Positions 1-64,000 of a stretch of DNA of 64,000 bases are shown here, piece after piece. The DNA comes from Lutimonas halocynthiae (GTDB taxonomy: Bacteria > Bacteroidota > Bacteroidia > Flavobacteriales > Flavobacteriaceae). The position numbers and the translations under genes are program-made. Each line of letters begins with the position of its first letter. Positions within the stretch are counted from its first letter, which is position 1. The notes under the pieces were generated by a model. The model was not told the DNA's origin and searched no databases. It saw only the letters and a list, made by a program, of their open reading frames with translations. The stretch spans positions 930,001 through 994,000 of the forward strand of contig NZ_JAUFQO010000004.1 in the NCBI RefSeq assembly GCF_030409835.1, written 5' to 3'.

Positions 1-1450
1 CAGCAGCTTCGATTATTGGCAAGCCCCTACCCTCGGTTTGACTGGGTAATAAAATCAAAGAGGCTACATCGTATAATTGTTCAATGTCTAAGGGTTTTTT
101 GTATTTTTTCTTGAACTCGTTTTTGTCGAATTCACTAAACAAAAAGCCGAGTAGCACCCTTGGTTTGAACTCTTTAGGAAGTCCTTCCAGGAATTTCTTA
201 AAATCTTTTTTTAGTTCTTCATAGTAATCCTGTTGACCGTGTGGAATGGGCCCTGAAACAATTAAGGATAGTTTTAATTGGGGATTGGTGATGAATTTAT
301 CATAAAACGGTTCATAAGAAAACAGCCGTTTTATAAGTTTAAAGTTAAGCTCAATTGACTTTCTGCTAATCACTCTTGTTGGCTGGAGAAATACGATATT
401 GTTGTTTACAAAATCGAATTTGCGTATGGTTTTATAACCCAACAGGATGGGTTTTAAAGAACGTTCACTTTTGGTGTGCTTGGCTGCTGTATGAACGGTG
501 ATGCTGTCTTTTTTATTTGCAAAAATAGTAGACACCTGCATAAACGCTTTTATGATATCACGTTTACTCATCTGGTGCATTTTCGTATCTACAGCCGTTC
601 CTAATAAAGCAACATTTGCAGGGTTATGGCCGTTGATTTCTATGAGGTGATTTTGCTGAATTTTATTGATATTGACATTCATCCATGATCTGCTTTCCCA
701 TGGATAAATCATTTCAATCAATGAAAAGAATTCGCCTACATGTGAATTGTGAAAAAAGAAATCTCTAGGCCCTTTTTTAAGGCCTTTCTTTTTTCTTTCC
801 ACTTCTCGGTTACCGCCTTCCCAATAAAAATCATGGTTATTATTAATGACCGGAATCCCTAAATATTCTGAAATTAAAACCGTTGCCAAGGCCAAAGAAA
901 CATTACCCGGATTTGAGCAAACATTGATTAGATAAAGTAATGATATTTCATTTTCTTCAATATAGGTTCCCAGTTTTTCAACCAGAACCAATACTTCTTT
1001 CCAAAACTTACCAATCAGTTCATTATACTCCTTACTGCCACGTTCCATTTTAATATTAAAAAAGTCATGATATAGCGGCCAGGCATCAAATGCCTCCATT
1101 TCTGGTATTACTTTTTTAAATGCATCTTTTGGAATTAATTCATCAGCTTCCTGCTTAATGTCACCTGCGATAAAATGAATAGGAATAGTTGGGTATATTT
1201 TTTTAAAGGTCTTGGCATACTTTTCTGTTTCTACAGTAATACCATCTATGGTAAAGTAAAAGGTAACAAATGCAATACCTCCTTTTTCAACAAAAGTGTC
1301 AAAAGCATTTGTATCACCTTCAAAAGATGATTTTAATTTCTCTTCTCTAAATCTGTCAATAAACAGACCCAGATCAAACCATGTATTTATTTTTTCGCTT
1401 TTTAATTCTTCTAAGACCTTTTTAATATTCACACTCTGTTTATCAATCAT
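1..1450 (-). CDS. Glycosyltransferase family 4-like protein (partial, 3' end outside window)
   Basis: Reading the minus strand from an ATG at 1450 gives an open frame of about 483 codons that runs off the left edge. The translation has a two-domain GT-B look. Near the N-terminus is a GGIAFVTFYF...GITVETEKY segment, in the middle NNHDFYWEGGNRE, and near the cut end LLPSQTEGRGLPIIEA, which resembles the E-x7-E donor-binding motif of GT4 retaining glycosyltransferases. The start lies 11 bp after the stop of the upstream glycosyltransferase (1462-2712), so the two are probably cotranscribed. The HDFxWExG motif is shared by both proteins, so they look like diverged paralogues. Donor and acceptor sugars cannot be told from the sequence. 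Confidence 0.8.
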   Translation of the reverse strand, partial: MIDKQSVNIKKVLEELKSEKINTWFDLGLFIDRFREEKLKSSFEGDTNAFDTFVEKGGIAFVTFYFTIDGITVETEKYAKTFKKIYPTIPIHFIAGDIKQEADELIPKDAFKKVIPEMEAFDAWPLYHDFFNIKMERGSKEYNELIGKFWKEVLVLVEKLGTYIEENEISLLYLINVCSNPGNVSLALATVLISEYLGIPVINNNHDFYWEGGNREVERKKKGLKKGPRDFFFHNSHVGEFFSLIEMIYPWESRSWMNVNINKIQQNHLIEINGHNPANVALLGTAVDTKMHQMSKRDIIKAFMQVSTIFANKKDSITVHTAAKHTKSERSLKPILLGYKTIRKFDFVNNNIVFLQPTRVISRKSIELNFKLIKRLFSYEPFYDKFITNPQLKLSLIVSGPIPHGQQDYYEELKKDFKKFLEGLPKEFKPRVLLGFLFSEFDKNEFKKKYKKPLDIEQLYDVASLILLPSQTEGRGLPIIEAA

Positions 1451-1461
1451 CGTTTAATTTA

Positions 1462-2712
1462 TTAAACTATAAATAGCTGATTCAATTTTTCCTCAAGTAC
1501 TTCGAACGAGAAATGTTTTTTACCGAGTTCGAAATTAAATTCACCAATTTCTATGCATCTTTTTGGACTGTAAATGATGTCAGACATTTGCTGTACTTTT
1601 TCATTTGTTAGATTACTGTTTTCTATCATCACGGTTTCAAATCCTTTACTACCGATATCCTGCATATAAACCGGTTTATAGTCATTGACAAATATTGGCT
1701 TTTTCGCCAGAACCCCTTCAACAAAAGCATTGCCAAAACCTTCATAAGTACTAAAATAAGTGCAGGCCCTTCCATGGGCGTACACGTCTGATAAATCTTT
1801 ATGATCTAACACTTTATGGGCAGCAAATATGATTTGTCTCGAAAGATTCAACTCGTGAATCTGATCTATCAATTCATTATAGTACTCTTTATTCTCGTCA
1901 TCATTATTATTTCCGGTAATAACAAGTTTTAAATTTTTATCATTTAGCTTATCAATTAATGAAATAGCCGTTTCAATCCCCTTGCGTCTTACAATTCTGG
2001 TAACTTGTAATAAGGCAATTTCATTCTTTTTCACACCAACATCTCTCAGGAAAAATTGATTCTCAGGAGTTGGAACACCATAAATGCGACTAAAATCCAT
2101 CACATTAGGCACCAATATGGCATCTATATTAAACCTGTTTTTAAAGGTTTCAACTCCAAAGGTATTGATAACGGCGTGTTGTACTCCGGGTAACAACAAT
2201 GGAAAGTTATCATCCACAAATTGGTTAATTTCTGGGTGAACCGATAAATATCGATCGCCCCGCTCCCAATGAAAATCATGGTCATGAGTTACAACAGGCA
2301 GGCCTGTATTGATAATGAGTTTTTTGATCGCAATACCCATTGATAACTGACAGGGCAACGCAGATGCGTTTTCTGACAGGATCACATCAATTTTCTTGTC
2401 TTTTACCCATTTACTTAAGACGCCTTCAATCATATCAGACCATTTCTCAACATGATCCAGCAAGAGGCCAGGATCCTTATCGGGCTCAAAAAATGCTTTG
2501 CGTTGTTCCCACTCTGCTTCGGCTGAAAAAAACGACAAGGCTGGAAAGAGATAATTTCGTTCATAATCCATTTTCCAAGATTCAAATTCTCCAGAAATGA
2601 TAAACACTTCATGTCCTATTTTTTTTAATACCTCTATCCACTTTTCAGTTTCAAGTGCTACACCATCAACACCTCCGATTCTACCGATGATAATACCTAT
2701 TCTCATACTCAA
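1462..2712 (-). CDS. Glycosyltransferase family 4-like protein
   Basis: 416 aa, close to the usual length of a GT-B fold enzyme. The N-terminal Rossmann half begins MRIGIIIGRIGGVDGVALETEKW, which has the glycine-rich donor loop. HDHDFHWERGD sits mid-protein. The C-terminal half holds LLQVTRIVRRKGIETAI, typical of the start of the GT4 donor domain, and YEGFGNAFVEGVLAKKP, the E-x7-E nucleotide-sugar motif. No signal peptide or membrane segment is visible, so it is cytosolic. An ATG two codons downstream is an alternative start. It is the first gene of a two-gene minus-strand operon with the truncated glycosyltransferase at 1-1450. A role in making a glycoside or cell-surface glycan is inference only. 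Confidence 0.85.
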   Translation of the reverse strand: MSMRIGIIIGRIGGVDGVALETEKWIEVLKKIGHEVFIISGEFESWKMDYERNYLFPALSFFSAEAEWEQRKAFFEPDKDPGLLLDHVEKWSDMIEGVLSKWVKDKKIDVILSENASALPCQLSMGIAIKKLIINTGLPVVTHDHDFHWERGDRYLSVHPEINQFVDDNFPLLLPGVQHAVINTFGVETFKNRFNIDAILVPNVMDFSRIYGVPTPENQFFLRDVGVKKNEIALLQVTRIVRRKGIETAISLIDKLNDKNLKLVITGNNNDDENKEYYNELIDQIHELNLSRQIIFAAHKVLDHKDLSDVYAHGRACTYFSTYEGFGNAFVEGVLAKKPIFVNDYKPVYMQDIGSKGFETVMIENSNLTNEKVQQMSDIIYSPKRCIEIGEFNFELGKKHFSFEVLEEKLNQLFIV

Positions 2713-3208
2713 TAATTAAGGGTTCGTTCTGACTAAAGATACATTTTTATAAAAATAATAGCAGGTTTTATCGGGTTGTATTGAATAATTTACCACTTCA
2801 AAAATTTTAGCAATAGTAAATTATGGCTTCTGAAATATAGCGTGCTTATTTTATCAAATCGATAACCCAAAAATTCACTTTTATAAAGACATTGTTCTTT
2901 TTTAGTTCTTTCAAATCCAATTTTAAGGTCTGAAATAACAAGAAAAATGCTTTTCAAGCTACTTTCTGAAAGTTTGGATATTCGTGTGTATTTTACAATA
3001 TTTTAGACCTAAACAGATTGTAACAAATGAAGTTGAAAAATCAATTTTTATAAGTATAATTCTAGATGAAACATGGCTCTGAATCGTTAATAAGTATCTT
3101 AATAACTAATAAGTATCGGATAATCAGATGTATAAATAAATTATTATGTTGTACTTGTATTAATCCGAATTCAAATTCTGCTTTGATTTCTATAAAAAAC
3201 TTAGATCG
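2713..3208. other. Divergent intergenic region with an 11-bp direct repeat
   Basis: AT-rich stretch between the leftward glycosyltransferase operon and the rightward PD40/SPOR-like gene. TAATAAGTATC occurs twice, at 3088-3098 and 3107-3117, a 19-bp period that puts both copies on nearly the same DNA face about 100 bp before the 3209 gene. No clear TAnnTTTG promoter, terminator or open frame was found. Confidence 0.4.
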
Positions 3209-4387
3209 ATGAAAAAATTAATGACCATGATGCTCGCAGTTATTCCATTCGGAATGTTTGCCCAGAGCGCACCTGATGTTTATGCCAGTAATGATGACAT
3301 TTTCAATATGTCTTATGCTGATGCAGGCAATGCTTTTACCACAGAAAAAAGTGAAAACAAAGACACTCCCTTGTCAGCTGAAACCGAGGTATACGTTTCT
3401 GACAATGACATGCTTGAAGTGAACGATTTATTACTTGCCAATCCTGATTTTGACATTCAGGAAAACATGGTATCCTTTACAAAAGACCAAAAGACTGTGT
3501 TTTTTAGTGCCAATAAAAAGATAAAGGAAAAATCAGGAAATGAGACAGATCAAAAAATCAAAAACTCTGTGCAGCTTCAACTGTTTAAAGCGAGCGTAGC
3601 AGAAAATGGTGAATGGGTAAACCTAGAGATGCTTCCTTTTAATGGCAAGCGTCATTCTACCGGACATCCTGCCCTTAACAAAGATGACACACAACTATTT
3701 TTTGTGTCTGACGGCCCTGAATCAACCGGAAAAACAGATATTTTTGTTGTTGATTTACTAGAAGATGGAACCTATGGAAAACCTGAGAATTTAGGCACAA
3801 AAATTAATTCCGAAGAACGTGAAGTATTTCCTTTCGTTGATGACAGTAGTGTACTGTATTTTGAATCAGACATCAAAACAGAAGGAGGTGATTTAAATGT
3901 TTTTGCCTCTGAGGTGATCGATAACGAACTAACTACACCTATCAAACTGGATATAGAAGCCAATGGCGCTAAAGAAGCCTACATTACAGCCTTTAAAGCT
4001 GTTGATGCCGAAGCAATGAGGATCGCTGAAGACGAAGCAAACTTAAGAGATATGGAAATTCTTCTGGATGCAGAAAACTTGGCTGAAATTGATCGTATTG
4101 AGGAGGTCTTAGGAGAAAATGCGACTGGAGCAGCTTATGATTTTAGCACTGACAATATAGTATACACGGTGCAAATAGGAGCATTCATGGAAAATGTAAA
4201 AACAGGTACTTATGAAGATTCATCAGGCTTGTTCAATCATCGATATGATGACGGGTATAACCGTTTTTATTCAGGCGTTTTTGAATCTAACAAAGAGGCA
4301 ATGAATCATATGGAACAAATGAAAAAAGACGGCTATAAAGACGCTTTCGTGCTGGGGCTAGAAGGGAAAAAGAGATTTTTGCCTTAA
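3209..4387 (+). CDS. Secreted PD40 beta-propeller protein with C-terminal SPOR-like domain
   Basis: 392 aa with a cleavable signal peptide (MKKLMTMMLAVIPFGMFAQ). Residues about 85-250 carry WD40-like PD40 repeats, for example VSFTKDQKTVFFSANKK, HPALNKDDTQLFFVSDG and VFPFVDDSSVLYFESD, as found in periplasmic OmpA-associated proteins of Bacteroidota. The last 75 residues (IVYTVQIGAF...YKDAFVLGLEGKKRF) resemble a SPOR peptidoglycan-binding domain with the typical YTVQIGAF opening. The middle is acidic and probably helical. Unlike related gliding or type IX secretion proteins there is no OmpA domain. It is probably a periplasmic, cell-wall-associated protein. It stands alone and is followed by a clear terminator hairpin. 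Confidence 0.75.
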   Translation: MKKLMTMMLAVIPFGMFAQSAPDVYASNDDIFNMSYADAGNAFTTEKSENKDTPLSAETEVYVSDNDMLEVNDLLLANPDFDIQENMVSFTKDQKTVFFSANKKIKEKSGNETDQKIKNSVQLQLFKASVAENGEWVNLEMLPFNGKRHSTGHPALNKDDTQLFFVSDGPESTGKTDIFVVDLLEDGTYGKPENLGTKINSEEREVFPFVDDSSVLYFESDIKTEGGDLNVFASEVIDNELTTPIKLDIEANGAKEAYITAFKAVDAEAMRIAEDEANLRDMEILLDAENLAEIDRIEEVLGENATGAAYDFSTDNIVYTVQIGAFMENVKTGTYEDSSGLFNHRYDDGYNRFYSGVFESNKEAMNHMEQMKKDGYKDAFVLGLEGKKRFLP

Positions 4388-4443
4388 TAAGGATAAATAA
4401 TCCTTTCAATTATTTCTATAGGTAACTTTAACTTATAGAACAG

Positions 4444-4490
4444 ATACATTCCTTGTTAACTTAGTGGGTTTGGCAAGGAATGTATTATTT
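4444..4490 (+). terminator. Rho-independent terminator after the PD40/SPOR-like gene
   Basis: A perfect 12-bp stem ATACATTCCTTG / CAAGGAATGTAT (4444-4455 with 4474-4485) encloses an 18-nt loop and is followed by TATTTT. It lies between the + gene ending at 4387 and the convergent - gene ending at 4524. Confidence 0.75.
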
Positions 4491-4523
4491 TAAACTATTT
4501 TGTAATATGATGTTTAGCTTATC

Positions 4524-4922
4524 CTAAGTGTTACTCTTTTTCAATAGCATCACTCCCAGAAAACCAAATAATACTTCTAAGACCAAGAAAACAATCAATA
4601 ACCAATTTGGAACACCATCTAAAATTAGACTCACAACTCTCCCTGCGGCTAAACCAAACATGAATACAACGAGACTGTAAACAGCTGTTTGTCTTAAATG
4701 AATTTTACCCACACCGATTAGCCAAAATATGATCATCGCAAAGTATAAGCCCATTACAGCTCGAAATATATGCATATGATTCACCTCAGTGACCGATATA
4801 TTATATAGATAACCCAAACTCATCTCAGGAACCAATCCATAAGATAAGGCAATAGGGAACAGGCCTATCGCTGCAATCAGTAATAAAAACTTTTGTTGCT
4901 TTTCAATTGTGGATTCTTTCAT
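4524..4922 (-). CDS. DUF4345 family membrane protein
   Basis: 132 aa with four hydrophobic segments. It fits DUF4345, a small four-helix membrane family, by the pattern HMHIFRAVMGLYFAMIIFW, then AGRVVSLILDGVPNW, then a final helix ending in a basic tail. A paralogue with the same layout lies at 22942-23337 (LKAMMCLYLGISIVWILG and TGRLLSMLMDGLP). It lies 28 bp after ppc on the same strand, so cotranscription is possible. Function unknown. Confidence 0.7.
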   Translation of the reverse strand: MKESTIEKQQKFLLLIAAIGLFPIALSYGLVPEMSLGYLYNISVTEVNHMHIFRAVMGLYFAMIIFWLIGVGKIHLRQTAVYSLVVFMFGLAAGRVVSLILDGVPNWLLIVFLVLEVLFGFLGVMLLKKSNT

Positions 4923-4950
4923 TATTATACTTTTATCTTAATAACTGTGA

Positions 4951-7653
4951 TCAACCTGTATTTCTCAAACCTCCTGACAAGGAGTTAATCACATGCAATA
5001 ATTCTGGTAACATATTGCTCGCTTCAGGATTGTTTTCTTTATTTAGTTTTCTCCATTTTTTGATAGAATCAATTTGTAGCTTATGTAAAACTTTTAATTC
5101 TTTCTCTCTGATATTCATGATGTTAAGCTGACCGGTCCTTCTTTCAGCAACACTCTCACCTAGTAAATATTCAATATGTGATTTCCCTTCTTCATAATCA
5201 GACAAGATTAGATTCAAAAATTTGTTTTTTAATTTTTCATCGGTTACCAATTCAGCATACATTTTCATAATCTCCGGATTGGCAATCAACAAATTGGTTT
5301 CTGTTTGGATAAACATATACCTTAAAAACGGCCAGGAAGCGATTGATTCTTTTAAGCCTTCATAACCTTCGGGATCCTGCTCTTTTAATTCTTTTAAAGC
5401 TGTACCTACTCCGTACCATCCGGTAAGCGTAAATCTCGAAAGATTCCAGCTAAAAACCCAGGGGATGGCCCTTAAATCTTTAAGGGATCTCTTTCCTGTT
5501 CTTCGTGCCGGCCTAGAACCAATTTTACTTTGCTCCAGAATATCAATAGGAGTTGCTTCACTATAAAACTGCATGAATTCGCTATCAGCAATTAAATTTT
5601 TATAGTGTACCATTGATTTTGCTGACAACCATTCTATTGTCTTTTTTGGGTAATCATTCTCTTTGTCTTGAGCAGGCGGTAATGTATGTAGCGCTACACC
5701 AGAAGCCAGCATTTCTAAGTTATATGTTCCTGTCAAGAGATTGCCAAATTGCTGTGAGATTGACTCTCCTTGAATAGTTAGTTTTATTTTACCATTAACT
5801 GAACCGGTTGGTTTGCTCTCAATAAAACGATGGTATTTACCTCCACCTCTACTAATGGTACCTCCTCTGCCATGAAAGAAAAACACTTTAATATTGTGCT
5901 TTCTACCCACCTCTGAAAGTGCTTTTTCAGCATTATAAAGATTCCACTTACTGGCCAATACACCACCATCTTTATTACTATCGCTATATCCCACCATGAC
6001 TTCTTGAGCATCTTGTAAAAGGCTTTGGCGTTTTTTTGTTAGCGTATGATTTAGGAAATCATCTAAAATAGCTGCCCCATTATCCAAATCTTCTATCGTT
6101 TCAAAAAGAGGTGCCACGATTAAATCAGTACCCAAAAGTTGGGTTTCTTTCATAAACAGGTAGACCATGAGCAAATCGCTCAGGCTTCTTGTCATACTAA
6201 CGATTAATGAACCGATTCCTTCAGAGCCATATAAAATGTTGTGATCTCTTAAAACTCTAAAATAATCTAACACATTATCAGCTTCCGGCCCGTATGATAT
6301 TGTGATGTTTGTTAATAGTTCAGGAGATGCTATTTCTTTATTTAAAAACCTAAGGCGCGTTGCCTCATCCCAACTCTGAAAGTCAGTATCTGCCAATGTC
6401 GATTTTTGCAGTATTTGACTAATTGCTTTTTCATAATACTCGCTATTCTGACGGATGTCCAATTTTGCCAAATGAAATCCAAAACTCTGCACGATTCGCT
6501 CCAATGGGAACAATAAGTTTTCTGCTATTTTATCGGCATTAATTTCAATTAAAAGCTCCCTGATAAATTTTAAATCTTTTTGCAGTTCCTTGCTACTTCT
6601 ATAAAACAGCTTAGAATCACTATAGCTTCCTGAAATCGTGTTTTCAAGTTTGAGCTCTATCAAGTTTACAAACTGCCTCCATGGCTCATAAGGGTTTCGG
6701 TTTACTGCCTTTACACCCTTATCCCCTAATAATTTGGCATAGTTAGCAATACCGCTTGTCAATGCCTCCGGCGTAGGGTTGTGCTTGGAAGATAAAGACA
6801 ATTGGGCCCCTAATTTTAAAACGTGGTTATAGATGATCTCTAAAGATTCTTTACGATGAATCAAAAGTGTGTCTTTGGTAATTTGAGGCGTAACAAATGG
6901 ATGGCCATCGCGATCTCCGCCAACCCAACTTCCAAAACTATATTTTGGAAAGTGTTCTATGTCTTTCAATTTCTCCGGATCAAAGCCCATTTCCAACCAA
7001 GAGTATTTTAATTTCAAATCACTTGATTCTAAAATCAAAGGAAATACCTTACTTAAATAATGTACAACATTGGCACGTTCATCGCGTAAATCAGGTTTTT
7101 CTAAATAGATTTCACCCGTTCTCCACCAGCGCTCTAACAAGCTTATTATTTTATCTCGAATAACTTTTTTTTCTGTCTGGGAATAAGTCGAATTTTCATT
7201 CTGTACGAGTAATAAATACAATTCTCTGTGTGTTTCTAAAATAGTAACCCGCTTTGCTTCGGTAGGGTGTGCCGTAAGTACGGGGCAAACATGAACAGAC
7301 GATATCGTTTTAATCATTGTATCCTGATCAATACCTTGTTCATCCCACAGTTTAAAGGTTTCTCCCCAGGAACCACGAATCGCAGATATCCCAAAGTTCT
7401 TTTCAAACTGTCTATTAAATTGAATTGCCGCATTCTCTTCTATGAGGTTCATCAATTGAAAATATATACCAAAAGACTGTATTATTTTCTCATCAGATAT
7501 TGTTTTGAAATCGATATTTTCATCTAATGATTCAATGAAGGTACTAAGCTTATTTTCATCAATGCTTGACAGCATCTCTTTGAAGCAGGATAGTATATTT
7601 TTCTTGTCTTCTAATATCTTATCAAATCCTTTTATTTCTATTTTTTTATGCAT
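4951..7653 (-). CDS. ppc: Phosphoenolpyruvate carboxylase
   Basis: 900 aa, full length for the bacterial-type enzyme, which carboxylates PEP with bicarbonate to oxaloacetate and replenishes the TCA cycle. Diagnostic motifs are all present: LTAHPTEAKR with the catalytic His at 129, GGDRDGHP at 245-252, GYSDSNKDGG at 555-564, FHGRGGTISRGGG from 593 and GSRPARR further on. The C-terminus ends GLRNTG, matching the family's (Q/R)NTG end, which is essential in characterised members. The protein is cytosolic. It is probably followed in the operon by the DUF4345 gene. The long upstream intergenic region contains a 24-bp palindrome. Confidence 0.97.
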   Translation of the reverse strand: MHKKIEIKGFDKILEDKKNILSCFKEMLSSIDENKLSTFIESLDENIDFKTISDEKIIQSFGIYFQLMNLIEENAAIQFNRQFEKNFGISAIRGSWGETFKLWDEQGIDQDTMIKTISSVHVCPVLTAHPTEAKRVTILETHRELYLLLVQNENSTYSQTEKKVIRDKIISLLERWWRTGEIYLEKPDLRDERANVVHYLSKVFPLILESSDLKLKYSWLEMGFDPEKLKDIEHFPKYSFGSWVGGDRDGHPFVTPQITKDTLLIHRKESLEIIYNHVLKLGAQLSLSSKHNPTPEALTSGIANYAKLLGDKGVKAVNRNPYEPWRQFVNLIELKLENTISGSYSDSKLFYRSSKELQKDLKFIRELLIEINADKIAENLLFPLERIVQSFGFHLAKLDIRQNSEYYEKAISQILQKSTLADTDFQSWDEATRLRFLNKEIASPELLTNITISYGPEADNVLDYFRVLRDHNILYGSEGIGSLIVSMTRSLSDLLMVYLFMKETQLLGTDLIVAPLFETIEDLDNGAAILDDFLNHTLTKKRQSLLQDAQEVMVGYSDSNKDGGVLASKWNLYNAEKALSEVGRKHNIKVFFFHGRGGTISRGGGKYHRFIESKPTGSVNGKIKLTIQGESISQQFGNLLTGTYNLEMLASGVALHTLPPAQDKENDYPKKTIEWLSAKSMVHYKNLIADSEFMQFYSEATPIDILEQSKIGSRPARRTGKRSLKDLRAIPWVFSWNLSRFTLTGWYGVGTALKELKEQDPEGYEGLKESIASWPFLRYMFIQTETNLLIANPEIMKMYAELVTDEKLKNKFLNLILSDYEEGKSHIEYLLGESVAERRTGQLNIMNIREKELKVLHKLQIDSIKKWRKLNKENNPEASNMLPELLHVINSLSGGLRNTG

Positions 7654-7831
7654 ATTCTTTTATGGGTTGGAATTTGTTAGCAGGCCGCTAAAATAAGTAT
7701 TTAATAGAAGAGTTTTTAAAGAATCACCGCTTTTGTAAACTTTAATGCGCCATTTCCACAAGCTCCGAGACGCTTCTTTTGATTCAAACCAAATAGACTT
7801 AGCTATCATTTTCTAACGAGGTTTAAATCTA

Positions 7832-7855
7832 AAAATACCTTTATAAAGGTATTTT
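7832..7855. promoter_or_regulatory. Perfect 24-bp palindrome, candidate operator
   Basis: AAAATACCTTTA at 7832-7843 is followed directly by its exact reverse complement at 7844-7855. It lies in the 327-bp divergent region between ppc (start 7653) and the lipoprotein gene (start 7981). There is no T-tract of terminator type, and no convergent gene end is nearby, so a binding site for a dimeric regulator is the more likely reading. The core TACCTTT/AAAGGTA recurs with 4-bp spacing at 41483-41500. The rest of the intergenic region shows nothing else clear. Confidence 0.55.
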
Positions 7856-7980
7856 ACATCCCTCTTAATTAGACTATATTCGCTGACTTCAAAAATAAAT
7901 AGAGTAGAAACTATAACTAAACAGGCCGTTCTCGAAAAGCCATACGAGTAGAGATCTATAAATAACTATCAAAAAATAAT

Positions 7981-8343
7981 ATGAAAAAATTTAAGTATCT
8001 ATTAATCATGTTTTTAGCCCTTACAGTATCTGTTTCATGTAGTGATGACGACGATGATATTAACACTGACTTGGTTGGAACTTGGGAAATGTCAGAATCT
8101 GAAGACGGATATGAGTATAGCGTTCTAATTACTTTCAAGGATAACGGTACAGGTACAATTGTTGCCGTTGAAACTTTTGACGGAGAAATTGATTCTGATT
8201 CTGAAGCTTTCACTTGGGGTACAGATGGCAATAAATTGACTATAGTGATAGATGGTGGTGAGGAAACAGCTACCTATGTTATTTTAGGAAATAAGCTCAC
8301 CATCACGGATGGAAATGGAGTCAGTATTTTTACAAAAGTGTAA
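7981..8343 (+). CDS. Small lipocalin-like lipoprotein
   Basis: 120 aa. A type II signal peptide ends at Cys20 (LTVSVSC), followed by SDDDDD, an acidic run like the export signals that send Bacteroidota lipoproteins to the cell surface. The mature part begins DLVGTWEMSES and continues as alternating beta strands (LITFKDNGTGTIVA, NKLTIVIDGG, YVILGNKLTIT). This is the pattern of the short lipocalin-like family common in this phylum. Ligand unknown. It is monocistronic, with a terminator directly after it. Confidence 0.7.
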   Translation: MKKFKYLLIMFLALTVSVSCSDDDDDINTDLVGTWEMSESEDGYEYSVLITFKDNGTGTIVAVETFDGEIDSDSEAFTWGTDGNKLTIVIDGGEETATYVILGNKLTITDGNGVSIFTKV

Positions 8344-8392
8344 TAGCTTTAATCTATATTGTTTAGGATTAACATAAATCCAAAACATTATG

Positions 8393-8426
8393 AACCCCAT
8401 TAATTATTATTAATGGGGTTTTTTTA
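8393..8426 (+). terminator. Rho-independent terminator
   Basis: AACCCCATTA (8393-8402) pairs with TAATGGGGTT (8411-8420) and is followed by a run of T. It ends the lipoprotein transcript and also lies downstream of the convergent amidohydrolase gene. Confidence 0.85.
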
Positions 8427-8484
8427 TGTTCACATTTTATTAAAAATCTAATTAGGCTTTTGTGATACCTGAATTCAGAAATTG

Positions 8485-10209
8485 CTAGTTTTTTGAGTAC
8501 ACTTCTTTCCCATCAACAATAGTACTTTCTACCTTAGTTCCATAAATTTCGGTTATATCTATATCAAATAAATTTTGATCTAAGACAATCATATCGGCAA
8601 ATTTACCAACTGCTATTGATCCTAATTTATCTTCAACTCCTAAAACTTCTGCACCTCCTAAGGTTGTAATATATAATGCCTGTTCTAATGTAATCGCCTC
8701 AGCAACATTTATTTGTCCTGGCATGGTTTCATCAAATGGATTACTTCTGGTAATCATTGACTCTATGGCAATAAATGGATCTGGCGTAGGATTTGCCGTA
8801 AGCCAATCTGCTCCTTGGCCAACACTCAATCCGGATGCTAAAGCCGTCTTTATGGGATATGTTTTTGATGTTCGTTCTTTACCAACTGCTGTAATTAAAC
8901 CTGGTGTAGCCCCTGCATGAGGATACCAAATTGGCGGTGAAAAATCAATATTAACATCATTTAGTGCCGCTATTCTAGGAATATCATCAACTGATAGCAT
9001 GGTATTATGAGCCACTTTGTGATGGGTTCCGCTATCTCCATTGGCTTTTTTCATCGCTTCTAATGCATCAATAACAAGTCGAATAGTACCATCACCCATC
9101 GCGTGAACATGGACTCCTACGCCCCAACTATCAAACATTTTAAAGGCCTCAGTAAATTCTTCTACTGTCATATTAGCGCCTCCATAAAAACCCTCTTCGC
9201 CTGCAAATTCTTTTTCGTATGGTTGTAAAAGCAGTGAAGTTCCTGAGAAAGGACCTCCATCAGCAAATATTTTTACATAATTGGGATAAATAAAATCTGA
9301 GGCGTATTTCTCCCTTGTTTTAATCTGATTCTCAATATCATCTAGTGAGTAAGCTAAATTTAAAGTTGTTTTCCAATCCCAGCTGACAAATACACGTTCT
9401 TTCAACCTGTTATTATCTTCTAATTGTTTTAAGGCCTCTATCGGCACCTTATGACCTTCTGCTGTTTGCTGTGAAGTAATTCCATACGACAAAAAGGTGT
9501 CAAATATACCATAGATCGTTTCGCCGTAATCCGCAACCTGTGCTTGTGGAATAACTTGTTCAACCATTTGAATCGTTTGTTCGTTAATTGTACCTGTTGG
9601 TTCACCTGTTTTAGGATCTTTGTGTATTACAATAAGTTGACTCGTTTCAGTGTCTTTAGTAATTCCAGCTAATTCCATGGCTTTGGAATTGAGCCACATG
9701 CCGTGTCCGGTCTGGTCTAAAAGTGCGACAGGACGATCAGGTACAATATCATCCAACCATTCTTTTCTAGGACTATTTTCAGGGAAAAGGCCTAATAACC
9801 ATTGGCCGCCAATAATCCATTCTTTATCAGGGTTCTCAATAGCGTAGTTCTTTACCATGTCAAGAATTTTCTCCTTAGAATCAACCCCATCCAGTTGTAA
9901 GTTCATGTCTCCATACCAAGGAGTAATAAAGGGATGCGCATGTAAATCAAATACACCTGGCATAACAAATTGCCCATTTAAATCTACAACCTTTGTGCTT
10001 TCTCCAGTTAAGGCTTCAACCGCTGCAGTTGAGCCCACCGTTATAAATTTTCCGTCCTTTATGGCAACAGCTTCTGCCCAAGGTTGGGCATCATTAACGG
10101 TATAAATTTTACCATTGGTATAAATCGTGTCAGCGGTTTCTTTAGACGCATCTGCGCAGGCAAGCACAAGTGTGAATGCAAGTAAGAATAGTGTAAATTT
10201 AGATCTCAT
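8485..10209 (-). CDS. Amidohydrolase family 3 (YtcJ-like) lipoprotein
   Basis: 574 aa. Lipobox LVLACAD with the acylated Cys at 18, so it is exported and membrane-anchored. It opens TIYTNGKIYTVNDAQPW, the usual start of YtcJ-type metal-dependent hydrolases, followed by the metal motif FDLHAHPF, then KIFADGGPF, a His pair in VGVHVHAMGD, KVAHNTM and the late Asp in GQGADWL. The C-terminal strand region (SIAVGKFADMIVLDQN) is the composite beta-sandwich typical of the superfamily. Substrate unknown; amide or N-acyl hydrolysis is likely from the family. It is a single leftward gene, 143 bp after the BLUF cyclase gene. Confidence 0.88.
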   Translation of the reverse strand: MRSKFTLFLLAFTLVLACADASKETADTIYTNGKIYTVNDAQPWAEAVAIKDGKFITVGSTAAVEALTGESTKVVDLNGQFVMPGVFDLHAHPFITPWYGDMNLQLDGVDSKEKILDMVKNYAIENPDKEWIIGGQWLLGLFPENSPRKEWLDDIVPDRPVALLDQTGHGMWLNSKAMELAGITKDTETSQLIVIHKDPKTGEPTGTINEQTIQMVEQVIPQAQVADYGETIYGIFDTFLSYGITSQQTAEGHKVPIEALKQLEDNNRLKERVFVSWDWKTTLNLAYSLDDIENQIKTREKYASDFIYPNYVKIFADGGPFSGTSLLLQPYEKEFAGEEGFYGGANMTVEEFTEAFKMFDSWGVGVHVHAMGDGTIRLVIDALEAMKKANGDSGTHHKVAHNTMLSVDDIPRIAALNDVNIDFSPPIWYPHAGATPGLITAVGKERTSKTYPIKTALASGLSVGQGADWLTANPTPDPFIAIESMITRSNPFDETMPGQINVAEAITLEQALYITTLGGAEVLGVEDKLGSIAVGKFADMIVLDQNLFDIDITEIYGTKVESTIVDGKEVYSKN

Positions 10210-10352
10210 ATTATATTTGGATTTTATGAATGGAAATCGACTCTAAATACTTCGCTCTTCTAAAATATTCGATTCATCACGATGCAAAAGGATCATCTGC
10301 TTCAGCAGTTAAAACCAATTCAGCATATTCTGATGATTTTTCTTATAAAAGT

Positions 10353-11381
10353 TTACGATTGATTATCAAATATATCCCCTTTATGACCATTGACTAATTC
10401 ATGATCAATAGAAAACACTTCACTCAAGCCTTGCTTACCTTTAAGACTATATTCGCCGAGGCTTCTGAAAATCCAGGGTTCTTTTGTGCCTTGCTGAAGT
10501 GATTCAGATAAAACCAATAGGCATTTAACTTCCCTTGCCAATCCTTCTAATCGCGAAGAAACATTCACCGCGTCACCTATTATTGTGTAATCGGTTTTAT
10601 ATTTAGAACCCATATTACCTTCAATTACATCCCCTCGGGCAAGTCCAAAACTGGAATTTAAGAACTTTAGTGGCGAGTTTTTATCTGCGTTTTTGCGTAT
10701 ATCTTTTAATTCTTTTAATATCTCTAAACATGAATGTATCGAATTATCTGCTTGATGCTCATTAAAATATGCCATCAAACCATCTCCCATAAATTTATTA
10801 ACCTCCCCGCCATTCTTGAGAATGATACGGCTGCAAACTTCAAAATAAGTGTTTAAAATTAGAAGCGTCTCATCCAAAGTCGTTTTTTCACTTATCGCAG
10901 TATAGGATATAATATCAGCAAAAAGGATTACTCTTTTCAAAGGCACAGGCTTTACAGTAAGCGGATTTATGCCTTCATTAAGTATTTTAAGTATAGTTGG
11001 TTGTGTATATCTTTCTACAATAGAATGGCTTTCAACAACCGATTGTAGTAAAATTTTAATTGGACGTAACAAATCATCAACATTATTATCAAGATTGATG
11101 GTTTTCATGTGCCATTGCGGAAAAAGTCTTTCTTTTATGTCATATTCAGTTTTTAGCCTAAGTACATCATGATGCCTTTTGTCTTTTCCAATTTTTTCAT
11201 ATAGCTTATCAACTACTTCATCGTCACCCTCAATAATCTGGAAAAACATTTTATCAAAAAATATCAACGTACCGGTAATATCAATACGGCTATTGTTTCG
11301 ACTGGAAACAGTACCAATCGATTCAATTTCATCAGACGAAATCGGGGTGGTTAATTTACTTATATATACTATCCTTTTCAT
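10353..11381 (-). CDS. BLUF-domain class III adenylyl cyclase (putative photoactivated)
   Basis: 342 aa. Residues 1-95 form a BLUF flavin photoreceptor: Tyr6 (IVYIS), Asn30 (RNNSRIDITG), Gln48 (MFFQIIEG), Trp90 and Met92 (FPQWHMK) occupy the positions that contact FAD and drive the light switch. A short linker leads to a class III nucleotidyl cyclase (about 148-330) with metal-binding Asp156 (LFADI) and Asp200 (KFMGDG). Lys196 and Asp264-Tyr265-Thr266 are the residues that read adenine, and Asn273 and Arg277 stabilise the transition state. From memory these sit one residue before their counterparts in the Beggiatoa bPAC enzyme. It should make cAMP in blue light in the cytosol. No cAMP effector gene is nearby. 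Confidence 0.92.
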   Translation of the reverse strand: MKRIVYISKLTTPISSDEIESIGTVSSRNNSRIDITGTLIFFDKMFFQIIEGDDEVVDKLYEKIGKDKRHHDVLRLKTEYDIKERLFPQWHMKTINLDNNVDDLLRPIKILLQSVVESHSIVERYTQPTILKILNEGINPLTVKPVPLKRVILFADIISYTAISEKTTLDETLLILNTYFEVCSRIILKNGGEVNKFMGDGLMAYFNEHQADNSIHSCLEILKELKDIRKNADKNSPLKFLNSSFGLARGDVIEGNMGSKYKTDYTIIGDAVNVSSRLEGLAREVKCLLVLSESLQQGTKEPWIFRSLGEYSLKGKQGLSEVFSIDHELVNGHKGDIFDNQS

Positions 11382-11516
11382 TTTTACTTTTGGATGCTGC
11401 GGTTGAAAAAAGTCAACTATTTACTTAGCTTGTTTTGAGCTATCTAAAGCTCGCATTTTTCTTTTGAAAATTGTTAATTGACATTCTGTTATCAGCTAAT
11501 ATAGTTAAATTTCACC

Positions 11517-11536
11517 TAAATCCCGAAAGGGATTTA
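11517..11536. repeat. Hairpin with GAAA loop
   Basis: TAAATCCC (11517-11524), a GAAA loop and GGGATTTA (11529-11536) form an 8-bp perfect stem. There is no T-tract, so it is not an ordinary terminator. It lies about 90 bp before a second hairpin that does have one. Confidence 0.5.
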
Positions 11537-11622
11537 AGGGTAATTCTTTGATTCCTTGCTAATATGTATCATTTTTTTCATGATGTTTAATAGCCAGGAT
11601 GGATAAGAAACATTTTTGGGGC

Positions 11623-11648
11623 AGGGTATTGACTACCCTTTTTTTTTA
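11623..11648 (+). terminator. Terminator-like hairpin without an obvious upstream gene
   Basis: AGGGTA (11623-11628) pairs with TACCCT (11634-11639), then a long T run. It is oriented for rightward transcription, yet no rightward coding gene precedes it; the BLUF cyclase reads leftward. It could end a small RNA that includes the hairpin at 11517-11536, or be a remnant. Confidence 0.45.
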
Positions 11649-11691
11649 AAAGAGAATGATGCTCATGAACATATTTCAAACCAGCTTCGGT

Positions 11692-11910
11692 TTATAGAAA
11701 GAGCAGGATTAGACAATCATTGAATATAAGCTTTTGTTCTCCGAGATTCACATTCATGTTTACATGAAATGTTTCATTTACTTCCTTATTGAATCCGGCA
11801 ATTTTCAGGCCATCAATTTGGATTAATTGAGGTACATAATAACCTGCTGACAGCCTATTCGAGACATATTGATGAAAAGATTCTGAAACCAATAAATCTA
11901 GTGATGAGCT
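11692..11910 (-). pseudogene. Short open frame, possible gene remnant
   Basis: The frame bounded by an in-frame TAA at 11911-11913 encodes about 72 residues of protein-like composition (for example YYVPQLIQIDGLKIAGFN and HVNMNVNLGEQ). It has no ATG; only a TTG at 11892 could start it. Upstream of the stop the same frame continues RIIRMPQAIKENA, so an interrupted older gene is possible. No family recognised. The surrounding 11382-12036 region otherwise holds only the two hairpins. Confidence 0.25.
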
Positions 11911-12036
11911 TTACGCATTTTCTTTTATGGCTTGAGGCATTCTAATAATTCTTGTGAATCATAAATCAGCCAAAAATTCTATCTCAACTATTTATTTGTA
12001 AAAAAATCGTAAATTGAGCATTAAATAATTCCCATT

Positions 12037-12216
12037 ATGTTACAAAATATTAGCAAAACGGATAAGGTATTATTGGTTTTAGCCCTTGGTACTCTGATCT
12101 TTTCAGAATTAATGTGGTTTCAAGGTGAAAAAGACGGAGCTTTATTTGTTGGACTTTGGGTCCCTTCAATACTTGGATTTGCAATTTATCTAAAACTTAT
12201 AAGAAAAGGCAAATGA
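12037..12216 (+). CDS. Small two-helix membrane protein
   Basis: 59 codons from ATG 12037: MLQNISKTDKVLLVLALG..., then ELMWFQGEKDGALFVG and FAIYLKLIRKGK. There are two hydrophobic helices with a short polar loop and a basic C-terminal tail. Its stop overlaps the ATG of the next tiny gene (ATGA), which argues that both are translated. Comparable small membrane proteins accompany sodium/solute symporters in other bacteria, but no symporter follows here, so that link is only a guess. Confidence 0.55.
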   Translation: MLQNISKTDKVLLVLALGTLIFSELMWFQGEKDGALFVGLWVPSILGFAIYLKLIRKGK

Positions 12217-12308
12217 TCGAATTCATCCCATACGCAGCAGGAGTCGTTACACTAGGTTTTGGAATTGCTTTTTATTTCTTTTTAGAGGAAATTCGCAATA
12301 GTAATTAG
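12213..12308 (+). CDS. Tiny single-helix membrane protein
   Basis: 31 codons beginning MIEFIPYAAGVVTLGFGIAF and ending EEIRNSN: one transmembrane helix with acidic and polar residues after it. The start overlaps the stop of the 59-codon gene by 4 nt, a sign of translational coupling. No function can be assigned. The next gene is convergent. Confidence 0.5.
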   Translation: MIEFIPYAAGVVTLGFGIAFYFFLEEIRNSN

Positions 12309-12493
12309 GTCTCTGTTTTCTGAAAATTAAATAGAGTTCTATAATGTTCAAATGAAAGCGTTAAAAGACACCTATCTAACACGCTAAAACTGAGCCATGA
12401 TATTTTAAATGATCATATCAAAGGCTAACATATATCCGATTTCTTTATTCCACTTTTCACAGTTTTTGTCCTTTTTGATCTGCTCAATACAAT

Positions 12494-13924
12494 TCAATAA
12501 CCCATCCAAATTGCCAGGAACATCGTCAAGCCTGCCATAAGCATCAGGATCAGAAATAAAGGCAGCACAAAGCGAAACCATTTTTCGAAAGGAACGGCCG
12601 CCAATCCTAACATGGCCATTAACACCCCATTGGTTGGAATAACAATATTTGAAATTCCGTCACCCAACACAAAAGCCAGTACAGCCGTTTGTCTTGAAAT
12701 CCCCAACAAATCAGCTAAAGGTGTCAACAAAGGCATAGACACAAGTGCCTGGCCAGAGGCTGATGGGATGAAAAAATTCAAAGTTGATTGAAAAACAAGC
12801 ATGCCTTCACCAGCAACAAATTTTGGAAGCTCCATTAAATTATTAGAAGCTGAGGCTAAAATCGTGTCAATGATATAACCCTCCTGCATCACAACCGATA
12901 TGCCTCGAGCCACACCAACAACCAGCGCCGGAACAATCATTGTACCCAGGCCTTTCACAAAAGCGTTCATCGCAGCGTCACCAGACAGGCCACTGATCAG
13001 AATGACCACAATTCCTATACCGATAAAGCCTCCGGTCATCTCAATCAAACCCCAGCCAATTGTCTGGACAGATATCATGATAATTGAATAGCCGATCACA
13101 AGAACGGCCAAGATCCAAAAATGTTTGGAACTGAATTTTTCTTCTTCAATGTGTTGCATTCCTTCAATTTCATAAGACCCTTCTGGCGCCAATGATTTGG
13201 TTTTATGCTGTTTGACCCTTTTCCCATATCGCATTAGGTAACTAAAACCAAGAACCAAAAACACAATAAAAAGAACCACTCTCAAGCCCATTCCACTACC
13301 CAAAGGAAGCTCTGCGATTTGCTGGGCAATAGTCACATTAAACGGATTAGTAATCGCTGCGGTCCAACCGATGAACATAGGTAAGGCGATCAATGCAAAA
13401 CCAAACATCCTATCATAACCAAACTCTTTGGTCAGCAATATAAAAATGGGGATCAAAGGAATTAATTCAGAGGCAATTCCCATAAAGGAACTTGCCATGG
13501 AAACAGTCAGGTAGATCAAAAAGAATAGTGTTGTAGGGGCCTGCCGAAATCTTTGTATTAAGAAAAATAACACTGCATTGATGGTTCCGGTATGCATGAC
13601 AATATTAAAAATAGCACCTGCTATAAAAACAAAAAATATCAAAGCGGCTGATTGCTGCATCCCTTTTGGAATAGCCGTTAATAAGCCTGTTAATGAAATT
13701 GGTGAGGCCTTTCCTTCAACCTCTTCATTAAAAAAAATACCTTTTACAGAAAAATGCTTGGGCAGTTCTTTATAGCTGCCAGGCACTACAACGCTTTGTT
13801 CTATTTCACCAAACTTTCGTGTAGTCCGTTCAAAGGAGCCGGAAGGAACGATATATGTCAATAAAGCACAAAATAGAATAATGACAGAGAGAAAGATAAA
13901 GACATGTGGAATCTTAAATGTCAT
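12494..13924 (-). CDS. YfcC/DcuC-type integral membrane carrier
   Basis: 476 aa and about 12 hydrophobic segments. The N-terminus (MTFKIPHVFIFLSVIILFCALLTYIVPSG, with PSGSFER) is typical of the YfcC family in the C4-dicarboxylate/arginine-lysine carrier group. Conserved PSASGQALVSMPLLTPLAD and GISRQTAVLAFVLGDGISN segments lie in the second half. It is an inner-membrane transporter, probably for an organic acid or peptide; the substrate is not readable. It lies 50 bp after the sulfatase gene on the same strand, so they may form an operon. Confidence 0.85.
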   Translation of the reverse strand: MTFKIPHVFIFLSVIILFCALLTYIVPSGSFERTTRKFGEIEQSVVVPGSYKELPKHFSVKGIFFNEEVEGKASPISLTGLLTAIPKGMQQSAALIFFVFIAGAIFNIVMHTGTINAVLFFLIQRFRQAPTTLFFLIYLTVSMASSFMGIASELIPLIPIFILLTKEFGYDRMFGFALIALPMFIGWTAAITNPFNVTIAQQIAELPLGSGMGLRVVLFIVFLVLGFSYLMRYGKRVKQHKTKSLAPEGSYEIEGMQHIEEEKFSSKHFWILAVLVIGYSIIMISVQTIGWGLIEMTGGFIGIGIVVILISGLSGDAAMNAFVKGLGTMIVPALVVGVARGISVVMQEGYIIDTILASASNNLMELPKFVAGEGMLVFQSTLNFFIPSASGQALVSMPLLTPLADLLGISRQTAVLAFVLGDGISNIVIPTNGVLMAMLGLAAVPFEKWFRFVLPLFLILMLMAGLTMFLAIWMGY

Positions 13925-13974
13925 ATGATTTGTTGTTAGTTGTATTCATAGAATAATTAGAAAAATGGACTTCA

Positions 13975-15666
13975 TTAAAATGACTTTAATTTTGGTGGCT
14001 TTGCATAAGCAACTGCTTTATCAGGTAAAACGACACCATTTTTTTTAGCATAATCCTCATATTTTTCTATGAGCTCCTTAAGCTTTTCTGGATTTTCAGC
14101 CGCTAGATCAATTTGTTCTGACATGTCATTTTTTAAATTATAAAGTTGCCATTCTGCTGTGCCATAAGGAACTGGTAGTTTTAAAATTTTCCATTCGGCA
14201 GACCTATAAGTAAGCATCCCATAAATTTCAAAGCCAAATTCTCGCTCCTGTGTGCTTCTATTTGTCCAATTAGAAAGTTGTGATATCCCTTGCATTGGCA
14301 GTACAGGGTGGCCTTTGTATTCTGATGGATGCTCCGCTTGAGCCAATTCAAGAAAAGTAGGCATAAGGTCAGAAATATAGCTAAACCCATCAAGTTGTGT
14401 AGGTACTATATTAAATGAATTAGGCATCTTAACAATACAAGGCACACGCATACCACCTTCGGTTGGATATCCTTTGGTTAATCGGAAAGGGGTATTAGCC
14501 GCCCATGCCCATGCCGGACCTATATCGGTAGCCGAATTTGGAAACCCTTTGTTTTCATTAGAATTATCAAACGATTTTAAGTGTGCTTCAACTTCACCAC
14601 CCAGCGCTGCATAATCCATAATGGTCGTTTTACTAGCGCCATTATCAGAAACAAAAACAATCATGGTATTGTCATATGCTCCCGTTTTTTTCAAATGGTC
14701 TATTACACGTCCAATACTCATGTCCATATAATCAATCATGGCTGCGTACACTTCCATGTCTCTAGATCGAGATGCTTTTTGCTCATCTGTTAAATTATCC
14801 CACTGTTCCAGCCATGCTGGATAAGGAAATAATTCTTGATCACTTGGCACCAAGTTTAACGCTTGCATACGCTTGAGTCTCTCTTGCGCCAATTCAACCC
14901 AGCCATTTTCATATTTACCTTTGTATTTTTCTATATATTCTTTTGGAGCATGTAGAGGATTATGCGGGGCCGTAAAAGCCAGATACGCAAAAAAAGGTTT
15001 TTCACTTTTCGCATCTGCTTTTATGTAGGATATAATACTATCGGTATAATTCTTTGATGAGTAGAAATCAGATGGTAATTCCTTAATTATTTTTCCATTT
15101 ACTGAATACGGACTTGCCTTTCCAGGGATGAGGGGCGTATTGTCAGACCAATGGCTCGCTCCTCCAGCCAACATAGAAAATGTTCTGTCAAATCCTCTGG
15201 CGTGTGGTCTTGTTTCTTCTTTTTTGGCGCCTAAGTGCCATTTTCCAGCCATATACGTATTGTATCCTGATTCTTGTAATACTTCAGCAACGCTTACTAC
15301 ATCAAAGTTTAAATAGCCTTCATACCCTCTCTTTCCTCGTTGATTTTCAGCGATCACCTCATACATGGTGCCCAGACCCGCTAAGTGATTGTCCATTCCT
15401 GAAAGGAGTGCTGACCTTGTTGGTGCACAATTTGGCGCTACATGAAAATCAGTTAATTGTAATCCTTCACTGGCGAGGGCATCGATATTGGGTGTCGGTA
15501 TTTCTCCACCATAACTTGAGAAATCAGAATATCCTGCATCATCTGCCATGATGAGAAGAATATTAGGCCTTGATTCAGTGGTCTCTTCTTTTTTTGTTGT
15601 GCATGCATATACAGTTATAAAAATAAACAAATACAATAGTTGACTTTTTCTGGAAATTCCATTCAT
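13975..15666 (-). CDS. Arylsulfatase-type sulfatase lipoprotein (family S1)
   Basis: 563 aa. The N-terminus has a lipobox (ITVYAC, Cys21), so it is exported and anchored. NILLIMADDAGYSD supplies the metal Asp42/Asp43. The formylglycine motif C80-A-P-T-R84 (CAPTRSALLSG) follows and needs conversion by a sulfatase-maturating enzyme, which is not in the window. Further catalytic signatures are GKWHLG, APHNPLHAP and VSDNGAS. The length fits the larger arylsulfatases. It removes sulfate esters from an unknown, possibly algal or steroid/aryl, substrate. No glycoside hydrolase or SusCD pair is nearby, so this is not a typical polysaccharide locus. It is followed by the YfcC carrier. Confidence 0.9.
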   Translation of the reverse strand: MNGISRKSQLLYLFIFITVYACTTKKEETTESRPNILLIMADDAGYSDFSSYGGEIPTPNIDALASEGLQLTDFHVAPNCAPTRSALLSGMDNHLAGLGTMYEVIAENQRGKRGYEGYLNFDVVSVAEVLQESGYNTYMAGKWHLGAKKEETRPHARGFDRTFSMLAGGASHWSDNTPLIPGKASPYSVNGKIIKELPSDFYSSKNYTDSIISYIKADAKSEKPFFAYLAFTAPHNPLHAPKEYIEKYKGKYENGWVELAQERLKRMQALNLVPSDQELFPYPAWLEQWDNLTDEQKASRSRDMEVYAAMIDYMDMSIGRVIDHLKKTGAYDNTMIVFVSDNGASKTTIMDYAALGGEVEAHLKSFDNSNENKGFPNSATDIGPAWAWAANTPFRLTKGYPTEGGMRVPCIVKMPNSFNIVPTQLDGFSYISDLMPTFLELAQAEHPSEYKGHPVLPMQGISQLSNWTNRSTQEREFGFEIYGMLTYRSAEWKILKLPVPYGTAEWQLYNLKNDMSEQIDLAAENPEKLKELIEKYEDYAKKNGVVLPDKAVAYAKPPKLKSF

Positions 15667-15850
15667 TTTAAATCATTTGATTGAACGATAATCGTAAATC
15701 TTTTGTGTAAAAGAGTATTCTATTTTCTCAGTAGCACTGAGGCACCTAGATCTCTTGTCTTTAAATATAAGAATTAATATACAGAAAGGCCCGGGCATAT
15801 TATTACAGCTGGGGCCTTATGATCTTAGCAGCCTTTTTCATTTCATGCGA

Positions 15851-17044
15851 CTAAAATCTAAAGGGAACAAACCCTATGCCAAATTCACCCCAGTCAGCGC
15901 GTGAAAAATCTCTGGTCTTTAATCCGATTTGTGCAAAGAACCAAGGCGTGATGTCATACCTAAATGCAGCGCGCATATAGGTAGGTTCCTTGTCCTTGTC
16001 ATCTTCAAGGTAAGCCCCGAATTGGAATCGAGTTGTGAATTTTCCAAACATGAAATCATACCCAATATGAAGCCCTATCAGGTCAGTATCATCAGGGTAT
16101 TCAACTTTAAGGCTTTCATCATAAAAATAGTCGAGGCCAACAGAAATGCCATGCATCGTATTGAATTTATACCTGTAATCTAATACTCCCGAAAAGACAG
16201 CATAACGCTTACTAGTTCCCAGGTCCTCATTGTTCTGTACCGAACCAAAACCAAAATAGGTTTCAATACTATTTTCTCCAATCCAACTGTTTTTACTCTT
16301 CCTGGGCCTTCTAAATCTTGATGGCAAGATATCTCTTGAATAGGCATCATTGTCGATGAACTTTTGATCAGCATTGTAATGATACCTGAAAGCCAAATGA
16401 GCTCCATACATGTTTAATCCAAGATTCGGAACAGTAATCCTTCCCACACTAAAATGAGTAAAATCAACTCCATAAAGCAAATCCAACTCTCTGGTCACCT
16501 TATAGGCCGCACCAAAACTCAAGTTTAAATACAAGGCAAAAGGCGATGCTATTGCGTCGTTATCTGGGTTCTCATCATTGTCATAGGGCTTTAGGTTATA
16601 AGTAATACCTAATGACGGACTGACCTCCCAAACATTGCGTTTCTCAGAGCGGCTTAGTTGCCAATTGATAAAACCAAATAGCGCATTGGGTTTGCCAAGA
16701 ATTTCAGGATTTCCAATAAATCCTGAATAATAGCCCACACCATATGAAGGATAGCCGCTTTCGCTGATCCAACCTGTACTATCTTTAGATTGCCAGGCAT
16801 ACCGAACCTCAACAGCTCCATAGCCACTTTTGACAGTTTCAGTTAGTGCTGTTCCATTATATAAATGATATCCTGAATGCCCCTTGACCTCTATATAACG
16901 AAATCGACCGTAATTGTCAATGTTCTTAACTTCGTCAAAAGAAATCAACTTTTTTTGTGCATAAGCAGAAATCGCAAATAGGGCAATGCCTGTTAACAGG
17001 AAAAGCCGCTTTAAAAAAGAGATTTTGAAAACTTGGAAGTCCAT
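15851..17044 (-). CDS. PagL/acyloxyacyl-hydrolase-like outer-membrane beta-barrel protein
   Basis: 397 aa with a signal peptide (hydrophobic LFLLTGIALFAISAYAQ) and many amphipathic strands. The first 230 residues resemble the lipid A deacylase PagL as seen in Bacteroidota: GYYSGFIGNPEILGKPNALFG, a mid-barrel segment, then DFTHFSVGRITVPNLGLNMYG, where H-x-S matches the PagL catalytic His-Ser pair. In PagL, as I recall, a Glu lies 14 residues after the His; here that position is Asn. The last 150 residues add a second barrel-like region ending FGIGFVPFRF. It is probably an outer-membrane protein; deacylase activity is doubtful. Confidence 0.65.
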   Translation of the reverse strand: MDFQVFKISFLKRLFLLTGIALFAISAYAQKKLISFDEVKNIDNYGRFRYIEVKGHSGYHLYNGTALTETVKSGYGAVEVRYAWQSKDSTGWISESGYPSYGVGYYSGFIGNPEILGKPNALFGFINWQLSRSEKRNVWEVSPSLGITYNLKPYDNDENPDNDAIASPFALYLNLSFGAAYKVTRELDLLYGVDFTHFSVGRITVPNLGLNMYGAHLAFRYHYNADQKFIDNDAYSRDILPSRFRRPRKSKNSWIGENSIETYFGFGSVQNNEDLGTSKRYAVFSGVLDYRYKFNTMHGISVGLDYFYDESLKVEYPDDTDLIGLHIGYDFMFGKFTTRFQFGAYLEDDKDKEPTYMRAAFRYDITPWFFAQIGLKTRDFSRADWGEFGIGFVPFRF

Positions 17045-17511
17045 GATCTTCTCTTACATTTTGTACAACACGTTATTAAGGGTGAAATAACTCCATTTCC
17101 TATAGAAATTTACAGGATACCATGTGATTTTTATTAACACGAGGTAATATCTTATTTTCAAACGAGAATAAAAATGACAACCATCATATCTCAAAAAATA
17201 CCATTTGAAGCTATAAAGGAGCGCTGTTTACCCCCTCCTATCCTTCTCACATCATCATCTATTTCCTTCTGAACTATCTTTCTGTTTAGGCTGGCCATTT
17301 TCACAACGTCGTTATAGTTCTGAGCGCACATGGATAAGGCCTTAACTATACTTTAATACAGATAACATGGCTTTAATTATCAGTTTTATATCTAATTAGA
17401 AATCAACTTTACTTTTCCATAGTAGATAAGCTTATTTAACGAAAAAACTAATTAACCTCAATAGCCCATTAAGTTGTATCTTGATGGTCTAACCAATACT
17501 TTATAACTATT
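17045..17511. other. Intergenic region, nothing clear
   Basis: A 467-bp divergent region between the PagL-like gene and the SnoaL-like lipoprotein gene. I saw no hairpin with a T-tract, no open frame with coding character and no consensus promoter. The nearest promoter-like sequence is TACTTTAT just before the 17512 ATG, with a TTG about 20 nt upstream, which is weak. Confidence 0.3.
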
Positions 17512-18015
17512 ATGAGAAAACACATTAAATTATTTGGATTTTTAGCATTTACGGCATTATTCTTTTCTGCCTGTGCGACTGCAGAAAAAGAGGAAGTCAT
17601 TGAAAAGGAAGTCATTGATATGGCAAAAGTTCAAGTTGAAATCCAAGCCATGGAAGATGCCTTTGCTGCAGGTGAAAAAGCGAAAGATGCTGATGCAGTA
17701 GCTGCGTATTACGCCGATGATGCCATAAGTTATACCAGAAACAAACAACCTCTTTCAGGTAAGAAAGCTATCAGAGACAATATTGCAAATAATATTGCAA
17801 AAGACACAACCGAAACATACAATGTATATAAGGTTGTAGACTTATTTGCTGAAGGTAATATTGCTGTTGAAATTGGTTCCTGGACTGAATTCGATGCTTC
17901 TGGTAAAGAAACAGAGAATGGAAATTACATGTCATTTTTCGAGAAACGAGATGGTAAATATATTTGTGTTCGAGACATGAGTGTTACCACATCTCCTCTT
18001 AAGTCAGGTATGTAA
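17512..18015 (+). CDS. SnoaL-like/NTF2-fold lipoprotein
   Basis: 167 aa. The lipobox FFSAC puts the acylated Cys at 21. After an acidic linker, residues about 45-160 read as an NTF2-like alpha+beta barrel of the SnoaL/DUF4440 type: MEDAFAAGEKAKDADAVAAYYADDAISYTRN, then SGKKAIRDNI and a strand-rich end. These domains bind small molecules or act as simple isomerases or hydratases. No catalytic assignment is possible. It is monocistronic, with a strong terminator after it. Two unrelated-looking members of the same fold occur at 37666-38595. Confidence 0.75.
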   Translation: MRKHIKLFGFLAFTALFFSACATAEKEEVIEKEVIDMAKVQVEIQAMEDAFAAGEKAKDADAVAAYYADDAISYTRNKQPLSGKKAIRDNIANNIAKDTTETYNVYKVVDLFAEGNIAVEIGSWTEFDASGKETENGNYMSFFEKRDGKYICVRDMSVTTSPLKSGM

Positions 18016-18060
18016 GTTGAAAAATAGCACAACTCATTAAAAGAATTTTGCTAAAAAACT

Positions 18061-18121
18061 GGCTTGATTCCTACTTCGAAAAATCCTATGGGTTTTCTAA
18101 AGTAAGAATCAAGCCTTTTTT
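18061..18121 (+). terminator. Long-stem rho-independent terminator
   Basis: GGCTTGATTCCTACTT (from 18061) pairs with AAGTAAGAATCAAGCC (to 18115) with one mismatch, enclosing an inner AT-rich hairpin. Six T follow. It ends the SnoaL-like lipoprotein transcript. Confidence 0.85.
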
Positions 18122-18264
18122 ATGTTAATGATTTTCTTGGGCCTGAAAGTTGGATGGTCAGGCAGGTTTGAGCCTTAGAAACGCCTTCTAAAAAGGAACC
18201 TTCATTGGCACATTTATATATTTTTAGCCCATTAAGACCTCCTTAAAACAAACACTTTCTAGAC

Positions 18265-18282
18265 ATACCCTCATGAGGGTAT
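18265..18282. promoter_or_regulatory. Perfect 18-bp palindrome, candidate operator
   Basis: ATACCCTCATGAGGGTAT is an exact palindrome at 18265-18282, about 150 bp before the beta-propeller lipoprotein gene. It has no T-tract and lies downstream of an earlier terminator, so it is probably a regulator-binding site for the 18431 gene. The remaining 18122-18430 sequence shows nothing else. Confidence 0.6.
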
Positions 18283-18430
18283 AAGAGTTTGACTTTCAAT
18301 TTCTTGCCACATCTTTAGATAACTAAAACATACGCTTCGGACAATAATTCCCTTGTTTCGTCCTTCATGATTATTTTAAAAAAGGATTAAGATTTAACTT
18401 GATATGATTAATCAATTAAAACCAAATAAC

Positions 18431-20170
18431 ATGAAAAAAATCGAAAAACTATCTGTAAAATTTGGCCTTAAGCTCCTCTTTTTGGCCGTGCTTATTCTGG
18501 GTTTTTCCTGCAGTTCAGATGATGATGACGGCGGAGGCGAGGATCCGGGAGACACAGATCCTATAATAGAAGAGATAGGCATGGGAGCTGCTCTTCATGG
18601 CGCAAACGGGATTTACTTCGGCCCCGACGACAACTTATATATTGCCAGTTTTTATGGTCAGGAAGTTTTAGTAATGAACAAAGAAAATGGTGATATCTCC
18701 AATAGTTTTGGACTAGAAGAGAATGTTACGGGTCCGGATGACCTTATTTTCCATCCGGATGGCGAATCCTTCTATTATACAGACATCCTGACGGGATATG
18801 TAGGTAGAATGGATTTAAATGGAAACTTACTGGGCTATCAGTATGTAGCACCAGGAGTAAACCCAATTACCTTCAACGACGAGGGTCGACTTTTTGTTGC
18901 CCTGGACTTTCAGGCCGATGGGCTCTTTGAAATTGATCCTAATCTCACTGACCCACCTCGAGAAATCGTACCGTATATAGAAGACACCTACCCTCTTGGG
19001 TTTTTCAATGCCTTCGACTTTGGCCCTGATGGTCGATTATACGGACCTTCGTTTCTTTTTGGCCTTGTAATCAGCGTAGATGTGGGTGATCCGGGTGATC
19101 CTCCTAATTCTGGAAGTTTTCAGGAATTAGTAGCAGATGGAACTATTAAAATTGTGTCAGATGGTTTCACTTATCCTGTTGCTGCCAAGTTTGGACCTGA
19201 TGGGCTGCTTAACGTACTAGATCAAACTGGTGAAGTCTTTAAGGTAAATCTTGAAACCGGAGAAAAAAGCCTGTTCGCCACTCTTCAAGCCGGGCTTGAT
19301 AACTTAGCCTTTGATGCTGACGGCAACCTTTATATTTCTAATGCAGATTTTGGTTGGATTATAGAACTATTACCAAGCGGAGAAACCCGCACTATTAGCG
19401 AAGGTGGTATGATAGGCCCGATGGGTATAGCTGCTTTAACCGGATCAAATAATCAGGATGAGCTTTTTGTAGGAGATGTGTTTAGAATGCGCAATTTAGA
19501 TGGTGCTTCCGGTGAAGAAAAAAATGTTTATAAAGGTTATTTAGTTCCAGAACCCAATAAATTAACCATGCCCTTTTCTGTTCAAGCAGATGGGGAAAAC
19601 CTGGTCGTTACTTCATGGTTCAGTGAATTGGTCCAAATCTGGGATCCTGACACAGATGAAACCACAGAAGAATATACAATGGTAGTTCCAATTGATGCCT
19701 TACGTGTCAATGGTGAAATCGTAGTGTCTGATCTTGGACAGGGTGGTGTAGTCCTGGCAAGTGACAACTCGTTAATAGCTCCTGTGACTGTGGCCAGTGG
19801 CCTAGCCACGGATGGCGAAATTTTGTGGGCTGCTGATTGGGCTACGGGTCAGGTATGGCAGATTGATTTTATAGATGGCAATGCTCAGACTCCTGTTGAA
19901 GTTGCAACCGGCCTTTCGTTTCCAGAAGGATTGGCCTTTGAAAAAGAAGGGTATCTGGTAGTAGTTGAAACGGGTGAAAACCGTTTATCACGTATTGACC
20001 TGAGTAATGGAGAGGTAAGCATCCTGTTTGAGAATCTTGAACTTAGCGGCCCAGGTCTTGAAGGAAGTGTTCCAACCTGGTGGTTTGACGGCGTAACGGT
20101 TGGTCCGTCTGGGGACATCTATGTTTCCGGCTGGGGACCAAATGTCATTTATCGCGTCTCAACAGAATAA
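18431..20170 (+). CDS. Secreted NHL/SMP-30-like beta-propeller lipoprotein
   Basis: 579 aa from ATG 18431. An in-frame ATG nine codons earlier (18404) is possible, but the later start gives a standard lipoprotein signal (MKKIEKL..., lipobox LGFSC, Cys27). The Cys is followed by SSDDDDGGGEDPGD, an acidic surface-export-type signal and flexible linker. The remainder is a repeated propeller fold with GANGIYFGPDDNLYIASF, FGPDGLLNVLDQTG, LAFDADGNLYISN and GPSGDIYVSGWG blades, as in NHL or gluconolactonase-like proteins. Binding or lactonase activity cannot be decided. It has its own terminator and a palindrome upstream. Confidence 0.75.
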   Translation: MKKIEKLSVKFGLKLLFLAVLILGFSCSSDDDDGGGEDPGDTDPIIEEIGMGAALHGANGIYFGPDDNLYIASFYGQEVLVMNKENGDISNSFGLEENVTGPDDLIFHPDGESFYYTDILTGYVGRMDLNGNLLGYQYVAPGVNPITFNDEGRLFVALDFQADGLFEIDPNLTDPPREIVPYIEDTYPLGFFNAFDFGPDGRLYGPSFLFGLVISVDVGDPGDPPNSGSFQELVADGTIKIVSDGFTYPVAAKFGPDGLLNVLDQTGEVFKVNLETGEKSLFATLQAGLDNLAFDADGNLYISNADFGWIIELLPSGETRTISEGGMIGPMGIAALTGSNNQDELFVGDVFRMRNLDGASGEEKNVYKGYLVPEPNKLTMPFSVQADGENLVVTSWFSELVQIWDPDTDETTEEYTMVVPIDALRVNGEIVVSDLGQGGVVLASDNSLIAPVTVASGLATDGEILWAADWATGQVWQIDFIDGNAQTPVEVATGLSFPEGLAFEKEGYLVVVETGENRLSRIDLSNGEVSILFENLELSGPGLEGSVPTWWFDGVTVGPSGDIYVSGWGPNVIYRVSTE

Positions 20171-20190
20171 AGGTCTATTAAGACTATTAA

Positions 20191-20224
20191 AAAAAGGCTC
20201 ATTGATGTATCAATGAGCCTTTTT
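20191..20224. terminator. Bidirectional terminator between convergent genes
   Basis: AAAAAGGCTCATTG (20191-20204) pairs perfectly with CAATGAGCCTTTTT (20211-20224) around a 6-nt loop. The A and T flanks make it work in both directions, for the propeller gene and for the convergent gene ending at 20234. Confidence 0.9.
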
Positions 20225-20233
20225 AATGCTGAT

Positions 20234-20887
20234 TTATTCTGTTCGTAAAACCAAATTTCTGAATCGACCTGAGGAACCGAACCCAGTCCAAATTCCTATT
20301 TTATTTGATTTAGAAGAAGTCAACCTATCTATGGATAAAACTGGTTCTGAACTTTCATTTACATAAACTTCTACTTTTTGATCAGTTATTTTAATAGTTG
20401 CCTGGAACCAGTCATCAGGATTTGGAGGGCCTGAAATTTCATTCTCAAACTCACCGGTCCTTTCTTCTCTTAATTTTCTCCAGGTAAATTCAGGATGATA
20501 AATGTATTGCACCATATGGTCTTTTCTTATTTGTTCTTCAGCCACAAAGTTGAAGGGTCGAAAATATACAGCTTCAAAAGTATCGTCATTTTGAATATTA
20601 AAAGCGATTCCAATAAAGCTTTTACCCGGATTGTTCTCACCTAAAAGATCAATTTCAATGGTGCCAGTATCAAATTCTATTCCTTCCAATATGCCCAAAC
20701 CATCATTATCCTTTGCATCCATTTCAACAGCATTCATCTGGTCTCCATATATTGATATCGTACGATTTACAGCTTTTATATTCTTTTTTTGGAGTTTATC
20801 CGCTAAGTTTACTTGCTTCTGACCAAATGACTGGATTGCGGTTAGACAAAGAATTATAAGCAGCAATTTTGTTTGTTGAGTTTTCAT
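20234..20887 (-). CDS. Secreted jelly-roll (ConA-like/DUF1080-like) protein
   Basis: 217 aa with a signal peptide (LLLIILCLTAIQSFGQ). The mature part is beta-rich: FDTGTIEIDLLGENNPGKSFIGIAFN, FEAVYFRPFNF, then WFQATIKITDQKVEVYVN and a closing IGIWTGFGSSGRFRNLVL. This order matches the concanavalin A-like sandwich found in DUF1080/LamG-type carbohydrate-binding or hydrolase modules. No catalytic acidic pair can be assigned with confidence. It is a single gene convergent with the propeller lipoprotein. Confidence 0.65.
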   Translation of the reverse strand: MKTQQTKLLLIILCLTAIQSFGQKQVNLADKLQKKNIKAVNRTISIYGDQMNAVEMDAKDNDGLGILEGIEFDTGTIEIDLLGENNPGKSFIGIAFNIQNDDTFEAVYFRPFNFVAEEQIRKDHMVQYIYHPEFTWRKLREERTGEFENEISGPPNPDDWFQATIKITDQKVEVYVNESSEPVLSIDRLTSSKSNKIGIWTGFGSSGRFRNLVLRTE

Positions 20888-20988
20888 GTTAGGCTTTGTT
20901 TTTTTACTTAATTGTTTGATGCAAAAAGAGCATCTGATTTTAATTTCATCTGAATGTCTTTTTCAAATTATTCCTAATGTTTCATATA

Positions 20989-22833
20989 TCAAATTCCCTC
21001 AATAAATTTTAAAAAAACTTTTTTATGAAGTTCGAGATTGAGGCTTGGAGAAAGTGATGCCCGGACAATATAATCTTTGTCACCTTCTTTGGTTGTTCCT
21101 TGGGTAGATGTTGCAGGAATTGTCCAATAAGTACCTTTTAACTGGCCATAGCTCACACAGAACTTACTCTCATTGGGGATTTCAGTGATCATTAAATTGA
21201 TTAATTTAAGATTTAGCACTCTTTTATAAGCTTCCCTTTCTTCATCGTTATCCCCTTTTGTGGGAAGGTCTAATGAAAACACAGATGGGGTAAATCCTTG
21301 TCTTGCTAATTTTTCCGAAACAAAATTGATTTTTGCTTTTGGTAAGGTCTCATGGATATAGTTTACAAATTCACGTGTGTTTTGATATGCATCATTTATT
21401 CTTTGATTCATAGAAGGCAACATTTTGGCCAGTATTTCCATTTGAAGATCTGTAGCCTCATTATCACAAAGTTTTAGATGCAAGTCTATGTAGCGCATCA
21501 AAGCTTCTGTTTTTTTATTTCCTACACAATATCCAGCATTACATAGCCCGCCACTGGGGAATTTTGATCCACTGGCATATGAAATAGTCCTAACTGTTGA
21601 GAGTATTTCATTTTCACCCAGAAAATGGACATTAGGACAAAATGTTTGGTCTAAAATAAAAACAGGTTCTATCGCCCTTTCACCTTTGCTTGTTTTACGC
21701 GCTTTACTTAAAACAGCCTTTAAATTTATAAGGTCAGGAACTTCTACTCTTGGGTTTGTTGGAATTTCAGCGATAATGTATGGGATAGCATCTTCCTCAG
21801 CAATTTTATCTAAAACCAGGTCAATGCTTTGATTCATATCATTTCCATCATCAACTGGTAAATCCACCACTTCTACATTAGCAATGCAAGCAGCCACACG
21901 TCTTGCCTGATCATTTGTTCCGCCATAACAATTTGGAGGAACAATAAATTTGATAGCTTTTCCTTTATGCTTTTCCAGGGCATCGTGAATGAGCCCCATC
22001 ATAATAGCATATTGAATAGATAGTCCACTAGAACCAACTAGTGACTTTATACTTGTACCGGTAATAGCTGCAATTGAATTTAAGACCTCTGATTTGTTCG
22101 TCTCGATATGACTATTCTTGTATTCAAAAGTAGACTCCCCTGTTAAAACCTTCAAGGTAGTAAGACAATTAGCCGGGGTCATAGCTATAGACTCTCTTCT
22201 TCTAACATGCTGAATTTCTGAAATATAAGACTCATTCTGTTCACCATTTACTACTAAAACACTTCCAAGATCCGGATCAATATTTATAAAAAAGTCAATA
22301 TTTGGGTTGAGGTCTACATTGTAAATAGCATCTTGATTTGAAATGAAAATAGTACTGCCCTTGAACTCAGCAATAGCATCTGCCTTATCAACATGCTTTA
22401 CATCAAATTCATAAGCGTAAATATGTTGCAGTATCTCAACATCAAAAAAATCTGGTAATGCACCAGAATAAATGATTTGTGTTCTTTTTTTATCAAATAA
22501 ATTCTTCCTTAGAATAGCCAAAACAGGCATTGCCTGCGATGAAAAACTGATTACATTATTTGATTTTAGCTGGTGCAACTTAGCAATTCCCCATTCCAGA
22601 ACACAAGATAATGGATGACCCAATCGAATATAGTCGTAGGCTGTGGGTAATTCATTTAGCGCTAATGATTCAGAATTATTGGTATTAAATAAGATTTCAA
22701 ATTGTTCTAAAAACTGAGTTTTAGCCAGTTTTTCATCATAAATATCAAGTCGATGCGTTGTGAGATGCAACCAGCCTGTTGGTATATTTCTCAACACCTC
22801 TTTTATAAAATTTATGACTTTATTGTCTTCCAT
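20989..22833 (-). CDS. PLP-dependent enzyme, Cys/Met metabolism family, with long N-terminal extension
   Basis: 614 aa, against about 380-430 for cystathionine gamma-synthase relatives. The fold-type I core lies at about 240-614: GSSGLSIQYAIMMGLIH, NCYGGTNDQARR, EIPTNPRVEVPDL, Asp395 (VFILDQT) for the PLP ring nitrogen and Lys424 in SYASGSKFPSGG as the Schiff-base lysine. Residues 1-235 are an extra domain with no motif I recognise. The reaction could be a gamma- or beta-elimination or replacement on a sulfur amino acid, but that is inference. It lies 108 bp downstream of the DUF4345 gene on the same strand, and both face away from the radical SAM operon at 23626. Confidence 0.75.
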   Translation of the reverse strand: MEDNKVINFIKEVLRNIPTGWLHLTTHRLDIYDEKLAKTQFLEQFEILFNTNNSESLALNELPTAYDYIRLGHPLSCVLEWGIAKLHQLKSNNVISFSSQAMPVLAILRKNLFDKKRTQIIYSGALPDFFDVEILQHIYAYEFDVKHVDKADAIAEFKGSTIFISNQDAIYNVDLNPNIDFFINIDPDLGSVLVVNGEQNESYISEIQHVRRRESIAMTPANCLTTLKVLTGESTFEYKNSHIETNKSEVLNSIAAITGTSIKSLVGSSGLSIQYAIMMGLIHDALEKHKGKAIKFIVPPNCYGGTNDQARRVAACIANVEVVDLPVDDGNDMNQSIDLVLDKIAEEDAIPYIIAEIPTNPRVEVPDLINLKAVLSKARKTSKGERAIEPVFILDQTFCPNVHFLGENEILSTVRTISYASGSKFPSGGLCNAGYCVGNKKTEALMRYIDLHLKLCDNEATDLQMEILAKMLPSMNQRINDAYQNTREFVNYIHETLPKAKINFVSEKLARQGFTPSVFSLDLPTKGDNDEEREAYKRVLNLKLINLMITEIPNESKFCVSYGQLKGTYWTIPATSTQGTTKEGDKDYIVRASLSPSLNLELHKKVFLKFIEGI

Positions 22834-22941
22834 AATTTTCTCCTCTAGATAGACCGGTAAGATACATTAATCAGATTTATTTTTAAAGTGTTAAAACACG
22901 TTTGTCACATTGTTAGCTCTTGATTTTTTCAGTGGCTTTAA

Positions 22942-23337
22942 TCAATTCTTACTATATTTTCTAAGTTGGTAAATTGAAAAAAACCCGAGAACCAATTCTG
23001 CCATTATTCCAAAAATATAGCCCCCTGTTGGCAATCCATCCATTAGCATACTCAGCAATCGTCCTGTGGCGAGAGTTAACATAAATAATATATTCAATTG
23101 AGTAGCTCGTGCCCAATATTTAGCTTTCCAAATTCCTAAAATCCATACGATTGAAATACCAAGGTACAGACACATCATTGCCTTGAGCATATTTGAAAGA
23201 TCAATTGTATTGACTTGAATGTCTAATTGTCTTGGCAACAATGATGGTGAACCGTAAATTACTGCAGTAGGTATTACTATTGATATGGAAATTAGCAGAT
23301 GTAAGTTTTTAAAAAGCCAGTCTGTTTTATCACTCAT
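22942..23337 (-). CDS. DUF4345 family membrane protein (paralogue)
   Basis: 131 aa, four hydrophobic segments. LKAMMCLYLGISIVWILG followed by LATGRLLSMLMDGLPTGG matches the layout of the DUF4345 protein at 4524-4922. The last helix ends in a basic tail (QLRKYSKN). It precedes the PLP enzyme gene on the same strand. Function unknown. Confidence 0.65.
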   Translation of the reverse strand: MSDKTDWLFKNLHLLISISIVIPTAVIYGSPSLLPRQLDIQVNTIDLSNMLKAMMCLYLGISIVWILGIWKAKYWARATQLNILFMLTLATGRLLSMLMDGLPTGGYIFGIMAELVLGFFSIYQLRKYSKN

Positions 23338-23601
23338 ATTTTTTCATCATTTTAATATGTAACGGACTTACTGCTATTATTGCTTAAACGCTACTTAGTA
23401 AATATAATAAATATGCTGAAGAAGGTGTGATCTTTTAATTATTCCCTGGCCTTTTAATATTTCTTAAATGCCCTTAATAATCGCAGTATTTAGCGAATGA
23501 ACGAGTGGGAATAATTTCTCATTCTGTACATGCATTTTTATGGAAAAATATTATTTTAATAATTAAATTGTATTTAACTTGTAGCATCTTATTTAATTGT
23601 T

Positions 23602-23626
23602 TAAACGATAACTAAACGTGCGTTTA
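23602..23626. promoter_or_regulatory. TAAACG repeats overlapping the XRE-cupin start, candidate autoregulatory operator
   Basis: TAAACG occurs at 23602-23607 and 23613-23618, and its reverse complement CGTTTA at 23621-23626. The last two form an inverted repeat with a 2-bp spacer that overlaps the first base of the regulator's ATG. A GTTTAAAC octamer overlaps the first copy. This is where an autorepressing XRE protein would be expected to bind. Confidence 0.5.
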
Positions 23627-24183
23627 TGGATCAAATGGGGAGAAGAATAAAGAGGAAAAGAGAGATTCTTGGTTTTCAAATCAAAGAATTGTCTAATAAA
23701 ATTGGGGTTACTTCCAGTTTAATTTCTCAAATCGAAAGAGGGAAAGCCTTCCCGTCAATCGTTACCCTAAAAAAAATTGCTGAAGCCTTAAATACCAAAG
23801 TCGGTGACTTGATTGGTGAAAATGAAAATCTTGTTCAACATCCACTTCTTAAATCAAACGAAAGACGATTTGTAAAAGAAAACAACAACGGAACCAGTTT
23901 GCATCTGCTGTCTTATCACGATCCGTCAAAACAAATCGAACCATATATCATTCAATTTAGTAAAAACTCAAATTCTGAAGGGATAATGACTAGCAATTTT
24001 CCTGGTCAGGAGTTTTGCTATATACTCAATGGCAGTTTTGAAGCAAGCATAAACGGTCAAGAATACAGAATAAGCGAAGGTGACGGGTTTTATTTTAATT
24101 CAAGTAAACCGCATCTTTTTAAAAATATCAGCGCTAATAAAGCTGAAATACTGTGGATTATTACTCCGTACAATAATTTATAA
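23626..24183 (+). CDS. XRE-family regulator with C-terminal cupin domain
   Basis: 185 aa. Residues about 8-62 form a helix-turn-helix of the XRE type (IKELSNKIGVTSSLISQIERGKAFPSIVTLKKIAEALN). Residues about 105-180 form a small cupin barrel (FPGQEFCYILNGSFEASINGQEYRISEGDGFYFNSSKPHLF). This architecture is common in regulators of amino-acid or polyamine catabolism, where the cupin is thought to sense a small ligand. It is the first gene of the + strand operon, 11 bp before the radical SAM gene. Met4 is an alternative start. Confidence 0.88.
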   Translation: MDQMGRRIKRKREILGFQIKELSNKIGVTSSLISQIERGKAFPSIVTLKKIAEALNTKVGDLIGENENLVQHPLLKSNERRFVKENNNGTSLHLLSYHDPSKQIEPYIIQFSKNSNSEGIMTSNFPGQEFCYILNGSFEASINGQEYRISEGDGFYFNSSKPHLFKNISANKAEILWIITPYNNL

Positions 24184-24194
24184 AACTATTAAAG

Positions 24195-25799
24195 ATGAAA
24201 AGGATGAACTCTATCTCAGACTCAATTTCAGGTGTGTCAGAAGCTTCTCGACCTGCCCAATATGTAAAAATACAGTCTTCTTCTGTTAAGGAATTAATGG
24301 ATATTCATGACTTAAGCGATGAGGCAAGAAGTATTATAGAAAGTGAAAATTTGCTCCCAACCTCATTGCTTTCGAGATTGCACAATAACTTCCCTCAGCA
24401 CTCGATGCTGATCCCAAAGTCGAAAGCCATGTTTTCAGATGCTAAGAGCAATTACTCAGGATTATCAGGATTCAAAATGGTCTGTGACATACTTGAAGAA
24501 AACGGTATCCGGCTTAGCCATATGAAAGAGCGTGAATTTTTTCTCGAAGTGTACGCTTTTTTGGCAACCAAGCATATTTTGAGCACCATCGACTGGGATA
24601 ATTATCAGACTGACCAGATATTTCAGCTTATTTTCCCGCAACCGGGAATGATCGATCCAAAAGTGGTTGCCGAATATATCAATATCACTGACGAAGTTGA
24701 AAGAAAGCAAATGGTGGTAAAATATCGGGATAAGACCAATCCGCATGATGGAAAACAGTTGCTTAACCGTCCTTCATTTTATACTGAAGATGGCGCTTTT
24801 GAAGCATTAGACGGTGCCCAACACAAGTACCCCCAGGTATTATTATTGTTTGACAAAACCACACAAAGCTGCTATGCCTATTGTACCTATTGTTTCCGCC
24901 ATGCCCAAGTAAGAGGTGACGAAGACATGTTTGTTCAGGATAGTACAAGTCAGGTGCATGACTACCTCAGAAAGCATAAAGAAATTACCGATATTCTGAT
25001 TACTGGCGGCGATGCCGGTTATATGCCAACGCATAGGTTAAATGAATACCTGGGCGCCGTAATGGAAGATCCTGAGTTGATGCATATCAAAACGGTTAGA
25101 ATCGCTTCCCGCGCCCTGACCTACCAACCAGAAATAGTCCTTAATGACAAATACAAAGAGACCCTTGAATTGTTCAAAAAATTAATTGATCATGGAATTC
25201 AAGTGTTGTGGATGGGTCATTTTTCAACACCCAAAGAATTGCTCAATATACATACCATAGCGGCTATAAGAAGGTTACGTGCATACGGTATCAATATACG
25301 AAGCCAAAGCCCAATGATGAATCATATTAGTTTGTTTACAGATGATAAGGGTAAAGTAGACGTTGACAGATCTGCTAAGAACTGGATCGATCTGGCTCAC
25401 GTTCTTATGATGCTCGGAATGAACTTTCACTCAATATATTGCGCAAGACCTACTGGTGAACATGATTACTTTACAGCTCCATTAGCCGATATGAACAGAA
25501 TTTTTAGCAAAATTTACAGAAGTTTACCCTCTATCGGAAGACCTTCAAGATATATCTCGATGACCTCATCGGCCGGCAAAACTTCATTGCTCGGAGAAGT
25601 TGAGGTGAATGGTAAGAAAGCTTTTGCTTTGAAATTCAACGAAGCCAGAAATATGGAATGGCTTGATAAAGTGTACCTGGCTGAATTTGACGAAAAAGAA
25701 AACACAATAGAAAGATTAAAGCCTTTTGGTGGTGGCAATTATTTCTATCAAGACGAACTGAAAAAAATTGAAAGAGATCTTGAAAAAATATATGAATAG
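24195..25799 (+). CDS. KamA-family radical SAM protein, putative amino acid 2,3-aminomutase
   Basis: 534 aa; lysine 2,3-aminomutases are usually about 350-470. The radical SAM cluster motif is Cys226-x3-Cys230-x2-Cys233 (SCYAYCTYCFRHAQ), followed by ILITGGDAGYM, the SAM-binding GGD. The order of later segments (VRIASRALTYQP, GHFSTPKEL, INIRSQSPMMN, YCARPTGEHDYF) follows KamA. The expected PLP motif PGGGGK is not present; VNGKK at 471-475 lies in the corresponding place, with Lys474 or 475 as candidate PLP lysine. Where KamA has CD (an Asp contacting lysine's side-chain amine, as I recall), this protein has C416-Ala-Arg. About 200 residues precede the radical SAM core. It probably shifts an amino group from C2 to C3 of a substrate other than lysine. 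Confidence 0.8.
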   Translation: MKRMNSISDSISGVSEASRPAQYVKIQSSSVKELMDIHDLSDEARSIIESENLLPTSLLSRLHNNFPQHSMLIPKSKAMFSDAKSNYSGLSGFKMVCDILEENGIRLSHMKEREFFLEVYAFLATKHILSTIDWDNYQTDQIFQLIFPQPGMIDPKVVAEYINITDEVERKQMVVKYRDKTNPHDGKQLLNRPSFYTEDGAFEALDGAQHKYPQVLLLFDKTTQSCYAYCTYCFRHAQVRGDEDMFVQDSTSQVHDYLRKHKEITDILITGGDAGYMPTHRLNEYLGAVMEDPELMHIKTVRIASRALTYQPEIVLNDKYKETLELFKKLIDHGIQVLWMGHFSTPKELLNIHTIAAIRRLRAYGINIRSQSPMMNHISLFTDDKGKVDVDRSAKNWIDLAHVLMMLGMNFHSIYCARPTGEHDYFTAPLADMNRIFSKIYRSLPSIGRPSRYISMTSSAGKTSLLGEVEVNGKKAFALKFNEARNMEWLDKVYLAEFDEKENTIERLKPFGGGNYFYQDELKKIERDLEKIYE

Positions 25800-25906
25800 G
25801 AAAAAGCAACTTATACGTTTTTTTAGAAATAACTGACTGAGTTGCATCTCATATGTTCCACATCAGTATAAATAATTTATAATTATAGATTTAATATTTA
25901 AATGTT

Positions 25907-26620
25907 ATGATCAATAAGATTGTTAATTCACGCGCAGAAGCGGTTCAAGGTGTTTTTGACGGCGCAACCATTATGATTGGTGGATTTGGAGAGGCGGGGA
26001 GCCCTATTGAGCTCATCCATGCATTGATAGATCATGGTGCAAAGAACCTAACCGTAGTAAGCAATAATACCGGTAGCGGGTATGTGGGTCTTGCAGCCCT
26101 CATCGCAAATAAGCAGGTCAAAAAAATGATCTGTTCATTTCCGAGAACAGCTAATTCTACTGTTTTCGCTGAATTGTACAGTGCCGGAGAAATTGAACTT
26201 GAATTGGTTCCTCAGGGAACGCTTGCCGAAAGAATCAGATCAGGCGGTGCCGGTATTCCCGCTTTTTACACGCCTGCATCGGTCAACACACCCCTTGCCG
26301 ATGGCAAAGAATCACGCATGTTTAATGGAAAACAATACGTTCTGGAATACGGAATAAAAGCCGACTTTTCATTGGTGAAATGCGAAAGAGCTGACAGGTA
26401 CGGCAATTTAGTTTATCATGCTACTGCGAGAAACTTCAACCCGATAATGTGCGCTGCTGCACAAGAAACCATTGTCCAGGCTAAGTCAATTGTAGATGCC
26501 GGTCAAATTGACCCCGAGACTGTGATTACGCCTGGCATATATGTCAATAAAGTAATAGAAATTAACCAACCCGTCAACGAATCTGAACTGGTGGCGGATA
26601 AAAAAAGTTACCCATGGTAG
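25907..26620 (+). CDS. pcaI: 3-oxoacid (3-oxoadipate-like) CoA-transferase, subunit A
   Basis: 237 aa. MINKIVNSRAEAVQGVFDG and IMIGGFGEAGSPIELI give the glycine-rich CoA-binding region of the alpha subunit. MICSFPRTANSTVF, LELVPQGTLAERIRSGGAGIPAFYTP and ITPGIYVNKVIEI follow PcaI closely, from memory of that family. It moves CoA from succinyl-CoA to a beta-keto acid together with the next gene. The stop overlaps the start of subunit B by 7 nt. Because no protocatechuate or catechol genes are present, the beta-keto acid is expected to come from the operon's own aminotransferase. AtoD/ScoA-type specificity for acetoacetate remains possible. Confidence 0.88.
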   Translation: MINKIVNSRAEAVQGVFDGATIMIGGFGEAGSPIELIHALIDHGAKNLTVVSNNTGSGYVGLAALIANKQVKKMICSFPRTANSTVFAELYSAGEIELELVPQGTLAERIRSGGAGIPAFYTPASVNTPLADGKESRMFNGKQYVLEYGIKADFSLVKCERADRYGNLVYHATARNFNPIMCAAAQETIVQAKSIVDAGQIDPETVITPGIYVNKVIEINQPVNESELVADKKSYPW

Positions 26621-27285
26621 AAACAGCTAAAAATATTGGTTGGAGCCGTGCTGAAATGGCAAAAAAAACAGCCTTAGACATCCCTGACGGATCTTATGTC
26701 AACCTTGGAATTGGAATTCCTGAAATGGTAGCAGACTTTGTGCCTGAAGGAAGAGAGCTGATCTATCAAACTGAAAACGGGTTGCTCGGAATGGGAAAGG
26801 TTCCAGAAAAAGAGAATGAGGATCGTGAACTGGTTAATGCCGGCAAAAAATGTGTCACGACCATCCCGGGAGCAAGCTACTTTCATCACGCTGATAGTTT
26901 TGCCATGATCAGAGGCGGACACATTGACATTTGTGTTTTGGGAGCCATGCAAGTTTCCAAAGATGGAGATTTGGCCAACTGGTCAACCGGTGCAAAAAAT
27001 GCAATTCCTGCAGTTGGAGGAGCTATGGATCTGGTTGCCGGAGTAAAAAGAATATTTGTGATTACCCAGCATGTTACGAAACATGGTGATCCCAAAATTA
27101 TCGAGAAATGCACTTTTCCTCTTACTGGAAAACAAGTAGTTGAGCGCATCTATACCAACCTTGCCGTTATCGATGTAAAAGACAATGGATTGTTTGTTAG
27201 AGAACTAGGACCAGGTGTAGATTTTGACTACCTGCAAAAAAGAACAGGAACAAAATTGAACTTATATTCAGAAACAATGGCTTAA
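26614..27285 (+). CDS. pcaJ: 3-oxoacid (3-oxoadipate-like) CoA-transferase, subunit B
   Basis: 223 aa. The active-site Glu54 lies in YQTENGLLGMG; it forms the covalent glutamyl-CoA intermediate in this family. LDIPDGSYVNLGIGIP, CVTTIPGASYFHHADSFAMIRGG, DLANWSTGAKNAIPAVGGAMD and CTFPLTGKQVVERIYT are the conserved beta-subunit segments, closest by memory to PcaJ. It is translated with an overlapping start inside the end of subunit A and followed 6 bp later by the aminotransferase. It works as a cytosolic heteromer with the upstream subunit. Confidence 0.9.
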   Translation: MVETAKNIGWSRAEMAKKTALDIPDGSYVNLGIGIPEMVADFVPEGRELIYQTENGLLGMGKVPEKENEDRELVNAGKKCVTTIPGASYFHHADSFAMIRGGHIDICVLGAMQVSKDGDLANWSTGAKNAIPAVGGAMDLVAGVKRIFVITQHVTKHGDPKIIEKCTFPLTGKQVVERIYTNLAVIDVKDNGLFVRELGPGVDFDYLQKRTGTKLNLYSETMA

Positions 27286-27291
27286 AACTCT

Positions 27292-28650
27292 ATGATTATG
27301 AAGTTACAAACTCAAGATCAAAAATACAATTGCGACACAAGTAAAATGATATTTGAACGTGCCCTTAAAGTACTTCCAGGCGGTGTAAGCCGTAATACTA
27401 TTTATCGAGCCCCTCACCCCTATTATGCATCAAATGCGCATGGTAGTTATATCAGGGATATCAATGGCGTAGAACGTCTGGATTTTGCAAACAATATGGC
27501 CTCTTTAATACATGGCCATTCTTATGCCCCTATCATCAATGCAGTTGCTGAACAGATGAAAAAAGGAACAGCATTCACCATGGGCACAGAAGCCGAGGTT
27601 GCTTTTGCTGAACTCCTGATCAACCGATCTCCCGGTTTTGAAAAACTACGGTTTATGAATTCGGGAACAGAAGCTGTGATGACGATGATTAAAGCTTCAA
27701 GAGCTTATACAGGAAAACCAAAGATCGCCAAGGCAGAAGGTGCCTATCACGGCACATACGATTATGCTGAAATCAGCCAAACATCAAATCCAGGAAATTG
27801 GGGTGACATCAATAAGCCAAATTCGGTACCTGTGGTAAAAGGCACTCCCCAAGGAATACTTGACGATGTGATCATTTATCCTTTTAATGATATTGAAAGA
27901 ACCATCAAGTTATTAGATCAGAATGCCGATCAAATCGCTTGCGTAATTATAGATCCTGTTCCGCATCGAGTGGGTCTTTTTCCTGCAACCAGTCAGTTTA
28001 TTGAGGCAATCTATAATTGGACAAGGAAAAATAATGCGCTTATGGTATTCGACGAGGTGGTTACATTTCGGGTCAATTTTTCAGGAGCACAACACGACTA
28101 TATCCACAAGCCTGATTTGACCGCTCTGGGTAAAATTATTGGCGGCGGATTTCCTTCCGGAGCCCTGGCGGGAAAATTTGAAATCATGGATGTTATGGAT
28201 CCCAGACAAACTTTTTTAAGGCACCCGCAATCAGGAACCTTTTCTGCAAATCCTATATCCACAACAGCAGGTAGAATTGCCATGGAAATGTTTGACGAAC
28301 AAGCTGTTTTGAATTTAAATTCACTTACAATGACCGCCCGAAAGCAAATTGAAGAAGCTATAAAAATTGCGGATGTACCTGTGAGCATAACCGGTGCAGG
28401 CTCCATGTTTAGAATCCATTTACAAGAGAAGCCTCCGATGTATTATCGAGAAGCTTATCAATCAAAAGAAGCAAAAATAATCGTAAACGAATTGATTGAT
28501 TACCTCTTCCAAACAGAAAATATAATCATGATCAATACTTGCTCCTGTATGTTGGCCACAACTTTAACCCAAAATAATGTTGATCAATTATCAGAAGCAC
28601 TATTGAACGGATTTAAACTTCTTAAGCCCAAAATTGAACAATTGAATTAA
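27292..28650 (+). CDS. Class III aminotransferase (glutamate-1-semialdehyde-aminomutase-like), putative beta-amino acid transaminase
   Basis: 452 aa. PLP Lys281 lies in LGKIIGGGFPSGALAG, Asp254 in MVFDEVVTFR, and the cofactor phosphate site in FMNSGTEAV. The overall sequence resembles GSA aminomutases, but the opening turn reads PGGVSRNTIY with Arg34. In beta-phenylalanine transaminases of the same branch an Arg just after this turn handles the substrate carboxylate, so a beta-amino acid substrate is plausible. Heme biosynthesis is unlikely given the neighbours. It is 6 bp after the CoA-transferase and 11 bp before the thiolase, so coupled function is expected: beta-amino acid to beta-keto acid. 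Met3 is an alternative start. Confidence 0.82.
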   Translation: MIMKLQTQDQKYNCDTSKMIFERALKVLPGGVSRNTIYRAPHPYYASNAHGSYIRDINGVERLDFANNMASLIHGHSYAPIINAVAEQMKKGTAFTMGTEAEVAFAELLINRSPGFEKLRFMNSGTEAVMTMIKASRAYTGKPKIAKAEGAYHGTYDYAEISQTSNPGNWGDINKPNSVPVVKGTPQGILDDVIIYPFNDIERTIKLLDQNADQIACVIIDPVPHRVGLFPATSQFIEAIYNWTRKNNALMVFDEVVTFRVNFSGAQHDYIHKPDLTALGKIIGGGFPSGALAGKFEIMDVMDPRQTFLRHPQSGTFSANPISTTAGRIAMEMFDEQAVLNLNSLTMTARKQIEEAIKIADVPVSITGAGSMFRIHLQEKPPMYYREAYQSKEAKIIVNELIDYLFQTENIIMINTCSCMLATTLTQNNVDQLSEALLNGFKLLKPKIEQLN

Positions 28651-28661
28651 TATATAAGACC

Positions 28662-29864
28662 ATGAGAGATGTATTTATTTGTGATGCCATTAGAACGCCA
28701 GTGGGTAAATATGGTGGCGCACTTTCATCAGTGAGAACCGATGACTTAGCGGCGATTCCGTTAAAAGCCTTAATGGATAGAAATTCAGCTATTGACTGGA
28801 CTGCTATTGATGATATTGTTATGGGCTGCGCTAATCAGGCTGGAGAAGACAACAGAAATGTTGCCAGAATGGCTTCATTACTTGCGGGGTTTTCAGAAAC
28901 TGTACCAGGTTCAACCATAAACAGATTGTGTGGTTCTGGTATGGATGCCATTGGAATAGCAGCCAGAGCAATTAAATCTGGAGAAACTGAAATGATGATT
29001 GCAGGAGGCGTAGAAAGCATGTCTCGATCTCCATTTGTTACCGATAAAGCAACGAAGCCATTTTCCAGAGAAATCAAAACTTACGATACCACCATAGGCT
29101 GGCGGTTTGTAAACAAGAAACTGGATAAAATGTACGGTACTGAAGGCATGATTCAAACAGCTCAAAATATTGCGGATGATTTCAATATAAGCCGAGCTGA
29201 TCAAGATGCATTTTCACAAAAAAGTCAGGAAAAAGCAAATCAGGCCCAGCAAAATGGTTCACTTGCCCGAGAAATCATACCAGTAACAGTCTCTAGTGGT
29301 AAAAAAGATACGTTTGAAGTCTCCAAAGACGAACACCCACGTTTAACTTCTCTAAACAAGTTAGCCAGCTTAAGGTCAATAACCGGTGAAAACGGAAGCA
29401 TTACTGCTGGTAATGCCTCAGGAGTAAATGATGGAGCCGCTGCTTTATTGATCGCTTCAGCGGATGCAGTAAAAAAATACAATTTAAAGCCCAAAGTGAA
29501 GATCCTGGGACTTACAGCGGTAGGCGTACTTCCGCGTATCATGGGAATGGGGCCCGTTCCTGCAACACAAAAGTTGTTGAAAAAATTAGGACTGAATTTG
29601 AAAGACCTGGATCTTATAGAGCTCAATGAAGCTTTTGCTGCCCAGTCATTGGCCTGTATCCGTGAACTAGGTTTGAAAGATGATGACCCTAGAATCAATC
29701 CTTTAGGAGGTGCCATTGCATTGGGGCATCCTTTGGGAATGAGTGGAGCCAGAATTGTAAGCAGTGCCTACTACCAAATGGTGAATTCAGATGCAAAAAG
29801 AGCGCTGTGCACCATGTGTATCGGTGTTGGGCAGGGTATTGCAATCGTACTGGAAAAAGTATAA
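28662..29864 (+). CDS. pcaF: Thiolase, 3-oxoadipyl-CoA thiolase-like
   Basis: 400 aa. Catalytic Cys90 (NRLCGSGMDA), NEAF at 322-325, His356 (GHPLGMSG) and Cys386 (CTMCIGVGQG) are all present. The opening MRDVFICDAIRTP, NQAGEDNRNVARMA and the DTTIGWRFVN insertion are features I associate with PcaF rather than biosynthetic acetoacetyl-CoA thiolases. It should cleave a 3-oxoacyl-CoA with CoA to acetyl-CoA plus a shortened acyl-CoA, which is succinyl-CoA if the substrate is 3-oxoadipyl-CoA. It is the last enzyme of the operon's catabolic logic. Confidence 0.92.
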   Translation: MRDVFICDAIRTPVGKYGGALSSVRTDDLAAIPLKALMDRNSAIDWTAIDDIVMGCANQAGEDNRNVARMASLLAGFSETVPGSTINRLCGSGMDAIGIAARAIKSGETEMMIAGGVESMSRSPFVTDKATKPFSREIKTYDTTIGWRFVNKKLDKMYGTEGMIQTAQNIADDFNISRADQDAFSQKSQEKANQAQQNGSLAREIIPVTVSSGKKDTFEVSKDEHPRLTSLNKLASLRSITGENGSITAGNASGVNDGAAALLIASADAVKKYNLKPKVKILGLTAVGVLPRIMGMGPVPATQKLLKKLGLNLKDLDLIELNEAFAAQSLACIRELGLKDDDPRINPLGGAIALGHPLGMSGARIVSSAYYQMVNSDAKRALCTMCIGVGQGIAIVLEKV

Positions 29865-29958
29865 ATCAAAGTAAAAATCAATGAAGATTTCAGTTCTAAG
29901 AAATGATGATTGAATCTGTAAAAAATGTTTAATATTTCAAGTAATAGGATCAAAAATT

Positions 29959-30807
29959 ATGAATAAATCAGAAAATGATTCCATATCAATTTATGTTGTT
30001 TCCGGTGGTAAAGGGGTAACTGGGCATACCATAGTTCAAACCTTAATCATTCAATATCCAGAAAATAGTTTGAATGTTAAGTTAATTCCTGATGTCGTTA
30101 CAGAAAAAAAGGTTCTTGATGTAATTAAAAAGGTAAAGGATACCAATGGAATCCTTACGCATACAATGGTAAATTCTGATTTACGCACTTTCTTGATCGA
30201 GGAATGTAAAAAGCAAAATATAAAACAGGCCGATCTTATGGGAGGTCTTGCAGATATAATAGAAAATGATTTTGGATTACAATCTGTTAATAGCCCGGGG
30301 CTTTATCATAAAATTAATGCCCAATATTATAAGAGAATTGAAGCTATAGAATATACACTCAATCACGATGACGGACTTAATGCACAGAATCTGCATAAGG
30401 CAGACATTGTTGTCACAGGTGTTTCGAGATGCGGAAAAACACCATTAAGCGTATATATGGCAATGTTTGGATGGAAGGTAGCAAATGTGCCACTTATAGA
30501 AGGTATTGATCCTCCAAAAGAGTTGTTTGAAATCGATAAGAATCGCGTTTTTGGCTTGAATATTAGCTTAAGTCATTTAGTTGTCCAGCGACAGAAACGA
30601 TGGAAAAATTTTGGAAATTTAACTAACAACAATTACGTTGATTCTAAAGTTGTTGGTAAAGAACTTCAGTATGCCAATTTTCTATTTAAAAGAGGCGGAT
30701 TTACAAAAATAAATATTTCTAATAAGGCCATTGAATCAACCGCAAATGAAATACTCGGCCTTCTTTTTGAAAGATTTGACAAAGAGAAACACCATAATTT
30801 GGATTGA
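29959..30807 (+). CDS. Kinase/pyrophosphorylase family protein (DUF299, PPDK/PEP synthase regulator-like)
   Basis: 282 aa, typical length. A P-loop-like VTGVSRCGKTPLSVY spans about 152-166, with Lys160, and is followed by KVANVPLIEGIDPP, the conserved tail of the DUF299 family. The N-terminal YVVSGGKGVTGHTIVQTL also fits. Known members phosphorylate and dephosphorylate pyruvate phosphate dikinase or PEP synthase on Thr, switching gluconeogenic flux. Neither target enzyme is in the window. It lies 94 bp after the thiolase on the same strand, so it may be cotranscribed and tie acetyl-CoA/succinyl-CoA production to gluconeogenesis; this is inference. Confidence 0.85.
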   Translation: MNKSENDSISIYVVSGGKGVTGHTIVQTLIIQYPENSLNVKLIPDVVTEKKVLDVIKKVKDTNGILTHTMVNSDLRTFLIEECKKQNIKQADLMGGLADIIENDFGLQSVNSPGLYHKINAQYYKRIEAIEYTLNHDDGLNAQNLHKADIVVTGVSRCGKTPLSVYMAMFGWKVANVPLIEGIDPPKELFEIDKNRVFGLNISLSHLVVQRQKRWKNFGNLTNNNYVDSKVVGKELQYANFLFKRGGFTKINISNKAIESTANEILGLLFERFDKEKHHNLD

Positions 30808-30838
30808 TTTCTGAGTAGCTGACAAAAATTCAAGCTTT

Positions 30839-31606
30839 TCAGGCACTGGTACTTCTAATCCTTTTTTTCAGTCTCATAATACCTCCAGTAATCAATGCTG
30901 GAATAATTGTAATTATGGTGACTTTCAATAAAGGTAAAATGTATTTCATCCAACTTTTTCGTATGCCATTAGGTTTTTCATCATTATGAACATCTGAACT
31001 TATTCTAAACCCATCTGCCCACTGACTATAGTCTAAAAACCAAATGATAAAAGACAAGATAGTGCTAACAAAAATTATAAGTAAAAGTTGGCGAGAATAT
31101 CTTAGCATAATTGACTTTATCTCAATTAAATGATGCAAATCAGATTTGAATTTAAGTTTTCTTATTGCGGTAACAATCCACTTCCAATGCAAAGCGATAT
31201 GAATTCCTAAGAAAGCCATAAACAGCGTTGCAGAAATGTCATGAATTTTAGACCAAAAACCGTCGGGTTCAAAATGGATTCCAAAAAAAGGCAGGGCTGA
31301 TTCTGATATAACGATCCCAGAAACCGTAACAATTATCATTAAGAAATACATAAGCCAGTTAAAAACATAGTCAAAACGTGTTTTATTAGCTTGTCTTTTT
31401 AGAAAAGCAGCAGAATTAGAAGCAATCCAATTCCAATTAATAACTAGATGCAGAAAAAATGGAAGGAGTATCATAAAACTAGCCCACTCATGAATTGGTA
31501 TTCCTGTAGTTTGAGGAATCAACACTAAAATCATAAGGCTAAAAAAGAAAATATCTACATATATTCTAACCTTAGAAGTTTTCTTTTTCAATGGAATTGT
31601 ATTCAC
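30839..31606 (-). CDS. DUF4405-type membrane protein, cytochrome b561-like
   Basis: 255 aa starting at GTG 31606. About five to six transmembrane helices with His in pairs on successive helices (EWASFMILLPFFLHLVINW, WSKIHDISATLFMAFLGIHIALHWKW), as in heme b-binding DUF4405 proteins. The C-terminal third has a periplasmic stretch and one more helix ending in a basic tail. A redox or electron-transfer role is plausible from the family. It is convergent with the DUF299 gene; no terminator is evident between them. Confidence 0.7.
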   Translation of the reverse strand: MNTIPLKKKTSKVRIYVDIFFFSLMILVLIPQTTGIPIHEWASFMILLPFFLHLVINWNWIASNSAAFLKRQANKTRFDYVFNWLMYFLMIIVTVSGIVISESALPFFGIHFEPDGFWSKIHDISATLFMAFLGIHIALHWKWIVTAIRKLKFKSDLHHLIEIKSIMLRYSRQLLLIIFVSTILSFIIWFLDYSQWADGFRISSDVHNDEKPNGIRKSWMKYILPLLKVTIITIIPALITGGIMRLKKRIRSTSA

Positions 31607-31745
31607 GTTTTGATAGAAGTTTTTGTTTGGTTTATGCTTCTAGGACTCAATTTAATTGACTTGGTTTAATTACTGCTAGCATTATATATTCGTTGTCGCA
31701 GCATCTAGCTGGCAACCATGCTTTACTGGTCTTGTTTACAATGCG

Positions 31746-32180
31746 CTACTCCTCATAAATGTCAAATTTTGCAGAGAAAGACTTCATGAATTCTACGTTA
31801 GAAAAATCATCCTCAGTCATAGTAGAAAGCTGTTCCAAAAAAACATCAAACTCGCCATTCTTAAAAATCGTTAACATCTTTCCTCCATTTAAACAACTAG
31901 CTTCATGCCAAACATTCGGCGGAACAGTAATAGTGTCTCCTTCTTTGAGGACTATCGTTTCCTTATCAAAAACGAGTTCCATTTCACCTTCCAATATGTA
32001 GAAAACCTCTGTCATGATCTTATGGTGGTGGCGGTTTAAATGAAATCCGGGTTTTAAAGTGTCTTCGATGATACATAACTCGCCATTTGTATCTCTTGAC
32101 GAAAGCTTAATAAAGCAATGATCTTGACTGTAATTGTAATTTTCTCCCTCACCTTTTTTGACAAATTTTGTTTGCTCCAT
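31746..32180 (-). CDS. Single-domain cupin protein
   Basis: 144 aa. The metal-binding cupin motif is complete: G-x5-H-x-H-x4-E-x6-G in PGFHLNRHHHKIMTEVFYILEG, followed by motif 2 with DTITVPPNVWHEAS. The N-terminal part (NYNYSQDHCFIKLSSRD) is short. It could be a small isomerase or dioxygenase, or a binding protein. It lies 139 bp before the DUF4405 gene on the same strand. Confidence 0.8.
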   Translation of the reverse strand: MEQTKFVKKGEGENYNYSQDHCFIKLSSRDTNGELCIIEDTLKPGFHLNRHHHKIMTEVFYILEGEMELVFDKETIVLKEGDTITVPPNVWHEASCLNGGKMLTIFKNGEFDVFLEQLSTMTEDDFSNVEFMKSFSAKFDIYEE

Positions 32181-32320
32181 TTTTATTTTTTTAAATTGTG
32201 TGCTTTATAAGCACTAAAATAGCTCTTTATTAGAAATTATTTCTGGAAATCATCCTTTGGTCAATAATAGAAGGCTGAAGAGGGTCGATGTTTTGAAGCC
32301 TGTTTCGCTAGCGAAGTATC

Positions 32321-32349
32321 TTGAAGTAATTTGACAATTTGTATATTTG
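32321..32349 (+). promoter_or_regulatory. Bacteroidota-type promoter
   Basis: TTG at 32321-32323 as the -33 element, an 18-nt spacer and TATATTTG at 32342-32349 as the -7 element (consensus TAnnTTTG). Transcription would start near 32356, so translation must begin at ATG 32365 and not at the TTG inside the promoter. Confidence 0.65.
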
Positions 32350-32364
32350 ATTAATCATAGCGTT

Positions 32365-32883
32365 ATGAAAAAATTATTACTGCTTTTTCTCGGACTGATA
32401 TTTCTATATGCTCATAAGCCGGAAAATTTCCAATCAAAATCTATTGACGAGTCAGAGCTTCAGGTTCTCAGAGAAATTGTTCTGGCTGATACCATTCCTA
32501 CCGTTTATAATAAAACGATCGTTTCTGACCTGAATCAACCTCTTTCAAGGAGCTTATTTTATTTAAGTGAATTTGACATCTGTAATTCTCTTGTGAATTT
32601 AGATTCAATGACCCTGACAAATAAAGAGAGAAATTATCTAGCTGAAAGGTTTACCACAATGAATACTGTTAATATCAATAAACTGATACGGGAGCCTAAA
32701 AATCATACCCTAAAAGAACTCAAAGGACATAATTGGTTTGTAATTTCACTTCCAGTAGTATTCAGAGATGGAAAGTATGCTATATATTATTCTAAAGGGG
32801 CATATGGAGGCCAGTTCATATTGATGGAAAATATAGAGGGTACCTGGAAAGATGTTTGCTATTCTTCTGTCTGGAGCGAATAA
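32365..32883 (+). CDS. Small secreted protein of unknown function
   Basis: 172 aa from ATG 32365, chosen because an upstream TTG (32347) overlaps the promoter -7 box. The N-terminus (MKKLLLLFLGLIFLYAHKPENFQ) is hydrophobic, suggesting a signal peptide or anchor. The body is mixed alpha/beta with FVISLPVVFRDGKYAIYYSKG near the end, resembling the tail of several secreted Bacteroidota proteins. No domain recognised. It stands alone and is convergent with the oxidoreductase operon. Confidence 0.7.
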   Translation: MKKLLLLFLGLIFLYAHKPENFQSKSIDESELQVLREIVLADTIPTVYNKTIVSDLNQPLSRSLFYLSEFDICNSLVNLDSMTLTNKERNYLAERFTTMNTVNINKLIREPKNHTLKELKGHNWFVISLPVVFRDGKYAIYYSKGAYGGQFILMENIEGTWKDVCYSSVWSE

Positions 32884-32921
32884 TAAAAAGTACGAATTCA
32901 CTTTTCCTTGACAGTAGCAAA

Positions 32922-35168
32922 TTACTCTATCCGAAAAGGTTGCTTATAATAACGTTTACCAGTGGCTTTATACAAGGCGTTGGCCAAAGCTCCGAAAACC
33001 GGTGGGAATGCAGGCTCTCCTAAGCCTGTCGGATCTATTCCATTTTGCACAAAATGCACATCAATTTTTTTAGGCGTTTCTGACATTTTGATCATTCTGT
33101 ATTGATCAAAATTTTTCTTGTCCGGGACACCTTCCTTAAACTTTAATTCCCCAAATAATGCGTTACCAATACCATCAACTATGGCACCTTCCGTAAGGTT
33201 TATGGCCGCATCAGGGTTGACAACTATACCACAATCAATGGCACAACTCACCCTTTGAACGGCAGGTTCGCCATTCTCGATAGTGACATCTAAAACCTGT
33301 GCGGCATAGGTATTATGACAAAAGTAAGCCGCCACTCCTCGATGAACGCCTTCAGGGGTATTGTCCCAATCAGATTTCTCCCTCACCATTTCCAACACAC
33401 CTGTATAGCGAGCAGCATCGTAATCGTTGTTTTCACCTACCGGACCATTCTTAGCCTGCTCTAATAATTCCAGGCGAAAATCTATGGGATCTTTATTTGT
33501 TGCTTCAGCAATTTCGTCTAAAAACGATTGCTCTGCACAAGCTATGAAATTTGACCTCGGTGCACGAAATGATCCAATGGTAATATTCGTGCTAACTGTC
33601 CAGCTTTCTGCAAGATAATTTTCAACCGCTCCGGCGGGAAATCTGTTCGCAAACAATGGGCTTTCAGGTACACCTCCGGCATTAATATGCACCGCAGTAA
33701 GCTTATTATTCTCATCCAGAGCAGCGCGATAAGTGGCCTGGTATGCAGGTCGGTAAATTCCTCCTGTCATATCGTCTTCACGAGAATAGACGAGCTTAAC
33801 GGGCAGGTGCATGCGCTGTGATATAAGGGCTGCTTCAATCAGCCAATGAGCATAAGACCTGCGACCATATCCTCCTCCAAGACGTGACATTTTAATATCA
33901 ATTTGCTCAATAGGCATTCTAAGTCTGGCTGATACTGTCTGTTCTGTCAATTCAGCTTTTTGCAAAGGACCTATGAGTTCGGCACTATCAGATGTGACGT
34001 GCGCAAAGAAATTCATGGGTTCCATGCAATTATGTGCAAGATGCGGCCCAATATAGGTTCGTTCAATGACTTTTGCCGCATTTTTGAAGGCCAGTTCGGG
34101 ATTCCCGTCTCTACGAACTACCTTGCCAGGTTCCGCTGACGCCTTCGCCATTTTTACCATGTGTTCCTCCGTACTTTCAAGCCCGGCCGGAATGGTAATT
34201 GTTTGTTTTGAACTTCGATAAAAAGTTCTTTCCTCAGTATACGCTTCGAAGGGTTCCCAAAGCACATTGATGGCCTTTTTAGCATTCATAACTTCCCAGG
34301 TAGAATTACCAACTATGGCAACCACTTCCAAAAAAGTACAGGTATCAAAATGCTGCCTTTCAAAATCATCCTTTAACACCTTTATGGTAAAAACGTCCTT
34401 GATCCCTCGCATTGATTTTATCGCCGAATCATCTACTGATTTCAATTTTAAACCAAAAGCCGGAGGATGAACGATCATGGCCGTTAGCATACCGTCTTTA
34501 TAGGTATCCATACCGAACAAAGGCTTTCCGGTTATAATCTTATGAGCGTCGACATTCTTCCTCGATGTTCCAATGATCTTAAAATCCTGATTGTCTTTTA
34601 GTTTTACTTCTTCAGGTACGGCAACCTTAGCAGCGGCTGAAGCCATTGCTCCATAACTAGCTGATTTACCACTTTTATGATGTTTTAAATAACCTTCTTC
34701 TGTGCTAATTTCATCAATTGACACTCCCCAGATACTGGCAGCTGCTTCGCGAAGCATATGACGTGCTGAAGCCCCAGCCATTCTTAAACCATTCCAGCTT
34801 TGTCGAATGGCCTGGCTACCACCAATAAACTGACGGCTGTACAATGCTGTATTCAAAGGAGCTTGTTCAACCAATACGTCTTTCCAGTTGATATCGAGTT
34901 CATCTGCAACGATCATGGGCATGGAAGTCTTCACATTCTGACCTCCTTCAGGATTGGGAGACATAATGGTCACCAGACCGTTGTCACCTATTTTCAGATA
35001 GGCATTGATCTCAAACCATTCCTTAGGCATTTCAATTGCGGCCATTTCAGCAGCTTCATTAGGCTTACAGGAATTCAGCCAGGCAAAACCAAGTATAAGT
35101 CCTCCCCCAGTTAGGCTGGAATTTCTTATGAACGCGCGTCTGCCTATATGTGTTTTTACAAGTGTCAT
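32922..35168 (-). CDS. Molybdopterin-binding oxidoreductase large subunit (isoquinoline 1-oxidoreductase beta-like), copy 2
   Basis: 748 aa. The Tat-type leader has Arg10-Arg11 (IGRRAFIR) and a lipobox-like LNSC with Cys34, so a folded, Tat-exported lipoprotein is likely. Two xanthine-oxidase-type domains follow, with molybdopterin loops such as LGGGYGRRSYAHW and GSFRAPRSNF, and the catalytic Glu718 in PTGLGEPAFPPV. It is strongly related to the protein at 38661-40913. Family members hydroxylate N-heterocycles or oxidise aldehydes and need a 2Fe-2S partner; the only partner gene is at 40924. It is the last gene of the block, separated from the DUF418 gene by 1 bp. Confidence 0.88.
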   Translation of the reverse strand: MTLVKTHIGRRAFIRNSSLTGGGLILGFAWLNSCKPNEAAEMAAIEMPKEWFEINAYLKIGDNGLVTIMSPNPEGGQNVKTSMPMIVADELDINWKDVLVEQAPLNTALYSRQFIGGSQAIRQSWNGLRMAGASARHMLREAAASIWGVSIDEISTEEGYLKHHKSGKSASYGAMASAAAKVAVPEEVKLKDNQDFKIIGTSRKNVDAHKIITGKPLFGMDTYKDGMLTAMIVHPPAFGLKLKSVDDSAIKSMRGIKDVFTIKVLKDDFERQHFDTCTFLEVVAIVGNSTWEVMNAKKAINVLWEPFEAYTEERTFYRSSKQTITIPAGLESTEEHMVKMAKASAEPGKVVRRDGNPELAFKNAAKVIERTYIGPHLAHNCMEPMNFFAHVTSDSAELIGPLQKAELTEQTVSARLRMPIEQIDIKMSRLGGGYGRRSYAHWLIEAALISQRMHLPVKLVYSREDDMTGGIYRPAYQATYRAALDENNKLTAVHINAGGVPESPLFANRFPAGAVENYLAESWTVSTNITIGSFRAPRSNFIACAEQSFLDEIAEATNKDPIDFRLELLEQAKNGPVGENNDYDAARYTGVLEMVREKSDWDNTPEGVHRGVAAYFCHNTYAAQVLDVTIENGEPAVQRVSCAIDCGIVVNPDAAINLTEGAIVDGIGNALFGELKFKEGVPDKKNFDQYRMIKMSETPKKIDVHFVQNGIDPTGLGEPAFPPVFGALANALYKATGKRYYKQPFRIE

Positions 35169-35169
35169 T

Positions 35170-36459
35170 CTATAGTTTCTTTCTCCTGTAGGGTTGAAAT
35201 TTTAAATAGGTTAAAGAACGCCAAAGCCATTCCAAAGGCCCATACAAATAGTAGTCTAGCCAGTATTTACTGATGATACCTTGGACTATATAAATAACAA
35301 TTCCAAAGGAAAACAATGCCGTTGCGCCCCAGCCACCAAAGACTGAACCAAAGGCCCAGTTCGAAAAAATCAAGGCTCCGAGCGCCCCCTGCATGATATA
35401 ATTAGTTAATCCTGTGCGCCCATATGGCGATAAAACCTCAAGATATTTCTTAAATTTTTCACTTTGATAAAGTAATATGAATCCTAAGGTCAATGCTGCT
35501 GAGCTTAGCACCATGCTAAGGTCTGCCATGGCTAGTGCTGTCAAAATTGAAGACGGCAATAGTTGACCTTCCGACCTAAATAGCATGCGAAAATCAATTG
35601 GTGGTAACGCATTTTGAATCAAAATCGTAATTACAGTTGCCAGAACAAATCCAATAAAGAGTCTTTTATTTTGCTTTTTCTGCTCGTCTAGCTTTTCAAA
35701 AAAGCGAATCCGGCCGATAAGCAACCCCAGTACAAATAAAGCGAATGTAATATATCCTCGTCCAATTAACCCAAATTGATAGTTTAACTTTCCAATCAAT
35801 CGCTCTTCGTAATTATACTTTGCAGTGTTCAAAAACGAAGGGTTTTTTATATGCTCAGGCAATTCACGAGGTCTTTGGAAATCGTTTCTTTTTTGCTCCG
35901 TATTTGCCTGATCTTCAGTACTTGTTTGATCTTCAATACTTGCTAGTTCAATGGCAGTTGTATAGTTATGATGAATTACCTTGACTGCACGTGGACCACC
36001 TAGTAAAAAAAAGGAAAAAATAACGATCAACATCCAATTCTTAGCCTTAAACAAAGGGATCAGCAAAAGACCAAAAAATGCATAGACCGATATGATTTCA
36101 AGATTATAAAAAGAATGGCACAACAAGCCCATGGCCATCAATATGATCATTCTCCATACAAAACGTCCGCGAAAATCAACGCCTTTTTTAGCGGCCCTGT
36201 CCATTTGGATAAAGAAGCTCATCCCAAACAGAAAGGCAAAAATATTGATAAACCGTCCCATGATGATGTTATTGCCAATCCATTGAATTACCTCATCCAG
36301 CGCGGGAAACCTCAGCATTTCCTGTTGGGTCCCTCCAGATCTATATCCAAAATTCTGGAGCATATGCATAATGATAACACCAAACAAGGCAAATCCTCTT
36401 AAGGCATCCAATACTGTTATTCTTTTTAATGGTGCTGATAAGGATATATTATTTTTCAT
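35170..36459 (-). CDS. DUF418 family membrane protein
   Basis: 429 aa with about ten transmembrane segments. RITVLDALRGFALFGVIIMHML is the typical DUF418/YeiB opening. A charged loop rich in Glu/Gln (SIEDQTSTEDQANTEQKR) lies mid-protein, and the DUF418 C-terminal half contains YGRTGLTNYIMQG and YWLDYYLYGPLEWLWRSLTY. Related acyltransferase-like membrane proteins suggest modification of a surface or small molecule, but activity is unknown. Its stop is adjacent to the start of the downstream molybdoprotein gene. Confidence 0.85.
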   Translation of the reverse strand: MKNNISLSAPLKRITVLDALRGFALFGVIIMHMLQNFGYRSGGTQQEMLRFPALDEVIQWIGNNIIMGRFINIFAFLFGMSFFIQMDRAAKKGVDFRGRFVWRMIILMAMGLLCHSFYNLEIISVYAFFGLLLIPLFKAKNWMLIVIFSFFLLGGPRAVKVIHHNYTTAIELASIEDQTSTEDQANTEQKRNDFQRPRELPEHIKNPSFLNTAKYNYEERLIGKLNYQFGLIGRGYITFALFVLGLLIGRIRFFEKLDEQKKQNKRLFIGFVLATVITILIQNALPPIDFRMLFRSEGQLLPSSILTALAMADLSMVLSSAALTLGFILLYQSEKFKKYLEVLSPYGRTGLTNYIMQGALGALIFSNWAFGSVFGGWGATALFSFGIVIYIVQGIISKYWLDYYLYGPLEWLWRSLTYLKFQPYRRKKL

Positions 36460-36482
36460 TTTTTTAATTTATAATTGCCTGA

Positions 36483-37643
<1,161 letters not shown>

Positions 37644-37665
37644 TTATATAATATTCAACATGCCA

Positions 37666-38115
37666 TTAATCCCTTGTCAGTAGTTTACTGAATGTCAAAT
37701 CGGCTAATTTCCAATCATCATTTTGCTTTACATAGACTTCTGTTACCATAAAAGGTGTAGTGACCTCATTCGTGCCAACCACCGCCAATAGTGTAATTCG
37801 GTTCCAGAGTATTACTGTGTTTTCGTTCAACACTTCAACCATGACTTCATGAACATCCGCCTTTTTATAATGGATGAATCCACTTCTAATGATGTCAACC
37901 TCCCGGTCTTTCCCCCAAGTGCCTCCCATGTGCACAAACTTGGCCTGGTCATGGAAGAGCACGGCAAGACTGTCGGCCTTTTTATCAGCCATCCATTCCC
38001 ATTTTTTCTTCGAAAGTTCAGTGATTTCCTTTTCTATTTCTGTCAATTGAGCCAAGGCTATTTGTCCGCCTACAAAAAATAAAAGAAGTCCAAAAATTTT
38101 AGCTTTTATGCTCAT
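37666..38115 (-). CDS. Secreted NTF2-like (SnoaL/DUF4440) protein
   Basis: 149 aa from ATG 38115, preferred to the upstream ATG at 38136 because it gives a clean signal peptide (KIFGLLLFFVGGQIALAQ). The body is the NTF2-like fold: ITELSKKKWEWMADKKADSLAVLFHDQAKFVHMGG, then a strand set ending VKQNDDWKLADLTFSKLL. The preceding gene encodes a clear paralogue. These pocket proteins often bind or transform small aromatic or terpenoid substrates. It lies between the paralogue and the aldo/keto reductase gene in the block. Confidence 0.78.
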   Translation of the reverse strand: MSIKAKIFGLLLFFVGGQIALAQLTEIEKEITELSKKKWEWMADKKADSLAVLFHDQAKFVHMGGTWGKDREVDIIRSGFIHYKKADVHEVMVEVLNENTVILWNRITLLAVVGTNEVTTPFMVTEVYVKQNDDWKLADLTFSKLLTRD

Positions 38116-38142
38116 GTGAATTTTTTTTAAGTTCAAATTTTA

Positions 38143-38595
38143 CTAATGCTCAATTTTATGGGTATCCCGTACACTGCTAAAAGTCAAATCCAGCAATTTC
38201 CAATCTTCACCTTCCTTTTTGTAAAATTCGGTCACCGTAAATTCATTCTCCACGTCATTACCCCTAACATGAGCCGTTAGTGTGATTCGATTCCAGACTA
38301 TAGCTGTATCGTCTCCGAAAACTTCTACGGCCACATCATGAACATCGGCGTTTTTATACCAAATGCTTCCGGTTTTGATGATTTCCAACTCCCTCTCCTT
38401 TTTCCAGGAACCGCTCATATGTACAAATTTTGACCTATCATCGAAGAGTGTTGCCAACTTATCTACATTTTTGTCGGCCATCCACTGCCACTTTGCTTTT
38501 GAAAGCTCCTTGATTTCTTGTTCAATAGTTGCATTTTGTGCGAAGGATATGTGCACAAATAAAACTGCTAGAAGTCCAATAAATAATCTTTTCAT
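38143..38595 (-). CDS. Secreted NTF2-like protein, tandem paralogue
   Basis: 150 aa from ATG 38595; an ATG 13 codons upstream would spoil the signal peptide (MKRLFIGLLAVLFVHISFAQ). It shares IKELSKAKWQWMADKNVDKLA, FVHMSG and DVHDVAVEVFGDDTAIVWNRITL with the next gene's product, so a tandem duplication is evident. Charged and polar residues may line a pocket; no catalytic assignment. Cotranscription with the molybdoprotein at 38661 is likely (66-bp gap). Confidence 0.78.
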   Translation of the reverse strand: MKRLFIGLLAVLFVHISFAQNATIEQEIKELSKAKWQWMADKNVDKLATLFDDRSKFVHMSGSWKKERELEIIKTGSIWYKNADVHDVAVEVFGDDTAIVWNRITLTAHVRGNDVENEFTVTEFYKKEGEDWKLLDLTFSSVRDTHKIEH

Positions 38596-38660
38596 TTTTC
38601 TAAATATTTGATAATGATTTAAACTCGTTTCCAATAAAAATTTGATGCCAGCATCTTGTG

Positions 38661-40913
38661 CTAAGCATTTAATTCATTAATAAATGGTTGGTGGTAAACG
38701 CGTTTACCTGTAGCGCTATAAATGGCATTTGACAAAGCTCCCATAACCGGTGGAAAAGGTGGTTCTCCCATTCCTGTTGGTGCTATATCGTTTTTAACAA
38801 AATCAACCTGAATATTCTTAGGTGCCTCATGATGTTTAATGAGTCTGTATTTATCAAAATTGCTTTGTTGTGGAACGCCATCTTCAAAAGTCATTTCACC
38901 AAACAAGGCGGTGCCAATTGCGTCAACGGCTCCTCCTTCTGCTAAATTAGTAGCTGCATCAGGGTTGATCACAATTCCACAATCAATGGCGCAATAAACA
39001 TTTTGTACTTTTGGTATATTGCCATCCATAACCACGTCAACCACATTGGCTACATAAGAATTATGACAGAAATAAGCAGCGACACCTCTTTTTAAATTTG
39101 AAGTATTGGCTTTTCCCCAATTCGATTTTTCTTTTACCAACTCCAGCACTCCGGCATAACGTTTAGCATCATAATCATTTCTTTCTCCTACAGGATTATC
39201 TATTGCTTTCTTGAATAAATCTAATCTGAAATCAATAGGATCTTTTCCTGCGAGTTCTGCAACTTCATCCAAAAACGATTGTTCAGCGCTCGCGGCAAAA
39301 TTAGATCTTGGAGCTCTATATGCTCCTGTAGTTATATTGGAATCTTCTTCCCATTCTTCTGCTATGAAATTGTCTACGGCACCTGCAGGAAATCTATTGG
39401 CATAAAGTGCTCTTTCAGGAATTCCTCCTCCAATGACATGTACAGCAACTAAGTTGTTGTTCTTGTCTAAAGCTGCTTTGTATTTAACAACATAACTTGG
39501 TCGATAAGTTCCAAAGGTCATGTCATCTTCACGCGTATAAACCAGTTTAACAGGAGCCTTCATTTTTTGTGAAATCAAAGCTGCCTCAGTGACAAAATGT
39601 CCATAAAGTCTTCTCCCGAATCCACCACCCATACGGGTTAAATGAACGTCAATTTTTTCTTTAGGAACCCCTAGTCTTCGTGACAAAGATGACTCTGTCC
39701 ATTCAGGAGTTTGAACCGGGCCCAATACAAACACTTTTTCAGCTGTAACATCAGCAAAAAAATTCATGGGCTCCATGGTATTATGCGCTCTAAAAGGAGC
39801 TGTATAGGTGCGCTCTATTATTTTTGCAGCATTTTTAAATGCTTTTTCCGGATCTCCATCTTTTCTGACCAGCTTAAGGCGTTTATCACCAAAGTCAATG
39901 TCTTTCATGAGTGCCTTGTGTTCAGATGTGTTTTCTAATCCTGCCGGGAAATGCTTATTTGAAACATTCCCAAACATTTCCATTGCAAGGTCTTTTGATG
40001 GTGCTAACTCCCATTCTACCTGAATGGCTTTTTTCGCCTTCATGACTTGCCAGGTAGAATTTCCAACAATCACGACAAGCTCATTGAAGGCTGTTATGTC
40101 AAAAGCTGACTGTTGCTTATCACCTGAATAGACGCTTATTTCAAAAACATCTTTTATTCCCGGCATGTTTCTGACAGCATCCGGATTAAACGATTTTAAC
40201 TTTTTTCCAAAGGCAGGCGGGTGCACAATCATTGCTGTAATCATCCCTTCTTTATAAACGTCTAATCCAAATAAAGGTTTTCCTGTTACAATATCTTTAG
40301 CATCTACATTTTTTTTAGAATGACCTATGATTTTATAATCGGCAGCATTTTTCAATGTTACTTCTTCAGGCACTTCTAATTTTGCGGCAACTGACGCCAT
40401 CTCACCATAATGCGCTGAATTCCCGCTTTCTTTATGTGAAATAATTCCAGCCTCTGTTATAAGCTCATCAGGAGCAACGCTCCACTGAGTGGCGGCTGCA
40501 GTTATTAACATTTTTCTCGCCGTAGCACCTGCCATTCGCAAGGGTTCCCAACCCGAACTTATAGACCGGCTTCCTCCTGCAACTTGCCACTGATAAAAAC
40601 TTGTGTTTAACGGTGCTTGCTCAACGATGACATCATTCCAATCAGTATCCAGTTCGTCAGCAACAATCATTGGCATTGATGTTTTTACATTCTGACCAAT
40701 TTCAGGATTTGGAGATTGTATAGTGACCATTCCATTATCACCAATTTTCAGGTAAGCATTAAATTCAAACCATTCTTTTGGCAATGCTTTTAGATCCTTA
40801 GAAGGTGTGTTGCATGAGACCAGCCAGTTGAAACCAATCACCATTCCTCCACTTCCTAATGAGACGTTTTTTATAAAAGACCTTCTCCCTATCCTTGTTT
40901 TAAATACAGACAT
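38661..40913 (-). CDS. Molybdopterin-binding oxidoreductase large subunit (isoquinoline 1-oxidoreductase beta-like), copy 1
   Basis: 750 aa. The Tat motif Arg10-Arg11 (IGRRSFIKN) and Cys34 in LVSC indicate export and lipid anchoring. The molybdopterin domains carry MGGGFGRRLYGH, GAYRAPRSNF and catalytic Glu717 in PTGMGEPPFPPV. It lies 10 bp downstream of the 2Fe-2S subunit gene, forming the classic small-large pair. It shares its layout throughout with the second copy at 32922-35168. Likely periplasmic-side hydroxylation of an N-heterocycle or oxidation of an aldehyde; the exact substrate is unknown. Confidence 0.9.
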   Translation of the reverse strand: MSVFKTRIGRRSFIKNVSLGSGGMVIGFNWLVSCNTPSKDLKALPKEWFEFNAYLKIGDNGMVTIQSPNPEIGQNVKTSMPMIVADELDTDWNDVIVEQAPLNTSFYQWQVAGGSRSISSGWEPLRMAGATARKMLITAAATQWSVAPDELITEAGIISHKESGNSAHYGEMASVAAKLEVPEEVTLKNAADYKIIGHSKKNVDAKDIVTGKPLFGLDVYKEGMITAMIVHPPAFGKKLKSFNPDAVRNMPGIKDVFEISVYSGDKQQSAFDITAFNELVVIVGNSTWQVMKAKKAIQVEWELAPSKDLAMEMFGNVSNKHFPAGLENTSEHKALMKDIDFGDKRLKLVRKDGDPEKAFKNAAKIIERTYTAPFRAHNTMEPMNFFADVTAEKVFVLGPVQTPEWTESSLSRRLGVPKEKIDVHLTRMGGGFGRRLYGHFVTEAALISQKMKAPVKLVYTREDDMTFGTYRPSYVVKYKAALDKNNNLVAVHVIGGGIPERALYANRFPAGAVDNFIAEEWEEDSNITTGAYRAPRSNFAASAEQSFLDEVAELAGKDPIDFRLDLFKKAIDNPVGERNDYDAKRYAGVLELVKEKSNWGKANTSNLKRGVAAYFCHNSYVANVVDVVMDGNIPKVQNVYCAIDCGIVINPDAATNLAEGGAVDAIGTALFGEMTFEDGVPQQSNFDKYRLIKHHEAPKNIQVDFVKNDIAPTGMGEPPFPPVMGALSNAIYSATGKRVYHQPFINELNA

Positions 40914-40923
40914 GATTCAATAG

Positions 40924-41379
40924 TTAACTGTTAGACACTCTTTTTATAGCCTTTTTTATACGGATATAAGTTCCACATCGACAAATATTGCCGCTCATAC
41001 CCATCTCGATTTCCTCATCGCTGGGGTTTGGGTTGCTTTTCAATAAAGAAACTGCCGACATTATTTGACCCGCCTGACAATAACCACATTGAGGAACATC
41101 TTCTTCTTCCCATGCTTTCTGAACAGGGTGATCACCATTCTCAGATAAGCCCTCGATCGTCACTATTTCATTATTACCAACCATTGACACCTGCAATTGG
41201 CAGGTTCTGGTGGCAATTCCATTTAATAAAACGGTGCAAGAACCACATTGGGCGATACCACAACCATATTTTGTCCCTACAAGTTGCAGGTGATCTCTTA
41301 AAACCCAAAGTATTGGCGTATCCGGATCAACATCCACTTCTCGGGACGAGCCATTAATTTGTAAAATGAATTTTGCCAT
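40924..41379 (-). CDS. 2Fe-2S small subunit of molybdo-oxidoreductase (isoquinoline 1-oxidoreductase alpha-like)
   Basis: 151 aa with all eight cluster cysteines: Cys40, 45, 48, 60 for the plant-type N-terminal [2Fe-2S] domain and Cys98, 101, 133, 135 for the C-terminal four-helix [2Fe-2S] domain (CGYCQAGQIM, NICRCGTY). It has no signal peptide, so it should leave the cell folded and bound to a Tat-bearing large subunit. It is the first gene of the leftward block and the only small subunit for the two large-subunit copies. It passes electrons from the Mo site to an unknown acceptor. Confidence 0.95.
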   Translation of the reverse strand: MAKFILQINGSSREVDVDPDTPILWVLRDHLQLVGTKYGCGIAQCGSCTVLLNGIATRTCQLQVSMVGNNEIVTIEGLSENGDHPVQKAWEEEDVPQCGYCQAGQIMSAVSLLKSNPNPSDEEIEMGMSGNICRCGTYIRIKKAIKRVSNS

Positions 41380-41482
41380 ATGAATTCTATTAATTATTTA
41401 TAATAATATATGCCATCTATACGTTGTTCAAATCCGAAAACGAAAAATGCATATTACCTGTTTGCCATAAAGTTAATAATAA

Positions 41483-41500
41483 TACCTTTATCAAAAGGTA
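41483..41500. promoter_or_regulatory. Inverted repeat TACCTTT-4-AAAGGTA, candidate operator
   Basis: TACCTTT at 41483-41489, ATCA, and AAAGGTA at 41494-41500. It lies in the divergent region between the oxidoreductase block and the AraC-type regulator gene, well placed to control either. The same half-sites form the 24-bp palindrome at 7832-7855. Confidence 0.45.
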
Positions 41501-41617
41501 ATTGTAACTCCTCAAAGTTATAAACCACTAAGGTCAATGCAATTACCCATATTACGGGAATACTTACCAATTTTACCGATTGGTCTGGACAAATTACATT
41601 TTTTATCATTCAATTGT

Positions 41618-41625
41618 TATTTTTG
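41618..41625 (+). promoter_or_regulatory. Possible -7 promoter element of the AraC-type gene
   Basis: TATTTTTG fits TAnnTTTG, but the -33 side is only T-rich and the leader to ATG 41641 would be under 10 nt. Weak call. Confidence 0.3.
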
Positions 41626-41640
41626 ACTTAAAGATTCTTT

Positions 41641-42549
41641 ATGAAAGAAATAGTAGAAATCTCCACGGTAAATGATTATTGCGCTGCATTCAATAAATCG
41701 GCCTTGCATCCATTGGTCAGTGTTTTAGATCTTTCTGAAGGTTCGTGGCCGTCTACAGTAAAAAAAGTAGAAGCGGTTCGGTATCACTTTTATGGTGTTT
41801 TTTTAAAACAAGGTCAGAATTGCGTTTTACAATATGGACGTCAGAATTACGATTACCAAGACGGAACACTTGTATTTATAGGCCCAGGGCAGGTTGTGAA
41901 CATATCACATATTGATTATAATGAGAAACCCTCTGGATATGCCCTACTATTTCATCCGGACCTTTTGAGAGGATCCAATCTAGGAAAGCATATAGACGGC
42001 TTGTCCTTTTTTTCATATCAACTGCGTGAAGCACTTCATCTATCAGAAAAAGAACGGCAAATCGTTTTGGACTGTTTCGACAAAATACAGTTCGAGCTCT
42101 CTCAAGGCTTAGACAAGCACAGCAAGAAACTGATTGTTGCAAATATTGAACTTTTTTTGAGTTATTGCACGCGCTTTTATGACAGACAGTTCATCACCAG
42201 AGATACGGTCAACCTTGGGATTGTTAAAGATTTCGAATCCGCTTTGAATTCTTATATTAAGACAGGGAAAGCTAAGGAACAAGGAACGCCTTCTGTTAAC
42301 TATTTTGCAGCGCAGCAGCATCTTTCCGCAAATTATTTTGGTGACCTGGTCAAAAAGGAAACAGGAAAAAGTGCCCATGAATTTATTCAGGCAAAGATCA
42401 TCGAAGTGGCCAAGGAAAAGATTTTTGACCCCACAAAATCGCTAAGCGAAATTGCCTACGAATTAGGCTTTAAGTATCCCCAGCATTTTACACGACTCTT
42501 TAAAAATAAGGTGGGCTATTCGCCCAATGAATTCAGAAAAATGAATTAG
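41641..42549 (+). CDS. AraC-family transcriptional regulator
   Basis: 302 aa. The N-terminal 150 residues form a cupin-like sensing domain (HFYGVFLKQGQNCVLQYG, GTLVFIGPGQVVNI). The C-terminal hundred residues form the double helix-turn-helix: HLSANYFGDLVKKETGKSAHEFIQAKIIEVAKEKIF, then LSEIAYELGFKYPQHFTRLFKNKVGYSPNEFRK, the classic AraC signature. It is divergent from the molybdo-oxidoreductase block, which it most probably controls, with a candidate inverted repeat between them. Confidence 0.92.
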   Translation: MKEIVEISTVNDYCAAFNKSALHPLVSVLDLSEGSWPSTVKKVEAVRYHFYGVFLKQGQNCVLQYGRQNYDYQDGTLVFIGPGQVVNISHIDYNEKPSGYALLFHPDLLRGSNLGKHIDGLSFFSYQLREALHLSEKERQIVLDCFDKIQFELSQGLDKHSKKLIVANIELFLSYCTRFYDRQFITRDTVNLGIVKDFESALNSYIKTGKAKEQGTPSVNYFAAQQHLSANYFGDLVKKETGKSAHEFIQAKIIEVAKEKIFDPTKSLSEIAYELGFKYPQHFTRLFKNKVGYSPNEFRKMN

Positions 42550-42585
42550 CAAATGCCCCCCTTACATTACAATTATTTTCGCTTT

Positions 42586-44052
42586 TTATTTTATCGAATC
42601 ACCTTTGTAAACAGTCAGTTCTAGCATGTCATATTGCTCACCGATACTTTGAGGATTTACAGCTTGGTCGTTTTTTAAATGCCTGTCAAAAAAAGAAGTA
42701 ACCAGTTTTGTAACAATTTCTGTTCCCAGATAAGGGTCAATCTCTCCAGTTCCGGCAAGTGATCTGACAGGAATCATAAAAGGAATATCCATAAAATTCG
42801 GATGACCAGATTTCATCAGCTTGGTTTCATAGAAGTAGTCTGTACTCTTATATTTATATACGTGTGAATTGATGTCCTCATGCTCCGCCGGCCAATCAGC
42901 AGAAACATAGAGATACGGTATGCGGTACATGCTGTCAATTTTGTTCCCCCATTGAATACCGTCGAGATTGACAGCCGCTTTTACCCGCTCATCCTTCATC
43001 GCAACATTACCTACTGAACCACCTCCTACAGAGTGTCCGAAAACTCCTATTTTATTTAGATCGAGCCTATCTTTTAACACACCCTCAACGTTCCACTTTT
43101 CGAGAAGATCCATCGTGGTGATCATATCTTCTGCCCAGCGATCCTGTACGCTCCCTTCGAAATAATTTAGTGTCGCCTTTCTAACAATTGGATGTCTTTC
43201 TTCATAACTCTTTTTATTCTTGAACGCGTCAATAAGAGGTTGAATAACCGTCATGGATTCACCAAATATTTCATTTTGAAATTCATAATCAAAATGTTTT
43301 ATTCTTCCATCAGGGAAGGTGACTCCTAAACTTTCATAAGTGTGATTCATGTTGATGATCACATAACCCTGACTGGCAATTTCACTTAATAATGCATAAT
43401 ACCCTGTAGCTTTTGATCCATATCCATGGGAAAAAATCAAAACAGGAAAAGAATTATCGGCAACTGGAATACCTGAAAAAGCATAGGTCTTAATGTGATC
43501 AAGATAATTGAGCGCCCCAGGAGGTAAACCATACTTCATGGCGAATCCAGATCTACCAGCAGCATCCAGATACTTTTCTCCCTTCATTGAAGACACATCT
43601 GATTCACTTGGATACCAAATCTTGACCATGAACTCTCGCTTATCGTCTGGGTCTTTAGAAATAATTTCATCTTGTTGAGTTTGCACATGAACCATTTCTG
43701 TTCCAACACTATAAGGACCTGTAGGTTCGGGCAAAGAGAAAACAGGAAGCGCCATCGGAAGTATCCAACCAATGACTAAGAGAATCGTAATTCCTAAATA
43801 GCCTATGACTTTTAAGAATGACCATTGTGAAGGTTTAGCAACATCAACCACCTTTATTCTCCAGGCAAGAATGAATACTAAAATATAGGCTGGAATCATT
43901 TGCCAGCGCCAACCCTCAATAATAAAGTGCATTGACAATAATACCCCTAAAAAAGCAATGAGGTATGTTGGGTTAATACGTCGTAATAAAGGTCTTTTCA
44001 CAAATGGTAATATGGAAATGACCACTAATAAAATGATTTCGAAAATTCTCAT
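42586..44052 (-). CDS. Membrane-anchored alpha/beta hydrolase, PAF-acetylhydrolase-like
   Basis: 488 aa. The first 115 residues have four to five hydrophobic segments. A periplasmic-side or cytosolic hydrolase domain follows with FMVKIWYPSES, the oxyanion region LIFSHGYGSKATGYYALLSEIAS, and the nucleophile elbow GVFGHSVGGGS (G-x-S-x-G with Ser). VNLDGIQWG and a later SGHPNFMDIP His complete the pattern of the platelet-activating-factor acetylhydrolase/lipase-like group. An ester substrate is likely but not identifiable. It is convergent with the AraC gene. Confidence 0.85.
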   Translation of the reverse strand: MRIFEIILLVVISILPFVKRPLLRRINPTYLIAFLGVLLSMHFIIEGWRWQMIPAYILVFILAWRIKVVDVAKPSQWSFLKVIGYLGITILLVIGWILPMALPVFSLPEPTGPYSVGTEMVHVQTQQDEIISKDPDDKREFMVKIWYPSESDVSSMKGEKYLDAAGRSGFAMKYGLPPGALNYLDHIKTYAFSGIPVADNSFPVLIFSHGYGSKATGYYALLSEIASQGYVIINMNHTYESLGVTFPDGRIKHFDYEFQNEIFGESMTVIQPLIDAFKNKKSYEERHPIVRKATLNYFEGSVQDRWAEDMITTMDLLEKWNVEGVLKDRLDLNKIGVFGHSVGGGSVGNVAMKDERVKAAVNLDGIQWGNKIDSMYRIPYLYVSADWPAEHEDINSHVYKYKSTDYFYETKLMKSGHPNFMDIPFMIPVRSLAGTGEIDPYLGTEIVTKLVTSFFDRHLKNDQAVNPQSIGEQYDMLELTVYKGDSIK

Positions 44053-44457
44053 AAAAAATTAAATTTCATTAAACTATTGATTTCTTACAAAGTTAAAATG
44101 AGAAGGGTTTATATGCAATGTTATAAACATTCCTAAAATGGTTAAATCCATATAAAAAATAGCAACTAATCAATTGAGGACGCAAAAAATAAACAAGTAG
44201 GAAATTCTCTTTTGTTAATTATTTCTCCTGGTTGTATATGTTTTATGGATGAATTAAAAGGCAAAACTAGAAAGCTTTGTCAGTTGTAATTGGTTTATGG
44301 AAGTAAAATTTGTGTGACTCAAAAAAGAATAAAAAATTAAACTTTAAATTGATCCCATATTCTTTTGGAATATTTACCTCGAAAATGCTACTTTTACGGC
44401 AAACAAATTGAAATTACTGAGTGAATAGTGCAGAATTTAAATTGTATTTTTCAAGCT
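44053..44457. other. Divergent intergenic region, weak promoter only
   Basis: About 400 bp before the secreted protein gene at 44458. TTTG followed after 21 nt by TACTTTTA (close to TAnnTTTG) near 44370-44400 is a possible promoter. Nothing else is visible. Confidence 0.3.
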
Positions 44458-45255
44458 ATGATTAAACCTTCATTGTTGTGCATGTTTTTTTTACTTGCTT
44501 TAACATCTGTTGCCCAACAGCGATATGAGTTAAAATGGAAGAATGTTGAAACGCTTGAATTTGATTTTCCGAAAGAGGATTATACAAGTGATAGTATCTT
44601 TTTCTATCATTCCTTGCTCAAAAGAACAGCAAATGAAGGGTCTACCCAATCATTCTCCTTTCCTGATCATGCAAAACCTTTAGATCTTTATGATTATTGG
44701 GAGCATAAGGGAATCGAACAATATGATGTCTTGTTGACCAAAGTAGCATACGTTTTAGATAAACCAATTCATTTTTTTTCAGAAGAACGATTGGCTGATC
44801 CGGGTTTTATCTCACAGACAATGCCCTCTGCAAAAATCTCAAGACTTGATAGTATCTATCATATTTCTGTTGGTTTTGGTGCTCCGGAAATAGACTATAC
44901 CTTACATTTTTATACACCTGAAGAATTTGGAAACCAATATCCAAAATTAAAAAACTATTTCAAAAAATATGATGGAATAGCGCTATCCCCCAACCTTATC
45001 GTGGTGCAACATAATTATCAATATGGTAAGGTCATGTTTCAGAAAACAAGTAAAATGTCAATATCGATATCGAGGTATTTTCATTTGAATAATGAACAGA
45101 CTTTGGTGTTCAATTACACTTTAAACTATATCCACAATATTCCTCCCTCTTTTATAGGCGGAAGCGAATTTTTGATCGACAAGATCAAAGAAGGCATAAA
45201 GGGCCTGATCGACGAAACACAGTATATCTGCAGAACTTCAGAAATGACAGAATAG
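44458..45255 (+). CDS. Secreted protein of unknown function
   Basis: 265 aa from ATG 44458, which gives a clean signal peptide (MIKPSLLCMFFLLALTSVAQQ); the longer frame from GTG 44428 would not. The mature part mixes beta strands and aromatic residues (YELKWKNVETLEFDFPKEDY, YHISVGFGAPEIDYTLHFYTP). No domain recognised. It stands alone between the esterase gene and a convergent TerB-like gene. Confidence 0.65.
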   Translation: MIKPSLLCMFFLLALTSVAQQRYELKWKNVETLEFDFPKEDYTSDSIFFYHSLLKRTANEGSTQSFSFPDHAKPLDLYDYWEHKGIEQYDVLLTKVAYVLDKPIHFFSEERLADPGFISQTMPSAKISRLDSIYHISVGFGAPEIDYTLHFYTPEEFGNQYPKLKNYFKKYDGIALSPNLIVVQHNYQYGKVMFQKTSKMSISISRYFHLNNEQTLVFNYTLNYIHNIPPSFIGGSEFLIDKIKEGIKGLIDETQYICRTSEMTE

Positions 45256-45334
45256 TTATTTAAAATTATATAACAAAAAAGGCCTCCTATATCTTGTAGT
45301 GCACTTTTAAAGTTCTTGTTGACTCAAAAATGAT

Positions 45335-45646
45335 TTAACTCAAAATACCAATCAGGTTCACTAAGAAATCCTTTTCTTTCTGGTGAACAACACCATCCGC
45401 CTCAGACATTTCATCAATCATCATGATCAAGGCCTCCTTTTTTTCTTTTGTCATACCTTGAAGCGCGGGCACAGCCTTCTGTGAACTGAGTTGTTTTGCC
45501 TTTTCCATGTATTGGGCATCAAAATCAAGGGTCTTCATCAGTTCGTCTAAATACATGAGTTCTCCCACTTTGTATTGGCCGTCCAGGTCTATGGTTTCTG
45601 CAATCGCCTTAACGACTGCCATTTTTTCAGCTTGATCAAAATGCAT
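45335..45646 (-). CDS. TerB-like small protein
   Basis: 103 aa and all helical in character. AEKMAVVKAIAETIDLDGQYKVGELMYLDELMKTL and ALIMMIDEMSEADGVVHQKEKDFL form two similar acidic helix-loop-helix halves (DLDG / EADGVVH), the layout of TerB/tellurite-resistance-like domains that bind metal at acidic sites. Cytosolic. Function unknown. Confidence 0.65.
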   Translation of the reverse strand: MHFDQAEKMAVVKAIAETIDLDGQYKVGELMYLDELMKTLDFDAQYMEKAKQLSSQKAVPALQGMTKEKKEALIMMIDEMSEADGVVHQKEKDFLVNLIGILS

Positions 45647-45724
45647 TGTACATTATTTTTATTAGATTAAGGTTCTTCAAAAGTACAAAAAAACTAACTG
45701 GTATGAAGAAGTTTTAATTTGACA

Positions 45725-45755
45725 TTTGTAGTGAATCCAGTTGGCCATAAATTTG
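45725..45755 (+). promoter_or_regulatory. Consensus Bacteroidota promoter
   Basis: TTTG at 45725-45728, a 19-nt spacer and TAAATTTG at 45748-45755: an exact match to TTTG-N19-TAnnTTTG. The expected transcription start is near 45762, 24 nt before the ATG at 45786. Confidence 0.8.
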
Positions 45756-45785
45756 TTATCTTGAATTTAAACGACGGTTTAAGCC

Positions 45786-46178
45786 ATGAATACAATGCCT
45801 GAGTCCATTCTTAAAATTATTGATGTTTTCTTTATTGGATTCCACACAATTCTTATTCTATTCAATGTTTTTGGGTGGCTGGTGCCCCGATGGCGTGTTG
45901 CAAATTTTATATCATTGTCCCTTACTGCTTTTTCATGGTTTATACTTGGTATTTGGTTTGGATGGGGTTATTGTGTTTGCACTGATTGGCACTGGCAAAT
46001 TCGTGAGATGCTTGGTTATCAAAACACGAGTTATTCATACATACATTTTCTTATCCTTGAATTAACAAATATCGATATCCCGGCAAAATTGGTAGATGCC
46101 TGTACAGGTATCTTATTCTTTACAGCTTTTCTTATCAGTGCTTATCTGAATCTCCGAAAAAGGATCGCAAAGAAATAA
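45786..46178 (+). CDS. DUF2784-like membrane protein
   Basis: 130 aa with four hydrophobic segments. FFIGFHTILILFNVFGWLVPRW is followed by a GIWFGWGYCVCTDWHW stretch with conserved Trp, Cys and His, then IDIPAKLVDACTGILFF. This pattern fits DUF2784, small inner-membrane proteins of unknown role. It has a full consensus promoter directly upstream. Monocistronic. Confidence 0.7.
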   Translation: MNTMPESILKIIDVFFIGFHTILILFNVFGWLVPRWRVANFISLSLTAFSWFILGIWFGWGYCVCTDWHWQIREMLGYQNTSYSYIHFLILELTNIDIPAKLVDACTGILFFTAFLISAYLNLRKRIAKK

Positions 46179-46353
46179 GGTGCTCTGTTAGATTCAAGTC
46201 TTAACAGGACGCTGCAACCTTAATATAAATCGTTGTATTACTGTGTAATATATAAACAGAAAGACTCATATTTCCGTTGACAAACCAATTTATTAATATT
46301 GGTTCTTGTGTGCCAATAAGGTTATATTCTGTTCCGGTTTTGGCCGTTCCTGA

Positions 46354-48777
46354 TTATGCAGTACTTTTAGAAAAGTAAAAGCGAACAGAAAAAATACTAG
46401 CAAATGCAATAAAATAGGCAAGAGCAGCTAGCATTAACACTACTTTGAACCCAAATTCAACGGCAATAACCGTTGCCAGAGAAGTACTGATTACTGACAC
46501 GCAACCATTAATACCCCAGGCCCATGGTACTTGGCTTTGGTTTTTTTTACTGACCAATTGCAGTCCCATAGGAAATGGCATCCCCATAAAAAAAGCAGGT
46601 ATGCTTATGGCCAAAACCGTCAAAATTAATTTTCCCCATAGCGGCAAACCTGCGGAATGACTTAGCAAGAAACCTAGGCTGAGCGCATACGCTATGATCA
46701 AAACACTTATAAAGGCTATGAGCCTTATTAATTTCTTTATTTCCAGCTTTAGCCTGGAAGAGTAAAGGCTGCCGAGTCCAGAACTTATTAACATTACTGA
46801 GATAACCGTTGCTACGGCATAGATAGGATGACCTAAAAAGCGTTGAAAATACTTGATCAAGATAATCTCTAAAAACATATAGCCCAGACCTAAACCCGAA
46901 AAATAGAACAGAACCCAGCTTTTTTGATCTCCTTTAAAACCAAGCTTAAACAACGGGACAATTACAAAAGCAAAGGCCAGCAAGAACAGTTGTAATAGCG
47001 TGACCAGAACGATCAAATAGCCTAGCCCTAAAAAGGCGCTTCGCTCTCCAAGGATTTCATATTGCTGAAGGATATTTTTTAACCTAAGGAACTGATAAAA
47101 ATAGGGCCGGTTATCAGATGGGATACTTATATTAAAATCATTGGCCTCAATGACCATTTCACGTTGAGGTCCAAACATTTTTCTTACCAAATTAAAAACA
47201 GCATCATCTTCAAGGGTATTGAAGGTTTCTCTTGATTCATAGCCGGATAATAAAACCGGATCAAAGCCATAATCATCACAAAAACGGTTTACGGCAAGCA
47301 GGTCTTTTGACCCGAGGCTTCTTTTTATGATCACATAGCTTAAAGTGGCCCAGCTTCTCACCGCCACAACATGCTCGAGCGGATCAGATATCTGAAGATT
47401 CTCAAGCATTCCTGCAATAAGGGCCGCGTTCTTAAGCGTTATTCTGGGCGGCACATCGATAAAAGAAGAAAGCACGATCATACCTTCAGGGCTCAATTTT
47501 TGCCACATTTCAAGCAACCCCTCCGAGGTGAGCAGGTTTTCTTCGTGCAGGGCATTAAGACCCACGGCCCCACCAAAAGCACCTGATAAAGGCAGTTGAA
47601 TAAGATCGTACTCTTTTTCAGACTGTTTTAGATACGAACGTGGAGAGGTATTGTACACCTCCACTTCGGGCCTATAGAACAAAGAGTCGGTATATTGAGC
47701 ATATGGGCCTTTTATAAGTCTTGTTACAATGGCATTAGGCTCAATGGCATAGATATTTTCAGCCTTGTTTTTCAATGCATGGGCAACCTCAAAACCTGCT
47801 CCAGCCTGAAAAATAAGTACATTTTCAGGCTTTTCTAACTCATATGGCAGGGCCATTGTGCTATGGTTGAGCACGTGCATACTGTCGGCCTCTCTTCCTT
47901 GTGGAATGGCAGCATACCAGTTACCATTGTTAAAGATTACTTTAGAGGGTTTTATCTCTTGCATATAAGACAGGCTTAAGCCAGGTGCATATCTTTGCAC
48001 CGGTGAAGAAACCACCTGCACCAGACCATATGGACTGCTTTGCTGTGATTCAATTTTAGCCTCAGGTAAATTCAAAGCATAGCTGATACTTTTAAACTGT
48101 GATGGTTTAAGCTCAAACGGGCTAAATTCTTGATAGAAACAGGTCGCTAAAACAAATAGGGCGTAACCTAAAAGGGGGTTACGTTTCTTTTTTTTGATGA
48201 GCAACAATCCAGCAAATAATGGCATGAGTGAAATAATCCAAGGCAAGTCTATAGGTTCAAGGTGCCAAAGTAAAAAGATGGCCAGTATTCCCCCGAGGCC
48301 TGATCCCAGCATATCGGAAAAATAAAAAGTACCGATTTGAGCTACTTTTTTGATGAAGACCAGACCAAGGGCCAGGGAACCCATTAAAAAAGGAAGAAAG
48401 AATAAAAAATAAGTTCCGAGTAACCTGGAAAATTGTGAGTGGTCAACAAAGAGCAGGTATGAATCAAATAAGAGAAAGTCCATTCGCGAAACCCTTACGC
48501 TTATACTCATCATCAGACCGCTACTGATCATAAAAAAGGGGAGCAGCCAATCCGCTCTTTTGAGCATTTCATTTCTGAAAAGCGATAAAAGGGTCCCACT
48601 GGCGCCAAAACCTAAAAGGGCAATAGAAATCACCATATAGGCAAAATGGTGCCATTGCACAATGCTAAAAAAATACATCAGCTGAATCTCATAAGCCACG
48701 ATGGCAGCCGATATAATCGATATTGAAAGTCCCAACCTTATCGTGTCGTAACCATATATTCGGGAGTTTCTCATCAT
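46354..48777 (-). CDS. Polytopic membrane protein with spermidine-synthase-like domain
   Basis: 807 aa. About seven N-terminal transmembrane helices (YEIQLMYFFSIVQWHHFAYMVISIALLGFGASG) are followed by a Rossmann-like segment at about 310-480 with LIFQAGAGFEVAHAL, IYAIEPNA and YDLIQLPLSGAFGGA. This resembles the aminopropyltransferase fold but with an altered catalytic region. Further helices close the protein (LGLGYMFLEIILIKYF, MGMPFPMGLQLV). Such fused spermidine synthase-like proteins are widespread, and polyamine synthesis by them is unproven. It is the second gene after pcm (15-bp gap). Confidence 0.75.
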   Translation of the reverse strand: MMRNSRIYGYDTIRLGLSISIISAAIVAYEIQLMYFFSIVQWHHFAYMVISIALLGFGASGTLLSLFRNEMLKRADWLLPFFMISSGLMMSISVRVSRMDFLLFDSYLLFVDHSQFSRLLGTYFLFFLPFLMGSLALGLVFIKKVAQIGTFYFSDMLGSGLGGILAIFLLWHLEPIDLPWIISLMPLFAGLLLIKKKKRNPLLGYALFVLATCFYQEFSPFELKPSQFKSISYALNLPEAKIESQQSSPYGLVQVVSSPVQRYAPGLSLSYMQEIKPSKVIFNNGNWYAAIPQGREADSMHVLNHSTMALPYELEKPENVLIFQAGAGFEVAHALKNKAENIYAIEPNAIVTRLIKGPYAQYTDSLFYRPEVEVYNTSPRSYLKQSEKEYDLIQLPLSGAFGGAVGLNALHEENLLTSEGLLEMWQKLSPEGMIVLSSFIDVPPRITLKNAALIAGMLENLQISDPLEHVVAVRSWATLSYVIIKRSLGSKDLLAVNRFCDDYGFDPVLLSGYESRETFNTLEDDAVFNLVRKMFGPQREMVIEANDFNISIPSDNRPYFYQFLRLKNILQQYEILGERSAFLGLGYLIVLVTLLQLFLLAFAFVIVPLFKLGFKGDQKSWVLFYFSGLGLGYMFLEIILIKYFQRFLGHPIYAVATVISVMLISSGLGSLYSSRLKLEIKKLIRLIAFISVLIIAYALSLGFLLSHSAGLPLWGKLILTVLAISIPAFFMGMPFPMGLQLVSKKNQSQVPWAWGINGCVSVISTSLATVIAVEFGFKVVLMLAALAYFIAFASIFSVRFYFSKSTA

Positions 48778-48792
48778 CTATGAGTTAAAAAA

Positions 48793-49494
48793 TTAAGATC
48801 CTTCGCCCCGGGTAAAAGGAACAAAGCGGACAAACATTAGGTTCTTGGTCTTTGTTTTACCTCCTTTTTTAGTCACGAGTAAAAGTTGTTGGGTCGCAAA
48901 GGGAGTTCCTATCGGAATGATCATCCTGCCCCCTTCTTTAAGTTGTTCGATAAGCGGGGGAGGAACAAATTCAGCTGCAGCTGTTACCACGATAGCATCA
49001 TAGGGTCCATTGTTTTCCCAGCCGAAATAACCATCATCGTTTTTTATATGAATATTGTCGTAATGAAGGTCTTTTAATTTTTTTTTGGCCTGCCCGTATA
49101 GCGCATCAATAATCTCAATGGTATACACCGAGTCTACGATCTCACTTAATATAGCCGCCTGATATCCTGATCCGGTGCCGACCTCCAGTACCTTAAAATC
49201 GCTTTGAGGAGCAATGGCTTCTGTCATGAACGCCACAATATAGGGTTGAGAAATGGTCTGGCCATAACCAATAGGTAAAGGGCTATCCTGATAGGCTCTT
49301 TTCCTAAGATCCTGCGGTACAAATTCATGTCTGGGAACATTTCTCATCGCATCGAGGGTGGCGTCATCATTTACGCCTCTGGATATTATGTCATTCATAA
49401 CCATTTTCTCCCTGGCTTTGCTGTAGTCAAACTGAGCTTGAACAACAAAGGGGAAGCAGATTAGAAATATCAATAGTAACCTATTCATCATCAT
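48793..49494 (-). CDS. pcm: Exported protein-L-isoaspartate O-methyltransferase
   Basis: 233 aa from ATG 49494; ATGs at 49491 and 49488 are equally possible. The start gives a signal peptide (LLLIFLICFPFVVQAQ). The methyltransferase core is complete: MRNVPRHEFVPQDLRKRAY, PLPIGYGQTISQPYIVAFM, motif I VLEVGTGSGYQAAIL and the closing EGGRMIIPIG. It repairs isoaspartyl residues in aged proteins using S-adenosylmethionine. Export is odd because SAM is cytosolic, though signal-bearing Pcm proteins are seen in other Bacteroidota. It probably forms an operon with the membrane protein downstream. Confidence 0.88.
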   Translation of the reverse strand: MMMNRLLLIFLICFPFVVQAQFDYSKAREKMVMNDIISRGVNDDATLDAMRNVPRHEFVPQDLRKRAYQDSPLPIGYGQTISQPYIVAFMTEAIAPQSDFKVLEVGTGSGYQAAILSEIVDSVYTIEIIDALYGQAKKKLKDLHYDNIHIKNDDGYFGWENNGPYDAIVVTAAAEFVPPPLIEQLKEGGRMIIPIGTPFATQQLLLVTKKGGKTKTKNLMFVRFVPFTRGEGS

Positions 49495-49658
49495 AGGTTT
49501 TATTATCCTTAAATTTATGATAATACGCACTCAATTGAAAGAAAATTGATTCGTATTAATTTTTTGATGCATGCACTTTTAGTCCTCATACCTCTATTCC
49601 AATTGAGCTGATCTCTCAATTAAGGTTCTCCCGAGCTTTTTATCCTATAGTTAAATGC

Positions 49659-50126
49659 TCAATGATATGGGTAGTATTTCGTTGGTGGTGCAATGACATC
49701 GTATTCCGATTGAAGAAAAGTAACCAGGTCTATGAGTTCTTGAACGGTCATAACTTCATTGTAATTCCTCATCTTTGAAAGACCTTCTTCGGTTGATAAT
49801 TTTTCTTTGTAGCGGAGTCCGACTTTGTGAGAAGGATTAATCACAGAAGTGACCAGATCTCCATAGGTTTTCATATTTGATACTTCACCTCCAAGTTGTA
49901 CATTAAGACTATCCTTTCCGCCCTTCCAATCAATATTTGAAATACTATGACATTCATTACAGGCTAATCTCTTATAGGTCACTTTTCCTTTTTCAAGGTC
50001 GCCTTCAGGCAATGCAAATCCGCGTGCTTGCCTATTGCAGCTACTTATAAGTATGCCTGCACATAACAAAACAAACATTAAAAAACAATTCGGCAACTTG
50101 ATCAAAAATTTATTCTTAACAGTCAT
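49659..50126 (-). CDS. Monoheme cytochrome c lipoprotein
   Basis: 155 aa from ATG 50126, giving a lipobox (GILISSC, Cys30). The heme motif is CNECH in YKRLACNECHSI, with Met in SKMRNYNEVMTVQELIDLVTFLQ as candidate sixth ligand. It is periplasmic and membrane-anchored. The spacing and the LVTFLQSEY end match class I cytochromes of oxidase or dehydrogenase electron chains. No partner redox gene is adjacent. Confidence 0.85.
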   Translation of the reverse strand: MTVKNKFLIKLPNCFLMFVLLCAGILISSCNRQARGFALPEGDLEKGKVTYKRLACNECHSISNIDWKGGKDSLNVQLGGEVSNMKTYGDLVTSVINPSHKVGLRYKEKLSTEEGLSKMRNYNEVMTVQELIDLVTFLQSEYDVIAPPTKYYPYH

Positions 50127-50420
50127 GACTGAGTGATTTAAATTAAGTATTGAACGCACAAACGTATATTTACCAACTCAAAGTTAGAGATTAAGGAAAA
50201 CAAAGGAAATGATCTTCATCAGTCGTGGCGCTGATTTTTATCAAGAAGCTGCATCACAAATTGAAATGAATTATTTATACGTATAAGTTACGACCGGTTC
50301 AGCACTCTTCACCTCACAAAGACACTCATTTCTGGTTTACTATATGAACAGAGAGGCTCCCGTTTTATTTATCAAACCATTACCTATAGTCAATTGACTT
50401 ATAATGAAGCATCAACTAAG

Positions 50421-51893
50421 TTAGTGCTTCTTACTATATAACTTATTTCCTGCTTCTTCAAATTTATCGCCAGGCATCCAATATGGTTTTTGGTCCCAAT
50501 TAGAAATAAGCTCAGCAGATCTGATATAAGAAATCCAATATTTATAGACATATTCAAGATCAATGGAATCAAACTCATCATTCGCCTGGTGATAATAAGT
50601 AGAAATTCTTTCATCAAATGCAGCCATAGACATCTTATAATTAATGGCTGGCACCCCTTTCTTTGCGAAACTCACCTGATCTGATCTTTCATAATAATTT
50701 TGACTTGGAATTCGATCTCCCATTACACCGAGCCCCGCTTCTTTGGCTGCTTGATATACCAATTTATCGATATTGGTCCTGGCAGTATCTAGTAAGGTTA
50801 TATTCTCGGTATCGGTGTATCCTGAATTATCGATATTCAAAGCAAATACACTTTTTTCTAATGGAACTTTTGGATTATCTGTATAATACTGGCTACCTAG
50901 CAAACCTTTTTCTTCACCCGTTAAGGCAACTATGATAATTGATCTTTTAGCAGGGTATAAACCAAAATATTTTGCAGCATTTATCAGTCCGGTCGTCCCT
51001 ATCCCATTGTCTCTAGTCCCGTTGTAAATCGAATCAAGACCTTTACCCGATTGCACACCTATATGGTCATAATGTGCACACATTATAACGTGTTCTTCTT
51101 TTAAAACAGGATCAGTGCCTTCAATTTTTCCTACAATATTGTAGGCGTCGACAGGCCTTTTTAATAAGCCATCTATCGCAATACGGGCTTTTGATTGAGT
51201 TTCATTTCTTTTCAACTTTTGAATGAAAACATCAGTCGTATCATTCACCCAAACACGTGGCAGACCTTGTAGAGAACCTATTATACCCAGGTTCATTTTT
51301 TGGCCATTAAGAAACCCCGCAATCACAGGCCAAGGGTATTTCTGGTCAGGACCGAAGATTTCTATTAATCCAATAGCTCCCATTTTTTGAAAACGCTTAA
51401 CCAGATCAACATTCATTAGAGCTGCCCGAGGTTCTCCCAAAACCGTAACCACAATCTTACCTTTCAAATTAACAGATTCTAATTCTGAAAAATCTTTCAT
51501 AAACATAATTGGACCTTCTATTATTCCATTTTCACCATCGATATAAGCCAAATCAGATTTGATGTTAAATACCTTATCATGCAATGAGACAGTTGCTGTA
51601 GTTGGAGGATTTGATTCGACTATCTCTACCTTTTGCGTATAATCTCCCTCCTTATCACCCAGTGGATCCAGCCCGTATTTTCTAAATTGTTCTGCAAGGT
51701 ATCTGCCGGCAATATTTAATTCGATAGTCCCTGTATTTCTCCCTCGTAATTCATCAGCAGTCAAAAAGCGCAGATGAGATTCTGCGTCAATCTGATCAAT
51801 CGTAGATTTTATCCTAGACATTTGAGCAGAACTACTGAAGCTTATAAGACCTATAAAAAGAGGCAATAAGCATAATTTGGATGACTTTATCAT
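50421..51893 (-). CDS. M28-family metallopeptidase (PA-domain aminopeptidase type)
   Basis: 490 aa with a signal peptide (LLPLFIGLISFSSSAQ). A protease-associated insertion occupies about 120-240. The di-zinc site follows: AHYDHIGV (His, Asp), GTRDNGIG (bridging Asp), GEEKGLLGS (Glu-Glu), LNIDNSGY (Asp) and STYYHQANDEFD (His). Secreted or periplasmic exopeptidase of broad specificity, typical of protein-degrading marine Bacteroidota. Substrate preference is not readable. Confidence 0.9.
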   Translation of the reverse strand: MIKSSKLCLLPLFIGLISFSSSAQMSRIKSTIDQIDAESHLRFLTADELRGRNTGTIELNIAGRYLAEQFRKYGLDPLGDKEGDYTQKVEIVESNPPTTATVSLHDKVFNIKSDLAYIDGENGIIEGPIMFMKDFSELESVNLKGKIVVTVLGEPRAALMNVDLVKRFQKMGAIGLIEIFGPDQKYPWPVIAGFLNGQKMNLGIIGSLQGLPRVWVNDTTDVFIQKLKRNETQSKARIAIDGLLKRPVDAYNIVGKIEGTDPVLKEEHVIMCAHYDHIGVQSGKGLDSIYNGTRDNGIGTTGLINAAKYFGLYPAKRSIIIVALTGEEKGLLGSQYYTDNPKVPLEKSVFALNIDNSGYTDTENITLLDTARTNIDKLVYQAAKEAGLGVMGDRIPSQNYYERSDQVSFAKKGVPAINYKMSMAAFDERISTYYHQANDEFDSIDLEYVYKYWISYIRSAELISNWDQKPYWMPGDKFEEAGNKLYSKKH

Positions 51894-52012
51894 AGATATA
51901 TGTTTTGCGGATTATTGTATAAAGTAACTGAAATATAAGGTTTTAAACAAATAAACTTCGAGCGGCACTGGAGTTATTTATCAGCTAGAATCTAAGAGTT
52001 TGCTAGTGCGGC

Positions 52013-53275
52013 CTACAAGTTAATTCTTCCTCTGACACCCCAAACAAAAATAGAAGATTCATCAGGGTTTAATGCCGGATTGATTAAATATTGAATATCT
52101 GGCGTAATTACAAAATGTTTGGAAACCTGAAGTCTATAAAATATTTCTGCCGTGAACTGATTGTCTAGGCCTTCTGAGAAAGTTGTTTCATTAGGTTCAC
52201 CCCAGCCAATGGCAAAACCTAAAAGATGGCCTCCTGCTTTGGGTTGGTAGCCCAATCCAGCGGTAATTGACTTTTGCAAAAGTGTGCCACCATCTTCTGC
52301 AAAGCCCCCTCTGATAAAGGGGTTTAAGCTGTTCTCGAAATAATGCGTCGCAGAGAATGCAATACCCCAGCCTGGCAATGATGCTGTCACATCACTTCCA
52401 TCAGAATGCCAAAAGGTAACATGGACATTATCCATATAGAATCTATCCCTTGAAGTAACATAGCCAACTTCAATGCTTTTAAAATAATCATTATTACTAA
52501 AAAATGTTTCAAAAGACTTAAAAGGATCTGTAGGATCAGCACCTGCATCACTCAAACTAGCTATCACAAATAAATTGTCAGTTATATATGCACCGATGCC
52601 AATGCCAAGGGCCGCATCATTTGGTATATAGACTGCCTGTGAACCCGTACTAAACTGAAAATTCATAAATCCTGTCCATGGGCTGGCTAAGGCATATACA
52701 TCAACATAGTCGGTAGCGTCTAATAAACCTGCTACCACAGAGATCTTACCGTCTTTAAAGCGTTGTCTCCAGTAAAAATTGGTCATTCTAAACCCATCAT
52801 CATTAAAGGCAGGAACTTCCATACCAACATAGCCCATTTCAAAACCAAAGAACTTGGGTACAACCTCGGTATATTTATGTCGATGTTCAATTTTGTAAAT
52901 CAATGCGCCATTATTCCCTTTCCCTCGATTTACCAATTCCCAGGAACCATAAAGTCTCACCATACCACTACTGGCATTTTTTTCACCAAGACTTTCACTA
53001 GCGCCAAAATAAACTGCTGAGTAGTCTAGCCCAAAATCGAACCCAGTATTCTTTTTTAAATCACTTTTAAAATCGAAGTAGGGTTGCATGAATTCAAAGT
53101 CAAAAAAAGAATTTTTGGGTTCTTCATCTTTTTCCAATCTTCTTTCAACCTGGTCTGGTCCACCGAATCCAAGGGTGCTCTTTTGCTTTGTCGAATCGGC
53201 CTCCTGACTGTATAAGTTACATGCAGAAAGGACCACAAACAAATATAAAATCTTGTAGGTTTTAAAACTTGGCAT
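52013..53275 (-). CDS. OprB-like carbohydrate-selective porin
   Basis: 420 aa from ATG 53275; the frame extends three codons to a TTG. A signal peptide ends near NLYSQ. The mature protein is barrel-like with many aromatic strand ends: LRLYGSWELVNRGKGN-type strands, NFYWRQRFKDGKISVVAGLLDATDYVD, VASLSDAGADP and a last strand GVRGRINL. It fits the OprB family of outer-membrane porins for sugars or similar solutes. Next to the amidohydrolase and the M28 peptidase; no SusCD genes. Confidence 0.82.
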   Translation of the reverse strand: MPSFKTYKILYLFVVLSACNLYSQEADSTKQKSTLGFGGPDQVERRLEKDEEPKNSFFDFEFMQPYFDFKSDLKKNTGFDFGLDYSAVYFGASESLGEKNASSGMVRLYGSWELVNRGKGNNGALIYKIEHRHKYTEVVPKFFGFEMGYVGMEVPAFNDDGFRMTNFYWRQRFKDGKISVVAGLLDATDYVDVYALASPWTGFMNFQFSTGSQAVYIPNDAALGIGIGAYITDNLFVIASLSDAGADPTDPFKSFETFFSNNDYFKSIEVGYVTSRDRFYMDNVHVTFWHSDGSDVTASLPGWGIAFSATHYFENSLNPFIRGGFAEDGGTLLQKSITAGLGYQPKAGGHLLGFAIGWGEPNETTFSEGLDNQFTAEIFYRLQVSKHFVITPDIQYLINPALNPDESSIFVWGVRGRINL

Positions 53276-53374
53276 AATTTTCAAATGCGACTAATTGGAA
53301 ATATTTGAATGTATTTAATTAGTAGTTCTAATCTTAAAAAATTCAAATTTATGAGCAACTTAAACTATAAATCT

Positions 53375-54724
53375 CTATTTCAAATTGCTTTTATACACTT
53401 TACCATCCTTCATCACTAAAAGCAGGTTATCATCAGAGGCAAGAACCTTTACGTCTTTGGTAGGATCGGCATTCCATATGTTCAAATCTGCCCATGCTCC
53501 AACTTCTACTACGCCTAACTTTGCTTCTTTATAGGGATCTCTTCCCGGCCCACTCATGGTCAAAATCTTACCGCAATTACTGGTTGCCATTTTCATGATT
53601 TCTAAATCTGTATAACCCGTGTTGGGCACCTCTTTGGCACTTACAATATTGGTTCTTGCAAATTTAACTTCATCACCAAACATATCAGAACCCAGAACTA
53701 CGGTTACGCCGTATTTTCTCATTAAGGGCGGAACAATCACTGCACCCTTGTTTACGGCAGCACCCTTTTCTCTCATATCGGCTGTAAACCATTCTGGAAA
53801 ACCTCCTGCAAACAGGGTATAGCTTCCAAATGGTTGCCAGGACCAAAATACGCCTTCAGTTTCAGACATTCTTTTAACAGTGGGTTCAGTAATTAAAAAA
53901 CCGTGTTCAAAAGACTTGACTCCCGCATCCAATGCCATGTTATAAGACCTGTCATGATACGAATGAACGGCTACATAACTCTCGTAGGCGTTGGCCACTT
54001 CTACAATGGCTTTAAGTTCATCCAGATTCATCTGGGTCATATTAAGTGGGTCAAAAGTTGAGGCAACACCTCCTCCGGCCATTACCTTAATAAAATTTGC
54101 ACCATTTCTAAAATTCCATCTCGTAGCCTTAAGTACCTCTGGTACCCCATCCACAACATGTGTGTTTTGGGTCATTGTTTGATAATTTCCTTCTCCCGGA
54201 CCCTCATTCGCAGGGCCCCAGTCTCCATGACCACCTGTTTGAGAAATTACAGGGCCACTTGAATATATTCTCGGCCCGTCTAATTTACCTTCTTGAATTA
54301 ATTTAGCGATACTAAGTGAGTTGCCACCTATATCCCTTACTGTTGTATAACCCATATTAATCAAGCGATCCATCATCACTTTCGCCCTTGCCCCTTGTGC
54401 ATAAGCGTCATAATTGTAGGTGCCTTCTGTGGTGCCACCCCAAAGCATTAAATGCATGTGCATATCAATTAGACCGGGAATCAAAGTACCGCCCTGACCA
54501 TCTATCACTGTAGCGCCACTAGGGGCCTTTATATTAGATTTAATCTCTTTGAATTTGTTGTTTTCAATTAAGACATCTGAACTGATGGTTTTATCTGAAA
54601 GACCATCCCAAACCTTGACATTTGTAATAAGAATAATTGTTTTTTCATCCTCTTGTGCTGTAATCCCATGAGATACAGACAATAAAAAACTAACTAAAAG
54701 TATTGTCCTTAATAATTTTTTCAT
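53375..54724 (-). CDS. Secreted amidohydrolase (imidazolonepropionase-like)
   Basis: 449 aa. Signal peptide LLVSFLLSVSHGITAQ. The metal motif DMHMHLMLWGG is followed by NFIKVMAGGG (carboxylated-Lys position), VHSYHDRSY and EHGFLI (His ligands), and VVLGSDMFG with the catalytic Asp. The composite beta-sandwich returns at the end (VEVGAWADLNIWNADP). Members act on cyclic amides, dipeptides or organophosphates; the substrate is unknown. It is upstream of the OprB-like porin on the same strand (99-bp gap). Confidence 0.85.
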   Translation of the reverse strand: MKKLLRTILLVSFLLSVSHGITAQEDEKTIILITNVKVWDGLSDKTISSDVLIENNKFKEIKSNIKAPSGATVIDGQGGTLIPGLIDMHMHLMLWGGTTEGTYNYDAYAQGARAKVMMDRLINMGYTTVRDIGGNSLSIAKLIQEGKLDGPRIYSSGPVISQTGGHGDWGPANEGPGEGNYQTMTQNTHVVDGVPEVLKATRWNFRNGANFIKVMAGGGVASTFDPLNMTQMNLDELKAIVEVANAYESYVAVHSYHDRSYNMALDAGVKSFEHGFLITEPTVKRMSETEGVFWSWQPFGSYTLFAGGFPEWFTADMREKGAAVNKGAVIVPPLMRKYGVTVVLGSDMFGDEVKFARTNIVSAKEVPNTGYTDLEIMKMATSNCGKILTMSGPGRDPYKEAKLGVVEVGAWADLNIWNADPTKDVKVLASDDNLLLVMKDGKVYKSNLK

Positions 54725-54835
54725 TTAAGCTACGTGTTTGGTTCATTACAAATATAAAAAAAGCATATGAAATATGTAGTTTGGAAATTCTAGATACGCT
54801 TAACCCATTGACCTATTTATTTAGTCATTGAAAGC

Positions 54836-55174
54836 TCAATTTATTGAATCAAAAAAAATATAGGTATTTATACCCATATAAAAGAAAGCTGGTAAAGAAA
54901 TCCGAATGTTGTCTTTTAATCTTATCCTCACAATTAAACCTATTAACATTAGTAAAGCAAGCCCCAAAGATGAAATCACTAAAATTGGATTATAAATAAG
55001 TCCTACAATTAAACCTGCAGCTCCCATAAATTCTAAGACTATTGTTAAAAGACCGATTTTTTCTAATCCAAACCGCTTAAATTCATTTTTCATATGTGGT
55101 GAGGTGAAGTAGGATACAGCATAACCAAAAAAAGATAAACTTGATATTAGAATGCATATTTTTAGTATGTCCAT
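54836..55174 (-). CDS. DoxX-like membrane protein
   Basis: 112 aa, four hydrophobic segments. EFKRFGLEKIGLLTIVLEFMGAAGLIVGLIY is the DoxX-type first helix-loop-helix. It lies 9 bp after a second DoxX-like gene, forming a pair. DoxX relatives link to quinone or thiosulfate chemistry in some organisms, but these small members are uncharacterised. Confidence 0.65.
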   Translation of the reverse strand: MDILKICILISSLSFFGYAVSYFTSPHMKNEFKRFGLEKIGLLTIVLEFMGAAGLIVGLIYNPILVISSLGLALLMLIGLIVRIRLKDNIRISLPAFFYMGINTYIFFDSIN

Positions 55175-55183
55175 GTATGATTA

Positions 55184-55519
55184 TTACATTGATAAAAATG
55201 CTATAAGAGCACTTAAAATCAAAAGAATTAGCGAGGGTAAATGTTTGATAAACGGATTACTTATTTTGAAATGAAAATATTGAGCCCCTATCATTAATAA
55301 GCCCATAAGAACAGATGGAATAAAAACCAATGATGAATACCAAATACCTGCAACAAGCAATGTAGCCAAAGCTATTTTTGTTGCTCCTACCATATTTCGG
55401 GTTAGATCACTTAATCCGAATTGTTTGAATTCTTTAATGACATTATCAAACCTGAAAATCCAAACATAAGCTACAGATATTGCCACAGTTAATTGGGCTA
55501 ATTTTACTACATATTCCAT
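55184..55519 (-). CDS. DoxX-like membrane protein, tandem partner
   Basis: 111 aa, four hydrophobic segments. FDNVIKEFKQFGLSDLTRNMVGATKIALATLLVAGI carries the same F-K-x-F-G-L turn as the downstream partner (54836-55174). The two probably form a heteromeric or duplicated membrane unit. Function unknown. Confidence 0.65.
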   Translation of the reverse strand: MEYVVKLAQLTVAISVAYVWIFRFDNVIKEFKQFGLSDLTRNMVGATKIALATLLVAGIWYSSLVFIPSVLMGLLMIGAQYFHFKISNPFIKHLPSLILLILSALIAFLSM

Positions 55520-55711
55520 TTTTAGTATTTTAATTTTTTACTAAAGTACACATTTTGTCCAACAAAAATGATAAATAGTTGAACAAAATAAATAACACTC
55601 ATTTAAATCTGTGAATTTTGGAATATTTTTAAAAAGAGAATATGGCCCGAATTCGTTACACTATATAGGGTTCATAAGAAATAATGAATAGAATAATTAG
55701 AAGCAAGCCCT

Positions 55712-55743
55712 AAAAAGAAAAAACCTCAACGTACTGAAGTTTT
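55712..55743 (-). terminator. Terminator of the TonB-dependent receptor transcript
   Basis: On the minus strand AAAACTTCA pairs with TGAGGTTTT (one G-T pair) around GTACGT and is followed by TTTTCTTTTT. It lies 92 bp downstream of the receptor stop. The remaining 55520-55834 intergenic sequence shows nothing else. Confidence 0.65.
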
Positions 55744-55834
55744 TCATTTGATATATTTATGGAGCTTGTCTCGTCATCAGCGTACGAGCATAAATTATAA
55801 CCTGCTATAGCCTGACACCCCTTTTTCTGTTGCC

Positions 55835-58207
55835 TTATCGCCTTCTTCCGGAGTAGGTCATGGCTTCTCCTTTCCCAAATCCATAACTCAATCCAAGGGT
55901 TACAAAACGACCTCTGGTGCTATTACTGTAGACGTAAAAATCATCGCCATAGGTCATTATTTCTCTATTTCGAGAAGCAAAAACATCTCTCACACTCAAA
56001 TTAAGAACTAATTTTCCTTTGGATATTTTTTTCCTTAAGCCCAGATCTGCAAAGGTCACACTAGATACTTCACCTTGAATATTTTGAAAGGAAGATTGAT
56101 GATTCCCGATGATCTCAAGTTCGAACTGAGCCGGTAATTTGAACTTACCTGTTAATCTTGAAGTTGATTGATCGCCAGTAAAGTCAAACGACTGGTCTTC
56201 AAAATCGCCAACCCGTTTGAAATAGCCATAATTAAAGTCTCCGTTAAGCGTGAACCAATTGATCGGACTGTATTTGAAATTCGCTTCAAATCCGATTCGT
56301 TGGTTTGTCCCTACATTTTCAGGAGTAGTGATGCTGACATTATCTTCGAAAGTGGTCACTCGTTCTATTACATCAGTGGTATAGATATAGTAAACCCCTG
56401 CATTTAGAGAGAACTTTTCAAAGACCAAAATACTGGTGAGTTCAAAAGAATCTGTATACTCAGGTTCTAAGTAAGGGTTTCCTTTTCGAATAACGAAATC
56501 ATTTCTAATATTGAAAAACGGATTCAGATCCCAAAGTCGTGGTCTATAAATTCGTGATGAATATCCCAATTGAAATGAAGTTACATCTGATAGTTTATAA
56601 GAGATATGAGCACTTGGAAACAAATCTGTATAATACTGACTGTTCTTTTCATCAGTATCTTCTAAAAACGTCTTAAGCGTGGTATTTTCCAATCTAAGCC
56701 CAGCTTTAAAACCCCAGACATCGCCTTCATGAGAGAAAGTGCCATATATACCAAATACCTTTTGATCAAACTCAAAATTATTGGTGAGATTAGGGTCGGT
56801 AATCCATTCTCCGTCGATTAGCTCCCTAACCGTATAATCATTCCCTACATCACTGATAAAGTACTGAGAACCGAGTTCCATGGATATTCGGTCTGTAAAG
56901 GGTTTGGTGTAATCCAATTTAAAGATGTACTCAGCCTGTTGAAATTCGGTTTCAGTTTGCTGGTCATTGAATTCAAGGTCTCCCTCTATGGGGGTAACTT
57001 CAAACTCAGAGGCCTGGTCTTTACCAAAAAATCGGCCTTGGGTACTGAACAGCAGCACATGATCATCAGAATCTTCAAATTCCTTTTTATACTGTAAATC
57101 AAATTGCCATTTTGGATTTGTAGCTTCGGTTGTCTCTTTTCGATTCCAAGACGATACCAAATCTCCTGAACTATCAAAATAGTTAAAATCTGTTTCAGAA
57201 GGCTGGTCTTCTATTTCATAAGCATAATTTCCTGACAGGGTGATCACATTGAGCTCATTGACATAGTAATCACTTCCCAAAATTATATTGTAAAAGTTTT
57301 CATTTCGATACGATGTACCCTTACTGTCGACCGTTGTATTATTGACCAAATCTTGATTGCTGTTCTCACTATCCCTTGGCAAAGACCTGTACCCAACTCC
57401 TAGCTGGGTGAACAGGTTAAATTTTTCCGTTCGACGATTCAAACTGAATCCGACACTGTGGTTATCCGGAATCCCGGTATTCAAGGTTATCGATCCATTC
57501 ATACCCGTTTTATCATCTTTTTTCAAAACGATATTTAATATTCCCGAAGTTCCTTCAGCATCATATTTTGCGGATGGATTCGTAATCACCTCTATCCTTT
57601 CGATCATCTCAGCCGTGATTGAACTCAATGAATTAGCCGGGTCATCGGCAAGGATCGAAGGCTTTCCGTCAATAAGTATTTGAACTCCTGAACTTCCTCT
57701 TAAACTGATGTCTCCTTCAATACTCACGCTCACTGAAGGCACGTTATTTAGCAGTTCCAAAGCGCCCATACCTGTTGAACTTAGGTCTTTCCCTACATTA
57801 AATACTCTTCGATCAAGTTTGAATTCAGTTGAAGATTTTTCTGCTCTTAGCTCAACCTCATCAAGAACGGTATTGATCTTCTCCAGAGAAACAACTCCTA
57901 AATCAGCTATATCACCTGACATGGAGAATTCATTAATTGTAAGGGTTTCAAATCCTATAAAACTAACCTCTACGCTGAATTTTGACTTGGCTACTTGCAT
58001 GGTAAAGCTCCCGTCTTCGTCAGTTGTAGTTCCGGTTATGTTTTGATTGGTTTGAGGATCCTGAATCAGTACCGTAGCAAACGGAACCGGTTCTTTACTG
58101 ATTGTTTCCACAATTTTACCCGTCACAGTGATCGATGTGGTTTGAGCGGATAGCGGAAAGGCCACAGCTGCAAGAACAAACAGAATCAAGTATTTTATGG
58201 AATTCAT
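55835..58207 (-). CDS. TonB-dependent outer-membrane receptor with carboxypeptidase-like N-terminal domain
   Basis: 790 aa. Signal peptide AAVAFPLSAQ, then a carboxypeptidase-like regulatory domain (VTGKIVETISKEPVPFATVLIQDP...) and the plug (LSSTGMGALELLNNVPSVSVSIEGDISLRGSSGVQILIDGKPS, TNPSAKYDAEGTSGILNIVLKK). A large barrel of the OMP-beta-barrel type follows, ending LGLSYGFGKGE. No SusD partner is adjacent, so it is not a polysaccharide utilisation pair; such receptors often take up metals or small organics. Divergent from LytS/LytTR, which may regulate it. Confidence 0.9.
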   Translation of the reverse strand: MNSIKYLILFVLAAVAFPLSAQTTSITVTGKIVETISKEPVPFATVLIQDPQTNQNITGTTTDEDGSFTMQVAKSKFSVEVSFIGFETLTINEFSMSGDIADLGVVSLEKINTVLDEVELRAEKSSTEFKLDRRVFNVGKDLSSTGMGALELLNNVPSVSVSIEGDISLRGSSGVQILIDGKPSILADDPANSLSSITAEMIERIEVITNPSAKYDAEGTSGILNIVLKKDDKTGMNGSITLNTGIPDNHSVGFSLNRRTEKFNLFTQLGVGYRSLPRDSENSNQDLVNNTTVDSKGTSYRNENFYNIILGSDYYVNELNVITLSGNYAYEIEDQPSETDFNYFDSSGDLVSSWNRKETTEATNPKWQFDLQYKKEFEDSDDHVLLFSTQGRFFGKDQASEFEVTPIEGDLEFNDQQTETEFQQAEYIFKLDYTKPFTDRISMELGSQYFISDVGNDYTVRELIDGEWITDPNLTNNFEFDQKVFGIYGTFSHEGDVWGFKAGLRLENTTLKTFLEDTDEKNSQYYTDLFPSAHISYKLSDVTSFQLGYSSRIYRPRLWDLNPFFNIRNDFVIRKGNPYLEPEYTDSFELTSILVFEKFSLNAGVYYIYTTDVIERVTTFEDNVSITTPENVGTNQRIGFEANFKYSPINWFTLNGDFNYGYFKRVGDFEDQSFDFTGDQSTSRLTGKFKLPAQFELEIIGNHQSSFQNIQGEVSSVTFADLGLRKKISKGKLVLNLSVRDVFASRNREIMTYGDDFYVYSNSTRGRFVTLGLSYGFGKGEAMTYSGRRR

Positions 58208-58269
58208 TTTCTCTTTTTAGGTATTAGAACTGCAAATAAATTCAATTTTTATCGTTTAATAAAAACTAT

Positions 58270-58359
58270 TCCGTGAACGACAGAAATCATCTTGTCAATG
58301 ACTATAAAAGGATTTACCTTGAATAAAACACTAACCGGTTAAAATACGTCGTTCGCGGA
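58270..58359. promoter_or_regulatory. Long-spaced inverted repeat in the receptor/LytTR divergent region
   Basis: TCCGTGAACGAC (58270-58281) is mirrored by GTCGTTCGCGGA (58348-58359) with one mismatch in 12 bp and 66 bp between. TAACCGGTTA, a 10-bp palindrome, lies inside near 58332-58341. Candidate binding sites of the neighbouring response regulator. Confidence 0.5.
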
Positions 58360-58390
58360 TTTAATACCAAAACAGTGGGTAAATTGTATT

Positions 58391-58398
58391 TATATTTG
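58391..58398 (+). promoter_or_regulatory. -7 promoter element of the LytS gene
   Basis: TATATTTG matches TAnnTTTG. It lies inside the longer GTG-started reading frame (58375), so translation must begin later; ATG 58417 or 58420 fits. A -33 TTTG is not clear. Confidence 0.4.
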
Positions 58399-58416
58399 TC
58401 ATATAATGCTTTCAAA

Positions 58417-59436
58417 ATGATGAAAATACAATACAAATGGTCAAAAGAACTGTTATTTCAATTGATTCTCATTGTCATTGTTTTCTTGTTTTATTCATTT
58501 GACTATAATGACCCATTGATAGAAGGACATGAGATCGTTTTTTTTCTCACTTATGTCAGCGCCGCCATGGTAGTGAATTATATCTTGCTCGATCGTTTTT
58601 TGTATAAGAAAAATTACATCGGTTTCTTTTTCTGGTTTTTTGTACTCATTTCAATTATGATCGTTATTGAGGAAGGTGTCCTGGAAAAGATTTACTATCC
58701 GGATACCCGGGGTAAGCGTATTCAAAACATCTTTTTTAATTTACTGGATGTGCTTCCTCCTATCATTATTCTATCTGGATTTAAATTCGCCTGGGATGCT
58801 GTGATCAAACAAAAGGAACTCGACGAAATCAAATTAAAGGCTCAGGAAGGTGAACTTCAACTTCTTAAGTCTCAGATAAACCCACACTTTTTGTTCAATA
58901 ATTTGAATAATTTATATGCCCACGCCATTGAAAATTCAAGTAAAACCCCTGAGATAATATTGGCCTTGTCAGATTTTCTCCGATATACCCTTTACGAATG
59001 TAAGGCCAGATACGTGAGCATCAATAAAGAGATTGAACAACTTGAAAACTTTATTCGTCTGAATGAAATGCATTTGGAAGGAAGAGGCAAGGTAGCTTTT
59101 AGCTCAGACAACAAGGGTGTAGGATTTCAAATAGCACCTTTGCTATTGATGGTATTTATTGAAAATGCCTTCAAGCACAGCACATCAAGTCAATTAAATT
59201 CCATAGAAATAGACATTCGTTTAGCCGTAAATAACAAGGGCTTACTCACTTTTGAATGTAATAATTCTTATCAGGAACAATCCAATACTGAAAACATGTC
59301 AAAAGGAATTGGATTAAAAAATGTTAAAAAAAGGCTTAACTTACTATATCCGAAACAACATTCACTTCTAATAAGCAGTGAAAAGGAACTGTTTAAGGTA
59401 AATTTGGAAATTCAGTTAAACCAATTGGCAAATTGA
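58417..59436 (+). CDS. LytS-type sensor histidine kinase
   Basis: 339 aa from ATG 58417. The in-frame GTG at 58375 would place a promoter element inside the gene. Four transmembrane helices occupy the first 130 residues, then a short coiled coil and the His-kinase block SQINPHFLFNNLNNL with phospho-acceptor His157, and the ATP-binding region LLLMVFIENAFKHS ... GIGLKNVKKRL. There is no separate periplasmic sensor domain, so it senses within the membrane. Its stop overlaps the next gene's TTG start (TTGA), so kinase and regulator are translationally coupled. Confidence 0.9.
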   Translation: MMKIQYKWSKELLFQLILIVIVFLFYSFDYNDPLIEGHEIVFFLTYVSAAMVVNYILLDRFLYKKNYIGFFFWFFVLISIMIVIEEGVLEKIYYPDTRGKRIQNIFFNLLDVLPPIIILSGFKFAWDAVIKQKELDEIKLKAQEGELQLLKSQINPHFLFNNLNNLYAHAIENSSKTPEIILALSDFLRYTLYECKARYVSINKEIEQLENFIRLNEMHLEGRGKVAFSSDNKGVGFQIAPLLLMVFIENAFKHSTSSQLNSIEIDIRLAVNNKGLLTFECNNSYQEQSNTENMSKGIGLKNVKKRLNLLYPKQHSLLISSEKELFKVNLEIQLNQLAN

Positions 59437-60140
59437 TAAATTGCATCATCATAGAAGATCAGGCGCCCGCTCAACGTATTCTAAAAAGATATATTGAAGA
59501 TGTAGGTTCTCTGAATTTGATCAATACTTTTTCTGATCCCATAGAAGCGATGTCTTTTTTGAAATCGAATTCGGTTGATGTCATATTTTTAGACATTCAC
59601 CTGCCTAAATTATCAGGTATAGACTTTTTAAAGGCCATTTCTAATCCACCAAAGGTTATCCTTACCACGGCCTTTCCGGATTATGCTCTAGAAAGTTATG
59701 ACTTAGACGTTGTGGATTACTTGCTGAAACCCTTTTCATTTCAGCGGTTTGTCAAGGCTGTTTCAAAACTATCATTAAGCGATCAAGGCGTTGAGAAAGC
59801 TAATGAATCAAATGCAACCAATTCGAAATCTTTGTTTTTAAAATCAGGACACGAGTATATCAAAATTGATATTGACCAAATTTCTCATATCAATTCGGAT
59901 GCCGATTATACCGACGTTTATTATGCCGAGAAGAAATTCATTTCCTCAGAGTCGTTGAAGTATTGGGAAGATGCCTTAAGTGAGTATGAATTTATCAGGG
60001 TTCATAAATCTTATATTGTGAATTTAAAGATGGTTGAGAAAATAGCTAAGAACCAGATTTACTTGCTTACCAATGCTATTGTGCCTATCGGACGTACCTA
60101 TAAAAAGATATTGGATGAGCGGTATTTAAGTCAAAAATGA
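59433..60140 (+). CDS. LytTR-family response regulator
   Basis: 235 aa starting at TTG 59433, 4 nt inside the kinase stop. The receiver domain has acidic IEDQ, phospho-Asp54 (IFLDIHLPKLSG), TTAF and Lys99 (YLLKPF). The LytTR DNA-binding domain covers about 130-232 with ISHINSDADYTDVYY, FIRVHKSYIVNLKMVEKI and VPIGRTYKKILDERY. It probably controls the divergent TonB-dependent receptor and itself. Confidence 0.93.
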   Translation: MINCIIIEDQAPAQRILKRYIEDVGSLNLINTFSDPIEAMSFLKSNSVDVIFLDIHLPKLSGIDFLKAISNPPKVILTTAFPDYALESYDLDVVDYLLKPFSFQRFVKAVSKLSLSDQGVEKANESNATNSKSLFLKSGHEYIKIDIDQISHINSDADYTDVYYAEKKFISSESLKYWEDALSEYEFIRVHKSYIVNLKMVEKIAKNQIYLLTNAIVPIGRTYKKILDERYLSQK

Positions 60141-60261
60141 CAATTGACTTTCCCAAAAACTAAGTGCACTTGCGATTTTAATTATCCAACTATAAGAGCT
60201 TGCTCGGCCCAAGGCGGATGAACTCCTACTATTCACAAAACACCTTTTTTACTATAAAAAG

Positions 60262-60295
60262 TTGCGGTTTGGACAGAACTCGAAAAAACAAAGCG
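60262..60295. repeat. Imperfect direct repeat, left copy
   Basis: GTTGCGGTTTGGACAGAACTCGAAAAAACAAAG resembles 62608-62640 (TTGCGATCTGGACGGGATTCGAAAAACAATG). The two copies bracket the TPR cyclase gene. The shared core is TTGCG-T-TGGAC-G-A-TCGAAAAA-CAA. Confidence 0.4.
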
Positions 60296-60329
60296 CGTAG
60301 ACAAGGTAAACAATGTGTTGTGCCGTTAT

Positions 60330-62270
60330 TTATCCTTTTTTCAACTTTCTCTCAACGAAATACATTTCCATTTGCCCCTTTCCTTTAGCTTCAATTTTCC
60401 CTCTGTTTTTATAAGTAAAATGAGGATCGTCTTTTAGCAATACATAAGTTGCCTCACTTATGTTCACCTTTCCGGCAACACCTGAGCTCTCCATCCGACT
60501 AGCCGTATTGACGGTATCACCCCAGATGTCGTATTGGAACTTCTTGATGCCTACAATACCCGCGACCACTGGGCCAGTGTGCACGCCAATCCGTATCTCA
60601 AAGAAATGTTGGTTTACTTTTGTTTTTTCTGCTTTGACTTTCTCAACCATATCGATCATTTCTAAGGTAGCTTTTACCACATCTTTTGCATGAGTAGAAT
60701 TTGGAGAAGGCAGACCTCCTGCAGCCATGTAGGAATCTCCTATGGTCTTTATCTTCTCAATTCCATACTTTTCGCAAATACGATCGAATTCAGAAAAGCA
60801 CGCATGTAAATCTTCTACCAACTCTTTTGGTGACAGAAGTTCGCTCAATGCCGTGAAGTTTTTAAAATCTGTAAATAGTACAGTTACATTGTCAATAAGT
60901 TGTGCGTCTGAATGGCCTTTGCTCTTAAGTTCTTCAGCCACTTCTTTAGGTAAGATATTCTGCAATAGCTCTTCACTTCGTTCTTTCTCTTTTTTGATAC
61001 TATTACGTTGGCGAAAGAATACTCCCGCAAACAGTAATACCACAGCAAAACCAGCCATAAAACCATTTCGCTCTAAGTTTTTGCGTTTAAGTTCTTGAGC
61101 AGCAATAACATCTTTCTTCTCCTGCTCCATATCCTCTTTGGCTTCTTCCTTATCAAACTCATATTGCATATCTAACTGCGTAAATTTTTTGGCATTCTCC
61201 CTACTAATAAGACTGTCATTCAAAACAGCCAACTGCTCATGATACTCTAAGGCTTTAGTAGCGTCGCCTAACCCTTTGTGGGCTTCATACAAACAAGTAC
61301 ACGAAAGTTCTTGTAGGTCTATAGATTCAATCTTTTTACTTAATGTGAGTCCTTTATTACATTCGACTATGGCCTGATTATACTTATACTGAGCATTGTA
61401 ATTATGGCCAATATTTATGCGCGAAACTGTAATACCATTTTTATCGCCGATTTCTTCTTGGATTTTTAAGCCACGTAAGAAATAGTCCAAGGCTTTTAGG
61501 TAGTTGCCTTGCTCATAAAAAATCTCCCCGATATTATTCAATGAATTCGCATTTCCTTTTTTATAGCCGATTTCTTCCTGGATTTTTAAGCCACGCTGAT
61601 AATAGTCCAAAGCTTTTGGGTAATTACCCTGCTCTTTATAATTAAATCCAATGTTTCCTAGCGAATTAGTAATTTCTATTTTATCTCCAATTTCTTCTCT
61701 AGTTTTTAAAGAACGAAGCAAATAGTCTAAGGCTTTTGTGTAGTTGCCTTGTAAAGAATAAATATATCCAATATTCCCTAGTGAATGCGCAATTCCTGCT
61801 TTATTACCTATTTCTTCTTCAATTATTAAACTGCGTTGGTTATACTCCAGAGCCTGTGGGAAATTGCTCTGCCTTAAATATATATTCCCAATATTGTATA
61901 ACGATGCCGCAATCCCTTTTTTATCTCCAATTTCTTCTCGAATTTTTAAACTACGCTCATAATAGTTCACGGCTTGCGGGTAATTGGCTTTAAACCAGAA
62001 ACTCACCCCCTGAATATTGTAGGCCTCCGCCTCGGCAATTGGGTATTGTTTTGTTTTTGCAAAGGTTACCAATTCTTCGGCCAAAGTAAATGCGGTATCA
62101 GGTTTATTGAACAGAAAACCATCCCATATATAGTTCTTGAATGCATAGGTTCTAATGGAATCTGTTTGGTTCTGGTCTTGCCAAAGGGTATATAGAGAAT
62201 CTAGATTGGTTTGGGCTTTCGTTAAAAGGCCTAAGAAGAGAAAAAAAGTAACAAGTATTACTTTCTTCAT
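60330..62270 (-). CDS. TPR-domain membrane adenylyl cyclase (class III)
   Basis: 646 aa from ATG 62270; the upstream ATG at 62303 would spoil the signal peptide (VILVTFFLFLGLLTKAQ). Numbering below is from 62303. Residues 91-330 form six TPR units of 40 residues each, on the periplasmic side. A coiled coil and one transmembrane helix at about 413-431 follow, then a signalling linker (LLQNILPKEVAEELK) and the cyclase at about 470-650. Asp479 and Asp523 bind metal, Lys519 and Asp592 choose adenine, and Asn599 and Arg603 complete the site. It should make cAMP in the cytosol in response to a periplasmic protein or wall signal. Confidence 0.9.
   Translation of the reverse strand: MKKVILVTFFLFLGLLTKAQTNLDSLYTLWQDQNQTDSIRTYAFKNYIWDGFLFNKPDTAFTLAEELVTFAKTKQYPIAEAEAYNIQGVSFWFKANYPQAVNYYERSLKIREEIGDKKGIAASLYNIGNIYLRQSNFPQALEYNQRSLIIEEEIGNKAGIAHSLGNIGYIYSLQGNYTKALDYLLRSLKTREEIGDKIEITNSLGNIGFNYKEQGNYPKALDYYQRGLKIQEEIGYKKGNANSLNNIGEIFYEQGNYLKALDYFLRGLKIQEEIGDKNGITVSRINIGHNYNAQYKYNQAIVECNKGLTLSKKIESIDLQELSCTCLYEAHKGLGDATKALEYHEQLAVLNDSLISRENAKKFTQLDMQYEFDKEEAKEDMEQEKKDVIAAQELKRKNLERNGFMAGFAVVLLFAGVFFRQRNSIKKEKERSEELLQNILPKEVAEELKSKGHSDAQLIDNVTVLFTDFKNFTALSELLSPKELVEDLHACFSEFDRICEKYGIEKIKTIGDSYMAAGGLPSPNSTHAKDVVKATLEMIDMVEKVKAEKTKVNQHFFEIRIGVHTGPVVAGIVGIKKFQYDIWGDTVNTASRMESSGVAGKVNISEATYVLLKDDPHFTYKNRGKIEAKGKGQMEMYFVERKLKKG
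61314..62033 (-). repeat. Six 120-bp tandem TPR units inside the cyclase gene
   Basis: A period of 40 residues (120 bp) is visible in protein and DNA, with a recurring EEIGDK...SLxNIGxxYxxQGNYxKALDYxxRxLK pattern. The central four units are most alike, which suggests recent expansion by duplication. Confidence 0.8.
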
Positions 62271-62508
62271 AAAAAGGTATTTACCAAATTTATTTCTCTC
62301 CATTAAATTATTGGGAATTTTTAAAAAATTTATCAGATACTGTTATTATCTACTAAGGTAATTAAATTAACCTAAAGCGGCCCTCCAGCATCTTGGAGCG
62401 CTCTTCTATACTTCTTATTGACCCACAAGGATTCTAACCAAGTATACGGTCTATAAAAAAAACCTCAATGTTTGCTTATGAAGTGTTAAGCCTGCATGCC
62501 GAAGGCAT

Positions 62509-62553
62509 GTGTTAAGTGTTAAGTGTTAAGTGTTAAGTGTTAAGTGTTAAGTG
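62509..62553. repeat. Heptanucleotide tandem repeat GTGTTAA, six copies plus a partial
   Basis: Six exact copies of GTGTTAA followed by GTG. It lies in the 339-bp stretch between the TPR cyclase and the bestrophin gene, together with a second heptamer array 20 bp further on. Candidate for length variation by slipped-strand replication. Confidence 0.9.
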
Positions 62554-62573
62554 AAATTACTTTTTCCTTAGAA

Positions 62574-62598
62574 CTTAGTCCTTAGTCCTTAGTCCTTA
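62574..62598. repeat. Heptanucleotide tandem repeat CTTAGTC, three copies plus a partial
   Basis: Three exact CTTAGTC copies followed by CTTA. A second 7-bp unit next to the GTGTTAA array and just before the bestrophin stop. Confidence 0.85.
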
Positions 62599-62607
62599 AT
62601 ACTTATT

Positions 62608-62640
62608 ATTGCGATCTGGACGGGATTCGAAAAACAATGA
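62608..62640. repeat. Imperfect direct repeat, right copy
   Basis: TTGCGATCTGGACGGGATTCGAAAAACAATG, the partner of the repeat at 60262-60295. Its reverse complement reads TTCGAATCCCGTCCAGATCGCA, reminiscent of a tRNA T-arm/acceptor end, but no complete tRNA is present. Confidence 0.4.
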
Positions 62641-62642
62641 GT

Positions 62643-63557
62643 TTACATAATGTATTCGTTATCCACAATTTTTATCGGCTCAGGAACTTCTGATTCACCT
62701 ACAGTTTCAAGCAGGTTAATTTCAATGGTTCTTGTAATCTGATCTAATGAAATACCAGATGGAACATTTTCAAAAGGATTGAGAAGCACCTGACCAATAT
62801 GATGTATAACAATAAAAATATAACCTATCAGAGCTCCATAAAAAATGGACCATGCACCTACCACATCTGCAACTACAAAAGTTGTGCTTATCATCATGAC
62901 CCAAATAAATACTCGAGTATAAAAATTATATGTTGGTGGAAAAACCGTGTTCTTTATTCGTTCTGATTTTCCCATTTCATCACTAAATCTGATGAGCATT
63001 TTATTGAGTTCAATAAACTTAAAACCATCAATCCAGTTATCTCTATACAGGACCTCCAATTCTGATGATTGTATGTTTAAAATTGCATTGTGAATATTCG
63101 ATTGACGCTTTACCTTTTCAAGCTCTTCTTGTGAAATATATTTGCCAAAATCATCAATATTTTCGTTTCTAAGATTACCTTTTAATGCATATAGGAAAGC
63201 GATATGCCTAAAAATGGCCGTTTTCTTTTTCTCAATTAAATTTTCTTTGGTCTGCCCATCGGGAACAGTCAAGTAAGCGTTAATTTGTCTGGCCCATGAT
63301 CTTGAATCATTTACTAGTGCTCCCCAAATTTTCCGCGCTTCCCACCACCTGTCATATGCCTGGTTATTATTAAAACCAATGAAAAAAGCTAAGGCGGTAC
63401 CTAATATAGATGGAATAACAGCCGGAAGGTCATTTACTTCTTGAAAAATCCATTTGCTAAAAAAATACGAAGCGGCACAAACCAACACAACCAGCAAGGC
63501 ACTTTTCCAGGTGCCAATTATAACCCGTTTTATCCTAATCTTTTTTGTAATAATCAT
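62643..63557 (-). CDS. Bestrophin-like anion channel (RFP-TM/UPF0187)
   Basis: 304 aa. IPSILGTALAFFIGFNNNQAYDRWWEARKIWGALVNDSRSW is the hallmark of bacterial bestrophin homologues (the NNxxYDRWWEAR stretch). It has several transmembrane helices and a C-terminal cytosolic tail with ENVPSGISLDQITRTIEINL. Bestrophins conduct anions as pentamers in the inner membrane. The stop lies 3 bp after the right-hand imperfect repeat. Confidence 0.85.
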   Translation of the reverse strand: MIITKKIRIKRVIIGTWKSALLVVLVCAASYFFSKWIFQEVNDLPAVIPSILGTALAFFIGFNNNQAYDRWWEARKIWGALVNDSRSWARQINAYLTVPDGQTKENLIEKKKTAIFRHIAFLYALKGNLRNENIDDFGKYISQEELEKVKRQSNIHNAILNIQSSELEVLYRDNWIDGFKFIELNKMLIRFSDEMGKSERIKNTVFPPTYNFYTRVFIWVMMISTTFVVADVVGAWSIFYGALIGYIFIVIHHIGQVLLNPFENVPSGISLDQITRTIEINLLETVGESEVPEPIKIVDNEYIM

Positions 63558-63723
63558 GTTAGTGAATAATTCTTATATACAATATTAATACTTTTAAAAT
63601 GCCTTTTCAATGTTATTGAAATAGACTTTTATTCTTCGTCTGTGATGTCTTTGACCAATTCATCCCTCATAGCAAGAAATGCTTCAAATGCTTCGATCTG
63701 TGCGCTATTAATTTGACGTTACC

Positions 63724-64000
63724 CTATTTGGTCTCAGCCAATACTTCGTCAAGTATTTGAAGTAATGTTTCTCTATCGTACTTGTAGGCCTGATTTTCAT
63801 TAAGCTGCACCATTTCACGCATTATTTGTGTAATTGTCCATCTTCCTTCGGCTTCTCTGGGCACAACCATATACCTGCGTTTTGGGTTTTCAGAAAAGAG
63901 CGCTTTTTCAACAGCGGCTGCTACTTCATCAGGATTTTTATAGTGACTTCTGTCACCATTAAAGTTAGACATCATATTTTTCCACTCTTCCTTGTACAAT
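63724..64000 (-). CDS. SDR-family oxidoreductase, C-terminal end (partial)
   Basis: The frame is open to the right edge; the TTG at 63999 is not a real start. The visible 91 residues (NFNGDRSHYKNPDEVAAAVEKALFSENPKRRYMVVP...) resemble the C-terminus of short-chain dehydrogenases. The NAD(P)-binding and catalytic parts lie outside the window. Confidence 0.6.
   Translation of the reverse strand, partial: LYKEEWKNMMSNFNGDRSHYKNPDEVAAAVEKALFSENPKRRYMVVPREAEGRWTITQIMREMVQLNENQAYKYDRETLLQILDEVLAETK

Follow-up and report, generated by a model that had tools for sequence, protein, structure and literature searches.

Bacterial catabolism of lysine to L-2-aminoadipate proceeds through LKR and saccharopine dehydrogenase, or through lysine dehydrogenase, followed by L-piperidine-6-carboxylate (2-aminoadipate-semialdehyde) dehydrogenase (AASADH). 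In clostridia, lysine fermentation by KamA, KamDE, Kdd, Kce and Kal starts with an aminomutase, and the lower beta-ketoadipate pathway (PcaIJ and PcaF) ends in succinyl-CoA and acetyl-CoA. The operon of Lutimonas halocynthiae described here resembles each of these systems in part. It has the aminomutase start, CoA-transferase and predicted acetyl-CoA product of the clostridial pathway, but a transaminase and a 3-oxoadipyl-CoA thiolase replace the second mutase, dehydrogenase and cleavage enzyme, and the proposed substrate is 2-aminoadipate. The CoA-transferase and thiolase correspond to those of the lower beta-ketoadipate pathway, but here 3-oxoadipate would derive from an amino acid, in a host without a match to PF00775. 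The upper steps to 2-aminoadipate would be common to this route and the saccharopine/2-oxoadipate/glutaryl-CoA route, from which it would depart at 2-aminoadipate, ahead of 2-oxoadipate and glutaryl-CoA dehydrogenase (GcdH). The HglS route, in which a 2-oxoadipate dioxygenase is followed by a 2-hydroxyglutarate dehydrogenase, is likewise a GcdH-free use of 2-aminoadipate, but it passes through 2-oxoadipate and a dioxygenase (by Pfam name), and HglS genes lie outside the cassette.

We propose, with a probability of about 0.74, that the operon encodes catabolism of L-2-aminoadipate via 3-oxoadipate to succinyl-CoA and acetyl-CoA. The radical SAM/PLP enzyme would carry out a C2-to-C3 shift of the amino group, yielding 3-aminoadipate; the class III aminotransferase would convert this to 3-oxoadipate; the CoA-transferase would form 3-oxoadipyl-CoA, with succinyl-CoA the likely donor; and the thiolase would split it into succinyl-CoA and acetyl-CoA, bypassing 2-oxoadipate and its two known exits, GcdH and HglS. 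We infer every reaction, the donor and the direction; gene content, order, conservation, neighbours, residue replacement and co-occurrence are observations. An earlier sequence-only reading had outlined the general scheme, from alpha-amino acid through beta-amino acid, beta-keto acid and beta-ketoacyl-CoA to acetyl-CoA and an acyl-CoA, with which everything tested is consistent. Among the three substrates it offered (2-aminoadipate, glutamate and lysine), 2-aminoadipate appears the best candidate because of the gene neighbours, the charge-swapped pocket residue (R418) and the PcaF-level thiolase assignment.

ORF coordinates in the window, the whole 64-kb stretch of DNA analysed, reproduced the seven-gene + strand operon of that reading in position, order and spacing, with intergenic gaps of 11, 107, -7, 6, 11 and 94 bp (Table 1).

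Table 1. Features of the operon region, with positions in the window.
Feature	Position	Strand	Basis
Probable operator TTAAATTGTATTTAA, palindrome TTAAATnnnATTTAA	23563..23577	+	Predicted; begins 63 bp 5' of regulator start codon
XRE-cupin regulator, presumed local operon regulator	23626..24183	+	HTH_3 + Cupin_2 (Pfam)
KamA-like radical SAM/PLP aminomutase, 534 aa, proposed 2-aminoadipate 2,3-aminomutase	24195..25799	+	Invariant residues; best fold match 2a5h
3-oxoacid CoA-transferase subunit A, proposed 3-oxoadipate CoA-transferase	25907..26620	+	CoA_trans; TIGR02429
3-oxoacid CoA-transferase subunit B	26614..27285	+	CoA_trans; TIGR02428
Class III aminotransferase, proposed 3-aminoadipate transaminase	27292..28650	+	Aminotran_3, PF00202
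3-oxoadipyl-CoA thiolase, PcaF type	28662..29864	+	Thiolase_N/C; TIGR02430; PDB 6pca
DUF299/PPDK-PEPS regulatory kinase-pyrophosphorylase, neighbour	29959..30807	+	Kinase-PPPase, PF03618

Pfam gives no match to the KamA-like protein at E ≤ 0.001, and the protein falls below the cutoff of all six NCBIfam models that it matches, the best being TIGR00238 (KamA family; 79.6 bits, cutoff 199.2). Despite the missed cutoff, profile and fold relate it to the KamA family. Lysine 2,3-aminomutase (LAM, KamA/AblA; 2a5h) is the one PDB entry that its sequence matches at E ≤ 0.001 (E 2.4e-12, residues 204–377) and also its top fold match (Foldseek E 5.7e-14). Identity as EpmB, the enzyme of EF-P beta-lysylation, or as a plain LAM, either of which would have told against the sequence-only reading, was rejected on model scores far below cutoffs (TIGR03821, 52.7 against 369.3 bits; TIGR03820, 67.6 against 525.4 bits).

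Like LAM, the operon enzyme combines radical SAM and PLP signatures, and C226, C230, C233, R235, R418 and K462 are invariant in 28 of 28 operon enzymes (the window and 27 of 61 related loci; L043 was left out of the alignment for an overlong ORF start). These include the CX3CX2C cysteines (C226/C230/C233), the carboxylate-binding arginine (R235) and the PLP lysine (K462), the last two corresponding to Arg134 and Lys337 of LAM. The operon enzyme differs from LAM in its long N-terminal part and in its side-chain pocket, where R418 occupies the place of LAM Asp293 and S/T455 that of Asp330 in all 28 sequences; we take these two aspartates to be the acidic pair that holds the lysine side-chain amine. 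The same pocket arginine is common to a widespread 450-aa Bacteroidota KamA-like sister group (L061, L062, L080 and L081; profile match E 6.7e-69) that lacks the N-terminal part and, in L061, the operon partners (L062 being too short), so the arginine argues for an acidic side chain and not for aminoadipate alone. The passages of PMC9105233 consulted do not name the LAM pocket residues.

A lysine 2,3-aminomutase pathway, from beta-lysine through 6-amino-3-oxohexanoate to 4-aminobutyryl-CoA and acetyl-CoA, would fit the finding that LAM is the closest solved structure both in sequence and in fold, but the loss of both lysine-pocket acids throughout, the low LAM model score and the additional presence of a true LAM in 6 of 50 genomes searched make it very unlikely. 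We also regard glutamate as an unlikely substrate (beta-glutamate, then 3-oxoglutarate, then acetyl-CoA and malonyl-CoA): the pocket arginine would suit any acidic side chain and the glutamate 2,3-aminomutase model TIGR04368 does match, but at 53.1 bits it lies far under its cutoff of 650, the recognisable neighbours are lysine-to-aminoadipate genes, and the thiolase scores at about the level of the 3-oxoadipyl-CoA thiolase cutoff.

That thiolase exceeds the cutoff of the TIGR02430 pcaF equivalog (643.6 bits, cutoff 597) and matches beta-ketoadipyl-CoA thiolase 6pca at E 1.9e-160. Among the 23 operon thiolases of the window and 22 loci (L035 was left out of the alignment for an overlong ORF start), NF006551 matches all and TIGR02430 matches 22 at E ≤ 1e-179, approximately the pcaF-cutoff level. 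Both CoA-transferase subunits also pass their cutoffs (A, TIGR02429, 341 bits, cutoff 128.5; B, TIGR02428, 301 bits, cutoff 243.55), but these models do not tell 3-oxoadipate from acetoacetate enzymes (PcaIJ vs ScoAB), and the nearest solved structures are succinyl-CoA:3-ketoacid transferases; both points count against the aminoadipate route. The aminotransferase fell short of the hemL model for glutamate-1-semialdehyde aminomutase (TIGR00713, 313.9 bits, cutoff 527.3). The sequence-only reading had placed it in a branch that transaminates beta-amino acids, which is right only in part: beta-transaminases occur among its solved relatives but rank below the closest ones, namely an unnamed class III enzyme, ForI and glutamate-semialdehyde aminomutases.

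Membership of PcaIJ/PcaF-like families would also suit a CoA-transferase and thiolase serving aromatic catabolism (beta-ketoadipate or phenylacetate), with the other genes as bystanders. We consider this highly improbable, and set aside an aromatic-pathway remnant, given the near-invariant order with KamA and the aminotransferase and the finding that 47 of 49 carriers lack PF00775. One of these is the host genome, which has no intradiol ring-cleavage dioxygenase (PF00775) at E ≤ 1e-8 and so, for this one enzyme, gives no sign of the complete beta-ketoadipate pathway that would have told against the sequence-only reading.

The core order KamA–CoA-transferase A–CoA-transferase B–aminotransferase–thiolase, hereafter the cassette, is kept across 61 related loci, with judgeable neighbour steps in core order in 58/59, 55/55, 53/53 and 44/50 cases. 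Gene order, which the sequence-only reading had singled out for checking, is therefore near-invariant and conserved far above chance level. Counts were made by tblastn; plain ORF calling masked some CoA-transferase genes behind antisense ORFs. L061 and L062 were left out of operon counts, and 14 of the 61 loci out of genome tests. By record title, and taking the binning of metagenome-assembled genomes at face value, carriers belong to Bacteroidota groups, Cloacimonadota, Acidobacteria, Planctomycetota, Sumerlaeota and alphaproteobacterial genera or families. One locus (L048) has KamA and the aminotransferase but neither CoA-transferase nor thiolase within the stretch examined, which counts against our reading. 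The regulator lies 5' of KamA in 16 of 55 judgeable loci. DUF299, earlier counted as an operon member, occurs in none of the 61, just 35 of which span at least 15 kb and some of which stop within or soon after the operon; because of this absence we place it outside the module, probably as a mere neighbour.

Lysine-to-aminoadipate genes adjoin the cassette, and do so in three different arrangements, found in members of Prolixibacteraceae (to which we take Draconibacterium and Maribellus to belong), in Cloacimonadota and in an alphaproteobacterium. AASADH adjoins it in L053, L059 and L039 (802.8, 807 and 818.4 bits; cutoff 730), and relatives of the L053 enzyme with 58–100% identity occur in 12 of the 61 loci. 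Saccharopine-dehydrogenase domains were found in L053 and L015, an LKR-like gene in both L015 and L059, and a lysine-dehydrogenase-like gene in L039 (we take 3abi to be lysine 6-dehydrogenase). The host itself encodes an LKR-like protein (G000:C1:566314-567504; PDB alpha-aminoadipic semialdehyde synthase, E 1.7e-37) and an AASADH (G000:C1:513186-514610; 825 bits, cutoff 730); tblastn matched saccharopine dehydrogenase neither in the window nor in five further host stretches. Counting against the aminoadipate route, the LKR match is missing in 13 of 49 carriers, the AASADH match in 13 and both in 7, and AASADH had no match in the Cloacimonadota carrier. AASADH occurs in 36 of 49 carriers and in 153 of 296 genomes of the phylum sample, so its presence by itself is a weak association with the cassette.

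Reverse operation, from succinyl-CoA and acetyl-CoA to 2-aminoadipate and then to lysine or a secondary product, would draw on steps that are reversible in principle and on saccharopine-type genes, which can also work in lysine synthesis. The thermodynamically unfavourable thiolase condensation and the linkage to AASADH, an oxidative enzyme, render it extremely unlikely.

GcdH (E ≤ 1e-90) is missing from 22 of 36 AASADH-positive carriers compared with 1 of 151 non-carriers, by a Fisher test that ignores shared ancestry and the differing make-up of the two sets. The HglS family (PF07063) confounds this contrast. It occurs in 29 of 80 genomes, of which 22 belong to the 49 carriers and 7 to the 31 others, and among AASADH-positive carriers in 20 of the 22 without GcdH compared with 0 of the 14 with it, which weakens the argument from GcdH absence and led us to lower our confidence in the aminoadipate route to the value given above. 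GcdH-less carriers with HglS-like genes may have another outlet for 2-aminoadipate. Most PF07063 matches are short proteins of ~270–310 aa; such a gene lies near a YdiJ-like D-2-hydroxyglutarate dehydrogenase in three of those 20 GcdH-less carriers, L103–L105 (named by a model in L104 at 627.9 bits, short of the cutoff of 1350), and immediately 5' of a second AASADH in two non-carrier genomes (L100 and L101). In the host, where the HglS family was not found, GcdH is kept, as in all 11 Flavobacteriales carriers tested, so the cassette route would be additional there. These observations could mean that GcdH or an HglS-like route handles 2-aminoadipate in carriers and that the operon degrades another amino acid, sitting in lysine clusters by chance. 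The three separate arrangements, however, link the cassette itself to aminoadipate-forming genes, and for proteins mostly this short an HglS-like reaction is putative; we judge this alternative quite improbable.

With somewhat less confidence than in the route itself, we think it likely that several phyla share a lysine/2-aminoadipate route by radical amino-group migration and 3-oxoadipyl-CoA, independent of O2 and of external electron acceptors after 2-aminoadipate, unlike the co-occurring GcdH and HglS exits, and headed by an aminomutase whose new specificity arose from a charge-reversed lysine pocket. Among the titles and abstract starts listed by our search of open-licence PMC literature, none describes such a route, and the routes shown in the passages of PMC8706239 consulted are engineered or in-silico. 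If correct, it would be a further bacterial lysine route, leaving at 2-aminoadipate and entering the end of the beta-ketoadipate pathway, and would allow redox-balanced, oxygen-independent use of lysine carbon. It would also add an aminomutase whose new substrate has a visible structural explanation, and would supply a gene signature for annotating a radical enzyme that Pfam currently misses. The cassette could, moreover, be the reason why some genomes have two lower lysine routes.

The XRE-cupin regulator stays below the cutoff of the PuuR model (71.6 bits, cutoff 211). The one match to a Bacteroidota promoter pattern (5.06 expected) lies away from the operon, and neither the sigma-70 scan (30 matches, 23.4 expected, sd 5.5) nor the terminator scan (9 matches, 6.1 expected, sd 2.4) was used. 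The predicted operator sequence has a single match within the window (0.10 expected). In regulator-less loci it occurs upstream of KamA exactly in 0 of 40 and with at most one mismatch in 2 of 40. The 150 bp preceding the XRE-cupin gene contain it exactly in 9 of 18 sequences (0.04 expected) and with at most one mismatch in 15 of 18 (0.69 expected; both expectations are Markov-resampled and ignore kinship), and this conserved palindrome is the probable operator of the operon.

ORF analysis of the window matched all seven ORFs of the sequence-only reading, with their order and gaps, confirming the operon as observed. A scan with the window radical SAM protein as query returned 63 loci, of which 61 are of the operon type (L061 and L062, 35% identical, are of another type and were left out). 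Gene order is conserved: among loci with space for the following gene, the step from KamA (the KamA-like radical SAM gene) to CoA-transferase A is kept in 58/59, from CoA-transferase A to B in 55/55, from there to the class III aminotransferase in 53/53, and on to the thiolase in 44/50. The DUF299/PPDK-PEPS regulator gene, previously counted with the operon, was seen in 0/61 related loci and is no longer regarded as a member; its place here may be due to chance, or it may tie the operon to PEP metabolism. Within the host's group (host genome 3.99 Mb, 99.9% complete) the close operon type is rare, occurring in 4/149 family genomes at ≥67% identity and in 2/296 genomes of an even phylum sample at ≥60% (host counted in both), and G025, the same-genus genome in the sample, is without a close operon-type KamA. 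This scarcity and absence suggest horizontal spread. In the Rhodobacteraceae-titled locus L048, KamA adjoins the aminotransferase without CoA-transferase or thiolase, and the pair lies near a TPP enzyme, a second class III aminotransferase and a betaine-aldehyde-dehydrogenase-like gene.

The window radical SAM protein is distantly related to lysine 2,3-aminomutase (LAM), as judged by comparing its family profile with that of seven LAM-type proteins, of which five exceed the TIGR03820 cutoff (99% probability, E 4.3e-18), and by a fold search with its AlphaFold2 model (pLDDT 81.7, pTM 0.85; top match 2a5h, E 5.7e-14, TM 0.52 over the query, rmsd 9.3). In the 28 operon enzymes aligned, which come from the window and from 27 of the 61 loci, no variation is seen at the three cysteines of the cluster, at the arginine that follows these or at the PLP lysine. 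Asp293 and Asp330, the first and second acidic pocket residues of LAM, are replaced in 28/28 by arginine and by serine or threonine, respectively, in a register identical in both alignments made. Lysine and 2-aminoadipate have equal chain length, with an amine in the former and a carboxylate in the latter, so the acid-to-arginine change is one that aminoadipate would call for; a new aminomutase specificity is probable. The same arginine occurs in a sister group of KamA-like proteins of about 450 aa (checked in L061, L062, L080 and L081), common in Bacteroidota (26/296 phylum genomes, 34–38% identity), which does not share the operon partners and for which an acidic amino acid is a plausible substrate.

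The window thiolase scores above the pcaF equivalog cutoff, and operon thiolases match NF006551 in 23/23 and TIGR02430 in 22/23 (E ≤ 1e-179, about cutoff level). The CoA-transferase can be placed in the 3-oxoacid type, but no more closely, from sequence models and solved relatives, and the aminotransferase is class III, near glutamate-semialdehyde aminomutase but under that family's cutoff. Of the aromatic-ring genes, PF00775 (intradiol ring-cleavage) dioxygenases are absent from 47/49 operon-carrying genomes (carriers), host included; matches occur in carriers G153 and G179 and in non-carrier G025. The operon combines known enzyme classes in a new way, and literature searches of open-licence papers found no published description of the route.

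Glutamate, also offered by the sequence-only reading, is a possible substrate of the radical SAM enzyme; the strongest evidence for 2-aminoadipate is the neighbouring genes. Draconibacterium and Maribellus loci have a saccharopine-dehydrogenase gene divergently upstream of the operon and, downstream, 2-aminoadipate-semialdehyde dehydrogenase (AASADH) and a second saccharopine-dehydrogenase-like gene (L022 stops before this part). AASADH and a gene like LKR, an upper lysine-pathway enzyme, lie downstream in a Prolixibacteraceae-titled locus (L059), and the Cloacimonadota locus L015 has saccharopine-dehydrogenase and LKR-like genes ahead of KamA, in the same orientation. In an Anderseniella-titled locus (L039) the operon is followed by an Lrp-type regulator, AASADH (818.4 bits, cutoff 730) and a saccharopine-dehydrogenase-fold gene, closest among solved structures to 3abi (E 1.6e-15), an L-lysine 6-dehydrogenase. 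All of these arrangements would be a source of 2-aminoadipate or of its precursor.

The carrier set comprised 49 distinct genomes: 47 of the 61 loci contributed theirs, and the host, G048, G062 and G146 were included as well (two loci sit in G048 and G146). LKR matches occur in 36/49, AASADH (E ≤ 1e-150) in 36/49, and either in 42/49. Glutaryl-CoA dehydrogenase (GcdH), searched with the host protein at E ≤ 1e-90, a threshold that a more distant GcdH could escape, was found in 17/49 and in a further carrier, G263. It was missing from 22/36 AASADH-positive carriers, including the complete Draconibacterium orientale record (G192), and from 1/151 AASADH-positive non-carriers (G310) (Fisher p 7e-18 with G263 added and shared ancestry ignored), the carriers taking in MAGs and other phyla and the comparison being with phylum genomes (296, AASADH in 153, GcdH in 221). 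All 11 tested carriers placed in Flavobacteriales by kinship or title, host included, have GcdH. Since the host encodes GcdH too, two lower 2-aminoadipate routes may coexist there, perhaps used with and without oxygen.

Another possible outlet is the 2-oxoadipate dioxygenase (HglS) family, PF07063, present in 20/22 AASADH-positive, GcdH-lacking carriers and in 0/14 with GcdH; only 2 of the 22 (G164, G195) lack both. Missing GcdH alone is thus no proof that the operon is the outlet. These proteins are mostly short (about 266–310 aa among those read); scanned alone, they score about 100–114 bits (cutoff 25), and one matched a hydroxyglutarate synthase structure in the PDB (E 3.6e-40), second to an unnamed 'putative hydrolase' (9.8e-88). 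In three GcdH-lacking carriers (G174, G176, G190; loci L103–L105) the gene lies close to one for a 972–973-aa protein, FAD/Fe-S and YdiJ-like in L104, a pairing that suggests a route from 2-oxoadipate to 2-oxoglutarate. GcdH-lacking carriers may therefore send 2-aminoadipate via 2-oxoadipate and 2-hydroxyglutarate. HglS is, by its name, oxygen-dependent and the operon enzymes should not be; we conjecture that they could serve separate conditions. Because of the HglS result our probability for 2-aminoadipate as substrate of the operon route was lowered from 0.8 to about 0.74; it stays the likely one, and the sequence-only interpretation is supported.

In two family non-carriers (L100, L101) a short HglS-family gene stands directly before a second AASADH copy and divergent to an Lrp-type regulator gene (domains checked in L100), a compact candidate lysine cluster. 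In Draconibacterium-type genomes (L098, L099) such a gene lies ~2 kb from the 450-aa KamA-like gene, with two other genes between; match places are similarly near each other in G165 and G186.

Coordinates of the features discussed
Feature	Location	Remark
Palindrome TTAAATnnnATTTAA	window 23563-23577	single occurrence in window
614-aa protein	window 20989-22833	
DUF299/PPDK-PEPS regulator gene	window 29959-30807	94 bp after operon
Host glutaryl-CoA dehydrogenase gene	G000:C1:367750-368925 (L091)	PDB match, E 9.1e-128
Short HglS-family gene + 972-973-aa protein	L103:1221-6166; L104:3631-7959; L105:3896-7952	
~450-aa KamA-like radical SAM group	L061:7905-9254; L080; L081; L098:8003-9352	
KamA/aminotransferase pair	L048:6590-9570	
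Short HglS-family gene + second AASADH	L100:6952-10013; L101:5561-8667	
450-aa KamA-like + short HglS-family genes	L098:8003-12089; L099:6265-10295	

The palindrome is read as a predicted operator of the XRE-cupin regulator. In the 150 bp upstream of that gene it occurs exactly in 9/18 sequences (0.04 expected) and with ≤1 mismatch in 15/18 (0.69 expected), kinship of the sequences being left in; among 40 regulator-less loci it is exact in 0 and within one mismatch in 2. For the 614-aa protein the sole match is a weak one to the Cys/Met-metabolism PLP family (E 9.9e-8, residues 231–428).
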